41,003 nucleotides of DNA from a virus. The position numbers and the translations under genes were made by a program. The stretch is from positions 1 through 41,003 of IMG/VR virus record IMGVR_UViG_3300007029_000005. One strand, written 5' to 3'. The notes under the pieces were generated by a model. The model was not told the origin of the DNA. It searched no databases and saw only the letters and a program-made list of their open reading frames with translations. Of the stretch, positions 1 through 41,003 are shown in pieces (position 1 is the first letter of the stretch; each line of letters opens with the position of its first letter).

Positions 1-378
1 CCCGTTCGGCAGCTGCTCTTCGAGCTCGCTGACGTACTTCTTGGCGCTCACGTAGTTGATGGTATCGCCCTGGGCCTCGGCCTCTTCCATCCGCTCCTTC
101 GCGGCCTCGAGCTCCAGCTCGATGTACGGTTCGATGGTGCGGTTGTACACCTGGGTCGGGCGGAGCCCCTGACCCTCGTACAGGACCGTGACCGTCGCGT
201 CGTCGCTCTTCGCCCGGCCGTTGCTGGTCATAATCGTCGCCTTGACGATCTCCACCTTCTCGGTCCAGCCGGCCTCGGTCTCCTCACCGCGGAGGCGGAT
301 CACCGCCCCCTCGGGGGTCGGGAAGTGCGCGTCGATCTGGTCGTCAGGTTCGTCGGTGTTGTGTTCTGCTTCGCTCAT
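1..378 (-). CDS. Hypothetical acidic protein, 3' end cut by window edge
   Basis: 126 codons are visible from the ATG at 378 and the reading frame is still open at base 1. The protein is acidic. Its middle (about residues 30-75) alternates in a beta-like pattern, and residues 85-120 look helical and charged. I do not recognise the family. The start is fixed by the leader GAGGTAACAGGCT just before the ATG, shared with several other genes here, and by a copy of the shared promoter 40-70 nt upstream. It is probably an early gene under the common control described for the promoter family. The coding call is firm; the function is unknown. Confidence 0.8.
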   Translation of the reverse strand, partial: MSEAEHNTDEPDDQIDAHFPTPEGAVIRLRGEETEAGWTEKVEIVKATIMTSNGRAKSDDATVTVLYEGQGLRPTQVYNRTIEPYIELELEAAKERMEEAEAQGDTINYVSAKKYVSELEEQLPNG

Positions 379-417
379 AGCCTGTTACCTCGTGCAACTA
401 ATCGATGGACAGCCGAC

Positions 418-446
418 AGTATAAGGGTTGTCCTTCGTGTTTAACC
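418..446 (-). promoter_or_regulatory. Shared early-type promoter, copy 1
   Basis: On the minus strand GGTTAAACACGAAGGACAAC is followed by CCTTATA, about 45 nt before the ATG at 378. It belongs to a family of eight near-identical copies in this window. The TTATA is the likely TATA box and the conserved block upstream is BRE plus a possible operator (GTTGT/ACAAC half sites). Confidence 0.75.
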
Positions 447-659
447 GGGGCAGGAAGGTGTGAAAGGTGGGTGGTGGGCCGCGGTGAGCGGTCACCTGAT
501 CCCGGAGATGCTCGGCGGGACGCCGAAGGGTGCTCCGGCGACTCAACCGAGGGACCGGGCTCATATGAACTTCACCCTGACCGGGAGACGCTACCACGAT
601 CACGAGAGACCAGACCACCTCACGAGCCGTGGGGTCTTACACGAGCGTCAGACCCCCAC

Positions 660-682
660 CAACTCTTACACCGTCGTAAGAG
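660..682. repeat. 23-bp inverted repeat, left copy
   Basis: The core is CTCTTACACCGTCGTAAGAG (663-682). The whole 23 bp is the exact reverse complement of 893-915. Each copy is an imperfect palindrome with 7-bp arms and a 6-nt centre. Extra half sites GTAAGAG (754-760) and CTCTTAC (869-875) lie between the two copies. Confidence 0.9.
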
Positions 683-683
683 G

Positions 684-748
684 GTGACGGGCCCGTACCG
701 TACTCACGTACGGCACTTATGGCCAAAAGGCCGGGCCGGGCCCGTCAC
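684..748. repeat. Nested inverted repeats (11-bp outer arms)
   Basis: GTGACGGGCCC (684-694) and GGGCCCGTCAC (738-748) form the outer arms. Inside lie a CCGTAC/GTACGG hairpin (698-713) and the palindrome GGCCAAAAGGCC (721-732). Such nesting is unlikely by chance and suggests a cruciform or protein-binding structure. Confidence 0.85.
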
Positions 749-892
749 TAACTGTAAGAGTTAGTATCAGTCGCGGTTATATGCAACCGGGACCTCATTA
801 CCGGGCGTGATATGGTCGGCTTGGCTTATTCTTGCGTGTTGTGGGGTTTCGTGGGGTTTCGTCGTGTTCTCTTACGGGCCGGGCGGGGGGAG

Positions 893-915
893 CTCTTACG
901 ACGGTGTAAGAGTTG
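893..915. repeat. 23-bp inverted repeat, right copy
   Basis: The core is CTCTTACGACGGTGTAAGAG (893-912), the exact reverse complement of the copy at 660-682. It ends 10 bp before the stop codon of the minus-strand gene at 925. Confidence 0.9.
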
Positions 916-924
916 CTGCCCTCC

Positions 925-1632
925 CTACGGCAGGGTGATCGCGTCGGGGTCGACCAGCTTCAGTACCTTGAACTTCCGCTTCTGACCGTTCGCGTCCGGG
1001 TTCACCATCTCGTGGTACTCGAACGCTCCGCCGGAGATGTGCTCACGGCCGTACTGATCCGTGACCGCTTCGACCTCATCCTTCTCCTGGACGCTCAACT
1101 TGGCGACGGCCTTCATCGCCCGGTACACCTCGTTGGCCTGCAGGTCCTCATCGGTCGCGGTCTGCAGGTCCACGCTGATCGCAGTCTTTCCGTACTTCCC
1201 GCGGGTGTGATTCGTTGAGATAATCTCGCCGGCTTCGACGGTCCGTGACCAGTCGGCCCAGTTCTGAAAGATGAGCACCGCCCGGCGCTTGGACGGTGAC
1301 CCGGAGAGGAGGTCCTGCCGTTCGCCCTCACTCATCCGGCTGTACTTCTCGAGGATGGTCAGGTTCTCGTAGTAGTTGTTCGAGCGCGGGTCAGTCGGGT
1401 CCTGCCCGTTGACCTTGTCCTGGAGCTCGTTGAGCTTCGAGAAGACTGTTTTCTTCGTCGCGGTGAGCTCATCCCGGAGGTCCTGTACCTCGGCCTCGAG
1501 CTCTTGGTTCTCTTTCCGGAGCGCCTCGATCTGCTCTTGCGCGGAGGGGGCCGTCCCCCCTTCGGTGTCCAGCTGATCGAGTACGTCCCGGTCTCTATCC
1601 GTCAGTCCGTCGGCTTTACCGGATTGGCTCAT
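925..1632 (-). CDS. Coiled-coil protein of unknown function
   Basis: 235 aa. Residues about 30-80 are a heptad-rich coiled coil starting in a run of E, L and K. Residues about 90-235 form a second part with aromatic and basic helices and a predicted sheet-rich C-terminus. The gene stands alone between the palindrome-rich region on its 3' side and its own promoter (TTTATA at 1692-1700). The leader GAGGTAACAGG precedes the ATG. A DNA-binding or regulatory role is possible because the coiled coil could dimerise it and the neighbouring gene is an AbrB-like regulator, but no known DNA-binding motif is clear. The gene is firm; the function is not recognised. Confidence 0.85.
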   Translation of the reverse strand: MSQSGKADGLTDRDRDVLDQLDTEGGTAPSAQEQIEALRKENQELEAEVQDLRDELTATKKTVFSKLNELQDKVNGQDPTDPRSNNYYENLTILEKYSRMSEGERQDLLSGSPSKRRAVLIFQNWADWSRTVEAGEIISTNHTRGKYGKTAISVDLQTATDEDLQANEVYRAMKAVAKLSVQEKDEVEAVTDQYGREHISGGAFEYHEMVNPDANGQKRKFKVLKLVDPDAITLP

Positions 1633-1689
1633 ATGCCTGTTACCTCACTAACCCGCCGAGCGACGGGTCGTCCACCAACTTGGACGGGC

Positions 1690-1722
1690 CGGTATAAATA
1701 GCTAACTAACACGTCAAACGAA
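1690..1722 (-). promoter_or_regulatory. TATA promoter of the coiled-coil gene
   Basis: Minus strand reads CTATTTATACC at 1691-1700, about 60 nt before the ATG at 1632, with an AT-rich stretch upstream. It is a standard haloarchaeal TATA box and is not a member of the shared early-type family. Confidence 0.65.
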
Positions 1723-1793
1723 TGCCTGACCGTGACGGACCTACGGCTGTTAGGAGGCTGACTTGTTTCACCTGACCGTTGAGGAGGGCTGCG

Positions 1794-2201
1794 CTACTCG
1801 TCAGGGAACTCGAGGAATAGGTCTGCGGTCGCCGGGTCGATGGTCAGCCGGACGGTTACGCCCTTCGCGGCCTCCACCGACTCGTACCCGAGGTCGTGCT
1901 CGAGCGCCTCGGGCGGGATGGTGATGAGCACCGTCCCGTGAGAACTCTCCCGAATCTTCCTCGAGCCGCGGGCCCGGGCTCCGCGGTCCATCCACCGGCG
2001 GGTGTCCGCGGTGATCGTGAGCTCGCGGTCCTCGATCACGCTAAAGATGTTCGCCGGATCACCGACGTCGAACGGAGTGTTCTCCAGGGTGTCCGGGGGG
2101 ATGCTCACCGAGAGAGAATTCCCGGACTGGTACAGCTCCTTCTTAGCAAGTAGTACACGACTCATCGACTCGTCCCTGACGTGTTGGGTGGTTGTGCTCA
2201 T
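1794..2201 (-). CDS. AbrB/SpoVT-like protein with two swapped-hairpin modules
   Basis: 135 aa from the ATG at 2201. An upstream in-frame GTG at 2213 is less likely because the TATA box lies 49 nt before the ATG. Residues about 8-55 (KKELYQSGNSLSVSIPPDTL) match the AbrB swapped-hairpin pattern, a basic strand, G/N-S turn and I-P-P/L strand. A second, weaker copy spans about 68-125 (RKIRESSHGTVLITIPPEAL). Such proteins are dimeric DNA-binding transition regulators or antitoxins. No toxin gene is adjacent, so a viral transcription regulator is the better guess. It is divergent from the gene at 2403 and shares the intergenic region with it, and may regulate both. Confidence 0.8.
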   Translation of the reverse strand: MSTTTQHVRDESMSRVLLAKKELYQSGNSLSVSIPPDTLENTPFDVGDPANIFSVIEDRELTITADTRRWMDRGARARGSRKIRESSHGTVLITIPPEALEHDLGYESVEAAKGVTVRLTIDPATADLFLEFPDE

Positions 2202-2248
2202 CTCCGGGTACACCTTCCTGCACAGTATGTCAGTACGTGACCAGCTTA

Positions 2249-2262
2249 GTTATAAGCTCCGT
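2249..2262 (-). promoter_or_regulatory. TATA promoter of the AbrB-like gene
   Basis: Minus strand GCTTATAAC (2250-2258) lies about 49 nt before the ATG at 2201. It forms a divergent pair with the promoter at 2372. Confidence 0.6.
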
Positions 2263-2371
2263 AATGTCCGGTACGCATTCGTTTAGCGGTCCACTAATCC
2301 TTCACAAGTTTTCGCAACTGTCGGAACGGTCAGTATGGTGTGGTTACTCGTCAGGGATGTGTGGGACAAAT

Positions 2372-2380
2372 GATTTAACA
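2372..2380 (+). promoter_or_regulatory. TATA box giving a leaderless transcript
   Basis: GATTTAACA is centred 27 nt before the ATG at 2403. Archaeal transcription starts about 25-27 nt after the TATA centre, so the mRNA should begin at or next to the start codon. No Shine-Dalgarno is present before this ATG, unlike most genes in the window. Confidence 0.6.
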
Positions 2381-2402
2381 TCCCGTTCACAACTGCTAAT
2401 CG

Positions 2403-2864
2403 ATGAGTGAGCAGGATAGTCTCCTCACGGAAGCGAAGAAGGCGGTGACCACCTGGGGAGGAACGGTTCGGCGGTCCTACGGTGACGACCACGGGAGCTT
2501 CGCGTTCCGGTTCACCTTCCGCGGGGAGACCTTCATCGCGGTCTCGAAAAAGTCGGCTCACAACGGGCTGGCCTCGTTCGAGCAGGGCATCGCCCGCCGG
2601 GCCGATCACCAGGGCGTCCTCCTCGTGAAGTTTTTCGGAGACAACCCCACCCTCGGGAACTCGTACGTGTTCCAGCCGGCCACCGTGATCGAGGACGGTG
2701 AGGTGAGCGTCGGGAACTCGAAGAAGGACGTCAAAACCGAGTGGTATCAGCTGCCCCTCGAGAAGGGCGTCCTCCTGGGTGACTTGGTGAGCGGCCGGGC
2801 GGAGCCCGCTGACCCCGAGCCCGAAGAAAAGAGCCGGCCGGTCGGGATCACCGATTACTGCTGA
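2403..2864 (+). CDS. Hypothetical protein, possibly nuclease-like fold
   Basis: 153 aa. It alternates strands and helices: a basic strand pair (residues 20-48), a helix (about 52-68) and a hydrophobic strand ending in F-F-G-D (74-80). The tail is acidic. The order resembles a restriction-endonuclease-like core, but I cannot see a PD-(D/E)XK signature, so this is only a guess. The mRNA is predicted to be leaderless. Its last 10 bases overlap the convergent zinc-ribbon gene. Its 3' end also carries, on the other strand, the terminator of the HerA operon. Confidence 0.75.
   Translation: MSEQDSLLTEAKKAVTTWGGTVRRSYGDDHGSFAFRFTFRGETFIAVSKKSAHNGLASFEQGIARRADHQGVLLVKFFGDNPTLGNSYVFQPATVIEDGEVSVGNSKKDVKTEWYQLPLEKGVLLGDLVSGRAEPADPEPEEKSRPVGITDYC
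2824..2842 (-). terminator. Terminator of the HerA operon
   Basis: Minus strand CCGGCCGGCTCTTTTCTTC lies 13-31 nt past the stop at 2855: a GC-rich palindrome followed by a T run. Nearly the same element sits at 6345-6365, so this is a re-used terminator. It falls inside the end of the convergent gene at 2403-2864. Confidence 0.6.
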
Positions 2865-3754
2865 CCGAGCTCACAACTCGAACACTGCAGCTGCGTCTCC
2901 ACCGCCTCTCCTTCTCGGTACGTGATCGTCACCCGGACGTGGTCCTCACCGCAGCCCGGGCAGTACCGCGGGACCTCACCCGCGGGCCCGGGCTCTTCCT
3001 CGTCGCTGCTGACCTTCCACCCGCAGTCCTGGCAGGTGAGCTGCGACCAGACGATCTCGCCGTCGACGTCCCGGCGGACGGAGACGTACACCTCGTCCTC
3101 CCCGCACAGAATACAGGGGCCGGGGAGCTCCTCGAGCGTCTCGTGTTTCGGGTGCATCCCGACCAGGGCCTCGGCCTCGGCCAGGGTCCGGGCGTCACCC
3201 GGGAACACCGACGGGTGGATGTGGATCACGTCAGGGGTCAGGTCCGGGCCGTTCCGCTTGAGGTCCTCGGCGGCCTTCTCCCAGTCGATGTCACCCGCCT
3301 CGGCCTGATCCCGAACCGGGCGGTCCTCCCGACGGGCTTTCAGCTGATCGACCATCTCCTCGTACCCGACCGGCCGGCCGTCCTCTCTCCGCTCGGGCAT
3401 CCCCCAGTCGTCAGGTTCGACGTGACCCGCGAGGAACATCCGGGCTGCGTCAGCCAGGTCGTCGCGGGTCTCCAGGTCACGGTCGACGGTGAGCTCGAAG
3501 TCGGTGATTCTGCAGCCGGAAAGGTCGCCGGCATCCCCCGGGGTTCGGACCCGAAGGTCGGCCATCCAGGGGCCTCGTGGAGTCGCCGTCTCCGGGTTTA
3601 CCCGGTCGATAAACTCTTGCATCCGCTCGTGAAGCGGCCGGCGGGGAGCCATCCCCCTGACCTTCGGGAGGTCCTCGAACCGGGGGAGGTACGCTCCCGG
3701 GAACATCCAGGAGGCCCACTCGTCAGCCGCGGTCCACTCATCCTCATCGCTCAT
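2855..3754 (-). CDS. Protein with two C-terminal zinc ribbons
   Basis: 299 aa. The N-terminal 200 residues are acidic with several tryptophans and no domain I recognise. The C-terminus carries two Cys4 zinc ribbons: C-I-L-C with C-Q-D-C (about residues 213-245), then C-P-G-C with C-S-S-C (about 265-296). The ATG overlaps the stop of the HerA-like ATPase gene in an ATGA arrangement, so the two are translationally coupled and likely act together. Zinc ribbons of this kind bind nucleic acid or protein partners. It is the last gene of a four-gene operon. Confidence 0.8.
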   Translation of the reverse strand: MSDEDEWTAADEWASWMFPGAYLPRFEDLPKVRGMAPRRPLHERMQEFIDRVNPETATPRGPWMADLRVRTPGDAGDLSGCRITDFELTVDRDLETRDDLADAARMFLAGHVEPDDWGMPERREDGRPVGYEEMVDQLKARREDRPVRDQAEAGDIDWEKAAEDLKRNGPDLTPDVIHIHPSVFPGDARTLAEAEALVGMHPKHETLEELPGPCILCGEDEVYVSVRRDVDGEIVWSQLTCQDCGWKVSSDEEEPGPAGEVPRYCPGCGEDHVRVTITYREGEAVETQLQCSSCELGQQ

Positions 3755-5496
3755 AGCTGCTCCATTACCTCCGCGGTCCGGTCCCGCTTGGCCTTGGCCT
3801 CTTTCACCTCACGGATACCGTCGACGTTGAGGTCCCAGGCCTTCTTCCGGCCGGAGGTGTCGGCCTCCTCGAGGACCTTCCGGCTCACGAGCTCACCGGC
3901 CGCGGTACTGACGTGGGAGAGGTTGCTGATCCCGAGGCGCTCGCCGACCTCCTCACGGGTGACCGGGCTCCGCTCTTCCAGGACGGTTGCGAGTACGCCC
4001 TTCACGTACCGGGGGCTGGTCTGCTCGGCCTGCTTCGCGTCCTCGATCTGCTCCCTGACGACCGGGTCGTCCAGGAAGTCCTCGTAGTCAGTCGGGACGT
4101 CGACGTCACCGGCCGCGGCCCGGGCCGCCTCGAGCTCATCCCGGAGCCGCTCGTTCTCTTCGCGGAGCTCCTCATCGGCCGCGGCCTGATCGGGCTCGGG
4201 CCGGGGGGCCTCCACCGCGAAGTCGTCCAGGACCTCATCGGCGAAGCTGACGAGGCGCTCCCGGAACTCGCGGAGCTCTTGGAGCTCGGCGACCTCGGCC
4301 TCGAGTTGCTCCACCTGATCGGTGAGGCGGTCGACGTCGTCGCGGGCCTCATCCCGCTCGGCCGTGACCCGTTCGAGGTCCTCCTGGAGGCGGTCCCTCT
4401 CATCGCGGAGCTCCTCGAGCTGGTCAGCTACCTCGGCGTCGGCCCCGCCGTTCCCGGACTGCATCGACTCGAGGGCCCGGGTCAGCCGGTCCTGGTCTGC
4501 GAGCTCTTGCTGCAGCTCATCTCTCTCGTCCTCGAGGGACTCCACCCGGTTCCGCAGCCGCTCGAGCTCATCCTGACGCTCCCGCCGGGCCTCTTGCTCG
4601 GCGGATACCTCTTCCTGGATGTTCTCGAGCGCCTCGGTCACCTCGGGCGGGGTCTCCGGGAGCTCGAACGTCTCCTCCCGGGGGTCGGGTGAACGACACC
4701 GTCTCACCTTCGTCGGCCCGACCAGGTCGCCGTCGGTCAGGGCCGGCCCCCGAGCGACGATCTCCCCGGTCCCGAGGCCGGCGAGGGTCTCGGCGTCACA
4801 CCGGAGGGCGTTGGCGGTCCGGTCGATGTCCTCATCGCCCGGGCGGTGAGCCACCCAGTCCTGGCACAGCTGGATCACCCCGTTGTGCAGGAAGGCCCGT
4901 CGCTGGTAGGCGACGATGGTGCTGATCCCCTTGTTCCCGCCCTCGGTCGCGGCCTTGATTATCTGACCGCGGGCCCGCTTCACCCACTCATCGATGTCGG
5001 GGTTCGGGGCCGAGTTTTTCGGGGCCAGCCAGTGGGCCTCATCGATCAGGAGGAGCGCGGGTGTCCGGTCACCGGAGCGGTACTTCTCGTGGGCCCGGTC
5101 GTTGAGGGCCCGGACGGCCTTCGCGGTCGCCAGGTGGACCCGGCTCTTTTCCTCCTCATAATCGGCGTACGTACTGACGTCGAGGAGGACCTTCATCCCG
5201 CGGTCGAGGACGAGCTCACCGATGAGGTCGAGACTCTCGAGCGGGACGGTCAGGTCGATGCCCTCCTCATCCCGCCCGCCGACCACCACGATGTTCTCAT
5301 CCTCGGTCCGGACCGGCGTGATCGCCCCGAGGCGCTCAACAACGAGCGTCGGGATGTTCACGTCAGCCAGGTCCTCGAGGATCACCCGGAGGGTGTTACT
5401 CTTCCCGACCCCGGAGGTCCCCTCAACGGAGAGGCGGAAGTCCGTCCCCGCCGTCGGGTCGAAGGTCAGGTCCCCGAGCTGCACTTCGGCGCTCAT
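3751..5496 (-). CDS. HerA/FtsK-type ATPase with long coiled coil and C-terminal winged helix
   Basis: 581 aa from the ATG at 5496, which has GGAGGG just before it and overlaps the previous stop. The frame is open further upstream but that stretch is out-of-phase sequence of the previous gene. Residues 26-33 (GTSGVGKS) are Walker A and 148-155 (LLLIDEAH) are Walker B, followed by an A-Y-Q sensor, as in the HerA/VirB4 branch of P-loop ATPases. These form hexameric DNA or protein pumps. Residues about 290-470 are one long coiled coil, absent from ordinary HerA, and about 500-581 form a winged helix. The usual HerA partner nuclease NurA is not visible. A role in viral DNA segregation, repair or processing is inferred. 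It is not the packaging motor, since a terminase is present. Confidence 0.85.
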   Translation of the reverse strand: MSAEVQLGDLTFDPTAGTDFRLSVEGTSGVGKSNTLRVILEDLADVNIPTLVVERLGAITPVRTEDENIVVVGGRDEEGIDLTVPLESLDLIGELVLDRGMKVLLDVSTYADYEEEKSRVHLATAKAVRALNDRAHEKYRSGDRTPALLLIDEAHWLAPKNSAPNPDIDEWVKRARGQIIKAATEGGNKGISTIVAYQRRAFLHNGVIQLCQDWVAHRPGDEDIDRTANALRCDAETLAGLGTGEIVARGPALTDGDLVGPTKVRRCRSPDPREETFELPETPPEVTEALENIQEEVSAEQEARRERQDELERLRNRVESLEDERDELQQELADQDRLTRALESMQSGNGGADAEVADQLEELRDERDRLQEDLERVTAERDEARDDVDRLTDQVEQLEAEVAELQELREFRERLVSFADEVLDDFAVEAPRPEPDQAAADEELREENERLRDELEAARAAAGDVDVPTDYEDFLDDPVVREQIEDAKQAEQTSPRYVKGVLATVLEERSPVTREEVGERLGISNLSHVSTAAGELVSRKVLEEADTSGRKKAWDLNVDGIREVKEAKAKRDRTAEVMEQL

Positions 5497-5810
5497 GGCT
5501 CCCTCCTCATCGAGATACCGTGAGCCGAGTACTGATAGTCGGCCATCTGGTCCTCCATCCGGGCCTGGGCCTCCTCGGCCTCCCGGCGCTCCTCCTCGCT
5601 CATCCGTTCCCAGGTGTACTCGTGGTGGAACGCGAGCGGGTCGCCGGAGTGACCGCACTCCCCGCAGCTCGCCTGGTGGGATGGCGGGACCGGCTGTACG
5701 TTCCCTTCGGCCTGGGTCCGGGTGTTCCCCTCCTCGTTCCCGCACTCGGGGCAGCGGGCCTCATCCATCTCGGTCTCGACGTACTCGCCGTCGCGGTCAG
5801 TCCCCGGCAT
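5493..5810 (-). CDS. Small zinc-finger protein
   Basis: 105 aa from the ATG at 5810, preceded by GGGGTGAGG. An in-frame GTG three codons earlier would lack spacing. C-P-E-C (about residues 20-23) and C-G-E-C (about 49-52) make a Cys4 ribbon, followed by a charged helix rich in E and R. It overlaps the regulator gene upstream by 14 bases and the ATPase gene downstream by four (ATGA). It is probably an accessory factor of the HerA operon. Confidence 0.75.
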   Translation of the reverse strand: MPGTDRDGEYVETEMDEARCPECGNEEGNTRTQAEGNVQPVPPSHQASCGECGHSGDPLAFHHEYTWERMSEEERREAEEAQARMEDQMADYQYSAHGISMRREP

Positions 5811-6267
5811 CGGCCTCACCCCGCAGCGCGTCCTCGAGGGCCCGGTTCACCTCACCCCACGGCTGCTCCAGGATGAAGTCGATCATATCGTCAGTCCCGG
5901 TCCGGGTCGGGTTGAAGTCGGGCTGGAACGAGGAGGCGACCGCGATGGTCAGCTGACGCTCGCCCTCGAGGTGCTCCCTGATCGTTGAGCCGTTCTCCTT
6001 GGGAGCCGGCTCGGTCATATCGACCCACCAGACCCGGGAGCGGGCCCCGGGCTGCTTGGTGTACACGATGCCGTCCTCTTCGAGCTCGTGGAGGCGGTTG
6101 TGAGCCGTGGCCTTCGCGCAGCCGACCCGGTCGGCGACCTCCTGATTGGTGAGAGGTTCCGGGTAGGCGTCGGCGAGGGCCCGGACGACGTCGTCGTCCT
6201 CGTACTTGTCCTCGAACTTGCCGCCCTTCCCGTGCTGTACTCCGCCTCGTACTTCTCCTTCTGTCAT
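5797..6267 (-). CDS. Winged helix-turn-helix transcriptional regulator
   Basis: 156 aa. Residues about 25-80 fit a winged helix: helix 1 (VVRALADAYP), the HTH TNQEVADRVGCAKATAHNRL, and a wing ending ARSRVWWV. The C-terminal 70 residues are acidic and may dimerise. It is the first gene of the HerA operon, has a shared early-type promoter and the GAGGTAACAG leader, and could be the factor that reads the shared promoter family. That last point is inference only. The HTH call is strong; the ligand and target are unknown. Confidence 0.85.
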   Translation of the reverse strand: MTEGEVRGGVQHGKGGKFEDKYEDDDVVRALADAYPEPLTNQEVADRVGCAKATAHNRLHELEEDGIVYTKQPGARSRVWWVDMTEPAPKENGSTIREHLEGERQLTIAVASSFQPDFNPTRTGTDDMIDFILEQPWGEVNRALEDALRGEADAGD

Positions 6268-6302
6268 AGCTGTTACCTCGTCCGTTGTGTTACGTGTACA
6301 AC

Positions 6303-6332
6303 CCTATAAAGGCTGGCCTTCGTGTTTAACCG
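6303..6332 (-). promoter_or_regulatory. Shared early-type promoter, copy 2 (HerA operon)
   Basis: Minus strand GGTTAAACACGAAGGCCAGC is followed by CTTTATAG (6304-6311). The ACAAC half found in other copies is CCAGC here, so the box is slightly diverged. The ATG at 6267 lies about 40 nt downstream. Confidence 0.75.
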
Positions 6333-6344
6333 TCAGTCCCGAAC

Positions 6345-6365
6345 GAGAAAAAGAGCCGGCCGGCG
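6345..6365 (-). terminator. Terminator after the 6.4-6.9 kb gene pair
   Basis: Minus strand GCCGGCCGGCTCTTTTTCTC starts directly after the stop at 6366: a GC-rich palindrome plus T5. It separates this pair from promoter copy 2 immediately downstream and resembles the element at 2824-2842. Confidence 0.65.
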
Positions 6366-6596
6366 TCAGGCTTCCAGGTCGTGCATCGGCGTCCGGCTTC
6401 TGACTATCATACTCCAGTCGGCCTCGGTCACGGCCTGACCGAGCTCATCCTCACTCGCGGGCTCGGGCTCACCCTCGTACCTCATCCGGTGGAGCTCACC
6501 GTCGACGGTCCCGAAGTACTCGAGCCGGCGGTCCTCTCCGCTGACCCTCACCACGCCGGCCGCCTCGATGAACACCAGGGCGTCGTCCAGGCTCAT
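6366..6596 (-). CDS. Small acidic hypothetical protein
   Basis: 76 aa. It is compact and acidic, with a strand-rich start (residues 5-40) and a short C-terminal helix. Family not recognised. The ATG starts two bases after the stop of the upstream gene (TAAGATG), so the two are coupled. It is probably an early accessory protein. A terminator follows at once. Confidence 0.75.
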   Translation of the reverse strand: MSLDDALVFIEAAGVVRVSGEDRRLEYFGTVDGELHRMRYEGEPEPASEDELGQAVTEADWSMIVRSRTPMHDLEA

Positions 6597-6597
6597 C

Positions 6598-6930
6598 TTA
6601 GGCCTCCGGTTCGAGCCGCCCGCCGACGGCGGTGGCCACTTCCTCGAAGCCGATGCCCCTGACGATGTGAGCCTGGTCGCCGATCACGATGAGGTCGCCC
6701 TTACACATCGAGCGCTCCTCGAGCTCATCGAGCTGCTCGTCGTACCCGGTCGGGTCACGGTTGAGGCGGTCCCACACCTCGCCGAGACTCTCAACGTCCT
6801 CGAGGGTCAGCACCGGGCGGTAGTGCTCGAGGTCGGCCGGGTCCTCCTCGCCGTCCTTAATGTCCTGCTTCGTCCAGTTGCGCTCTTCGCGGTCCTCGTC
6901 CCAGGTCAGGTAGTACACTTGTGCTTTCAT
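6598..6930 (-). CDS. Hypothetical early protein
   Basis: 110 aa from the ATG at 6930. The frame is open 8 codons further, but the leader TAGGTAACAGGCCT directly precedes this ATG. It starts with a hydrophobic strand (VYYLTW), continues with a charged acidic helix region, and ends with a strand-rich segment around GDLIVIGDQAHIV. I do not recognise the family. Promoter copy 3 drives it, back to back with promoter copy 4 for the plus-strand genes. Confidence 0.75.
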   Translation of the reverse strand: MKAQVYYLTWDEDREERNWTKQDIKDGEEDPADLEHYRPVLTLEDVESLGEVWDRLNRDPTGYDEQLDELEERSMCKGDLIVIGDQAHIVRGIGFEEVATAVGGRLEPEA

Positions 6931-6966
6931 AGGCCTGTTACCTACTTCAACCATATACGGCCGACC

Positions 6967-6995
6967 CCTTAACCGTTGTCCTTCGTGTTTAACCG
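6967..6995 (-). promoter_or_regulatory. Shared early-type promoter, copy 3
   Basis: Minus strand GGTTAAACACGAAGGACAAC is followed by GGTTAAGG. It is divergent with copy 4 at 7049-7076, about 55 bp away, so the pair forms an inverted repeat that could be controlled by one bound factor. Confidence 0.75.
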
Positions 6996-7048
6996 CACCC
7001 CATCGCGTGCGCAGTCGTTTGTTGTTGTGGCCTCACCCGGACTTCTGA

Positions 7049-7076
7049 CGGTTGTACACGAAGGACAACCTTTATG
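7049..7076 (+). promoter_or_regulatory. Shared early-type promoter, copy 4
   Basis: GGTTGTACACGAAGGACAAC then CTTTATG, 42-69 nt before the ATG at 7118. This copy has the clearest TATA box of the plus-strand members. Confidence 0.8.
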
Positions 7077-7117
7077 TTAGGGGCCGTCCAACACTTAGTT
7101 GTAAGAGGTAACAGGCT

Positions 7118-7429
7118 ATGACCCGATACACCCACCCGCTCAACGCGGACGATCTGGACCAGGATGAGACCCACGAGATGAACGACGTCGACGTGACCGT
7201 GAACGTCAGCCCCGACGGGAAGCGCGTCCGGCTGACCGTGATCGACGCCGACGGAGAGGAGACCGCGTACAAGCTCGGCGGGGTCACCCTCAACGGAGCC
7301 CCCATCCGGACCGAGGAACCGCTCAACCTGTACGGCGTCGACGCCGTGATCGAATGGCAGGCCGGCGGCCTCGGCCTGTACCCCGGCGTGAACGTGAAGG
7401 TCACCCGCGACCTGGGAGGTGAGAACTGA
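7118..7429 (+). CDS. Hypothetical acidic beta-rich protein
   Basis: 103 aa. Residues about 25-100 alternate strongly in a beta-strand pattern (VTVNVSPDGKRVRLTVIDAD and similar), giving a small sandwich-like fold. No family recognised. The start is set by the GAGGTAACAGGCT leader. Its stop overlaps the start of a tiny membrane protein gene (TGATG), and the two form a separate transcript ended by a T run. Confidence 0.8.
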   Translation: MTRYTHPLNADDLDQDETHEMNDVDVTVNVSPDGKRVRLTVIDADGEETAYKLGGVTLNGAPIRTEEPLNLYGVDAVIEWQAGGLGLYPGVNVKVTRDLGGEN

Positions 7430-7530
7430 TGCTGACCCCGCAGCCCGCTCACGAGAAGCTTCGGTTTTGGGTCGCCCTCGCGGTGATCCTCACCGGGACC
7501 CTCGCCCCGTTCCTCGCCCTGCTCGGATAA
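7429..7530 (+). CDS. 33-aa single-span membrane protein
   Basis: A tiny gene with ATG at 7429 and TAA at 7530. The first 12 residues are polar and end in basic K and R. Residues 13-33 are a continuous hydrophobic helix (FWVALAVILTGTLAPFLALL). It overlaps the stop of the upstream gene by one base, and GGAGGTGAG lies 5-13 nt before the ATG. Coupled translation, the good Shine-Dalgarno and the membrane helix all support a real gene. The role is unknown; small membrane proteins in viruses may act in lysis, superinfection exclusion or membrane remodelling. Confidence 0.7.
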   Translation: MLTPQPAHEKLRFWVALAVILTGTLAPFLALLG

Positions 7531-7532
7531 CG

Positions 7533-7542
7533 CCCTCTTTTT
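7533..7542 (+). terminator. T-run terminator before promoter copy 5
   Basis: CCCTCTTTTT immediately follows the stop at 7530 and precedes promoter copy 5. The same layout, CTCTTTTTGCGGTTGT, recurs at 29219-29234, so terminator and promoter move as one unit. Confidence 0.6.
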
Positions 7543-7543
7543 G

Positions 7544-7571
7544 CGGTTGTACACAAAACACAACGGTTAAG
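7544..7571 (+). promoter_or_regulatory. Shared early-type promoter, copy 5 (diverged)
   Basis: GGTTGTACACAAAACACAAC then GGTTAAG, about 49 nt before the ATG at 7616. The middle GAAGG is AAAAC here, so it keeps the GTTGT/ACAAC half sites but not the centre. That suggests the half sites are the bound part. Confidence 0.7.
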
Positions 7572-7615
7572 ACCCCTCGTGCTGTACGTTGGCTTGTACC
7601 GCGAGGTAACAGGCT

Positions 7616-8050
7616 ATGAGTACGCAAGCCAACACTAACCTGCCGACAGATGCACCGACGGACCGCCTCGAGCGGCTCCACGAACCACTCCCTGACGTCC
7701 CCGAATCCTGGGACCTGATCGACCGCGATGAGCTCACCTTCGGAGCCCGGGCCGGATGGGTTCACGAGGAGACCGGCCAGGTCGTCACCGTCCACTCGAA
7801 CCGACGGCCGACGCAGATGCACACCCCGGAGACCTCGAAGGACGACACGGGTTTCAACGCCCGGGTCCAGCCCGACCTGACCGGGAAGGGCCGGCGCGAC
7901 CTCTCACCCGAGCTCGGCTCAAAGGACGTCGCGTACGCTACGGCCATCCGGTTTATGTCGACGTACCCGGACGGTGACTTCGAGATTCCCGAGCCCGGCG
8001 TGTGGGAGTACGGGGAGCCCTGCGACTGGGAAGGTGAGGACGATGAGTGA
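7616..8050 (+). CDS. Hypothetical acidic protein
   Basis: 144 aa, first gene of a six-gene plus-strand operon. Polar N-terminus; residues about 40-125 contain strands and helices around GWVHEETGQVVTVH. Very acidic tail. Similar small proteins are common in haloarchaea but I cannot name the family. The GAGGTAACAGGCT leader sets the start. It overlaps the next gene by eight bases (ATGAGTGA). Confidence 0.8.
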   Translation: MSTQANTNLPTDAPTDRLERLHEPLPDVPESWDLIDRDELTFGARAGWVHEETGQVVTVHSNRRPTQMHTPETSKDDTGFNARVQPDLTGKGRRDLSPELGSKDVAYATAIRFMSTYPDGDFEIPEPGVWEYGEPCDWEGEDDE

Positions 8051-8411
8051 GTCCGACTTTCCGACGCCCGACGGCCTCGAGGTCGCTGACGGTCACGGCG
8101 TCGAGACGATCACCGGGAAGCTCCTGGTGATCCAGGCCGAGTACGCCGAGGACGAGGAGCCCGGTGACGTGTTCGCTATCCCGGCCCACCAGGACCCGAC
8201 CGAGGCGTCCCGGGTGTACCGGCTCGCCGGCGACCTCTCAACGATCACCTCCGGCGTCGTGATCCCGCGACCGACGTACGACGCCGAGGCCGGGGAGCTC
8301 AACATCACCCGGCTCGTCCAACGCCGGGGGTCCCAGGAGAACAAGCTGCTCGAGGTCCGGAGCCTCGGGCGTCAGGAGTACTGGGGACTGGACCGCAACG
8401 GTGAGCTATGA
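8043..8411 (+). CDS. Hypothetical acidic protein
   Basis: 122 aa from the ATG at 8043, with GGTGAGG nine bases before it. A longer open frame upstream is out-of-phase with the previous gene and was rejected. Mostly beta-pattern sequence with a GLEVADGHGVETI start and a C-terminal R-x-Y-W-G-L-D segment. Not recognised. Overlaps both neighbours by a few bases, so it is translated as part of one coupled operon. Confidence 0.75.
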   Translation: MSESDFPTPDGLEVADGHGVETITGKLLVIQAEYAEDEEPGDVFAIPAHQDPTEASRVYRLAGDLSTITSGVVIPRPTYDAEAGELNITRLVQRRGSQENKLLEVRSLGRQEYWGLDRNGEL

Positions 8412-8668
8412 GCCCCTCCGACCTGACCGACCGGCGAGCTGCCGGTCACCCGAACGGGTACTGTCAGAACTGCCCGCGGCCCGCGGCCTCGCTGCGAGCC
8501 GACTTCTGCTCACCCGGCTGCCGAAGTGAGGCGGCCGCCCGTGAGGCGCGGGCCGAGCAGCTCAAGCAGGAGGTCCGCGAAGTTGAGCGGGCCCGGGCCA
8601 CCGTGATCCCGGACGAGGAGCTCGCCCGCCGGGAGCCGCCCCGGCCCGAGGAGGTCGATCAGCCGTGA
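8408..8668 (+). CDS. Small zinc-finger protein
   Basis: 86 aa. Residues 19-39 carry C-x2-C and C-x3-C (CQNC...CSPGC), a compact zinc site like those in short nucleic-acid- or protein-binding fingers. The rest is one charged helix rich in A, R and E, possibly a coiled coil. ATGA overlap with the previous stop and GTGA overlap with the next gene. Confidence 0.75.
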   Translation: MSPSDLTDRRAAGHPNGYCQNCPRPAASLRADFCSPGCRSEAAAREARAEQLKQEVREVERARATVIPDEELARREPPRPEEVDQP

Positions 8669-9153
8669 CCCCGACCCCGGACGAGCGTGAGGAGCTCGCT
8701 GCGTCCATCAGGGACGACCCGTTCCTCAAGCTGGACGACTTCACCCGCGACGTGTACAAAACGATGCTCGTGAGCGTGAGCTCGGAGACCGCGAAGTCCG
8801 GCCTGATCGCTCGGGCCCGGAAGGTCGGGTACGAGGTGAGCGACGGACCTGACGGTCACGGGCTCATCCTCGAGGCCCCCGAAGGGGCCTCGGAAAAGGT
8901 CTCGATGGGAGGTAACAGGTTAATATATCCACCATCGGACCGCAGTCGTACTTCGCCGGACGTACCTAAAAAGTCTGCGTCTCGTCAGGCAGACAACGAC
9001 ACGGGTGAGGGAACTGACGAGGAGTGGGACCCGCAGCCCGCCGAGCTCCGTGAGGGTGAGACCCCTGACGAGGACAGTCACGCAGCCCGGAACGCCGAGC
9101 AGCTCCGGATGGCTCGCGATGAGCTCGGGAAGGAGGGTGACGATGAAGTTTGA
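8665..9153 (+). CDS. Hypothetical two-part protein containing a leader-like sequence
   Basis: 162 aa from a GTG start that overlaps the previous stop (GTGA). Residues about 1-80 are a compact helix-rich part. The remainder is low-complexity and acidic. At 8908-8919 the coding sequence contains GGAGGTAACAGG, the same string used as the leader of at least seven genes here, followed by an unusually AT-rich stretch to about 8980. This looks like the scar of a fusion or recombination between a gene end and another gene's leader. No known domain. Confidence 0.7.
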   Translation: MTPTPDEREELAASIRDDPFLKLDDFTRDVYKTMLVSVSSETAKSGLIARARKVGYEVSDGPDGHGLILEAPEGASEKVSMGGNRLIYPPSDRSRTSPDVPKKSASRQADNDTGEGTDEEWDPQPAELREGETPDEDSHAARNAEQLRMARDELGKEGDDEV

Positions 9154-9589
9154 GCCCCGGTTCTGGAGCGACGTCGAGAAAGGTGACCCGGAGGAATGCT
9201 GGCCCTGGACGGCCGGTTCGAACTCCGACGGATACGGGACGGTGAGCGTGAACGGTGAGGTCCGGATGGCCCACCGGGTGTCGTACACCCTCGAGCATTC
9301 CGCCCCCGGCGATCAGTGGGTGCTCCACACCTGCGACAACCCCACCTGCGTAAACCCAAACCACCTGTACCTCGGCTCCCCGTCAGACAACCTGCAGGAT
9401 GCTTGGGACCGGGACCGAAGAGAGGCGGCCGGAGAGGCAAACCCCAACTCGAAGCTGACCGAGCTGGAGGCGCTCGAGATTCGCGGCCGGGCCGATGAGG
9501 AGAAACACGGGGACCTCGCCGAGGAATTCGGCGTCTCCATCTCAACGGTCCACCTGATCGCGTCAGGGAGGCGATGGAGCGATGAGTAA
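9143..9589 (+). CDS. HNH endonuclease with C-terminal helix-turn-helix
   Basis: 148 aa from the ATG at 9143 (GGAGGGTGACG before it). The N-terminal half follows the HNH_3 pattern: C-W-P-W (19-22), A-H-R-x-S-Y (43-48), V-L-H-T-C-D-N-P-x-C-x-N-P-N-H-L (60-75). H62 and N72/H74 are the likely catalytic and metal residues. Residues about 105-145 form a helix-turn-helix (DLAEEFGVSISTVHLI). This layout is typical of phage and homing-type HNH enzymes that nick double-stranded DNA. It lies inside the accessory operon and may be a selfish endonuclease or help DNA processing. Confidence 0.88.
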   Translation: MKFEPRFWSDVEKGDPEECWPWTAGSNSDGYGTVSVNGEVRMAHRVSYTLEHSAPGDQWVLHTCDNPTCVNPNHLYLGSPSDNLQDAWDRDRREAAGEANPNSKLTELEALEIRGRADEEKHGDLAEEFGVSISTVHLIASGRRWSDE

Positions 9590-9872
9590 GACCACAACCC
9601 CCGGGGTCGAGGCGGTGAATCACCAGGAGCAGGCCTCCTATGTGGCGATATCGACGGCTCACGGTTCATCCCGGCGGCTCCATAAGGTGAACGGAGACCC
9701 CGACGCCGGCGATCTCGGGAACGGGGAGGAGTGTGAGGTGGCCTGCGGGACCTCGCTCACCTCCGAGGAGGCGACCTGGCAGGCCAAACCGGCCGCGGTG
9801 TACCCGCCCGGCTTCCACCCGGTCTGTACTGACCCCGACTGCTTCGGTGACGTCGACGGCCCGGATCAGTAA
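9582..9872 (+). CDS. Small hypothetical protein with cysteines
   Basis: 96 aa, last gene of the plus-strand operon. Four cysteines (about residues 51, 55, 82 and 87) could hold a metal, though spacing is not a standard zinc finger. It overlaps the HNH gene by eight bases (ATGAGTAA). Its stop overlaps the convergent gene at 9866 by seven bases. Confidence 0.75.
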   Translation: MSKTTTPGVEAVNHQEQASYVAISTAHGSSRRLHKVNGDPDAGDLGNGEECEVACGTSLTSEEATWQAKPAAVYPPGFHPVCTDPDCFGDVDGPDQ

Positions 9873-10477
9873 GAGAGGTCCAGGGCCTCAACAATCTCGT
9901 CCTGCGCGGTTTTGATGTGCCGGGCGATTATGTGATCGTGGAAGTGCTCGGTGTCGAGCGGCTTCTCCGGGTAGTACTGCTCGGCGAGGCGCTCGCCGTG
10001 GCTGACCTTGATTTCCCTCATCGTCCGGCGCTGCAGGTTCCCGTTCATCTGCCGGGTCTGATACCACTGGATCACGTCGTCCTGGAACGGGACCAGGTCC
10101 GGCCGCATCTCCATATACTGCTTGAGGCCGATGCTCCGCTGATCGCACTTCTCGGCGAGGAACTGACTGGCGATCACCCACCACCAGCCGTCCTTCTTTG
10201 AGAGGTGAGCCTCGCCGAAGTCGACCAGGACCGAGGCGATCTCCCAGGCGTCCCGCCACTCCCGGTTGAGGGCATCCCGGAGCTCGGTGTGCTTGACCAT
10301 CGGGTCCTCACCGCTGACGATCACGAAGTACGCCTCGGCGACCTCCTCGAGGCTGACCCCGCGGTCGCGGGCGGTGTCCTGGAGCTCATCGAGCTCGGCC
10401 GCGAAGAGGGCCTCGAACCGACGGAAGTTCTCGTTCTCTCCACCCTCCCCGGCGGTCGACCTCATAGCCAGGGCCAT
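9866..10477 (-). CDS. Hypothetical helical protein at the end of the structural operon
   Basis: 203 aa from the ATG at 10477, which has CGGAGTGGGG upstream. A second ATG at 10465 overlaps the previous stop (ATGA) and is a fair alternative. Almost entirely helical, with a tryptophan-rich centre (KKDGWWWVIASQFLAEK) and a basic region near residues 140-165. It is the most distal gene of the leftward structural block, after membrane proteins. Function not recognised. Confidence 0.75.
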   Translation of the reverse strand: MALAMRSTAGEGGENENFRRFEALFAAELDELQDTARDRGVSLEEVAEAYFVIVSGEDPMVKHTELRDALNREWRDAWEIASVLVDFGEAHLSKKDGWWWVIASQFLAEKCDQRSIGLKQYMEMRPDLVPFQDDVIQWYQTRQMNGNLQRRTMREIKVSHGERLAEQYYPEKPLDTEHFHDHIIARHIKTAQDEIVEALDLSY

Positions 10478-10836
10478 AACCCCACTCCGTAGGTCGCGGC
10501 CCCGGCCACCGCGAGGACCGTCAGGAAGTCCCAGGGCTCCCGGCGGATCACCCCGGCGGCCTTCGCGCTTCGGTTCGGGCACTTCTTCTTGAGGCTGACC
10601 CCGGCCCGGGCGAGGGCCTCCCCGATCTTCGGAACGTTCTTCGCCCGGAGGACGCCGGCGGCCGCGATCAGGGAGAGGCCGAAGTAAAAGACCAGCTCGT
10701 GGTGACCGAGAAGGGCCCCGAGACCGATGAGCCACCCCGGGACGATACCCAGGAGGGCCGAATGCCACTCGTCGTAGGTGAGGTTCCCGACCGGCCGCGG
10801 AAGGCTGACCAGGACGTCGTCTCCGTCGACGGGCAT
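10462..10836 (-). CDS. Small multi-span membrane protein
   Basis: 124 aa. Three hydrophobic segments at about 27-44, 48-64 and 102-121, with a basic loop (K-K-K-C, R-R) between the second and third. No family signature. It sits after the tail genes beside another membrane protein, where phages often carry lysis or host-membrane genes. A holin-like role is possible but has no sequence proof, and archaeal hosts lack murein. Confidence 0.75.
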   Translation of the reverse strand: MPVDGDDVLVSLPRPVGNLTYDEWHSALLGIVPGWLIGLGALLGHHELVFYFGLSLIAAAGVLRAKNVPKIGEALARAGVSLKKKCPNRSAKAAGVIRREPWDFLTVLAVAGAATYGVGLWPWL

Positions 10837-10838
10837 CG

Positions 10839-11312
10839 TCAGTCGTCCCCTCCGGCCCCGCCCCCGCGGAGGAAGTCGTCGCTGTCGTCTCGCGGGATCA
10901 GGGACTCGTCCAGCTGCTCTTCGATACGCTCGAGCGCGGCCCGGGTCTGGTGAGCGTGCTCGGTCACCCGCTCGTCCAGGTGCTCGATGTGCTCACCGTT
11001 CTCCTCGGCCGCCTCTTTCGCGTGCTGTACTTCGTCAGAAAGTGAGTCGATGTCCTCTTCCGCAGCCGCCACCCGTTCCTCCCGTGTTAGGAGGGCCCCG
11101 GAGTCGGTCTCGTCCTCCGGGTGACCGAACAACCGTTGAGCCATCCGCCCGAAGGCGGTATCCAGCTCCTCGATAGCCTCGCCGTTACTCTCGATCTCCT
11201 CTTCGAGGTCGTTCTTGTGTTTGTCGTCCCGGCGGTACAGAAAACCCCCGCCGGTGACGAGCAGCCCCGCGACCCCGAGGGTTGCGGTCACGACCAGCTC
11301 CGGCGTCACCAT
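10839..11312 (-). CDS. Membrane-anchored coiled-coil protein
   Basis: 157 aa from the ATG at 11312 (AGGTG nine bases upstream). Residues about 3-22 are a transmembrane or signal-anchor helix followed by R-R. Residues about 28-150 are highly charged heptad repeats, a long coiled coil, ending in a glycine-rich tip. The fold, an anchor plus a stalk, suits a membrane-tethered spacer. Its start is two bases from the next gene. A palindrome pair and a weak TATA box lie just upstream. Confidence 0.8.
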   Translation of the reverse strand: MVTPELVVTATLGVAGLLVTGGGFLYRRDDKHKNDLEEEIESNGEAIEELDTAFGRMAQRLFGHPEDETDSGALLTREERVAAAEEDIDSLSDEVQHAKEAAEENGEHIEHLDERVTEHAHQTRAALERIEEQLDESLIPRDDSDDFLRGGGAGGDD

Positions 11313-11351
11313 ACGGGAGAACACCTGATTGGTGAGGGAAAATCCATTACT

Positions 11352-11394
11352 TGTACGGTAGAAGGAAGGTCGGGGATATTTACTTTACCGTACA
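11352..11394. repeat. 9-bp inverted repeat around a TATA-like site
   Basis: TGTACGGTA (11352-11360) and TACCGTACA (11386-11394) flank an AT-rich GGATATTTAC (11374-11383). It lies between the fibre-type gene and the membrane coiled-coil gene. It could be an operator pair, or a weak terminator with a 25-nt loop. Confidence 0.6.
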
Positions 11395-11419
11395 GCCAGG
11401 GGACCCCCTCCGGAGGCTA

Positions 11420-12124
11420 CTATATCGAGATGGTGATCGTCGTCTCGTTCTCGATCACCGCCCGCGACACGGTGTCCTTATTCTCACCGATGCCTCGGGC
11501 CGAGTAGAAGTCACCGAGGGAGCTGCCAAGAGAGATGGTTAATTCGCCGTCGAACGCGTCCTTGAACACCACGCCGTCGGTGTTATTCCCACCCCAGGTG
11601 TGAGCCGTGTACCCGCTCGGTGGGTTCAACGAGTAAGAGTCCGAGTCGTCGTCCCGAACCGCGATGCTCGTACTGCTGGCGAGACCGTCGTACGATACGT
11701 CGAACGGGCTGCTCCCGCTCCCCTCATAACTACCTCCGTGTTCGTCGTACACGACCACCAGGCTAAGGGTCCCGGTCCCGGTGTTCCGGTACACCATCCA
11801 CGTCAGGTAACCGTCCTGCGCGAATTCGGTCCCGGCCTCACCGCCAGCACTCGATACCGGGCTGCCGGTCTCGTACCCGTAGAATTCCTCCACGGTCTGG
11901 TCCCGCTCGATCACCTGCAGACTGCCCGACTCTTTCCCGTTCGAGTCGCTGATGGTGATCGTCCATCCCTGACCCCCGCCGAGGCCGACGCCGGACTCGA
12001 ACACGAGCTCGCTGTCCCCGGTGTCGGAGACCGGTTCACCGCTGGCGAATACAAAGTCGTTCTCGCCGTGGCTCCCGACGTTCACGGCTTCTCCCGACTC
12101 ATATACGAATTCTGATCCTGGCAT
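11420..12124 (-). CDS. Structural or fibre-associated protein with FVFxSG repeats
   Basis: 234 aa from the ATG at 12124, four bases after the upstream stop. The first 45 residues hold three imperfect repeats, SEFVYESGEAV, NDFVFASGEPV and SELVFESGVGL, separated by short G/D/S linkers. The rest is beta-rich and D/S/G/T-rich, typical of secreted or virion-surface halophilic proteins. The place directly after the fibre gene suggests a tail-tip or host-recognition part. The repeat count may vary between related viruses. Confidence 0.75.
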   Translation of the reverse strand: MPGSEFVYESGEAVNVGSHGENDFVFASGEPVSDTGDSELVFESGVGLGGGQGWTITISDSNGKESGSLQVIERDQTVEEFYGYETGSPVSSAGGEAGTEFAQDGYLTWMVYRNTGTGTLSLVVVYDEHGGSYEGSGSSPFDVSYDGLASSTSIAVRDDDSDSYSLNPPSGYTAHTWGGNNTDGVVFKDAFDGELTISLGSSLGDFYSARGIGENKDTVSRAVIENETTITISI

Positions 12125-12128
12125 CGTC

Positions 12129-12599
12129 CTATACGTCAGTATCCACGTCCGTCTCCGCGACTCGCTTGTTCGTTGAGTCGTCAACTGTCACTTTATAATC
12201 GGAAGTGGTCGTGAGGATGCTCCCGCCCGTCTTCGTCTCCAGGTTGATTTCATACCAACCCGAGCCGTTCGGGTTCCAGTTCTCCTTCACCCGGACCCCC
12301 TCATCCACTAAATCGACGTGGATGTTCCCGGAGGTACTGTTGAAGTCGTACCTGATATTCTTGTACTCGCCCGGTGGCGTGTGGGTGATATACCCGGGGT
12401 CGCCGGAGTCCAGGACGCAGTACGTCCCCGTGTCATCGTCAACGGTGAGATGGCCATCGCCACTTCGGCTCCCGTCGTCCGCTACGGTCGGGGTCTCCCA
12501 GTTCTTCGTTACGGGGAGCCCCTCATCGATCACACCCGACTCCACCGCTTCCGCCGTGACCTTCACCCCGCGGCCGTCGACGTCAATTCCTCGGGCCAT
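12129..12599 (-). CDS. Hypothetical beta-rich virion protein
   Basis: 156 aa. Alternating polar and hydrophobic residues throughout with many D, G, N and T, suggesting a beta-sandwich. Two halves may be related weakly (KxNWETPTV and KENWNPNGS). Starts right after the fibre stop (TAAGATG). Most likely a fibre accessory or chaperone-like part. No family recognised. Confidence 0.7.
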   Translation of the reverse strand: MARGIDVDGRGVKVTAEAVESGVIDEGLPVTKNWETPTVADDGSRSGDGHLTVDDDTGTYCVLDSGDPGYITHTPPGEYKNIRYDFNSTSGNIHVDLVDEGVRVKENWNPNGSGWYEINLETKTGGSILTTTSDYKVTVDDSTNKRVAETDVDTDV

Positions 12600-12600
12600 C

Positions 12601-14538
12601 TTATTCCACCACGTAGGCGAAGAAGCCCCCGATGCCGTCGGTCGCGTAGTTCGCCCCGCTTTGGTTCGTTATCCGGAGTTTGAAGATTGAGAGGCTCCCG
12701 CTCGCGTTCCCGTGTTGAGCCACCGGCGTGCTCGTGCTCTCGGTGTTCGCGGTGTTTTCGCTGGCCTGTACGGAGTCGCCCCCGTCCAGGAGCTGTACCT
12801 CAACTCCGCTTGGTGTGGTCCCGTCGGCGATCAGGTACGCCCCCCACCGGTACACTTTCAGGGACTCGCCGTCCGGTACGGGAACGCTGATTTCGACCGA
12901 CTCGGTGTCCTCGAGGAGGGCCGTGGGGATGTGCCCATTCGGTGAGTCGACCAGGTTCTGTATCCGGGACTTGCTGATGCTCACGTCGAGCGTATAAATC
13001 CGGTAGTCCAGGACCACGTCGTTCCCGGAGCCGGGGTCAGTATCCCAGGCCGCGTCGATGGTGACGTCCTTCTGCGAATTGGTGTCGTCCCAGGCCTCAC
13101 CCCAGGTATAGTCCCAGGCGTAGTTCGCGGAGAAGGAGGGGTCGGCATCGACGCCGACCTCAACGTACAGGTTCGCGGTCTGGTCGGTCGTGACCCCGGC
13201 GATGGTCTCGCTCGTTGCTGACCCTCCGGTATGCGTGAAGGTCCCGGTCGCCAGGACGTTCACACCGGCAGCGTCGGAGTCGACGGTCACCGTTCCGTCG
13301 CCGTTGTCTGTCACGGCGAGGTCCGTCCCGAAGTCCAGGCCGGAGGCCCCGTCCAGAACCGACGCCCCGTCGTCCTCAACGTTGACTCCGCCCCCAGCCG
13401 CACTCCCGCCGGCCGTGAACCAGTTGGCCCCGTCCGAGGCGACGATCAGGGCCCCGTAGTTGTTGGCCATCTCTTGTGAGCCGTTCCCGTCGATGGTCTC
13501 GGAGCCCTCGGTGTCGACCGTGATCGGGTTCGTTGAAGCGGCCCCTGCGACGTCCACCACCGAAACGAAGTTCCCGTTGTTCGCGTCAGCCGAGGCGAGG
13601 GTGACGGTGACCACCCCGCCAGAGGTGTCGACCAGAACGACCTCCTCACCGGAGGTGGTGACGTTCGCGGTGTGGGGGCCGGAGGTGGTTCGCTCATCGT
13701 CCACCTGGGGCCTCGGGACGACGCCCTCGGAAGTGTCCCAAATGGTGGTTCCCTGATCCTCGAGGTCGTTTCCGCCGGCGTCCATATCGCTGATCGACGG
13801 GAGCGCGAACGGTGAGTTGAGCTCGGTGAGGCCGATGGCCCCGGCCGAGATGGAGAGGGTCGCACTTCCGCCGAGGCCGATCTGCTCGTTCGAGGTAGTC
13901 AGGGCGGTCCCCGCGGTCACCGTGATCGTGGAGTTTGCCAGGTCGGAGTTGGCGAGCGGGTACTGATTGGCCTCGGTGTCGGTTGCGATATCGAGCGGGT
14001 AGGCCGTGATTTGCGCGGCCTCCTGGAGCTCATCGAGCGCGGCCTCCACGTTGTCGATGCCGTACACCCCGGGCGTATCGTCGTAGTGAACCTCCTCGGC
14101 CTCGTTGGAGAACTTCGCCCGCCAGTTGAGGATATTCGAGGCTCCGATGTCAGTCGCCCCGGCCGGGACGTACACGATGGCCAGGAGCAGCTCACCACCC
14201 GCGATGTCAGGTGGGGTCGGGTACTGCTCGGCGACCCCTTCGCGGACCGTGATCGTCTGGTCGGCGGTATCGAACGCGACCGTATCCCACCGGTCGTAGT
14301 TCGCGTCCCCCGCGGAGAGGGTCGCGGCCGGCGCTGCCCCGGCGAAGCTGTACTCGGTGGCGACGTAGTATGCGGTCCCGGCCGCGACGTCGATCTCGAG
14401 GGCGTTAGCCCCGTCGGTCACCTCGAGGTCGCTGTTTGTGAGGACGCCGTTCCCGGCCAGGGACTCGCTGATCGCCCGGAACTGTACGTCGAAGAGTGGC
14501 TGGCCCTGCGGGGCCTCGAGCTTGGGAGCGGATGGCAT
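12601..14538 (-). CDS. Tail fibre / receptor-binding protein
   Basis: 645 aa. The N-terminal 30 residues are a probable virion attachment helix. Residues about 30-170 resemble the baseplate-proximal part of phage fibres (EIDVAAGTAYYV, VREGVAEQYPTPPDI, LLLAIVYVPAG). About 170-430 is repetitive and rich in T, S, G and D with short beta motifs, as in a fibre shaft. The C-terminal 200 residues form a separate beta-rich head, the likely receptor-binding tip. The late element (14554-14568) lies 16 nt upstream. Function is inferred from position after baseplate genes and from composition. Confidence 0.75.
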   Translation of the reverse strand: MPSAPKLEAPQGQPLFDVQFRAISESLAGNGVLTNSDLEVTDGANALEIDVAAGTAYYVATEYSFAGAAPAATLSAGDANYDRWDTVAFDTADQTITVREGVAEQYPTPPDIAGGELLLAIVYVPAGATDIGASNILNWRAKFSNEAEEVHYDDTPGVYGIDNVEAALDELQEAAQITAYPLDIATDTEANQYPLANSDLANSTITVTAGTALTTSNEQIGLGGSATLSISAGAIGLTELNSPFALPSISDMDAGGNDLEDQGTTIWDTSEGVVPRPQVDDERTTSGPHTANVTTSGEEVVLVDTSGGVVTVTLASADANNGNFVSVVDVAGAASTNPITVDTEGSETIDGNGSQEMANNYGALIVASDGANWFTAGGSAAGGGVNVEDDGASVLDGASGLDFGTDLAVTDNGDGTVTVDSDAAGVNVLATGTFTHTGGSATSETIAGVTTDQTANLYVEVGVDADPSFSANYAWDYTWGEAWDDTNSQKDVTIDAAWDTDPGSGNDVVLDYRIYTLDVSISKSRIQNLVDSPNGHIPTALLEDTESVEISVPVPDGESLKVYRWGAYLIADGTTPSGVEVQLLDGGDSVQASENTANTESTSTPVAQHGNASGSLSIFKLRITNQSGANYATDGIGGFFAYVVE

Positions 14539-14553
14539 CTCTTACTCCGTAGA

Positions 14554-14568
14554 TTTGTACCCATACCC
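14554..14568 (-). promoter_or_regulatory. Late element GGGTATGGGTACAAA, copy A (fibre)
   Basis: Exact copy, ending 16 nt before the ATG at 14538. See copies at 19581, 22079, 28443, 35258 and 35491. Confidence 0.7.
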
Positions 14569-14586
14569 GGCCGCGGAGCCCGGCCG

Positions 14587-15567
14587 CTATATGATACGGA
14601 TTTGAGCCCCGCCCTGGAACGGGAACGCCTCGTTCTTCTCGAACGGGTCGAACGTCCCGAACCACACCAGGTTTCCGTCGAAGTCGAACACCCCGAGCTC
14701 GCTGACGTCCAGGGGCTGCCCGGCCGGCTCACTCTTGTACCACTTGGTGGACGCCCGAACGGTCTCCGAACCGCCCTCCCGTGAGGCCCGCTTCCGGTCC
14801 TGCTCGTTGGTGAGGGAAGTATCCGACTTCTTCGGGTCAGTCGTTCCGGTCCCGAGGGCCACCTCCCACAGGCCGACGGTCTCGCTTTGTATCTGGATGG
14901 CGTCGGCCAGCCCCTTCTCACCCGCGTCGGTGATAACGGAGTCCCCGATGCCGTCGCCGTTAAACTCGAAGGTAACCTCGGCCTTGAGCTCCTCGTCGGC
15001 TGCCGGGTCGACCGCGGTAGTGGTCAGCCGGCACATAAGCGTCCCGTCCTGATCCTCAACTCCGTACTCGGTCACGACGTCACCGAACTCCGAGAAGAGG
15101 AATGGGGCCTGGGCCCGGGTCACGTTCGAGGCGTCCTTGGTCCCGAACGCGAAGTTCGTCCCGCTCGGTGAGCCGAGGGAGGTGTTCCCGGTCCCGGCCG
15201 CGGTTGAGCTTGAGCCGACCGCCAGGGCCGCGAGCCCGATCTGCCCGCCGACCAGGGCGTCGACCACCGTCCCCCGCCCGCCGGTCGTGAACTCGCCGGA
15301 CTCCTCGGTGTCGGTGACGAGGGTCCAGTCCCCGCGGTGATCGCCGACCTCTCCCCGCCCCATCCCCTGGGCCGAGTCCGGGTGGCCCATTATGAGCGAG
15401 GTCCGGAGCGGGCGGGTGTACACCTCAACACCGACGCCGACCTCCACGGTGTTCCCGGTGAACACGTAGTCGCGGGTGGCGTCAGAACTAACCTCGATGG
15501 CGTACCCCTCGAGGCGCTTCTGTCCGGACCGGTTCTCCGCAACCGTCTCCTCAATTCTTCGTGGCAT
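14587..15567 (-). CDS. Virion protein, probable baseplate or tail component
   Basis: 326 aa. The start resembles phage tail or sheath-tube-like proteins: a basic beginning, then beta-rich sequence with T/S/G repeats around residues 90-145 and a strongly beta C-terminus (FDFDGNLVWFGTFDPF). It overlaps the upstream stop by one base (TAATG). Lies between hub-type proteins and the fibre, so it is likely a distal tail part. I cannot assign a family. Confidence 0.7.
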   Translation of the reverse strand: MPRRIEETVAENRSGQKRLEGYAIEVSSDATRDYVFTGNTVEVGVGVEVYTRPLRTSLIMGHPDSAQGMGRGEVGDHRGDWTLVTDTEESGEFTTGGRGTVVDALVGGQIGLAALAVGSSSTAAGTGNTSLGSPSGTNFAFGTKDASNVTRAQAPFLFSEFGDVVTEYGVEDQDGTLMCRLTTTAVDPAADEELKAEVTFEFNGDGIGDSVITDAGEKGLADAIQIQSETVGLWEVALGTGTTDPKKSDTSLTNEQDRKRASREGGSETVRASTKWYKSEPAGQPLDVSELGVFDFDGNLVWFGTFDPFEKNEAFPFQGGAQIRII

Positions 15568-16415
15568 TATCGGATGTACCCTCCCAGGATCGGCGGGATC
15601 ACCGAGACCGTTTGCGACTCGAGGGTGTCGATGGTCATTTCGACGCTCACCAGCTCCTCGAAGCTGTACTCGAACTCCACGGTGGTCGACTCGCCGTTAA
15701 AGAGGAAGATAGGGCCCTGGGCCTTCACTACCTCACCGTCGACTTTCAGCTGCGGGTAGGCGTCACCGCTCACGTCCCCGATGTTCTCGAGGTCCGCACT
15801 GATCGTGATCGTCTCGTACGTGTACGGTGTCGTTTCGCTCACCTGGAGGTTGCTGTACGACATAAGCGGCTCCCCGGTCTCGATGTCGTCAGGCTGGGAG
15901 AACTCGATACGGTTCCCGATAATCTCGGTCGTCCCGGGCGGGACGTTCACCCCGTCCTTGCTGACCCCGGCCTCCTCGTGGAAGATAATCCCGGTGACCT
16001 TCTCGCCGTCGGCGGTCTCGGTCTCTCCTGTCATACCTGACGTTGAGCCGAACTGCGACTGCAGCTCCTCGTAGGAGGTCGCGGTGTCCTGGACGTACGT
16101 CTCGAAGTCGCCGTACTTTGACCCGTCCTCGTCAGCATCCTCAAAGCTGTTTTTGATTTTCTGGATGAATGAGTCGGCCTCGAGGGAGGTGAAGCCGTTG
16201 TCCTCGAGGTAGGTCTTAAACTGCGTGAAGTCCGAGATATCCTCATCGCTCCCGTCGCCGTCGAGGTCGTAGGCGTCCAGCTGATCCTGGAAGGTCCCGA
16301 AGTCCCCGACGTTGTCTTTGAGCTTCTGGAGGTCCGTCCCGGCCTGGTTCACGTCCTGCTGCGGGTTCTTGAAGCCGAGCCACACCAGCTTCTTATCCGA
16401 TGAGAGGTCGGCCAT
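15567..16415 (-). CDS. Tail protein with C-terminal Ig-like domain
   Basis: 282 aa. Residues 1-135 are helical and acidic, with a D-x-D-G-D-G-S-D calcium-loop-like stretch at about 50-57. Residues about 145-200 are beta-rich. Residues about 200-275 look like a CARDB-type Ig fold (ISADLENIGDVSGDAYPQLK, then a VEFEYSFEEL strand). Such domains often decorate tail or baseplate surfaces and bind calcium or sugar. Overlaps the downstream start (TAATG). Upstream hub gene ends next to it. Confidence 0.7.
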   Translation of the reverse strand: MADLSSDKKLVWLGFKNPQQDVNQAGTDLQKLKDNVGDFGTFQDQLDAYDLDGDGSDEDISDFTQFKTYLEDNGFTSLEADSFIQKIKNSFEDADEDGSKYGDFETYVQDTATSYEELQSQFGSTSGMTGETETADGEKVTGIIFHEEAGVSKDGVNVPPGTTEIIGNRIEFSQPDDIETGEPLMSYSNLQVSETTPYTYETITISADLENIGDVSGDAYPQLKVDGEVVKAQGPIFLFNGESTTVEFEYSFEELVSVEMTIDTLESQTVSVIPPILGGYIR

Positions 16416-17839
16416 CAGACCCTCACCCCCAGGTCCAGGGAGACGATGCCGGACTTGTCGACGCTCTTGGAGTTGACCACGAAGTCCCCGTCCAGGTTCT
16501 GCGGGGGCCAGCTGACGTACACCGAGTCGCCCTTTGAGAGTTGCTGGAACTCGGTGTTGGCCACCTCAAAAGTTGCGACCGTGTCGTTCCAGGCGTTCTC
16601 CTCGAGGAAGCCCCGACCGCGGTCCTCGGCCTCGCTGTTTGTCTGGATAGTCTCATCGACCAGGGGCTCGCTGCGCGGGGCCACCCCGTAGAAGGCGATG
16701 GACCCGGGATCACGGAGCGTCCGCTGTACGTTCCCGGCCCCCTGGACGGTGACCTTGTTCTTCACGGTGTCGTACTTCGTGTTGAAGTCGGCCTTCGTGA
16801 CCGCGGTCGTCCCCCTGACGATCTGGAGGCCGGGGCCGCTCCCGCCGGCCTGCTCGAAGTGAAGGTCCTCGTTCGAATCTATCCAGCTGGTGTACCCGTT
16901 CTCGGTCTGGAGGTCCTGGAGTATCTCGAGGGCCGACTTATCGACCCGCCGGGTGATCGACCGACCGGTGTCTCCGACGTTGTTCACGGTTATACTCGAA
17001 CCGGAACGGTCCGTCAGCTGGTACGGGTACGTTGAGGCGTAGTCGATCACGATGCCGACGTTGTCGGTGAGCTCCCCGCTCACCTCGAACCGGTACTCGA
17101 GGGTTCCGTCGCTGCCGACCTCTCCGTCAGGGTCAGCATCCTCGGCTTTGAGCTCGTACTCGTTGAAGTCAGTCCCGCGGTACTCCACCTCCCACACGTA
17201 CTGGTTCCCGGCGTTGTCTCGGAGCTCGATCTGCCCGGTTATCTGGTTCCCGGGGTCGTTCACGAGCAGCCGGGTCTCCAGCCGGAGGAGCTGACCGTCA
17301 CCCGGGATGGCGAAGCCGGGGACGTCCGAGAAGGTCGCCTCATAGCTCCCGGAGGACCCGCTCGGGATGCCCAGGAAGATGAGGTCGGAGCCCCGGTCGT
17401 GAATCTGTTTTGTTTCGAGCCCGGCGAGCTCGAAGTACGGCGTGTCGCCGGTCCATCCGGAGAGGTCGTCTCCTTCGTGGACTCGAACCTCACCGAGCCC
17501 GTCGGCCTGCTCGGTCACCGCGGACCGAATTATCTCACCGTCGTCCTTGTCGTAGAACACCCGGTGGACGTCCAGGTTCTTGAGCTCGTACCGGGTGTCC
17601 AGGGCCTCGATCTCGAGGGTTCCGCTATCAGCCCGAGTCGGCTTCCCGGTGACGTACCCGTTCCAGTCCTCATCGTTCGGCCGGGTGATCGTCACCTTGT
17701 CACCGCTCCCGAAGGTCTGCTTGTTGAACGAGGTCGACCCGACCACGATAGTGGTCTGACCGAGGTCCCCGGTCTGGGAGCTGGTCTCCACGTCGATCAG
17801 GGCGTCAGGCTCCTGCCCGGCGATGGTGACGCTCACCAT
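16415..17839 (-). CDS. Baseplate hub / tail-associated protein
   Basis: 474 aa. N-terminal beta-rich domain (VTIAGQEPDALIDVETS...) then a middle jelly-roll-like insert (about 150-270). A C-terminal part has I-L-Q-D-L-x-x-x-N-G-Y-T-S-W-I-D (about 308-323) and Y-D-T-V-K-N-K-V-T-V-Q-G (about 358-369). The latter pattern is characteristic of gp27- or gpD-like hub proteins of contractile and siphoviral tails. Position after the tape measure fits. It forms the ring at the tail tip that holds fibre and tape measure. Confidence 0.8.
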   Translation of the reverse strand: MVSVTIAGQEPDALIDVETSSQTGDLGQTTIVVGSTSFNKQTFGSGDKVTITRPNDEDWNGYVTGKPTRADSGTLEIEALDTRYELKNLDVHRVFYDKDDGEIIRSAVTEQADGLGEVRVHEGDDLSGWTGDTPYFELAGLETKQIHDRGSDLIFLGIPSGSSGSYEATFSDVPGFAIPGDGQLLRLETRLLVNDPGNQITGQIELRDNAGNQYVWEVEYRGTDFNEYELKAEDADPDGEVGSDGTLEYRFEVSGELTDNVGIVIDYASTYPYQLTDRSGSSITVNNVGDTGRSITRRVDKSALEILQDLQTENGYTSWIDSNEDLHFEQAGGSGPGLQIVRGTTAVTKADFNTKYDTVKNKVTVQGAGNVQRTLRDPGSIAFYGVAPRSEPLVDETIQTNSEAEDRGRGFLEENAWNDTVATFEVANTEFQQLSKGDSVYVSWPPQNLDGDFVVNSKSVDKSGIVSLDLGVRV

Positions 17840-17840
17840 A

Positions 17841-18323
17841 TCAGTCGTCCCCCACGTACACGTCGGCGTGCGTGAGCTCGACGGTGAAGCTGTACTGCTC
17901 GGGCCCCGTCTTTGAGCGGTTCTCGGTGGTCGACAGTTTGCTTATCATAACCCCGAGGGTCCGCGGGCCGATCTCCACGGTGTCGAAGCCGTCAGAAGCG
18001 TCCGGACCCCACACCCGAGCGGCGTGAGCCAGGGCCATCTCCTTCTCGGTCGCCCGCTCCCAGGTGTTGGTGTCGATGTCCGGGTAGTTCCCGCCGGTCG
18101 GGTACGTCCCGTCCTGGGTGTTGTTGAGCTTCCCGTCCAGGGTGTACTTCTCGAAGCCGATGTTCACCTCCTTACCGGAGAGGTCGCCGGCCACCCCGAG
18201 GATGCCCTTCGTCACGATGTTGTTCCCGATCTGACGGTCCCACTTGTTCACCTTGAGGTTGAACGTGTCGGTCCCGTCGTTCCGGATCAGCTGTACGTCC
18301 AGGTCGGTGGTGTCGTCTGGCAT
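17841..18323 (-). CDS. Tail protein next to the tape measure
   Basis: 160 aa. Beta-rich; the W-D-R-Q-I-G-N-N start and E-x-x-Y-S-F-T-V-E-L-T-H-A end fit small distal tail or hub-linker proteins. Located between the tape measure and the hub gene, where phages carry the distal tail or LysM-type baseplate wedge. Starts with a GGGTGAT Shine-Dalgarno. No named family is certain. Confidence 0.7.
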   Translation of the reverse strand: MPDDTTDLDVQLIRNDGTDTFNLKVNKWDRQIGNNIVTKGILGVAGDLSGKEVNIGFEKYTLDGKLNNTQDGTYPTGGNYPDIDTNTWERATEKEMALAHAARVWGPDASDGFDTVEIGPRTLGVMISKLSTTENRSKTGPEQYSFTVELTHADVYVGDD

Positions 18324-18329
18324 TCTTTA

Positions 18330-19556
18330 TCACCCGATGAGTGTGGTGAGCTCGTCGCCCTGCTTTTCGGCGATCAGGTCTGCGAGCGTCTCCATCTGCG
18401 TCCGGGTCAGCTCGGAGAGGTCGATGGACTGGTCGCCGATCTCGATCACCTGGCGCTCGATGTTGAGGGTCGTCCCCGCTCCCCCGCTTCCGCCGGAGGA
18501 ACGGAGGGCCGCGATCACGTCCTGGCTCACGTCAGCCGGGAGGACCATCTCACCCTGGTGGAGGACGGCCCCACCGCCCTCTTCAATCATACCCCCGCTG
18601 GCCAGCTGCGGGAAGTTGAGGGTGTCGCCCCCGAGGCTGATTTCCGGGACGTTAGCTCCGACCTCCCCGATGTGGGGGATGTCGACCGCGATACGCTGGC
18701 CCCCGATACTGAATTCGGGGAGCGTGATCGAGTCCGGGACGACCGCGTTGAAGAGCCCGGTCACCCCGGTGGTGACCGCGGAGGCGAGGTCCTCGGCGAC
18801 CCCTTCGGCGAGGCTGATAACGTCGTCCTTCCAGTCGTTGAGGGTGTCCATTATCCCGCCGATGAGCCGTGTCCAGGCCCCGGCGAATATCTGGAGGACC
18901 TCCTCACCTCTCTCGATGGCCCCCTGTAAGCCGCCCTCCATAAACCCGATTATCAGGGCCCCGAGGAGCGCGAGCCCCCCGGCGAAGATACTGATAACCG
19001 CGAGGATGGCGTCGTTGGCCCACCCCGGTAGTGACTCGGCGAGGGCGGTCCCGAGGCTCCCTATCCAGTCCAGGACCCCGGTTATCTTGAGAATCCAGAC
19101 CGCGAAGAGGCCGATCACCGCCCCGATGGCAGCCGCGAAGGCGAGGGCCCCGGCTGACCCGGCCGCGAGCCAGCCGATGAAGGAGCTCGCATAACCAGCC
19201 AGCGTACCGAACGCTGACGTGAGACCACCCCCGACGAGCCATCCGTACAGTCCTTTCACCGCCCCGGTCAGGAGACCGGTCGCCGTGGTCGCCGAGGTGA
19301 ACTGCCCGACCAGGAGCATCAGCCCCGACCCGAGCAGCCCGAGGGCCCCGGAGACGAAGCCGGATTGTGTCCCGAGGCTCCCGAAGCTATCACTTAGTGA
19401 GCCGGAGGAGTCCCCGACCTGATCCATCGCCTCATCGGTCTCGCGGGCCTGATCGGCGAGCCCCTCGAGGCCGTCGCTCATCTCCTCGGCTGACTTCTTC
19501 GACTTGGCGATCTCCTTTATCTCCGCAATCCAGGTTAGTTCGCCGACTTCGGCCAT
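18330..19556 (-). CDS. Tail tape measure protein
   Basis: 408 aa, short for this family. The N-terminal 60 residues are a charged helix (AKSKKSAEEMSDGLEGLADQ). Residues about 60-225 contain several hydrophobic helices rich in G and A, as is usual for tape measures. Near residues 312-335 is the family end motif ASGGMIEEGGGAVLHQGEMV. The C-terminus is a charged coiled coil. At roughly 1.5 angstrom per residue it would fit a tail of about 60 nm, which is inference. The late element copy B lies upstream. The chaperone genes precede it, as in other tailed viruses. Confidence 0.9.
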   Translation of the reverse strand: MAEVGELTWIAEIKEIAKSKKSAEEMSDGLEGLADQARETDEAMDQVGDSSGSLSDSFGSLGTQSGFVSGALGLLGSGLMLLVGQFTSATTATGLLTGAVKGLYGWLVGGGLTSAFGTLAGYASSFIGWLAAGSAGALAFAAAIGAVIGLFAVWILKITGVLDWIGSLGTALAESLPGWANDAILAVISIFAGGLALLGALIIGFMEGGLQGAIERGEEVLQIFAGAWTRLIGGIMDTLNDWKDDVISLAEGVAEDLASAVTTGVTGLFNAVVPDSITLPEFSIGGQRIAVDIPHIGEVGANVPEISLGGDTLNFPQLASGGMIEEGGGAVLHQGEMVLPADVSQDVIAALRSSGGSGGAGTTLNIERQVIEIGDQSIDLSELTRTQMETLADLIAEKQGDELTTLIG

Positions 19557-19580
19557 AGGGTGGTCACTCTTACTGGTAGA

Positions 19581-19595
19581 TTTGTACCCATACCC
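19581..19595 (-). promoter_or_regulatory. Late element, copy B (tape measure)
   Basis: Exact copy of GGGTATGGGTACAAA, 25 nt before the ATG at 19556 and after the end of the frameshift product. Confidence 0.7.
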
Positions 19596-19628
19596 GGCCG
19601 GCCGACTCGGGCCCTCGAAAAGGGGAGG

Positions 19629-20542
19629 CTACTGCTTGTTGAGGTGGCGGCCCCCGCCGTTGTTCTGACGGGCCTCCTTCTGCATCTCTTCCCGCTTCTC
19701 GTCTTTCATCTGCAGGTACTCCCGGTGGAGGACGGAGAACTCTTCGACCTCCTTATCGGTGAGCCCCGGCTGGACGTGCTCGATCACGTCGACGGCCGGC
19801 CCGACGTCCAGGCGGTCGGCGAGCTCCTCACCCTTCCACCACAGACCGAGGGCGGTGGCGAGGAACATCCCCCCGAGCAGCAGGGCCCCGGCGTGAGCCA
19901 CCCCGGCGGCCAGGAAGGAGAGGGCCGCGGCTGCCGCCCCGAGGTGATCGGCGGTCGGGGTCAGCCGCTCCCGGTGACGGACCTCCTTCGTGTACGAGCC
20001 CCGCAGGTCCTCGAGGGTGATCCCGTCCCACTCCTCAACGAGCTTGTACTCTATTGCTCGTCGCTGATAGTAGGCTCGGGCGGGGTTCCCGTATCGCCCT
20101 CCGCTACTCCCTCCGCGAAGGGCTCGTCGGAGTTTTTTTCTTCCTGATCCGTCAGGGCCTTACCCGGGTTCGGGGCCACCTCCTGGAGCTTCGTCCCGAG
20201 CTCCGGGCTCATCCCGGCCAGGAAGATGGAGAGACCGGAGTCCCCGCTGACCCCGTCGACGGAGGTATCCTGGATCATCGCCTCGAGGCAGTTCTTGTAG
20301 TACGAGTCGATGTGGAGCTCGGTCGCGTCCTCGCCGATCTTGAGCGCCTCGCTCACGTACTTGTTCTTGCCCTTCCAGGTGAGCTGCTTCACGTCGAACC
20401 AGAACCGGACGACCTCACCCTCCGGGTTCGGGGCCCGGATGTACACCCGCTCGGTCTCGTCGGAGACCATCGCGTCGTCTCGGCTTCCGTCTCGATGCTC
20501 GTCCCACCATTCGGGCTTCTCACCGCGGCTTATGTCAGACAT
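19629..20542 (-). CDS. Tail assembly chaperone G-T fusion made by -1 frameshift
   Basis: Predicted 304-aa product. Translation starts at 20542 in the chaperone frame, slips back one base at A_AAA_AAC (20138-20132), and continues as CTC CGA CGA GCC... to the TAG at 19629. The downstream frame is open from before the slip site and encodes a coherent 167-aa extension: a basic start (ARAYYQRRAIEYKLVEEW), a Gly/Ala-rich helix around AAAAALSFLAAG, and a charged tail. The extension has no ATG near its beginning; its first GTG is far inside, cutting a likely domain. The gene order, G, G-T, tape measure, matches the lambda-type chaperone pair. The frameshift is predicted, not shown. Confidence 0.8.
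20051..20542 (-). CDS. Tail assembly chaperone (G-type)
   Basis: 163 aa from the ATG at 20542 (GGAG 11 nt before, in a CTAACA leader shared with 24821 and 26890). Acidic, two-domain: residues about 25-110 hold strands and helices (FWFDVKQLTWKGKNKYVSEALK), and about 110-163 hold a tail. Position just upstream of the tape measure plus the frameshift site identify it as the chaperone that coats the tape measure during tail assembly. The non-shifted product ends at the TAG at 20051. Confidence 0.8.
   Translation of the reverse strand: MSDISRGEKPEWWDEHRDGSRDDAMVSDETERVYIRAPNPEGEVVRFWFDVKQLTWKGKNKYVSEALKIGEDATELHIDSYYKNCLEAMIQDTSVDGVSGDSGLSIFLAGMSPELGTKLQEVAPNPGKALTDQEEKNSDEPFAEGVAEGDTGTPPEPTISDEQ
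20132..20138 (-). promoter_or_regulatory. Programmed -1 frameshift slippery site A_AAA_AAC
   Basis: The heptamer lies in codons GAA AAA AAC of the chaperone gene, in the exact phase needed (X_XXY_YYZ). A seven-A run is rare in this GC-rich genome. The -1 frame is open from before the site to 19629, immediately before the tape measure unit. Confidence 0.85.
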
Positions 20543-20774
20543 TGTTAGGTTGCTCCGTGTACCGTTTGTGGCGTCTTTCGAACTCCTCACGAGTAGGGAT
20601 AGCTCCCTGACCAGTCAGGTGCTCTTGCATATCTATGACCAGGCCCCTTGTAAAGTGTTCGCGGGTCTGGACGTCCTCGAGGCGGCCCTGGGCCTGCCCG
20701 GGCGTCGGGTAGGCGTCACACCGCCAGCCGAGGACCTCGCTGTACCACCAGCACTGGTAGCGGTTCGGTCCCAC
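20535..20774 (-). CDS. Small hypothetical tail-region protein
   Basis: 79 aa from a GTG at 20774 with GAGGTGA six bases upstream. Tryptophan- and arginine-rich, ending in a basic helix (TREEFERRHKRYTEQPN). Its end overlaps the chaperone start by eight bases. Not recognised. It may be another assembly factor between tail tube and chaperone. Confidence 0.65.
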   Translation of the reverse strand: MGPNRYQCWWYSEVLGWRCDAYPTPGQAQGRLEDVQTREHFTRGLVIDMQEHLTGQGAIPTREEFERRHKRYTEQPNNV

Positions 20775-20785
20775 CGAGCGTCACC

Positions 20786-21808
20786 TCACACCGCGGTCCC
20801 CGCGGTCAGGTACGAGTCGGTCTCGGTCCCGTCGACCACGGTGATCGTGGTCTGCCGGGGGTTGAGCGAGATTTCCGTCTCCACCTTCCCCTCTTCGGGA
20901 ACCGGGTGGGCCCCGTTCGGGAGCTTGCAGTCGACGCCCTCGAACTTGAGCGTCTCGTCCCCGCCGTTCTTGGCAAACTCCATCGTCGCCGTGAAGGTCC
21001 CGCCGGAGTTGACCAGCTCGTTGTAGATGGAGTTGTCCGTGACCGCGATGGTCACGTCCCAGGTGTACCCGCCGTTCCCGTACAGAATCTCGTACGGCTC
21101 GGGAGCCTCGGAGCTCTCCATATAGTACTCGGCGGTCGGGTTGTTGGCGATCTCGAAGGTGAAGTCGGTCACCCGAGCGAACTGGTTACTCGCCCCGCCG
21201 AACTTGAGGTCCAGGTTCGAGCTCACCTTGTCGAACTTCCAGGGCTCGCGGTCCGGCAGCGATACCGAGGTGACCGTGGAGTGCGGCGTGTCGTCGGTGA
21301 TCCCCAGGGCCTGGACGTCAGCCGAGACGGTGAGCTTCCCGTCGTTGCTGACCTCGATGCTCGCCGAGCCCGGGTAACAGCCCAGGAAGGTCCTCACGAA
21401 GTCGTCCTGGGAGCCGCCCCGACCGAGGTAGGCGGCCTCCATCGTCGCGGTCGGCGGGGGCCCGTCCTGCTTCCGGGTGATCGTGTGCTGCGTCAGCCCG
21501 GCCGACGGCGTGTCGGCCGCGACGGTGTCGACCCCCATAGCCCAGGCGATGGGCCAGCCGTCGTACGGGACCATCGTGAGGGAGCCGGCGTCGAAGCCCC
21601 ACTGCCCCTCGGTCTGCTCGTAGGGGTCGCGGCCTCCGCCGACGTAGTGTTCCTCGGTGAGGTCGATCTCGGGGTCGGGCAGCTCCTGCTCACCTTGCAG
21701 GAAGCCCGGGTATCGTTCGACGGTGACTTCGCCCTTCTGCGCGGCCTCGATGGCGAGCTTTACTTCTGACTTTTCGGACTTGTACGGGTGTGGGGTGCTG
21801 ATGCTCAT
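20786..21808 (-). CDS. Major tail tube protein
   Basis: 340 aa, beta-rich with glycine turns, as in tail tube proteins that stack in rings. The C-terminal half (SVSLPDREPWKFDKVSSN, YTWDVTIAVTDNSIYNEL) has the paired long strands typical of the tube fold. Order fits: terminator and connector proteins upstream, chaperones and tape measure downstream. The start (TAACCGATG) directly follows the previous stop. Family assignment rests on position and fold pattern. Confidence 0.75.
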   Translation of the reverse strand: MSISTPHPYKSEKSEVKLAIEAAQKGEVTVERYPGFLQGEQELPDPEIDLTEEHYVGGGRDPYEQTEGQWGFDAGSLTMVPYDGWPIAWAMGVDTVAADTPSAGLTQHTITRKQDGPPPTATMEAAYLGRGGSQDDFVRTFLGCYPGSASIEVSNDGKLTVSADVQALGITDDTPHSTVTSVSLPDREPWKFDKVSSNLDLKFGGASNQFARVTDFTFEIANNPTAEYYMESSEAPEPYEILYGNGGYTWDVTIAVTDNSIYNELVNSGGTFTATMEFAKNGGDETLKFEGVDCKLPNGAHPVPEEGKVETEISLNPRQTTITVVDGTETDSYLTAGTAV

Positions 21809-21811
21809 CGG

Positions 21812-22069
21812 TTAGTCGTCCTCCTGATCGGCGATCTCGAAGTGCGGGTTCTGATCCGCGAGCAGGCCCTCCACCTTCTTCGCTACCTTCCCGGCCTGCT
21901 GCGGAGAGAGGCCCGCGAAGTCGGCGGTCACTTTCTCTCGGATGTCGAACTCCTCACCCTCGTCGTAGGTGAGCTCCTCCCGGAAGCCGCGGTGTTCCGG
22001 GAACGGGGTTTCCCCCTCGTCGTCCTGGGGGGCCGTGTTGAGTCGGCCGGCCCGGAGTGCTCGGAGCAT
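21812..22069 (-). CDS. Small acidic hypothetical protein
   Basis: 85 aa from the ATG at 22069. The frame is open upstream, but it passes through the late element, which is not conserved as protein in the other copies. Basic start then acidic, with a helix (SPQQAGKVAKKVEGLLADQN). First gene of the tail tube unit. Function unknown. Confidence 0.7.
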   Translation of the reverse strand: MLRALRAGRLNTAPQDDEGETPFPEHRGFREELTYDEGEEFDIREKVTADFAGLSPQQAGKVAKKVEGLLADQNPHFEIADQEDD

Positions 22070-22078
22070 AGTTCTATC

Positions 22079-22093
22079 TTTGTACCCATACCC
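22079..22093 (-). promoter_or_regulatory. Late element, copy C (tail tube unit)
   Basis: Exact copy of GGGTATGGGTACAAA, 10 nt before the ATG at 22069. It starts the unit with the 85-aa gene, tail tube and chaperones. Confidence 0.65.
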
Positions 22094-22104
22094 GTCCAGC
22101 CGGG

Positions 22105-22623
22105 TCAGATAACACCGAAGGCCTCGTACTGGATGTCGTAGTACGCCCGCCACTGGTTCGAGAAGCGGGTCGGCGTGTTGTCGATGTTCACGAGGTTGAG
22201 CTCGCCGAACGCCGAGCCGAACACACCGTCGACGGGAGCCCGGTGAGCCTCCCGGATGTTCTCGAGGACGTGTACCACGGCGTTCCGCTGCTTCTTCCCG
22301 GAGCGGCCGTCCATCTCGTCGGCGATCACGATCTCCATCCTCACCGCGAACTCGTAGTCCTGCGAGGAGTGAGTCACGTCACCCCACTCGATGTTGGTGG
22401 GGGACTCATCGTGAACGTACACGAGCGGGGTGGTCCGCTTGTCTGACGGGAGGGCCCGTGAAGACTCGCTCGGCCCCGGCGCTTCCATATCGATGAACCG
22501 CGGTTGCTGTACCGGGTCACCGTCCGGGCCGGTGTTGTGATTCGACCACTCGCCCTCGAAGCCGGAGGTCCCGTCAGCCCCCTCGATGGTGAGCTCCTGG
22601 ACGTCGTAGGTCGGCCGGGTCAC
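22105..22623 (-). CDS. Tail terminator / neck protein
   Basis: 172 aa from a GTG at 22623 (GGGGTG eight bases upstream). The C-terminal R-A-Y-Y-D-I-Q-Y-E-A-F-G-V-I strand and the helix VVHVLENIREAH suit tail terminator or tail-completion proteins that cap the tube. The order (connector, gp10-like, terminator, tube) matches HK97-type genomes. A 301-bp gap with a plus-strand promoter separates it from the next gene upstream. Confidence 0.65.
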   Translation of the reverse strand: MTRPTYDVQELTIEGADGTSGFEGEWSNHNTGPDGDPVQQPRFIDMEAPGPSESSRALPSDKRTTPLVYVHDESPTNIEWGDVTHSSQDYEFAVRMEIVIADEMDGRSGKKQRNAVVHVLENIREAHRAPVDGVFGSAFGELNLVNIDNTPTRFSNQWRAYYDIQYEAFGVI

Positions 22624-22637
22624 GGCCGAACACCCCG

Positions 22638-22666
22638 CGGTTGTACACGTAGGACAACCCTTAAGG
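22638..22666 (+). promoter_or_regulatory. Shared early-type promoter, copy 6, orphan
   Basis: GGTTGTACACGTAGGACAAC then CCCTTAAG. One base differs from the core. Unlike the other seven copies it has no GAGGTAACAG leader and no ATG 40-50 nt downstream. It shares the block AAGGGGTCACCCGTCGT with copy 7 at 28526-28542. It points into about 270 bp without a credible gene. Confidence 0.7.
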
Positions 22667-22924
22667 GGTCACCCGTCGTCCGACGTGGGGGCAGCCGACT
22701 TGCCACCACCCGACGGAGCCGGTGAAACGAACCCCCGAAAACTCCGAGACGGCTGTTTTCACGGGGTACAGACCCCGACGAGGCCGAATCCCGAGAAAAC
22801 TTCTCCAGGGGGTAGGCTACGGACCGGTCCTCCTCGGCCACACGAGGCGACTGTGCGCGACTGTGGCCCCCCTGTCGTTCGCCCGATATCGGGGACGACA
22901 CGGCCGGAGTCCGGCAGTCTCGGG
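22667..22924 (+). ncRNA. Candidate structured non-coding RNA
   Basis: The plus strand after orphan promoter 6 holds no gene of normal composition but has two competing hairpins. CCCCGAAAAC (22733-22742) pairs with GTTTTCACGGGG (22755-22766) with a two-base bulge. CGGGGT-ACAG-ACCCCG (22762-22777) is a perfect hairpin that uses the same CGGGG. Transcript ends are unknown; 22690-22925 is an estimate. It is either a small RNA, an antisense or attenuator element for the flanking minus-strand head and tail genes, or the relic of a lost accessory gene. Confidence 0.4.
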
Positions 22925-23455
22925 TCACTTCTGCAGCACCTCCGCCGGGAACGCCGACTGTTGGAGCTTCCCGGTCGCTGCGGAGCTGACCCGCTGGACC
23001 AGGTTGTCGTTGGCGAGCTCAAGTGTCCAGTTCCCGAAGTCTTGAGCGATCTCCACGATGGGGGTCTCGGCGTCGTAGTTCCGACCCTCCACCCAGGACT
23101 CGCCCTCCTGTTGAGCCTGGACGAACGCGTCGGAAGCGTACAGCATCGGCTTGGTTCCGTTCTCCGCGATGTGAGCTGCGAGATGGTAGGCCCCGGGAAG
23201 CGGCTCACCCTCGGTCCGTCGACGGTCGACCGCGGCCCAAAGCTCGTCCTCGGACTGGCTCGCTTTCAGGCCGTAGTTCTCCCACCCGAGTTTGTTGGTC
23301 CATCTGACCATCGGGCTCATCGGCGGCCAGTGAGGGTCGGACCCGTAGTTCACCGCGGCCGCGTACTCCGTGGTGAAACCGACCTGCACCCGGACGTCCT
23401 GGTCCGGGAAGATGCTCTCGATCTTCGAGTCCTGCATCTCCAGCTCAACTGTCAT
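22925..23455 (-). CDS. HK97 gp10-like head-tail completion protein
   Basis: 176 aa from the ATG at 23455, overlapping the connector stop (ATGA). An upstream longer frame is out of context. The motif YAAAVNYGSDPHWPPMSPMV is like the E-Y-G-T-x-x-M-P-A-x-P-F signature of the gp10/minor capsid family. The C-terminal helix is alanine- and glutamine-rich. Such proteins join the neck to the tail. Its end faces the 301-bp gap with the orphan promoter. Confidence 0.7.
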   Translation of the reverse strand: MTVELEMQDSKIESIFPDQDVRVQVGFTTEYAAAVNYGSDPHWPPMSPMVRWTNKLGWENYGLKASQSEDELWAAVDRRRTEGEPLPGAYHLAAHIAENGTKPMLYASDAFVQAQQEGESWVEGRNYDAETPIVEIAQDFGNWTLELANDNLVQRVSSAATGKLQQSAFPAEVLQK

Positions 23456-24375
23456 AGGAGCGTGGCCTCCGCGTTCTCGGCGATGGCTTCTGACCACTCC
23501 CGCTCGAGGTCCTCGATCAGGTCCGAGAAGGTGAGGTCGTCGTCCGGGGTCGGGAGGTTGTCTCCGATGTGGTCGACTTTGATGAGCTCCCGGGCCGCCC
23601 GGGCCGCGACCGCTTCGCGGATGTTCTCCGGGCAGTAGTGAACGGTATCCCCGGAGACCAGCGTGGAGCTCGAGGCGTCGGTGTACCTGACCCCGCGGTC
23701 GACGGTGATCGTGTCGGCGTCAGCATCCCGGCTCTTCACGAAGGCGTACTCCTTCCCGGCGAGGTTCACGATGCCCCGCGGGGGGAGCCGGCTGGCGTCC
23801 TCAACGTCCAGGGTGGTGTCGGTCCCGTCCCCGGTGGTGTCAATCGTGAGCTCGGTCTGCCCGCCCTGCTCCGGGTGACCCCCGAAGGCCCCGTGCCGGT
23901 AGCTGATCCGGATGTTGTTCTGAAAGGAGGCGTTCCTCCAGGAGCCCCTGTACCGGGCCGCGTAGATGGTGATCGTACCCTCCATCCAGTCGGCCTCGTA
24001 CAGGGTCCCCTCGTCGTCCGTGATATCCTTCCAGGTGTCACGGCCGGTCCGTATCTCGAGGGCGTCACCCTCCACGGAGGAGAGAGGGACGGCCGGGTAG
24101 TGATCCAGCCATATCTTCGTCCCGTCCTGGTAGCGCCAGAAGTCGGCGTCCTTCTTCTCGTAGGTGCGGGGCTCACCGCTGACCCCTTCGCGGGTCTCCC
24201 GGAACGGGTGACCGGTACGGGAGTCGAACTTCCGCTCGGCGGCTTCGATGTACGACCGGACGAGCTCGGTGTCCTCGTTCCCGAAGAGTGAATTCGAGTC
24301 GAGGTCCTCCTGGGTCAGACCGGGGTCGAACTTCCGGAGGACGTCGACGGGCAGTGCGTAGATGGTCCGAGCCAT
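23452..24375 (-). CDS. Head-tail connector (gp6-like)
   Basis: 307 aa. N-terminal helices (TELVRSYIEAAERKFDSRTG) and C-terminal helices (ENIREAVAARAARELIK) match the gp6/YqbG-like connector pattern. A beta-rich insert with G-D-G-T-D-T-T-L sits between (about 175-230), which makes the protein longer than the bacterial family. It forms the ring under the portal. Upstream is the 51-aa gene, downstream the gp10-like gene. Confidence 0.75.
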   Translation of the reverse strand: MARTIYALPVDVLRKFDPGLTQEDLDSNSLFGNEDTELVRSYIEAAERKFDSRTGHPFRETREGVSGEPRTYEKKDADFWRYQDGTKIWLDHYPAVPLSSVEGDALEIRTGRDTWKDITDDEGTLYEADWMEGTITIYAARYRGSWRNASFQNNIRISYRHGAFGGHPEQGGQTELTIDTTGDGTDTTLDVEDASRLPPRGIVNLAGKEYAFVKSRDADADTITVDRGVRYTDASSSTLVSGDTVHYCPENIREAVAARAARELIKVDHIGDNLPTPDDDLTFSDLIEDLEREWSEAIAENAEATLL

Positions 24376-24376
24376 A

Positions 24377-24532
24377 TCACGCAGTGTACTGTACGGTGAT
24401 CGCTACTCGGTCTCGGCCGAGCTTGGTGACGTCCTCCACGGAGTCGACACTCGAGACGGTTCCCGCGAAGTCGCTGATCGCGGTGCTCATCGCCCCGGTG
24501 TTTGCGTTCGCGTCCAGGACCTCGTAGGGCAT
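24377..24532 (-). CDS. 51-aa hypothetical protein
   Basis: A small gene from the ATG at 24532 to a TGA at 24377, fitting exactly between the 93-aa gene and the connector. Sequence is acidic with a helix then a strand (GRDRVAITVQYTA). Amino-acid and base use match the neighbours, so it is likely real. It may be a head decoration or neck peptide. Function unknown. Confidence 0.65.
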   Translation of the reverse strand: MPYEVLDANANTGAMSTAISDFAGTVSSVDSVEDVTKLGRDRVAITVQYTA

Positions 24533-24539
24533 CAGTCAG

Positions 24540-24821
24540 TCACCTCCGCCCTTCGAGTCGGAGGGTGATCGAGCCGACGTCCGTCCCCGCGGTGGGGACA
24601 GACCCGTCGGCCACCGCGACGACCAGCACCTGCTCGTTCGCCAGGTCGACCTTCGTCAGGAAGCTCTTGTCGTCGTGACTCACTACCTGCGCGTTGTCCA
24701 CCTGATCGATGCCGGCGTCGTCAGTCCAGGTCGAAAGGGGCTCGTTGTCGGCGTTGGTGAGGTTGGTGACGTCCTGCGTCACCTCTTCCACCTGCCGGGC
24801 CCCCAGGTTCTCATCTGCCAT
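24540..24821 (-). CDS. Small head-region hypothetical protein
   Basis: 93 aa. The first 40 residues are acidic and polar; residues about 50-93 alternate as strands (KVDLANEQVLVVAVADG). GGAGGTGACAACTAACA precedes the ATG. Lies between the 225-aa gene and the connector. Perhaps a decoration or assembly factor. Confidence 0.65.
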   Translation of the reverse strand: MADENLGARQVEEVTQDVTNLTNADNEPLSTWTDDAGIDQVDNAQVVSHDDKSFLTKVDLANEQVLVVAVADGSVPTAGTDVGSITLRLEGRR

Positions 24822-24823
24822 TG

Positions 24824-25501
24824 TTAGTTGTCACCTCCGTTATCGGCGTCGTCGTCCTCTTCGAGACTCGGGTCCTCGCCCTGCTTCAGCTGGTTGACCA
24901 GCCGGCGGACCGTGTCGTCGTCCTGCTCCTGGAGGAACTCCTCGGCCTCGGTGACCTTGAGCCCGTTCCAGTCGAACGGGGGGTCCAGGGGCTTGCAGAC
25001 AGACCACAGCTCCGACCGGGTGAGGTCGAAGTCGAAGCCCTCCTCCTCGGCCTCCTGACCCGCGTCGACTTCCTCCCCGGCGATCTCCGCAAGCTGCTCA
25101 CGGATGCCCTCGTTGGTCCGGGGGATGGTGTCCATCTCGAGGAGGTCCAGGATACGGTCCCGGACGTTCGGGTCCTCGTTCGGGCCGAACACCGTGCTCG
25201 GCAGCGTGTTCTTTTCGACCAGGGCCTCGGCGACCGCCTCTTTCGAGTAGTCGATCTCGAGGTCCCGGTGGGTCTCGTAGAAGCCGAGGCGCTTGCTCGG
25301 GATGAGCGCGACCACCCACGGGCCGGGCTCACCGTTCGGGCCGCCCTGGAGTACCCCGACGCTCGGGAAGTACCCCTGGTTCCGCAGGGCCGTCGTGTTG
25401 TACACCGACTGCGGGCCGGTGTACCGAAGGGCAGCCACCGTGAGCTCGTCCTCGCCCTCGTCCTCCAGTTCTTGGTTCGAAGCGGTATGTGCAATCGTCA
25501 T
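24824..25501 (-). CDS. Hypothetical head protein downstream of the capsid gene
   Basis: 225 aa. Compact N-terminus with ALRYTGPQSVYNTTAL and PWVVALIPSKRLGF, then an acidic helical C-terminus. Sited directly after the major capsid gene, where adaptor or decoration proteins lie. One C-terminal region (about 195-225) is highly acidic. Function inferred only from position. Confidence 0.65.
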   Translation of the reverse strand: MTIAHTASNQELEDEGEDELTVAALRYTGPQSVYNTTALRNQGYFPSVGVLQGGPNGEPGPWVVALIPSKRLGFYETHRDLEIDYSKEAVAEALVEKNTLPSTVFGPNEDPNVRDRILDLLEMDTIPRTNEGIREQLAEIAGEEVDAGQEAEEEGFDFDLTRSELWSVCKPLDPPFDWNGLKVTEAEEFLQEQDDDTVRRLVNQLKQGEDPSLEEDDDADNGGDN

Positions 25502-25594
25502 TTTTCTGTTAGACCCGCCCCCTCACGGGGCCGGCCGCTTGTAGTTCGCGGGCGGTACGTGCATCTCCGGGATCAGGATAAGCCACCGGTCACC

Positions 25595-26890
25595 TCACTC
25601 CGCGAGGTCCCGGAGCTTGCCCTGGTGGTTCGCCCGACGGCAGACCAGTTCGTGGTACGTGAGCACCCCGACCTGATCGGCCTTCTTGTCGATGGCGAGC
25701 GTGTTGGTGGCCTGCCCGAGGCCGGCGGTCTCCGTGACCATCGGGAGGTACACTTCGACGCCGAGCTTGGGGACCTGCTGACCGGTGACCGGGTCGGTCA
25801 TACTGGTCATATCCAGGAAGTAGATTCGGGACAGGGAGTCCGAAGCTACGTTCTGACCCTGGACGACCGGGATGCCGTCCCAGTGACTGATCCGGGCGTT
25901 TGTCTCAACGCCCTGGCGGGCCTCCGCCTCGTCGGTCCCGCGACCGAGAGACTGCGCGACCGCGTTGGCCATCATATCCGCCCGGAACTGCGACTCCCGC
26001 AGCTCCGAGAGGACCCGGGCCGTGTCCGTCCCCGTGTACATCACGAGGTTGTTGAGGTCCGTCCCGTTCGTCTCGAGGGACTCGATCATCCCGTTGACGA
26101 GGTCCTTCGTCAGCTGGCGGTCGCCCCCGGCCGAGTTGTGGTCGACCACCGCGTCGAAGTGGTTGGCCTCGTTGGCCCCGCCGTCGCCCGTCGCCGACCG
26201 GTCGATACCGTAAACGTCGGTGTCGCCGGCGGCGTAGGCGGTCCCCGCGGTGTCGTCCGCGTTGGCCTCCTCGTCAGCCGAGGAGACGACCTTGTCCAGC
26301 GGGACGATGTCCGTCAGGTTCGAGTACTGCGTGCCCGTACCCGTCGAACTCTCGTTGGCGGCCGCGACCCCGTTGGCCTCGAGGGACAGCTGGAAGTACT
26401 CCTCGCCGATCTGGGTGAGGTTCTCGAACGGAACCCCGTCCTGGATTTCGGCCTGGAGCTGCTGCAGGACCGTCGCCTCGAAGAGCATCTCGCCCTCGTG
26501 GGGGTCGGCGCTCGTCTCCCGGACGTCGAAGGTGACCGGGGGCGACCAGCCCGAGCCCTCCGAGTTGGAGGAGTGAGCCGGCGGGTTGAACACCCGGCGG
26601 AAGGTCTGCGGCCGCGGGTCGCTGATCGAGTTGACCGGGGAGTCCGAAGGGACCTTCGGGAGCATCCCCCACAGGGGGGTCTTGGTGTTGGCCTGCTGCC
26701 ACAGCACCTCACCGAAGGCCTGGTTGTTGATCCCGGCGTCGGAACTCGTGAACGATGACTTCTGGAAGAGGCTGTCGGACTTGCCGTACAGCCCCGCCAG
26801 GGAGTCGGCCCAGTGGAAGCCGTCCGCGACACGGTTCTGCGCGTGCGCGTACTTCCCGAGGCCCGTACTGACAGATTCTGCGATGCTCAT
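25595..26890 (-). CDS. Major capsid protein (HK97-like)
   Basis: 431 aa. An N-terminal helical arm (about 1-60) leads to an E-loop-like region, then alternating P- and A-domain-like segments (GTDLNNLVMYTGTDTARVLS, HWDGIPVVQGQNV), ending LTYHELVCRRAN. Size, position after the protease-scaffold and the pattern fit the HK97 fold. Acidic, as expected in high salt. GGAGGTAACTAACA precedes the ATG. A 93-bp spacer follows it on the 3' side. Confidence 0.85.
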   Translation of the reverse strand: MSIAESVSTGLGKYAHAQNRVADGFHWADSLAGLYGKSDSLFQKSSFTSSDAGINNQAFGEVLWQQANTKTPLWGMLPKVPSDSPVNSISDPRPQTFRRVFNPPAHSSNSEGSGWSPPVTFDVRETSADPHEGEMLFEATVLQQLQAEIQDGVPFENLTQIGEEYFQLSLEANGVAAANESSTGTGTQYSNLTDIVPLDKVVSSADEEANADDTAGTAYAAGDTDVYGIDRSATGDGGANEANHFDAVVDHNSAGGDRQLTKDLVNGMIESLETNGTDLNNLVMYTGTDTARVLSELRESQFRADMMANAVAQSLGRGTDEAEARQGVETNARISHWDGIPVVQGQNVASDSLSRIYFLDMTSMTDPVTGQQVPKLGVEVYLPMVTETAGLGQATNTLAIDKKADQVGVLTYHELVCRRANHQGKLRDLAE

Positions 26891-26892
26891 TG

Positions 26893-28431
26893 TTAGTTAC
26901 CTCCCTCCCCGTTCGGGGAGAACGCTCCCGCGATGTCCTCGGAGTAGTCGACCGAATCCGCGGTCGAACCGCCGGCGGGGGAGCTGGTCTCGCCGGTGGC
27001 CATCTTTTCGCCGACGTCCTCAACGATGCCCGGGAGGGCCTCGCTGATCGCGGACTTCGACGCCTCTTCGAGGTCGGACTTCACGTCCTCCAGGTCCTCC
27101 TTGCTGACCGTGGAGTCCTGGAGCTCGGTGAGCCGCTGATCGAGCTCCTCCTTGGAGACGGCCTCCTCGGGGAGCTCCTTCTCGTCCTCTTCCTCTTCTT
27201 CCTCTTCCTCACCGTCGCCGGACGGGGGCCCCTCGCCCTCGCCCTTCATCTCACCCTCGGCCGCCTCTTCGGCGTCCTCCGAGCCGCCCTCATCGCCGTC
27301 GGGTGCTCCGTCACCCATTTCGATCTCGAGGGCCGCCCGGGCCTCGGGGTTGATTTGCTCCTCGACCTGCTCGAGGATGGCTGAAATGTCTTCGTTGGCC
27401 TTCGTCTCCGCCCCGAACATAGCCTTCGCCGTGGCCACCAGGGAGTCGACGTCGACCTCGTGCTGTTCCGCGATCTCGTCAGCCTTCTCACGGAGGGCCT
27501 CGTCATCCGAGCCCTCGGACTTCTGCATCAGGTCCGCGGCAGCTGCGAGCCGCGACTCATCGAAGCCGAGGTCGGAACCGGCCTTCGTGAAAAGCTGACC
27601 GTTGAAGTGGTCGCTCATTGTTGTGTTAGCCTTCTGGTGTACTTGCTCGGCCAGGGAGCTGGCTCCCCCGGCGTCACCGCTGCCCGGCAGGACCCCCGTC
27701 AGGGCGTCCTCGAACCGGGCCTTGAACTCGGCCACACCGAACCGAGACTCCTTGTTCTTGATTTTGTGTTCCTCGCCGATGGTCACGGCGTGCCAGTCCA
27801 GCTCCGTGACCACCTGACCCTGCTCGGTCTCCTCCCACTCTTTCGCGTAGATGGTGACCGAGAAGCCGTCCAGGTCTCCGGCGAGGGCCCGCAGTCGGGT
27901 TTCCTTCGCTATCTCGCTGCCGTTTTTCAGCTTGGCAACAATCCAGAACTCATCCTCGGAAGCGGAGCCCCCGCCGTCGCCCGGCCGGGCCTCGCCCTCT
28001 TCGACCACCTGGGTCTCGAGGCGATCTCCTGCTTCGAAGGTGAGCGTGTTTTCTCCCACCTGTACGTCGGTAGGCTCCTCGAGCTCGTGCTCGGGGATCA
28101 CCTCACCGACCGGGATATCCTTGTGCCGGCGGCTGATAATCCCGTCCTCGTACAGTTGAGGGAGCGCCTTGGCCAGGGCCTCCATCGTGAGCATCTGCGA
28201 GGGCTCGTCCTCGTCAAACATCTCCACGGAGGCGCGGCCGTAAATCACGAAGTCGTCAGCCTCGAGGGCCTCCCGACTCTCCTGATCCAACGTTTCGACG
28301 TCGACCAACTCCCGCCGGCGGGTCCCGTCCTCCTTCACCTTCACCTGTCCGAGCGGGGATGAGCTGCCCGCTCGGTGACCTACGACTCCATACTGACCTG
28401 CGAGACGGGTGGTTGAGCCACCGGCACTCAT
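26893..28431 (-). CDS. Prohead protease fused to scaffold
   Basis: 512 aa. Residues about 60-255 look like an XkdF/S78-type prohead protease: FVIYGRASVEMFDEDEPSQM, H103 in SRRHKDIPVGE, and S191 in GFSVTIYAKE as likely catalytic residues. Residues about 260-512 are a helical, very acidic scaffold with an E-run near 410-420 and a C-terminal coiled coil. A linked protease and scaffold allows self-clearing of the prohead. It lies directly upstream of the major capsid gene. Late element copy D precedes it. N-terminal proline- and glycine-rich start. Confidence 0.8.
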   Translation of the reverse strand: MSAGGSTTRLAGQYGVVGHRAGSSSPLGQVKVKEDGTRRRELVDVETLDQESREALEADDFVIYGRASVEMFDEDEPSQMLTMEALAKALPQLYEDGIISRRHKDIPVGEVIPEHELEEPTDVQVGENTLTFEAGDRLETQVVEEGEARPGDGGGSASEDEFWIVAKLKNGSEIAKETRLRALAGDLDGFSVTIYAKEWEETEQGQVVTELDWHAVTIGEEHKIKNKESRFGVAEFKARFEDALTGVLPGSGDAGGASSLAEQVHQKANTTMSDHFNGQLFTKAGSDLGFDESRLAAAADLMQKSEGSDDEALREKADEIAEQHEVDVDSLVATAKAMFGAETKANEDISAILEQVEEQINPEARAALEIEMGDGAPDGDEGGSEDAEEAAEGEMKGEGEGPPSGDGEEEEEEEEDEKELPEEAVSKEELDQRLTELQDSTVSKEDLEDVKSDLEEASKSAISEALPGIVEDVGEKMATGETSSPAGGSTADSVDYSEDIAGAFSPNGEGGN

Positions 28432-28442
28432 CGGTTCATACG

Positions 28443-28457
28443 TTTGTACCCATACCC
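28443..28457 (-). promoter_or_regulatory. Late element, copy D (head unit)
   Basis: Exact copy, 12 nt before the ATG at 28431. It stands right after the plus-strand cassette, so it would restart leftward transcription that the cassette interrupts. Confidence 0.7.
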
Positions 28458-28501
28458 TGCCACACCCCCCTGACTGGTCTGGTAAAACCCCTCACGGAAT
28501 C

Positions 28502-28530
28502 CGGTTAAACACGAAGGACAACGGTTAAGG
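28502..28530 (+). promoter_or_regulatory. Shared early-type promoter, copy 7
   Basis: GGTTAAACACGAAGGACAAC then GGTTAAGG, about 44 nt before the ATG at 28569. It is divergent from late element copy D, 45 bp apart. Confidence 0.75.
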
Positions 28531-28568
28531 GGTCACCCGTCGTTGTTGAGGATAGAGGGTAACAGGCT

Positions 28569-29030
28569 ATGACCGAAACCGACACCACCGACGAGACGAC
28601 CGCGAAGTACAGCTGCGACCCCGAATACAACGACCTCGTGATCGAGGACGAGGGCCCGGAGGAGCTCCGGGAGATGTTCCAGACCCTCCGCGAGCACAAC
28701 GTAGTGACCATCGAGGGCCGGGTCTGCTGTACCGGCTGCGCGTCAGCCTCGGCCGACAACCACTGCCACAAGCTGGAGGATGAGGGTCACGACGTGAAGG
28801 GGGCCGCGTACTACCACGAGCAGGACCTCAACGAGAATTACGGGAGCCTCCCGGGCGAGGAGGACTTCGCTACCTACGACGTCGACAGCATCCACGTCGG
28901 CTTCGGCGGCCGCGGGGAGGCGACCTCCGCGGAAGTCGCGGGCCTCATTATGGGGGCCGCTCACGAAGCCGGCCTCGAGGCCGAATGGAACGGGAGCGAG
29001 GCGCAGAAGGTTGAGGTGATTCTCGGATGA
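28569..29030 (+). CDS. DUF6891-like protein
   Basis: 153 aa. The pattern V-C-C-T-G-C (about residues 52-57), then a YYHEQDL segment, an I-H-V-G-F-G-G strand and a C-terminal AGLEAEW-x-G, fits the DUF6891 family, better known from actinobacteria. Its function is unknown; the cysteines may bind metal. First gene of the plus-strand cassette, with the GGTAACAGGCT leader. Its stop overlaps the next start (ATGA). Confidence 0.7.
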   Translation: MTETDTTDETTAKYSCDPEYNDLVIEDEGPEELREMFQTLREHNVVTIEGRVCCTGCASASADNHCHKLEDEGHDVKGAAYYHEQDLNENYGSLPGEEDFATYDVDSIHVGFGGRGEATSAEVAGLIMGAAHEAGLEAEWNGSEAQKVEVILG

Positions 29031-29206
29031 GCTACGAGTGCGACTGCGGCTGGACCAGCGGGCCCGACTCGGACGGGCCGTCGATGCCGGAGTACGGCTT
29101 CGGTCAGGAGGACGGGAAGCGCGTCCAGGTAGCCCACTGCCCGGAGTGTATGAGCATCCTCGGGACCCGGGAGAACAACCTGCGGGCGATAGGCGACCGG
29201 CGGTAG
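29027..29206 (+). CDS. 59-aa zinc-binding protein
   Basis: From the ATG at 29027, overlapping the previous stop, to TAG at 29206. C-x-C (CDC, about residues 5-7) and C-P-E-C (about 39-42) make a likely zinc site. The rest is polar and basic. A T-run terminator follows. Confidence 0.75.
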   Translation: MSYECDCGWTSGPDSDGPSMPEYGFGQEDGKRVQVAHCPECMSILGTRENNLRAIGDRR

Positions 29207-29216
29207 CTGACCCGGC

Positions 29217-29226
29217 GGCTCTTTTT
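29217..29226 (+). terminator. T-run terminator before promoter copy 8
   Basis: GGCTCTTTTT lies 11-20 nt after the stop at 29206 and runs into promoter copy 8, the same terminator-promoter pairing as at 7533. Confidence 0.55.
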
Positions 29227-29227
29227 G

Positions 29228-29256
29228 CGGTTGTTCACGAAGGACAACGGTTAAGG
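29228..29256 (+). promoter_or_regulatory. Shared early-type promoter, copy 8
   Basis: GGTTGTTCACGAAGGACAAC then GGTTAAG, about 49 nt before the ATG at 29300. Confidence 0.75.
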
Positions 29257-29299
29257 TGACGGCTGTCCATCGTTGAAGTGTACACGGAGGTAACAGGCT

Positions 29300-29644
29300 A
29301 TGGCAACTCAAATCGACCGACTCTCAATGGGCTTCGTTCGCGCAACGACCATCGACCGCTACGGGAACTCCCGCCCCTATGACTTCCGCCCGGCCCGCGA
29401 GGGCGTCGGGCTGGAGCCGTACGGTGACGGCCGGAAGTACACCCCGGTCGTCCTGCAGGCGATGTGGGAGGACGGCCTCGTAGTGGACTGGGACCCTGAC
29501 GACCTGACCGCTGACGAGCGAGCTCAACTTGACGGGTTCTGCGACGACTGCGGGACCGCGATCAACCAGGTGCAGGTCGGCCCCGCCGAGTGGGAGAACC
29601 GCTGCGAGGGCTGCGGTGAGGTGAAGGAGACCGTCAGCCGATGA
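29300..29644 (+). CDS. Zinc-ribbon protein
   Basis: 114 aa. The first 75 residues are a mixed domain with a basic start and a WEDGLVVDWDPDDLT stretch. C-D-D-C (about 81-84) and C-E-G-C (about 101-104) form a C-terminal Cys4 ribbon. The leader GGAGGTAACAGGCT fixes the start. ATGA overlap with the next zinc ribbon gene suggests they work together. Confidence 0.8.
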   Translation: MATQIDRLSMGFVRATTIDRYGNSRPYDFRPAREGVGLEPYGDGRKYTPVVLQAMWEDGLVVDWDPDDLTADERAQLDGFCDDCGTAINQVQVGPAEWENRCEGCGEVKETVSR

Positions 29645-29757
29645 GCCAGGACCAGCCGAGCTCCTGCCCGGAGTGTGGGTATCAGCCCACCGGCGAGGAG
29701 CTCGATGAGACCGGTCACCGCTGTCCGGACTGCGGGTACGACCCGCTCGAGGACTGA
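29641..29757 (+). CDS. 38-aa double-knuckle zinc ribbon
   Basis: Starts at the ATG overlapping the previous stop and ends at TGA 29757. Nearly the whole protein is C-P-E-C-G and C-P-D-C-G with an 18-residue loop, a rubredoxin-like or small zinc ribbon. Too small for an enzyme; likely a nucleic-acid or RNA-polymerase-binding peptide. That role is inference. Confidence 0.75.
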   Translation: MSQDQPSSCPECGYQPTGEELDETGHRCPDCGYDPLED

Positions 29758-29812
29758 CCCGCCGACTCTTTATAGCAGCATACGGTTGATATGTCGCGGT
29801 GAGCCCGTCCCC

Positions 29813-29824
29813 CTGACCGGTCAG
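29813..29824. repeat. 12-bp palindrome, left copy
   Basis: CTGACCGGTCAG, extended to a 14-bp palindrome by C and G on either side. Second copy 94 bp to the right. Confidence 0.85.
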
Positions 29825-29906
29825 GTCGGACGGTTTACCATAGTGTCAGATAAGCAGATAAGTATAGTAATCGGCGAGAGTGTACCCGTGAAGTAAGTCT
29901 CCGCAG

Positions 29907-29918
29907 CTGACCGGTCAG
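29907..29918. repeat. 12-bp palindrome, right copy
   Basis: CTGACCGGTCAG, identical core to 29813-29824. Likely binding sites of one dimeric factor. Confidence 0.85.
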
Positions 29919-29928
29919 GGCCAGCACC

Positions 29929-30750
29929 TCACTCCGCGTCGACGGACTCGATGTCCTCGGAGGAGTACTGGTTGATCCGGCCCGAATCTTCCCCCTCCAC
30001 CATCAGCCAGGGGGTCCCGTTCACGTCCACGATATCGTCCACCGTCCCGCTGACGCTCCCGGAGCCCTCGATGCTCACGGTGACGTCCTGACCGACGGCC
30101 ACCTCTTCGCCGGCGACCTCCACGGTCTCTTCCTCCTGATCGTCACCGCCCTCCTTCACGACCTCGGCGTCACCCGGAGACCCGAACCGGTCCCACACCG
30201 GGAGGTCCTCGTAACTGTCGACGCCCTCGGTCGCTTCGGCGTCGAAGTGCTGACCCTCGTAAGAGACCCACTGGTGGCGGCCCCCCATCGTGTGGGCCTC
30301 ACGAATCTCCATCCCCTCGGGCCCGCCGGCCTCTTCGAAGATAGCCTCGGCGACCGCGTTGCAGAAGCCGTTGTTGAGGTCCGCCGGCGTCTCCGGCTTC
30401 GGGGCCATATCCTTCTCCATAAACTCCTCGGTGACCGCGGCCGCGGTCTCCCCGACCTCCTCGGTCGTCACCTCACCGCCCTCATCGTCCTCGCCCTCTT
30501 CGCCGTCGGCCGGGACGTAGTACAGCCCGCCCCGGTCGCCCTCGATCACCTCGGCGTCCTCCGGGGCCTCATCCCGGGAGTCGATGTTCACCGCGTTGTC
30601 GGGGACGGCCTTCTGCTCGGCCTCACCCTCACCCGCGGCCTCCTGGATGTTCTTGCCCGCCAGCCGGACCCGGTCGACCGACGTTACGGTGTTCTTCGCT
30701 GCGACCCTGTACTCCGTCGGAAGCTCATCAACGCGGTCCATATCTACCAT
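29929..30750 (-). CDS. Putative papain-like protein with LYY module
   Basis: 273 aa from the ATG at 30750, overlapping the zincin stop (TAATG). Residues about 48-80 hold a short module ending D-R-G-G-L-Y-Y, also found twice in the neighbouring zincin. Residues about 125-190 show C130 (NNGFCNAVAEAIF), H159 (RHQWVSYEGQHF) and D170, in the order and setting of papain- or transglutaminase-like folds. C-terminus beta-rich, SH3-like (GEEVAVGQDVTVSIEG). Perhaps a virion peptidase or cross-linking enzyme. The catalytic call is a pattern inference only. Confidence 0.6.
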   Translation of the reverse strand: MVDMDRVDELPTEYRVAAKNTVTSVDRVRLAGKNIQEAAGEGEAEQKAVPDNAVNIDSRDEAPEDAEVIEGDRGGLYYVPADGEEGEDDEGGEVTTEEVGETAAAVTEEFMEKDMAPKPETPADLNNGFCNAVAEAIFEEAGGPEGMEIREAHTMGGRHQWVSYEGQHFDAEATEGVDSYEDLPVWDRFGSPGDAEVVKEGGDDQEEETVEVAGEEVAVGQDVTVSIEGSGSVSGTVDDIVDVNGTPWLMVEGEDSGRINQYSSEDIESVDAE

Positions 30751-32813
30751 TATGCGTTCACCTCGTGACCGCCAAGTTCCTCGTACATCTCGAGCACCTC
30801 ATCGCTGTACTCCTGACCCTCGTACAGCCCGGAGCTCACCTCCACGACCAACTCGGTCGGTGAGGTGCTCGCGTACCAGCTCACCTCCTCCTCCGCGATC
30901 TCCTTCTGCTCATCGGTGAGCTCGGCCTCCCGGAGCTCGCTCATCCCGGGGCCGTCCCCGCCGAGGGCGTCGGAGAAGTGCTTGGCGTGAGCCAGCTCGT
31001 GGAACATCGACCCCTCCACCGTCTCGGTAGCGATGTACCCCTCCTCGAAGTCCTCCTTCTTGGACTCGGGGTCCAGGCCGTCCGGGTTGAGGTACAGCCG
31101 CCTCGAGGAGAGGGTGTAACTCGCCCCGGCCCCCATCCCGACGTCGTCCGGGGGCTCGGTGGTCAGGTTGAACACGGCCTGATCGGGAACGCCGACCGCC
31201 TCATCGAAGTCCTCCCAGGCCGTCTCGAACGCGTCGACCTGCTCATCCGAGAGGTCGTCCACGTTCACGTTCCGGATGCCCGTGAGCTCGGAGAGGCGCT
31301 CCTCCCGTTCGCTCACCTCGGGCTCCTCGGTCTCCCGGAAGCTGTCGCCGGGGGCCATCAGCTCCTCTCCCGACTCGGTCTCGTACAGAACCACGTCGGT
31401 CTCCTCGTCGTAGGCGGCCACCGTTGCGGGCTCACCGTCCGGGCTCTCGATCTCCTGGCCTTCCTGGAATTCTGGACCGGCCTCCTCCCCGTCTCCACCC
31501 CCGGGGTCGCCGTCACCTTCGCCGGCTCCACCGGCCTCTTCTTCCGTTCCCGGCAGCGTTACGTCCCGAGAGAGGAGGTCCTCGTAGATGAAGAACTCCT
31601 CGCCGTCCTCATCGACGTCGACGTCCGAGAAGTCCTGATCGTCACCCCCGCCCTCGTCACCTTCCGGGACGTAGTACAGCCCGCCCCGGTCGCCCTCGAT
31701 CACCTTGGCCCCGTCAGGAGCCTCGCCCCGCGAGTCGATGGGGACGGCGTTGTCCGGGACGGCCTTCTCGGCCAGCTTCTGCGCGACCGGGACCCGGACG
31801 GTCTCAACGAGCTCCACCTGGTTCCCGCTGGCCTTGGTGAAGTCCTCGAGGGAGCCGTACTCGGAGACGTGACCCTCATCGAGCGGGTCCGGGAACGCCT
31901 CGAGATACCAGTCGATGTACACCCCGGACTCCGGGAAGTCGACGCCGACCCCCAGGACGTCCGCGTTGTACTGATCGCCCTCACCCTCACCCGGCCGGAC
32001 CAGGAAGAGGTCGGCCCCGGTCTCGCCCTCTTCGGTGTCGGCCTTCGCGTCGATCACGGAGAGGGCCTCCCCGCAGTGAGGGCAGTCCTCGGTGAGGTCC
32101 TGCATCGTCTCGGCGGTGATCGTCTCCCCGGTCGACTTGCAGGTCCCCTCACCGGTCGCCGGGTCCAGGTCGTGACCGTTGGCCATCGGGTCTGCCTTCT
32201 GATCGACGCCGTCGACGGACTCCTCGTAGTACAGCCCGCGGTCGTCACTCTTCACCTGGGCATCGCCCGGGGCCTCATCCGCCGTCGACGGCGTGAGGTA
32301 CACCTTCCGCGAAGCGGTCGCGGCCCCCTCCTCGGCCTTCTCGGTCTCCTCTTCACTTTCACCCTTCGCTTCCTGTACCCCGGAGCCGACCAGCTCGTAC
32401 TCGTCCTTCTCGGGGTTGACCGCGGGGTCGCAGTCAGGGCACATAAACGAGCCCTTCACCCGGGTCTCGGTGTTACACCGACGGCACGACTTCGGGAGCT
32501 CGAGCTCATCCTCACCCTTGACGTCGACGCCGGCGTACTCCACGAGGTTCCCGTACGTCAGGGGGACCTGCGCGTCGTACTTACTCATCTCCCGGGCGGT
32601 CTCCAGGAGCTCATCCCGCTCGCTCTTCTCGAGGTCGGCCTTGAGGGTCTCGTTGGCGATGGCGTAGGCCGCCTCGCGGTCGTGACCCTGGGCCATCACC
32701 TGCCGGACGCAACTCTTGAGCTGCTCGCCCGTTTGCTGACCCGGCCCGACGGTCTCGCTGATCGCACTCTTCATCCGGTCGTACCAGTCCGAAAAGGTCT
32801 CGCTTACTGTCAT
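30750..32813 (-). CDS. Large head-associated zincin metallopeptidase
   Basis: 687 aa. N-terminal helical head-like part, then a zinc knuckle (C-R-R-C ... C-P-D-C near 110-129). Two LYY modules follow (YLTPSTADEAPGDAQV... with DRGLYY, and KAVPDNAVPIDSRGEA... with GDRGGLYY). The C-terminus has H605-E-L-A-H609 and E654 in TSPTEL, the HExxH plus third-ligand pattern of zincins. Long low-complexity acidic linkers join the parts. It sits between the portal-MuF and papain-like genes, so it may mature head proteins or act on injected DNA-protein complexes. Confidence 0.78.
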   Translation of the reverse strand: MTVSETFSDWYDRMKSAISETVGPGQQTGEQLKSCVRQVMAQGHDREAAYAIANETLKADLEKSERDELLETAREMSKYDAQVPLTYGNLVEYAGVDVKGEDELELPKSCRRCNTETRVKGSFMCPDCDPAVNPEKDEYELVGSGVQEAKGESEEETEKAEEGAATASRKVYLTPSTADEAPGDAQVKSDDRGLYYEESVDGVDQKADPMANGHDLDPATGEGTCKSTGETITAETMQDLTEDCPHCGEALSVIDAKADTEEGETGADLFLVRPGEGEGDQYNADVLGVGVDFPESGVYIDWYLEAFPDPLDEGHVSEYGSLEDFTKASGNQVELVETVRVPVAQKLAEKAVPDNAVPIDSRGEAPDGAKVIEGDRGGLYYVPEGDEGGGDDQDFSDVDVDEDGEEFFIYEDLLSRDVTLPGTEEEAGGAGEGDGDPGGGDGEEAGPEFQEGQEIESPDGEPATVAAYDEETDVVLYETESGEELMAPGDSFRETEEPEVSEREERLSELTGIRNVNVDDLSDEQVDAFETAWEDFDEAVGVPDQAVFNLTTEPPDDVGMGAGASYTLSSRRLYLNPDGLDPESKKEDFEEGYIATETVEGSMFHELAHAKHFSDALGGDGPGMSELREAELTDEQKEIAEEEVSWYASTSPTELVVEVSSGLYEGQEYSDEVLEMYEELGGHEVNA

Positions 32814-32816
32814 AGG

Positions 32817-35234
32817 TCAGGCTGCCTCCTGGAAGGTCCCCGGGAACGGCTCGGCCCCGAAGTCGGCCTTGAAGGACTCCACGAAGGTGTGGCGCTCGTG
32901 AGGGTGAAGCACCCAGTCGTCGCTGTACTTGAGCTCCGGGAAGAACCGGTCGGCGGCCTCCCGGGCCAGCTGATGGAGCTCCTCGAGGGTGACCGGCTCG
33001 CCCCCGTAGGCCGGGTCGGTCTGCTCTTTCATCCACACGCAGGCGTCGGTGGTGTGACCGTCGTCGGGGGTCCCCGGCCCGGTCCACTTGAACACCTTGT
33101 CGCCCGCTCCCTCCTCATCGGTCTGCGCCTTGTACGCTTCCTCCCGGGTTTTGTTGAGCACCCGCGAGGACTCGGTCCGGGCCCAGGTCTCGGCCTTCTC
33201 GTAGCTGACGTCGAAGGCGTCCTGGATGTCGTCCCGGATGCTCTTGAGAGACCACCCCTCGGGCTGCGTCAGGTTCTCACGAAAGAGCTCCTTCAGCTGG
33301 TCGATGTCACCCGGGCCGAGGTCCTCGATCTGGTCGTAGATAACGTCGAACTCATCCAGTACCCGGTTGAGGGCCTCCTTCACGAAGTCAGGGACGACGT
33401 CGTCGTCCTCCCAAAACGGGTCGGCCTTCTGATCGGCCTCGGCCCACACCATATGCTCGTGACCTTCGGCGAGCTTGGTGGAGAGGTCCGCCAGCTCGCC
33501 CTCGCTAAAATCCCCGAGCAGGTCCTCCGGATCACCCCCGGCCTCATCGCGGTCGCCGTCCTCCGAGAAGAAGCCGCCCCCGCCGTCGTCAGAACTCTCC
33601 TCGAACTCGCCGTCGGAGATATCGACCTCACCGTCCTCCCACCGGGCTTCGAGCCCGGCGTCGGCCGCGGACTGACCCAGGTCGACCTTGGCCTGCTGGT
33701 CCTCGGCCGAGGCGTCCTGGGCCGGGATGAACGTGATCCGGTAGTCGGTCACCCCGAGGAGCTTGGTGAGCTCATCCAGGGGCCCGCTCGCCAGGTCGTG
33801 CTGACGGGTGGCGATACCCCGGTCGGTCACCTCGAGCTGCAGCCCCTCGTTGTTGAGCCCGCCGGCTTCCTCGAGCTCCGAGTCGAACACGTCAGTAACG
33901 TCCCAGGCCTGACGGATGTCGCTCTTGAACTGCTTTTTCAGCTGCTCATCCTGCCCGAGCAGCTCGTCGTTCATCAGGTCGATCACCTGGACCTCCGGTG
34001 TCGACTGACTTTCCGAGCTGTACTCGTTCATCATAATCTGCTGGCTGTACGGGTTCTCCTTCGAGTCCTCTTCGGCCTTCTTGAAGTTCCGCTCCCAGGT
34101 GTCCGGGTTCGTGGTATGAACTACCATAAACTTGTTCGGGTAGCGGTCGCTCGAGGGGTCGTAGAAGGCCGAGCCGTACACGTCCATCCAGTGGAGGATG
34201 GACTGTTTGAGCCAGACGTGGTGAGCCGGCGAGAGGCCGTCCTTCCCGTTGAGGCGCGGGAACCAGAAGGCCCAGTCGACCACCTCGTGATCGAAGTAGT
34301 ACTTCTCCGGGTCCCGGGTCGCCGATGAGCCGTTCTGCTTTTCGATGTAGTACACCTCCTGGAGCTCGGCCCCGCACTCACCACACCGGCCGGGCTCCTG
34401 GCTGACGACCGCCTCGGGGTTCGGCGGGCGGTGAACCGGGCAGGCCCACCAGAAGTTCCCGATGCGGCCGTTCTCATCGACCACCGGGACCACCCGCTTT
34501 GGGTCAGCCCGGACGAGCTCCTCAACGTCCTGGTAGATAATCTCGCCCCGGTCGAACACCGAGGAGTCGCCCTTGGCGATGGCGTAGTTCCACCTGACGA
34601 TGTGCATCCCGATACCGAGCCGGGCGTGATCGTCCTCGCAGTGCTTGTACAGGGCACGGATAGACTGCCCCTCCTTGTTCACCGACTCGAAGAGCTGCTC
34701 GGCCTCCCGCTTCTGCTGCGGGTCGGGCCCGCGGGTCTGACCCTGGTAGTGATCCGGGTCGATCTCGTCCAGGTCCCGCGGGGGGTTCTCATCGATGCCC
34801 TCCTGGATGAGGTACTTCCGCGTACACTCGAGGCAGGCCTCCACCTCCTCGCTGTACTCGGCCCCGCAGGTCTCACACTTCACCGCGAACCGGGGCTCCA
34901 GGAGCGGGAACTCGTTACGGAAAAGCTCGTCCCGGTACTTCGCGGTCGCCCGGGCGATCTCGTATCCGTCCAGGGCCAGGGCCTCGAGCTGGACTGACCC
35001 CAGGTCGGTGAACACGTCGTTGAACCGCCGGATGGGGCCACCCTCCCGCTTGTCCTTCCCCTCATCGCTGGTGGGGTCCGGCGTCGTGGTCTCCGGGTCG
35101 GTGTCGGTCTGATCGGCCAGGCTCTTCCCGACCGCTTGCGATGCCAGGTTCTCGTTGTACGGCGCGAGCAGGACCGACCGACCGTCGGCGTCGGTCCCGA
35201 GCCGCTGTACCGGACTTTCAGGTTCGGAGCTCAT
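32817..35234 (-). CDS. Portal protein fused to MuF-like head morphogenesis domain
   Basis: 805 aa. Residues about 60-520 are a portal-like part: RFNDVFTDLGSVQLEALALDGYEI, MHIVRWNYAIAKGDSSVFDRG, FYDPSSDRYPNKFMVV, and helices rich in D and Q. Two zinc sites are inserted (C-E-T-C ... C-L-E-C near 119-136; C-P-V-H ... C-G-E-C near 265-290). From about 640-790 lies a MuF/SPP1 gp7-like domain: AETWARTESSRVLNKTREEA, FKWTGPG, T-D-A-C, and H-P-x-E-R-H. Portal-MuF fusions exist in some phages but zinc sites in a portal are unusual. Late element copy E precedes it. Confidence 0.8.
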   Translation of the reverse strand: MSSEPESPVQRLGTDADGRSVLLAPYNENLASQAVGKSLADQTDTDPETTTPDPTSDEGKDKREGGPIRRFNDVFTDLGSVQLEALALDGYEIARATAKYRDELFRNEFPLLEPRFAVKCETCGAEYSEEVEACLECTRKYLIQEGIDENPPRDLDEIDPDHYQGQTRGPDPQQKREAEQLFESVNKEGQSIRALYKHCEDDHARLGIGMHIVRWNYAIAKGDSSVFDRGEIIYQDVEELVRADPKRVVPVVDENGRIGNFWWACPVHRPPNPEAVVSQEPGRCGECGAELQEVYYIEKQNGSSATRDPEKYYFDHEVVDWAFWFPRLNGKDGLSPAHHVWLKQSILHWMDVYGSAFYDPSSDRYPNKFMVVHTTNPDTWERNFKKAEEDSKENPYSQQIMMNEYSSESQSTPEVQVIDLMNDELLGQDEQLKKQFKSDIRQAWDVTDVFDSELEEAGGLNNEGLQLEVTDRGIATRQHDLASGPLDELTKLLGVTDYRITFIPAQDASAEDQQAKVDLGQSAADAGLEARWEDGEVDISDGEFEESSDDGGGGFFSEDGDRDEAGGDPEDLLGDFSEGELADLSTKLAEGHEHMVWAEADQKADPFWEDDDVVPDFVKEALNRVLDEFDVIYDQIEDLGPGDIDQLKELFRENLTQPEGWSLKSIRDDIQDAFDVSYEKAETWARTESSRVLNKTREEAYKAQTDEEGAGDKVFKWTGPGTPDDGHTTDACVWMKEQTDPAYGGEPVTLEELHQLAREAADRFFPELKYSDDWVLHPHERHTFVESFKADFGAEPFPGTFQEAA

Positions 35235-35257
35235 AGGTGGCAGGCGTTGTGCGTAAC

Positions 35258-35272
35258 TTTGTACCCATACCC
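35258..35272 (-). promoter_or_regulatory. Late element, copy E (portal unit)
   Basis: Exact copy of GGGTATGGGTACAAA, 24 nt before the portal ATG at 35234. Confidence 0.7.
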
Positions 35273-35279
35273 GGCCGGG

Positions 35280-35480
35280 TCACTCCGCCGGCCCCTCGCC
35301 GTCGACGGCGTCCTCATCCTCATCGGCGTCCGGCGGGGTCCCGAACCAGTCAGATATGATCCAGGCGAGCGGGTTCTCCGGGTCGAAGATAACGTACTTC
35401 GGGCCCTCCTCGGTGTCGACGGAGTACCCCTCATCCCGGACCACGTCCTCACCGTCGGGCGGGTCAGAACCAGCTCCCAT
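35280..35480 (-). CDS. Small acidic hypothetical protein
   Basis: 66 aa from the ATG at 35480. An ATG at 35501 is in frame but lies inside the late element and before the likely transcript start. Highly acidic, with one hydrophobic segment PLAWIISDWFG that may bind a partner. Located between terminase and portal units. Not recognised. Confidence 0.65.
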   Translation of the reverse strand: MGAGSDPPDGEDVVRDEGYSVDTEEGPKYVIFDPENPLAWIISDWFGTPPDADEDEDAVDGEGPAE

Positions 35481-35490
35481 ACCCGAGTTT

Positions 35491-35505
35491 TTTGTACGCA
35501 TACCT
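35491..35505 (-). promoter_or_regulatory. Late element, copy F (diverged)
   Basis: AGGTATGCGTACAAA on the minus strand, 11 nt before the ATG at 35480; two bases differ from the other five copies. Confidence 0.6.
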
Positions 35506-35525
35506 GACCGTTCGGAAGGCCGACG

Positions 35526-36134
35526 CTACTCCTCATCGCCGGCCTCCTCGGTCTCGGTGGTGACGTCCTGACGGACCTCATCCGGGAGGTCCTCGGGGTC
35601 GGCCTCGCCCTCGATCAGGTCCTGGACGGTGAGGTCCTCGTCGGGGTCGGGCTCCATCCGGCCGTACTTCGCGTTCGCGTTGAAGGTGAACGTGTACTCG
35701 CCCTCGTACTCATCGGCCACCCGGGAGAGGGCCGCGATTATGGCCTGCCGGTGATCGTCGGAGATGTACTCCGCGACGAAGTGTTGAGCCGCGAGCTCGT
35801 ACTTGAACGCCCGAAGGTCACCGGTGCAGTTTGAGCAGATACGCTCCCCGGTCTCGAGCCGGCGGTAGGCGACCCCCTCGTCGGCGTCGGCCTGCGGTAT
35901 CTTACAGAGGATGCACAGCTGGTCCTTCACGGCGTACGTCGGAAGCCGGAGGTCCCGCTCGCACTGCTCACACCTCACCGGGTCCGCGGGCTTCCCCGCG
36001 AACGGGTCGTACCACGGGACGGTCACCGGCTCCCCGCAGCTCGGGCAGTGGGATAGCTCCGGGTAGGCGTCGGGATGTTTGGTCCACCTAAACAGTACCT
36101 CGTCGGGCTCGCGTTCTGGTGTCTCTTGAGTCAT
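35526..36134 (-). CDS. Zinc-ribbon protein beside the terminase
   Basis: 202 aa. Four Cys pairs: C-P-S-C (30-33), C-E-Q-C (55-58), C-I-L-C (74-77) and C-S-N-C (101-104), giving two zinc ribbons. Residues about 115-165 are a mixed domain (HRQAIIAALSRVADEYEGEYTFTFN), with an acidic tail. Located right after TerL. A packaging accessory or late transcription factor is possible, but no family is recognised. Confidence 0.72.
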   Translation of the reverse strand: MTQETPEREPDEVLFRWTKHPDAYPELSHCPSCGEPVTVPWYDPFAGKPADPVRCEQCERDLRLPTYAVKDQLCILCKIPQADADEGVAYRRLETGERICSNCTGDLRAFKYELAAQHFVAEYISDDHRQAIIAALSRVADEYEGEYTFTFNANAKYGRMEPDPDEDLTVQDLIEGEADPEDLPDEVRQDVTTETEEAGDEE

Positions 36135-36141
36135 AGTTGTG

Positions 36142-37758
36142 TCACGTCGGCAGGTCGCTCATATCGAACTCGGACTCCTGTACCTCCTCACCGCTGACCC
36201 CGCGGAGCGCGATCTCGACGGAGTCCAGCCGGTCGTCGTGAGCCCCGGTCGGGAAGCTCACCCACTCATCCGCGAAGGACTGCCACTTCTGCGAGGCGCG
36301 TTCCCGGGCAGCCTTCTGCTCGGTCTCGCCCTCGAGGGAGCGGTCCACGATCTTCACCCGGCCGGCCTCGAACCGGGAGCTCATCGAGATAATCCGCTCC
36401 TCCTTCGACCCGGACGATGAGCTCCGGTGGAACCGGATGTCCTCTTCGCGGGCCTCCTGGACGAGCCACCGCTGCGCTTGGTTACTCTCAACGATCACCC
36501 GGGAGACCGGCTCCCCCCAGGTCCGTTCGACGCCGTTGAGGACGGTCCTGATCCAGCCGAGGGCCCGCTTCATACTGATCCCCCGCTTGCGCTCGAGCTC
36601 CACGAGGTAGCTGACCCCGGAGGTCGGGTGGTCGGCGATCACGGAGACGGCCCACCAGTCGGAGTCCCCGCGGGCCGCCTTTTCGGCGTCGTCCTCAACC
36701 GCGACGTCGACGCCGGCGATGAACCGGAGCCCCTCGTCAGGGACCTCACCCGGGGAGGCGTAGTTGAGCATATCCTGGGAGAGAATCTGCCCTTCCATCG
36801 CCCGCGGGTCGTTCTGGTTCTCACGCTTAAACACGAGGGACGACCCGTCCTCACTTTGGAGCTCGGAGAGGAGCTTCTCGATCAGGGCGTCCAGGGGCCA
36901 CCGCTCGGGCCAAAGCGTCTCCACCTCACGGTCGGGGTCGATATCCAGGATGGTCTCGTTCCGGGTGTCGATGGCGGAGATGTTGTCGCCCCGGTAGGTG
37001 TTCCCGGCGTCAGTCGTGACCGTGAACTCCCCGTTCTCGATAATCGAGTAGTCGCTGATCGCCTTGCGGACCTCAACGTCCCACAGGGCGGTGTCCATCA
37101 ACTGACTGTACAGGTCCTCGTTGTGCTTCCGGGTCCCGAGGACGAGGTACACGGACTCGCCGGCTGACCCCAGGTTCTGTTGGTAGTCCTGGAACTGCGA
37201 CCACCGCTTTTCCCGCTGCGTCTCGGTCCGCTGCGTCGGCCAGCTCACGATGTCGTCAAAAATCAGGACGTCGTAGTGGCCCCCCGTGATTTTGGAGTCC
37301 ATCCCGCGGGCCGCGATGGTCGGCTCGGCGTGATTCGCCGTCCGCTCGAGGGTGAGGTTCGTCGCGTTGTCCTCATCGATCTGCCGGCCGAACTTCCCCC
37401 CGTGTTGCCTGATCGTCTTAGCGCACTGCCGGAGCTTCTCCTTGGCCTTCGTCTCCGACTCCATCAGGATCAGCACCCGGATGTTCGGATCACGGAGCGC
37501 GGCCCAGGCCGGGATAACGTGCGAGCCGGTCTCGGACTTCCCGTGCTCACGAGGGTACAGCCGGGCCAGCCGGCGCGGGTACTCATCGGGATGCTCGAGC
37601 GCCTTGTACACCGAGCCCATTATCTCCCGGAGGAAGGGCGGGGCCCGGTACTCGTAGTCGTGAAGCGCGAGCGATGAGAGGGCCGGGTGGCGGAGCGGGT
37701 TCTCCTCGGCGAGCTCAACGAGCCGGCGCGTCTTACCCGGGACGTCGGCGGAGCTCAC
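36142..37758 (-). CDS. Terminase large subunit
   Basis: 538 aa from a GTG at 37758 overlapping the previous stop (GTGA). ATPase part: deviant Walker A Y-P-R-E-H-G-K-S-E (68-76) and Walker B D-V-L-I-F-D-D (163-169). Nuclease part: D351 in AGVDVAVED, E424 in VIVESNQAQRW and D508/D509 in AHDDRLDS, the RNase H-like metal site. It pumps and cuts the viral DNA into the prohead. An HNH gene is nearby upstream, as in HK97-like phages. No small terminase is obvious. Confidence 0.93.
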   Translation of the reverse strand: MSSADVPGKTRRLVELAEENPLRHPALSSLALHDYEYRAPPFLREIMGSVYKALEHPDEYPRRLARLYPREHGKSETGSHVIPAWAALRDPNIRVLILMESETKAKEKLRQCAKTIRQHGGKFGRQIDEDNATNLTLERTANHAEPTIAARGMDSKITGGHYDVLIFDDIVSWPTQRTETQREKRWSQFQDYQQNLGSAGESVYLVLGTRKHNEDLYSQLMDTALWDVEVRKAISDYSIIENGEFTVTTDAGNTYRGDNISAIDTRNETILDIDPDREVETLWPERWPLDALIEKLLSELQSEDGSSLVFKRENQNDPRAMEGQILSQDMLNYASPGEVPDEGLRFIAGVDVAVEDDAEKAARGDSDWWAVSVIADHPTSGVSYLVELERKRGISMKRALGWIRTVLNGVERTWGEPVSRVIVESNQAQRWLVQEAREEDIRFHRSSSSGSKEERIISMSSRFEAGRVKIVDRSLEGETEQKAARERASQKWQSFADEWVSFPTGAHDDRLDSVEIALRGVSGEEVQESEFDMSDLPT

Positions 37759-37910
37759 GAATCAAGCCACCTCCAGGACTGAAACCGCGGGACGGCCATC
37801 CGGTCGGGCCCGCGATACCCCGCTGTCGACGGGCCTGGATAGGCATCCATCGGCCGCGAACCCCGGGGGTCGTGCGGGCGTCGGTACACCTCCGGCGGGA
37901 AGCAGGTCAT
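37755..37910 (-). CDS. 51-aa basic protein upstream of the terminase
   Basis: From the ATG at 37910, overlapping the HNH stop (ATGA), to a TGA overlapping the TerL GTG. Sequence is arginine-, proline- and tryptophan-rich (AYPGPSTAGYRGPDRMAVPR), unlike the acidic neighbours. Overlaps at both ends strongly support translation. It may bind DNA or assist packaging. Another open frame in the same place was judged less likely. Confidence 0.65.
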   Translation of the reverse strand: MTCFPPEVYRRPHDPRGSRPMDAYPGPSTAGYRGPDRMAVPRFQSWRWLDS

Positions 37911-38284
37911 ATCTCATCGTTACGGTACATCGAGTCGGTGTACGTCGACAGGAGCGACCAGGTGTCTCGGTCCAGGTCACCGTCCTCACCCTCCTGGATG
38001 AGCCGGGCGATCACCTCGCTGCGCGACCGGAGCCCGCGGGCCTCCCGGAGCTCATCGAGGGCCTGGATCACCGGCTGACCGAGAGAGAACCAGACCGTGT
38101 ACGGGGGAGCCCCGCGGTGCAGCTGTACGTGACACTCCTGGCAAAGCGGGACGAGGTTGTCCCGCCGGGAGTGAGCGTGATCGCCGTCCATATGGTGAAC
38201 CTTCACCTCCTCACCTGACCCGCAGTGGAGGCATCGCTCACCGAAGAGGCGGATGGCCTTGCTGCGGTAGTCGTCTCCTGCCAT
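37907..38284 (-). CDS. HNH endonuclease next to the terminase
   Basis: 125 aa from the ATG at 38284. C-L-H-C (18-21), V-H-H-M-D-G-D (29-35), N43-L-V-P-L-C-x-E-C-H (43-52) and H56 form a complete HNH site with its zinc fingers. Residues about 70-105 (QPVIQALDELREARGLRSRS) look like a ribbon-helix-helix. HNH enzymes beside TerL are a known association and take part in DNA cleavage for packaging in HK97-like phages. Confidence 0.9.
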   Translation of the reverse strand: MAGDDYRSKAIRLFGERCLHCGSGEEVKVHHMDGDHAHSRRDNLVPLCQECHVQLHRGAPPYTVWFSLGQPVIQALDELREARGLRSRSEVIARLIQEGEDGDLDRDTWSLLSTYTDSMYRNDEI

Positions 38285-38294
38285 ACCTGATTGG

Positions 38295-38765
38295 TCAGTT
38301 GTCGTTGCTGACAATCTCTTGTAAGGGTGGCAGGTCTTTCCCTTTTTCTGTCAGCCGGGTGTGCAGCACCTCGATCACCTGGTCGTCCCAGTACCTCACC
38401 TCCTGATCGCCGTCGACGTCCGCGGTGAGGGAGTCGCCGGTGTCCGGGTCGAAGAACCAGGTCACTCCGAGCGGCGTGACCTTGGCGAGCAGGGTGTTGT
38501 CGCAGATAACGAAGCCGGCCCCCGCCTCGAGGAGCAGCCCGAGGGACTCGATCTCCCTGACGTCGTCGTCGCCGTTGAGGATGAACATCCAGTTCCGGTC
38601 GCCGGCGTCGAAGTGATCGTACCACAACCGGTCCAGCTCGTGAAGCGGCTCATCGTGAGCCGCGGGCAGCTCGCAGGTGAAGCCGTAGGCGACGGGGACG
38701 TCACCGAGGGCCTCGAGTATCTGGTCACCTTCTCGCTTCTTCCGTTGGGCTTCGTGTTTATCCAT
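38295..38765 (-). CDS. Hypothetical early protein
   Basis: 156 aa. The first 20 residues are basic and charged; then a mixed domain (VPVAYGFTCELPA, WMFILNGDDDVREIE, GAGFVICDNTLLAKVTP). One pair of Cys is not a clear metal site. Lies between the HAD-containing gene group and HNH. No family recognised, though the position suggests a packaging or early role. Confidence 0.7.
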   Translation of the reverse strand: MDKHEAQRKKREGDQILEALGDVPVAYGFTCELPAAHDEPLHELDRLWYDHFDAGDRNWMFILNGDDDVREIESLGLLLEAGAGFVICDNTLLAKVTPLGVTWFFDPDTGDSLTADVDGDQEVRYWDDQVIEVLHTRLTEKGKDLPPLQEIVSNDN

Positions 38766-38768
38766 CTC

Positions 38769-38867
38769 TTAGAACACCTCCAGGAGCAGGACGGCCGCCC
38801 CGCTCCCGATGGTCAGCAGTAGCAGAATCTGGAGCGCGGTGATCGCGTCCAGGTCAGTCGTCGGCAT
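38769..38867 (-). CDS. 32-aa single-span membrane protein
   Basis: ATG at 38867, TAA at 38769. Residues about 11-29 are a hydrophobic helix (ALQILLLLTIGSGAAVLLL). The start overlaps the HAD gene by 14 bases with GAGGTGACCG before it, and the next gene starts four bases after the stop. A second tiny membrane protein like the one at 7429. Role unknown. Confidence 0.65.
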   Translation of the reverse strand: MPTTDLDAITALQILLLLTIGSGAAVLLLEVF

Positions 38868-39261
38868 CGGTCACCTCGTCGTCCTCGTAGGCGTACCCCG
38901 TGACCTCGCTCGGCCGGGCCGCCTTGTCGTCCACGTACCCGTCGGAGCCGCCCTTCTCACACCGGATGCCGTGGTAGGGAACGCCCCACTCGGTGAGGCG
39001 GGCCGCGATCACGTTGGCCTGCGACCAGGGCCGGGCGGTCCAGACCACGACGTGAGCCCCCGAGTAGTACTGCTCCTTCACCCACTCAACGAGCTCCTCG
39101 CGGGGCTGCTCAACATCGCCGGCCCAGTACTTCGCCTCGCCCTTCGTGAGCGTCCCGTCGAAGTCGACCGCGACGAGGTCGCCGGGCCCGAACTCCCGGC
39201 GGGCGTTCTCCGGCGTCGACGGCCAGGGCTCTTCGGGAGCTCCCTCATCTATCGTCCTCAC
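38854..39261 (-). CDS. HAD-superfamily phosphatase
   Basis: 135 aa from a GTG at 39261 in GGGGGTGAGG. Motif I D33-F-D-G-T37, motif II W-T-A-R77, and a late V-D-D-K (110-113) fit HAD phosphatases of the phage polynucleotide-3'-phosphatase or nucleotidase type. It could trim DNA ends or nucleotides during replication or repair. Overlaps neighbours at both ends. Confidence 0.85.
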   Translation of the reverse strand: MRTIDEGAPEEPWPSTPENARREFGPGDLVAVDFDGTLTKGEAKYWAGDVEQPREELVEWVKEQYYSGAHVVVWTARPWSQANVIAARLTEWGVPYHGIRCEKGGSDGYVDDKAARPSEVTGYAYEDDEVTDADD

Positions 39262-39493
39262 CCCCTGACGTGAGCCGGGCTCCGCACTCCGGGCAGGTCG
39301 CCGGCGTCACCTTCCGGTCGGACTGTACCAGGGCGTGACCGCAGGCGTACTCGATGGTCCGCGGCCGGCCGGCCATCTCGGCCTGACCCTCGAGGTGGTC
39401 GATCACCTGCTCATCGTACATCGTCAGCTGCGGCTTCACCTCGGCGTCGACCTCTCGGGTCTCGTAGCTCACCCCGTCGTCCCCGTCACTCAT
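39245..39493 (-). CDS. Small zinc-binding protein
   Basis: 82 aa from the ATG at 39493, with GGTGAGGACG before it. C-G-H (50-52) and C-P-E-C (66-69) suit one zinc site. Overlaps the Hjc end by eight bases and the HAD start by 17. Small accessory protein of the repair-like operon. Confidence 0.75.
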   Translation of the reverse strand: MSDGDDGVSYETREVDAEVKPQLTMYDEQVIDHLEGQAEMAGRPRTIEYACGHALVQSDRKVTPATCPECGARLTSGGEDDR

Positions 39494-40025
39494 CGTCCTC
39501 ACCTGTTGGTAGGGATGAGTTTTCTGGTGGACTCACGATGCCCTTCCCGAGCTTGCCGGCGAGGCCGTGGGTGAGGTGGAAGCTCGAGAGGTCGGCCGGG
39601 TAGATACCGTCGGCGGTCCCGTCGGGTTCGGCGATCTTCGCTGCCCACTTTCCGTCGGTCGGCGAGCCCCGGTAGGTCCCGGCGTCAGTCCTCTCCATAT
39701 CGTTCGGGTTCCACAGGTAGAAGGCGCGAGAGGAGGCCCCGGTCGGGAGCCCGTCACTCCCCCGCTTGAACCGGCCGATGGCCACCGCCCGCATCCCGTA
39801 GGCCGCGGCGTAGGCCTGGAGATGCTTCACCTCGTCAGGCTCGAGGTAGATGTACGGCTCCGAGGTGGTTTTCTCCTCACCCGCGAAGCCGACCCCGTCG
39901 TGCGCGAAGGTGACGTCCGGGAGGTCGGCGTCAGTCGCGGCCCCGGAGGCCGCGGCTCGTTGAGCCCACCAGTGCTCGGTGTCCCCGAACATCCGGACGA
40001 AGGTCCGCTCGCTGCGGTCACCCAT
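39486..40025 (-). CDS. Holliday junction resolvase, Hjc-like
   Basis: 179 aa from the ATG at 40025. The N-terminal 90 residues match archaeal Hjc: E6 in the first helix, D37 in LPDVTF, and E50-x-K52 in GEEKTTS, followed by the helix DEVKHLQAYAAAYGMRAVAIG. The C-terminus is an extra 90 residues, F- and G-rich, unknown. It resolves branched replication or recombination DNA before packaging. Archaeal-type enzymes in viruses of archaea support the host assignment. Confidence 0.88.
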   Translation of the reverse strand: MGDRSERTFVRMFGDTEHWWAQRAAASGAATDADLPDVTFAHDGVGFAGEEKTTSEPYIYLEPDEVKHLQAYAAAYGMRAVAIGRFKRGSDGLPTGASSRAFYLWNPNDMERTDAGTYRGSPTDGKWAAKIAEPDGTADGIYPADLSSFHLTHGLAGKLGKGIVSPPENSSLPTGEDDE

Positions 40026-40587
40026 CGTCCTCACCCGTGGTCCCGAGCCACTGCCGGGCCTTCTGGATGTAGGCGTGGTGGTTCTCTCGGTACTCGAGGG
40101 CCTTCCGGGCGAGCCGGGGCCACTCCTCTTTCGGCTGATCGGGATGGCCCAGGTACGGTATCCGGACCTTATCGATCAGGGCCGGGGGCTGCCGGGCGAT
40201 GGCGTACAGGGAGCAGAACTCCTCACTCGAGGTCGGGACGTCCTGCCCGCGTTCGCCCTCGATCTCGATGGCCAGGTGAGCGAGCTCGTGAAAGAGGGTC
40301 ACGTTCGTCGTCCGCTCGTGAGTCGGGACCCGGATCAGCCGGTTGACGGGGTCGGCCGAGGCGTACGGGTTCCACCGGGAGTGCTTCTCCCGGTCCGGGT
40401 TGTGACGGCAGGCGACGGTCACGGTCTGACCCGCGAGGGCCGGGAAGTGATCGAGGGCCGCTGCGAGCCGGCTCTTGAGGTCGGTCACCTCCTCGTCGGT
40501 GAGGCGCTTCTCCACCGACCGGAGCACCCGGTAGGATGCCGGCGGGAGCGCGGCCGGGTCGAACACCTCGGGGTCGGTCTCACTCAT
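40018..40587 (-). CDS. Zinc metallopeptidase-like protein
   Basis: 189 aa from the ATG at 40587. H100-E-L-A-H104 in VTLFHELAHLAIEIEG is the zincin core, with E122 or E123 as possible third ligand (SSEEFCSLYAIAR). C60 and H62 are also present. Overlaps the Hjc gene by eight bases. It could be a SprT- or gluzincin-like protease for DNA-protein complexes, which is plausible beside Hjc and HAD but unproven. It is the second HELAH protein in the window. Confidence 0.75.
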   Translation of the reverse strand: MSETDPEVFDPAALPPASYRVLRSVEKRLTDEEVTDLKSRLAAALDHFPALAGQTVTVACRHNPDREKHSRWNPYASADPVNRLIRVPTHERTTNVTLFHELAHLAIEIEGERGQDVPTSSEEFCSLYAIARQPPALIDKVRIPYLGHPDQPKEEWPRLARKALEYRENHHAYIQKARQWLGTTGEDDG

Positions 40588-40963
40588 CGTCGGACCTCCG
40601 CTCCTGGATGAGCCGGCACTTCCCACACGGGTAGCAGCCGGAGTTGATCGCGTCCTCCCGCGGGCCGGTCTCCGCCCCGGCCTGATGGTTGAGCTCGTGA
40701 AGGGGCTCCCCGTCCTCACCGAGCTCGTGGTAGGCCCAGGCGTTGTGCTGACTGCGGCCCTCGGGGATCAGGACGTCCTCCTCGAGCGGGCGTTGGTCGG
40801 CGGCCGCGAGCTCCGCCCGCTTCGCTGCGGACGGCCGGCCCCCGCCCCGCCCGTCGGGTGAGCAGGTGTGCTGATCGACGCTCACCACCAGCGAGTCGCA
40901 GTCGTGGCAGTACTCGAACGCTTCCCTGACGTCCGCCGGGTACGTCTCCGGGGGGTCGCTCAT
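40580..40963 (-). CDS. Zinc-binding protein of the early operon
   Basis: 127 aa. An N-terminal C-H-D-C (19-22) with H-T-C (32-34) and a C-terminal C-x2-C-x2-C (about 110-117, CYPCGKC) give two likely zinc sites. The middle has AAKRAELAAADQRPLEED. ATGA overlap with the partial upstream gene, and eight-base overlap with the peptidase gene. Function unknown. Confidence 0.75.
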   Translation of the reverse strand: MSDPPETYPADVREAFEYCHDCDSLVVSVDQHTCSPDGRGGGRPSAAKRAELAAADQRPLEEDVLIPEGRSQHNAWAYHELGEDGEPLHELNHQAGAETGPREDAINSGCYPCGKCRLIQERRSDDE

Positions 40964-41003
40964 CTCGGGGTCACCTTCACCCGCCCCTCGGTCGGCGGGT
41001 ACA
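40960..41003 (-). CDS. Partial gene, C-terminal end only
   Basis: Only the last 13-14 codons, ending YPPTEGRVKVTPR and TGA (40960-40962), are in the window. The stop overlaps the next ATG (ATGA), so the coupling suggests a real gene continuing to the right. Function not readable. Confidence 0.55.
   Translation of the reverse strand, partial: YPPTEGRVKVTPR

Follow-up and report, generated by a model that had tools for sequence, protein, structure and literature searches.

A probable lambda-type −1 frameshift in the tail chaperone genes of a haloarchaeal tailed virus

The viral DNA analyzed here, an IMG/VR-type virus record of 41,003 nt that we refer to in full as the window, in all likelihood carries a tail chaperone gene pair of the lambda type (G/G-T) from a haloarchaeal tailed virus, in which a −1 ribosomal slip at the heptamer A_AAA_AAC would yield a 304-aa G-T protein. 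Because a reading frame of this base composition (65% GC) would lack a stop codon over the 139-codon stretch specific to T with a probability of about 0.045, the openness of the −1 frame by itself is weak evidence, and it is the comparison with related sequences that carries the case. The window is thus very probably a well-supported new example of a phenomenon already reported in several close relatives.

Gene G, its slip site, and the −1 frame

The genes lie on the minus strand in the order tail tube (21808–20786), G (20542–20051), T (to 19629), and tape measure (19556–18330). The tube protein (340 aa) matches the Pfam family Phage_tube_2 (E-value 3e−23) and is 41% identical to the tail tube of HHTV-2, and the tape measure protein (408 aa) matches the corresponding PHROG (E-value 9e−92) and is 44–46% identical to its counterparts in HCTV-2 and HVTV-1. 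G was assigned to PHROG tail assembly chaperone families (E-values 2e−18 to 3e−10), two of which are longer models that also cover T, phrog_25860 over nearly all of it and phrog_35486 at its C-terminal end. In tblastn searches, the only named relatives of G were HCTV-5 and HVTV-1/HVTV-2 (33% identity to the HCTV-5/HVTV-1 chaperone, E-value 4e−13). T alone had no tblastn match among named phages, being recognized only by profile or alignment, and no named phage matched the window at the DNA level. The structure model of G is of low confidence (mean pLDDT 59.8) and gives correspondingly weak matches in the viral library, to the chaperones of HHTV-2 (E-value 1e−6) and Bacillus phage Gemini, with no fold match in the PDB at E < 0.001. 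The gene order and the annotation of the homologs as tail assembly chaperones bear out the identities proposed in the initial annotation. All chaperone and tape measure matches are to haloviruses, and 14 proteins of the window are acidic (pI 4.05–4.98), which is consistent with a haloarchaeal host; scans of contigs from species genomes found no related provirus.

G extends from an ATG at 20542 to a stop codon ending at 20051 and encodes 163 aa in the 0 frame. Its codons 135–137 read GAA AAA AAC and place A_AAA_AAC at 20138–20132 in the phase required for a −1 shift, exactly as had been claimed, and G runs on for 26 codons past the heptamer. The −1 frame stays open between 20159 and 19629 (176 codons), hence, as initially described, from before the slip site to just short of the tape measure gene. 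Counted from the slip, the extension T (20138–19629) comprises 169 codons and adds 167 aa to residues 1–137 of G, and this sum reproduces the fusion length first given for G-T. The first ATG, GTG, or TTG of the −1 frame is a GTG at 19901, 79 codons past the slip, in agreement with the earlier description of T as lacking an early start of its own. The A-run was rightly called rare: positions 20139–20133 form the sole A7/T7 run of the window, and AAA accounts for only 20 of 211 lysine codons (9%). More generally, X_XXY_YYZ motifs with Y = A or T occupy 2 of the 6,064 in-phase positions in the 14 minus-strand genes. As plain DNA, AAAAAAC is present in two copies in the window versus a chance mean of 0.5; the second copy, also on the minus strand (35493–35487), is out of −1 phase for the open reading frame at 35231–35581.

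Conservation of the slip site and of T in relatives

Two related contigs, designated L002 and L003 (G identity to the window of 91% and 75%, respectively), share the A7 run and the open −1 frame, and the heptamer lies within a block of 31 nt that is invariant in the three sequences. Both features, whose absence from related genomes would have spoken against the initial proposal, are therefore kept in the clade of the window; in more distant relatives the open −1 frame is retained as well, and the A-run usually gives way to another classical heptamer. In upstream G, the window and L003 agree at 57 of 92 comparable degenerate codons, against 11 of 11 at codons 134–144; dual coding would be expected to cause part of this constraint. 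In the stretch past the G stop, where only T is encoded, the T frame shows dN/dS ratios of 0.42 between the window and L002 and of 0.52 and 0.45 for the pairs involving L003. For the window–L002 pair, it has the lowest ratio of the six frames (0.63–2.0 for the other five), and substitutions in the T-only region fall mainly at third codon positions (14/11/27 at positions 1, 2, and 3). T codons thus evolve as those of a protein under purifying selection. A plus-strand open reading frame (19560–20147) was also considered and set aside, since the single frame that stays open over T on the plus strand has a dN/dS of 1.49.

A tape measure profile scan retrieved 28 loci, and the genes upstream were examined in 24 of them, leaving aside HVTV-1 (L025, taken from its annotation) and three incomplete loci. 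T lies in the −1 frame of G and is homologous from the slip site onward in 24 of 24 loci, a count that, like those that follow, includes closely related loci and is not one of independent events. The junction carries a classical heptamer in 20 loci (AAAAAAC in nine, GGGAAAA in four, TTTAAAC in three, GGGAAAC in two, and GGGAAAG and AAAAAAA in one each), and HCTV-1, which is outside the scan, has G_GGA_AAC. The four remaining loci have nonclassical sites: G_GAA_AAC in HHTV-2, L022, and L045, which read GAG GAA AAC TGA while the −1 frame goes on with the T motif GKLRxAVR, and A_TTA_AAC in L046, which reads GAA TTA AAC GTG TGA and continues with KRVTRAIR. In all 24, the second (A-site) codon is AAC, AAA, or AAG. 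The G stop codon is found 0–1 codons past the site in 20 of 24 loci, the exceptions being the clade of the window (26–31 codons) and HCTV-5 (9 codons). The nonclassical sites and the proximity of the G stop may be new features of the family. A tentative reading, which we hold to be possible but the less likely one, is that the −1 shift in this family depends mainly on the A-site codon, so that the first codon may re-pair badly, and that, the G stop being usually so close, slippage may compete with termination; the peptidyl tRNA would then slip with the stop codon already positioned in the A site.

Several other observations concern the same region. In HHTV-2, genes 47 and 48 (L016:1207–2150) were deposited as separate genes, and a −1 shift at its G_GAA_AAC may have been overlooked. 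An open reading frame on the opposite strand separates T from the tape measure gene in two loci (L039:2434–2913 and L043:2258–2851). T contains one or two strongly hydrophobic segments of 19 residues in most relatives (best Kyte–Doolittle value 1.6–2.4), located at 19930–19840 in the window; they are absent in HCTV-5, L012, L029, L030, and HCTV-1, and lambda T peaks at 1.38.

RNA stimulators and alternative explanations

A possible 3′ stem-loop is predicted about 8 nt past the slip site (20124–20041, minus strand), with a 9-bp stem formed by GCCCUUCGC and GCGGAGGGC. In a comparison limited to hairpins, it is not clearly better than shuffled sequences (z of −1.43 in the window, −1.92 in L002, and +0.64 in L003). 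At the four nonclassical sites, a small sample, the downstream fold is stronger than that of shuffles (z of −3.6, −2.5, −2.05, and −2.19). A GGAGG motif ends exactly 10 nt 5′ of the site in HCTV-5, L012, HHTV-2, L022, and L045. We nevertheless do not invoke a Shine–Dalgarno-like stimulator, an optional element of bacterial sites, since the region is rich in glutamate codons and synonymous shuffles therefore mostly pair equally well; only L022 (0.026) and the window (0.038) depart from this, the latter with a weak pairing energy (−3.3 kcal/mol, and less in L002). A search of Rfam gave no match.

The A7 run, present in the window, L002, and L003, could also suggest that the RNA polymerase slips on this homopolymer and that the fusion is translated from mRNA of altered length. 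Seven adenines are, however, a short run for polymerase slippage, and the relatives have GGGAAAG, GGGAAAC, GGGAAAA, or TTTAAAC at this place, which are slip sites for two tRNAs and contain no long homopolymer. Ribosomal −1 slippage better explains why A_AAA_AAC, G_GGA_AAG, and T_TTA_AAC interchange at one position, and we regard a transcriptional origin of the fusion as very unlikely. Homopolymers at the junction of a metagenomic contig may raise the suspicion of an assembly error or of a pseudogene. Another contig, of nearly the same virus (99.88% identity to the window over 8,489 nt), also has the A7 run and both frames, which makes such an error unlikely, and so do the two diverged contigs. 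Selection, moreover, acts on both frames, and we give practically no credit to either artifact.

T might instead be an independent gene, with a start codon of its own or with re-initiation once G has terminated. HHTV-2 was deposited in this form, with T beginning at a GTG just past the G stop. This is hardly credible for the window, whose first start codon lies well inside T, within the hydrophobic segment. Re-initiation is also disfavored across the family, since most loci encode the conserved beginning of T ahead of any in-frame start codon; in L034 and L040, a TTG occurs farther upstream in the −1 frame. A ribosomal −1 shift thus remains the preferred explanation.

Relation to known systems and proposed mechanism

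The initial annotation implied that such a frameshift would be new in an archaeal virus. This does not hold, as the deposited records of HCTV-1, HCTV-2, HCTV-5, and HVTV-1 already contain joined coding sequences. A close parallel is provided by genes 40/41 of HCTV-2 (Haloarcula californiae tailed virus 2, Saparoviridae), which share with the window homologous G and T, the position between tube and tape measure, and the site A_AAA_AAC at the same place, a site named in published text for HCTV-2. The beginning of T is also alike in the two viruses (KKLRKAVR vs. KKLRRALR), but their G proteins are 27% identical, and that of HCTV-2 stops directly after the heptamer whereas that of the window continues. 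In Druskaviridae, HCTV-5 (genes 128/129) and HVTV-1 (129/130) have homologous G and T, the same layout, and an annotated join; HCTV-5 differs by its site, G_GGA_AAG, and by a T without hydrophobic segments. Hardycor1 (HrrHc1_110/115), compared here by its published description, is another haloarchaeal virus with a predicted −1 shift in its tail chaperones, at G_GGA_AAT (PMC7911831). Outside viruses, experiments on the archaeon Saccharolobus solfataricus have demonstrated −1 slippage at A_AAA_AAT in fucA1, which encodes a cellular enzyme and not a viral chaperone (PMC8211752).

As to phage lambda, the proposal of a lambda-type mechanism stands as far as the conserved heptamer and the layout are concerned: both systems have the gene order V, G, T, H and a slip site toward the 3′ end of G. 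The question of whether archaeal ribosomes use the same heptamer was inexactly put, since the lambda site is G_GGA_AAG; lambda also has a bacterial host, and the likeness is one of layout, with no claim of sequence similarity. The sequences show the layout, the homologies, purifying selection on the −1 frame, and conservation of the heptamer, whereas we infer the occurrence of slippage, its rate, and the roles of the proteins. Most ribosomes would read G through to its own stop, while a minority would slip back by one base on A_AAA_AAC, the lysine and asparagine tRNAs re-pairing with AAA AAA, to produce G-T. By analogy with lambda, G would bind the tape measure protein, with the T moiety recruiting tail tube subunits, so that the slip rate would set the ratio of G to G-T.

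According to published work, −1 frameshifting “seems to be used” in these haloviruses, and fucA1 is the one archaeal case reported to have experimental support (PMC8211752); the haloviral cases are treated there as likely. With the window, the short list of archaeal −1 frameshift sites gains a well-conserved member. Moreover, the naturally occurring sites of the 24 loci (A_AAA_AAC, A_AAA_AAA, G_GGA_AAC, G_GGA_AAA, G_GGA_AAG, T_TTA_AAC, and the two nonclassical ones) constitute a panel with which the sequence preferences of archaeal ribosomes in slipping can be measured.
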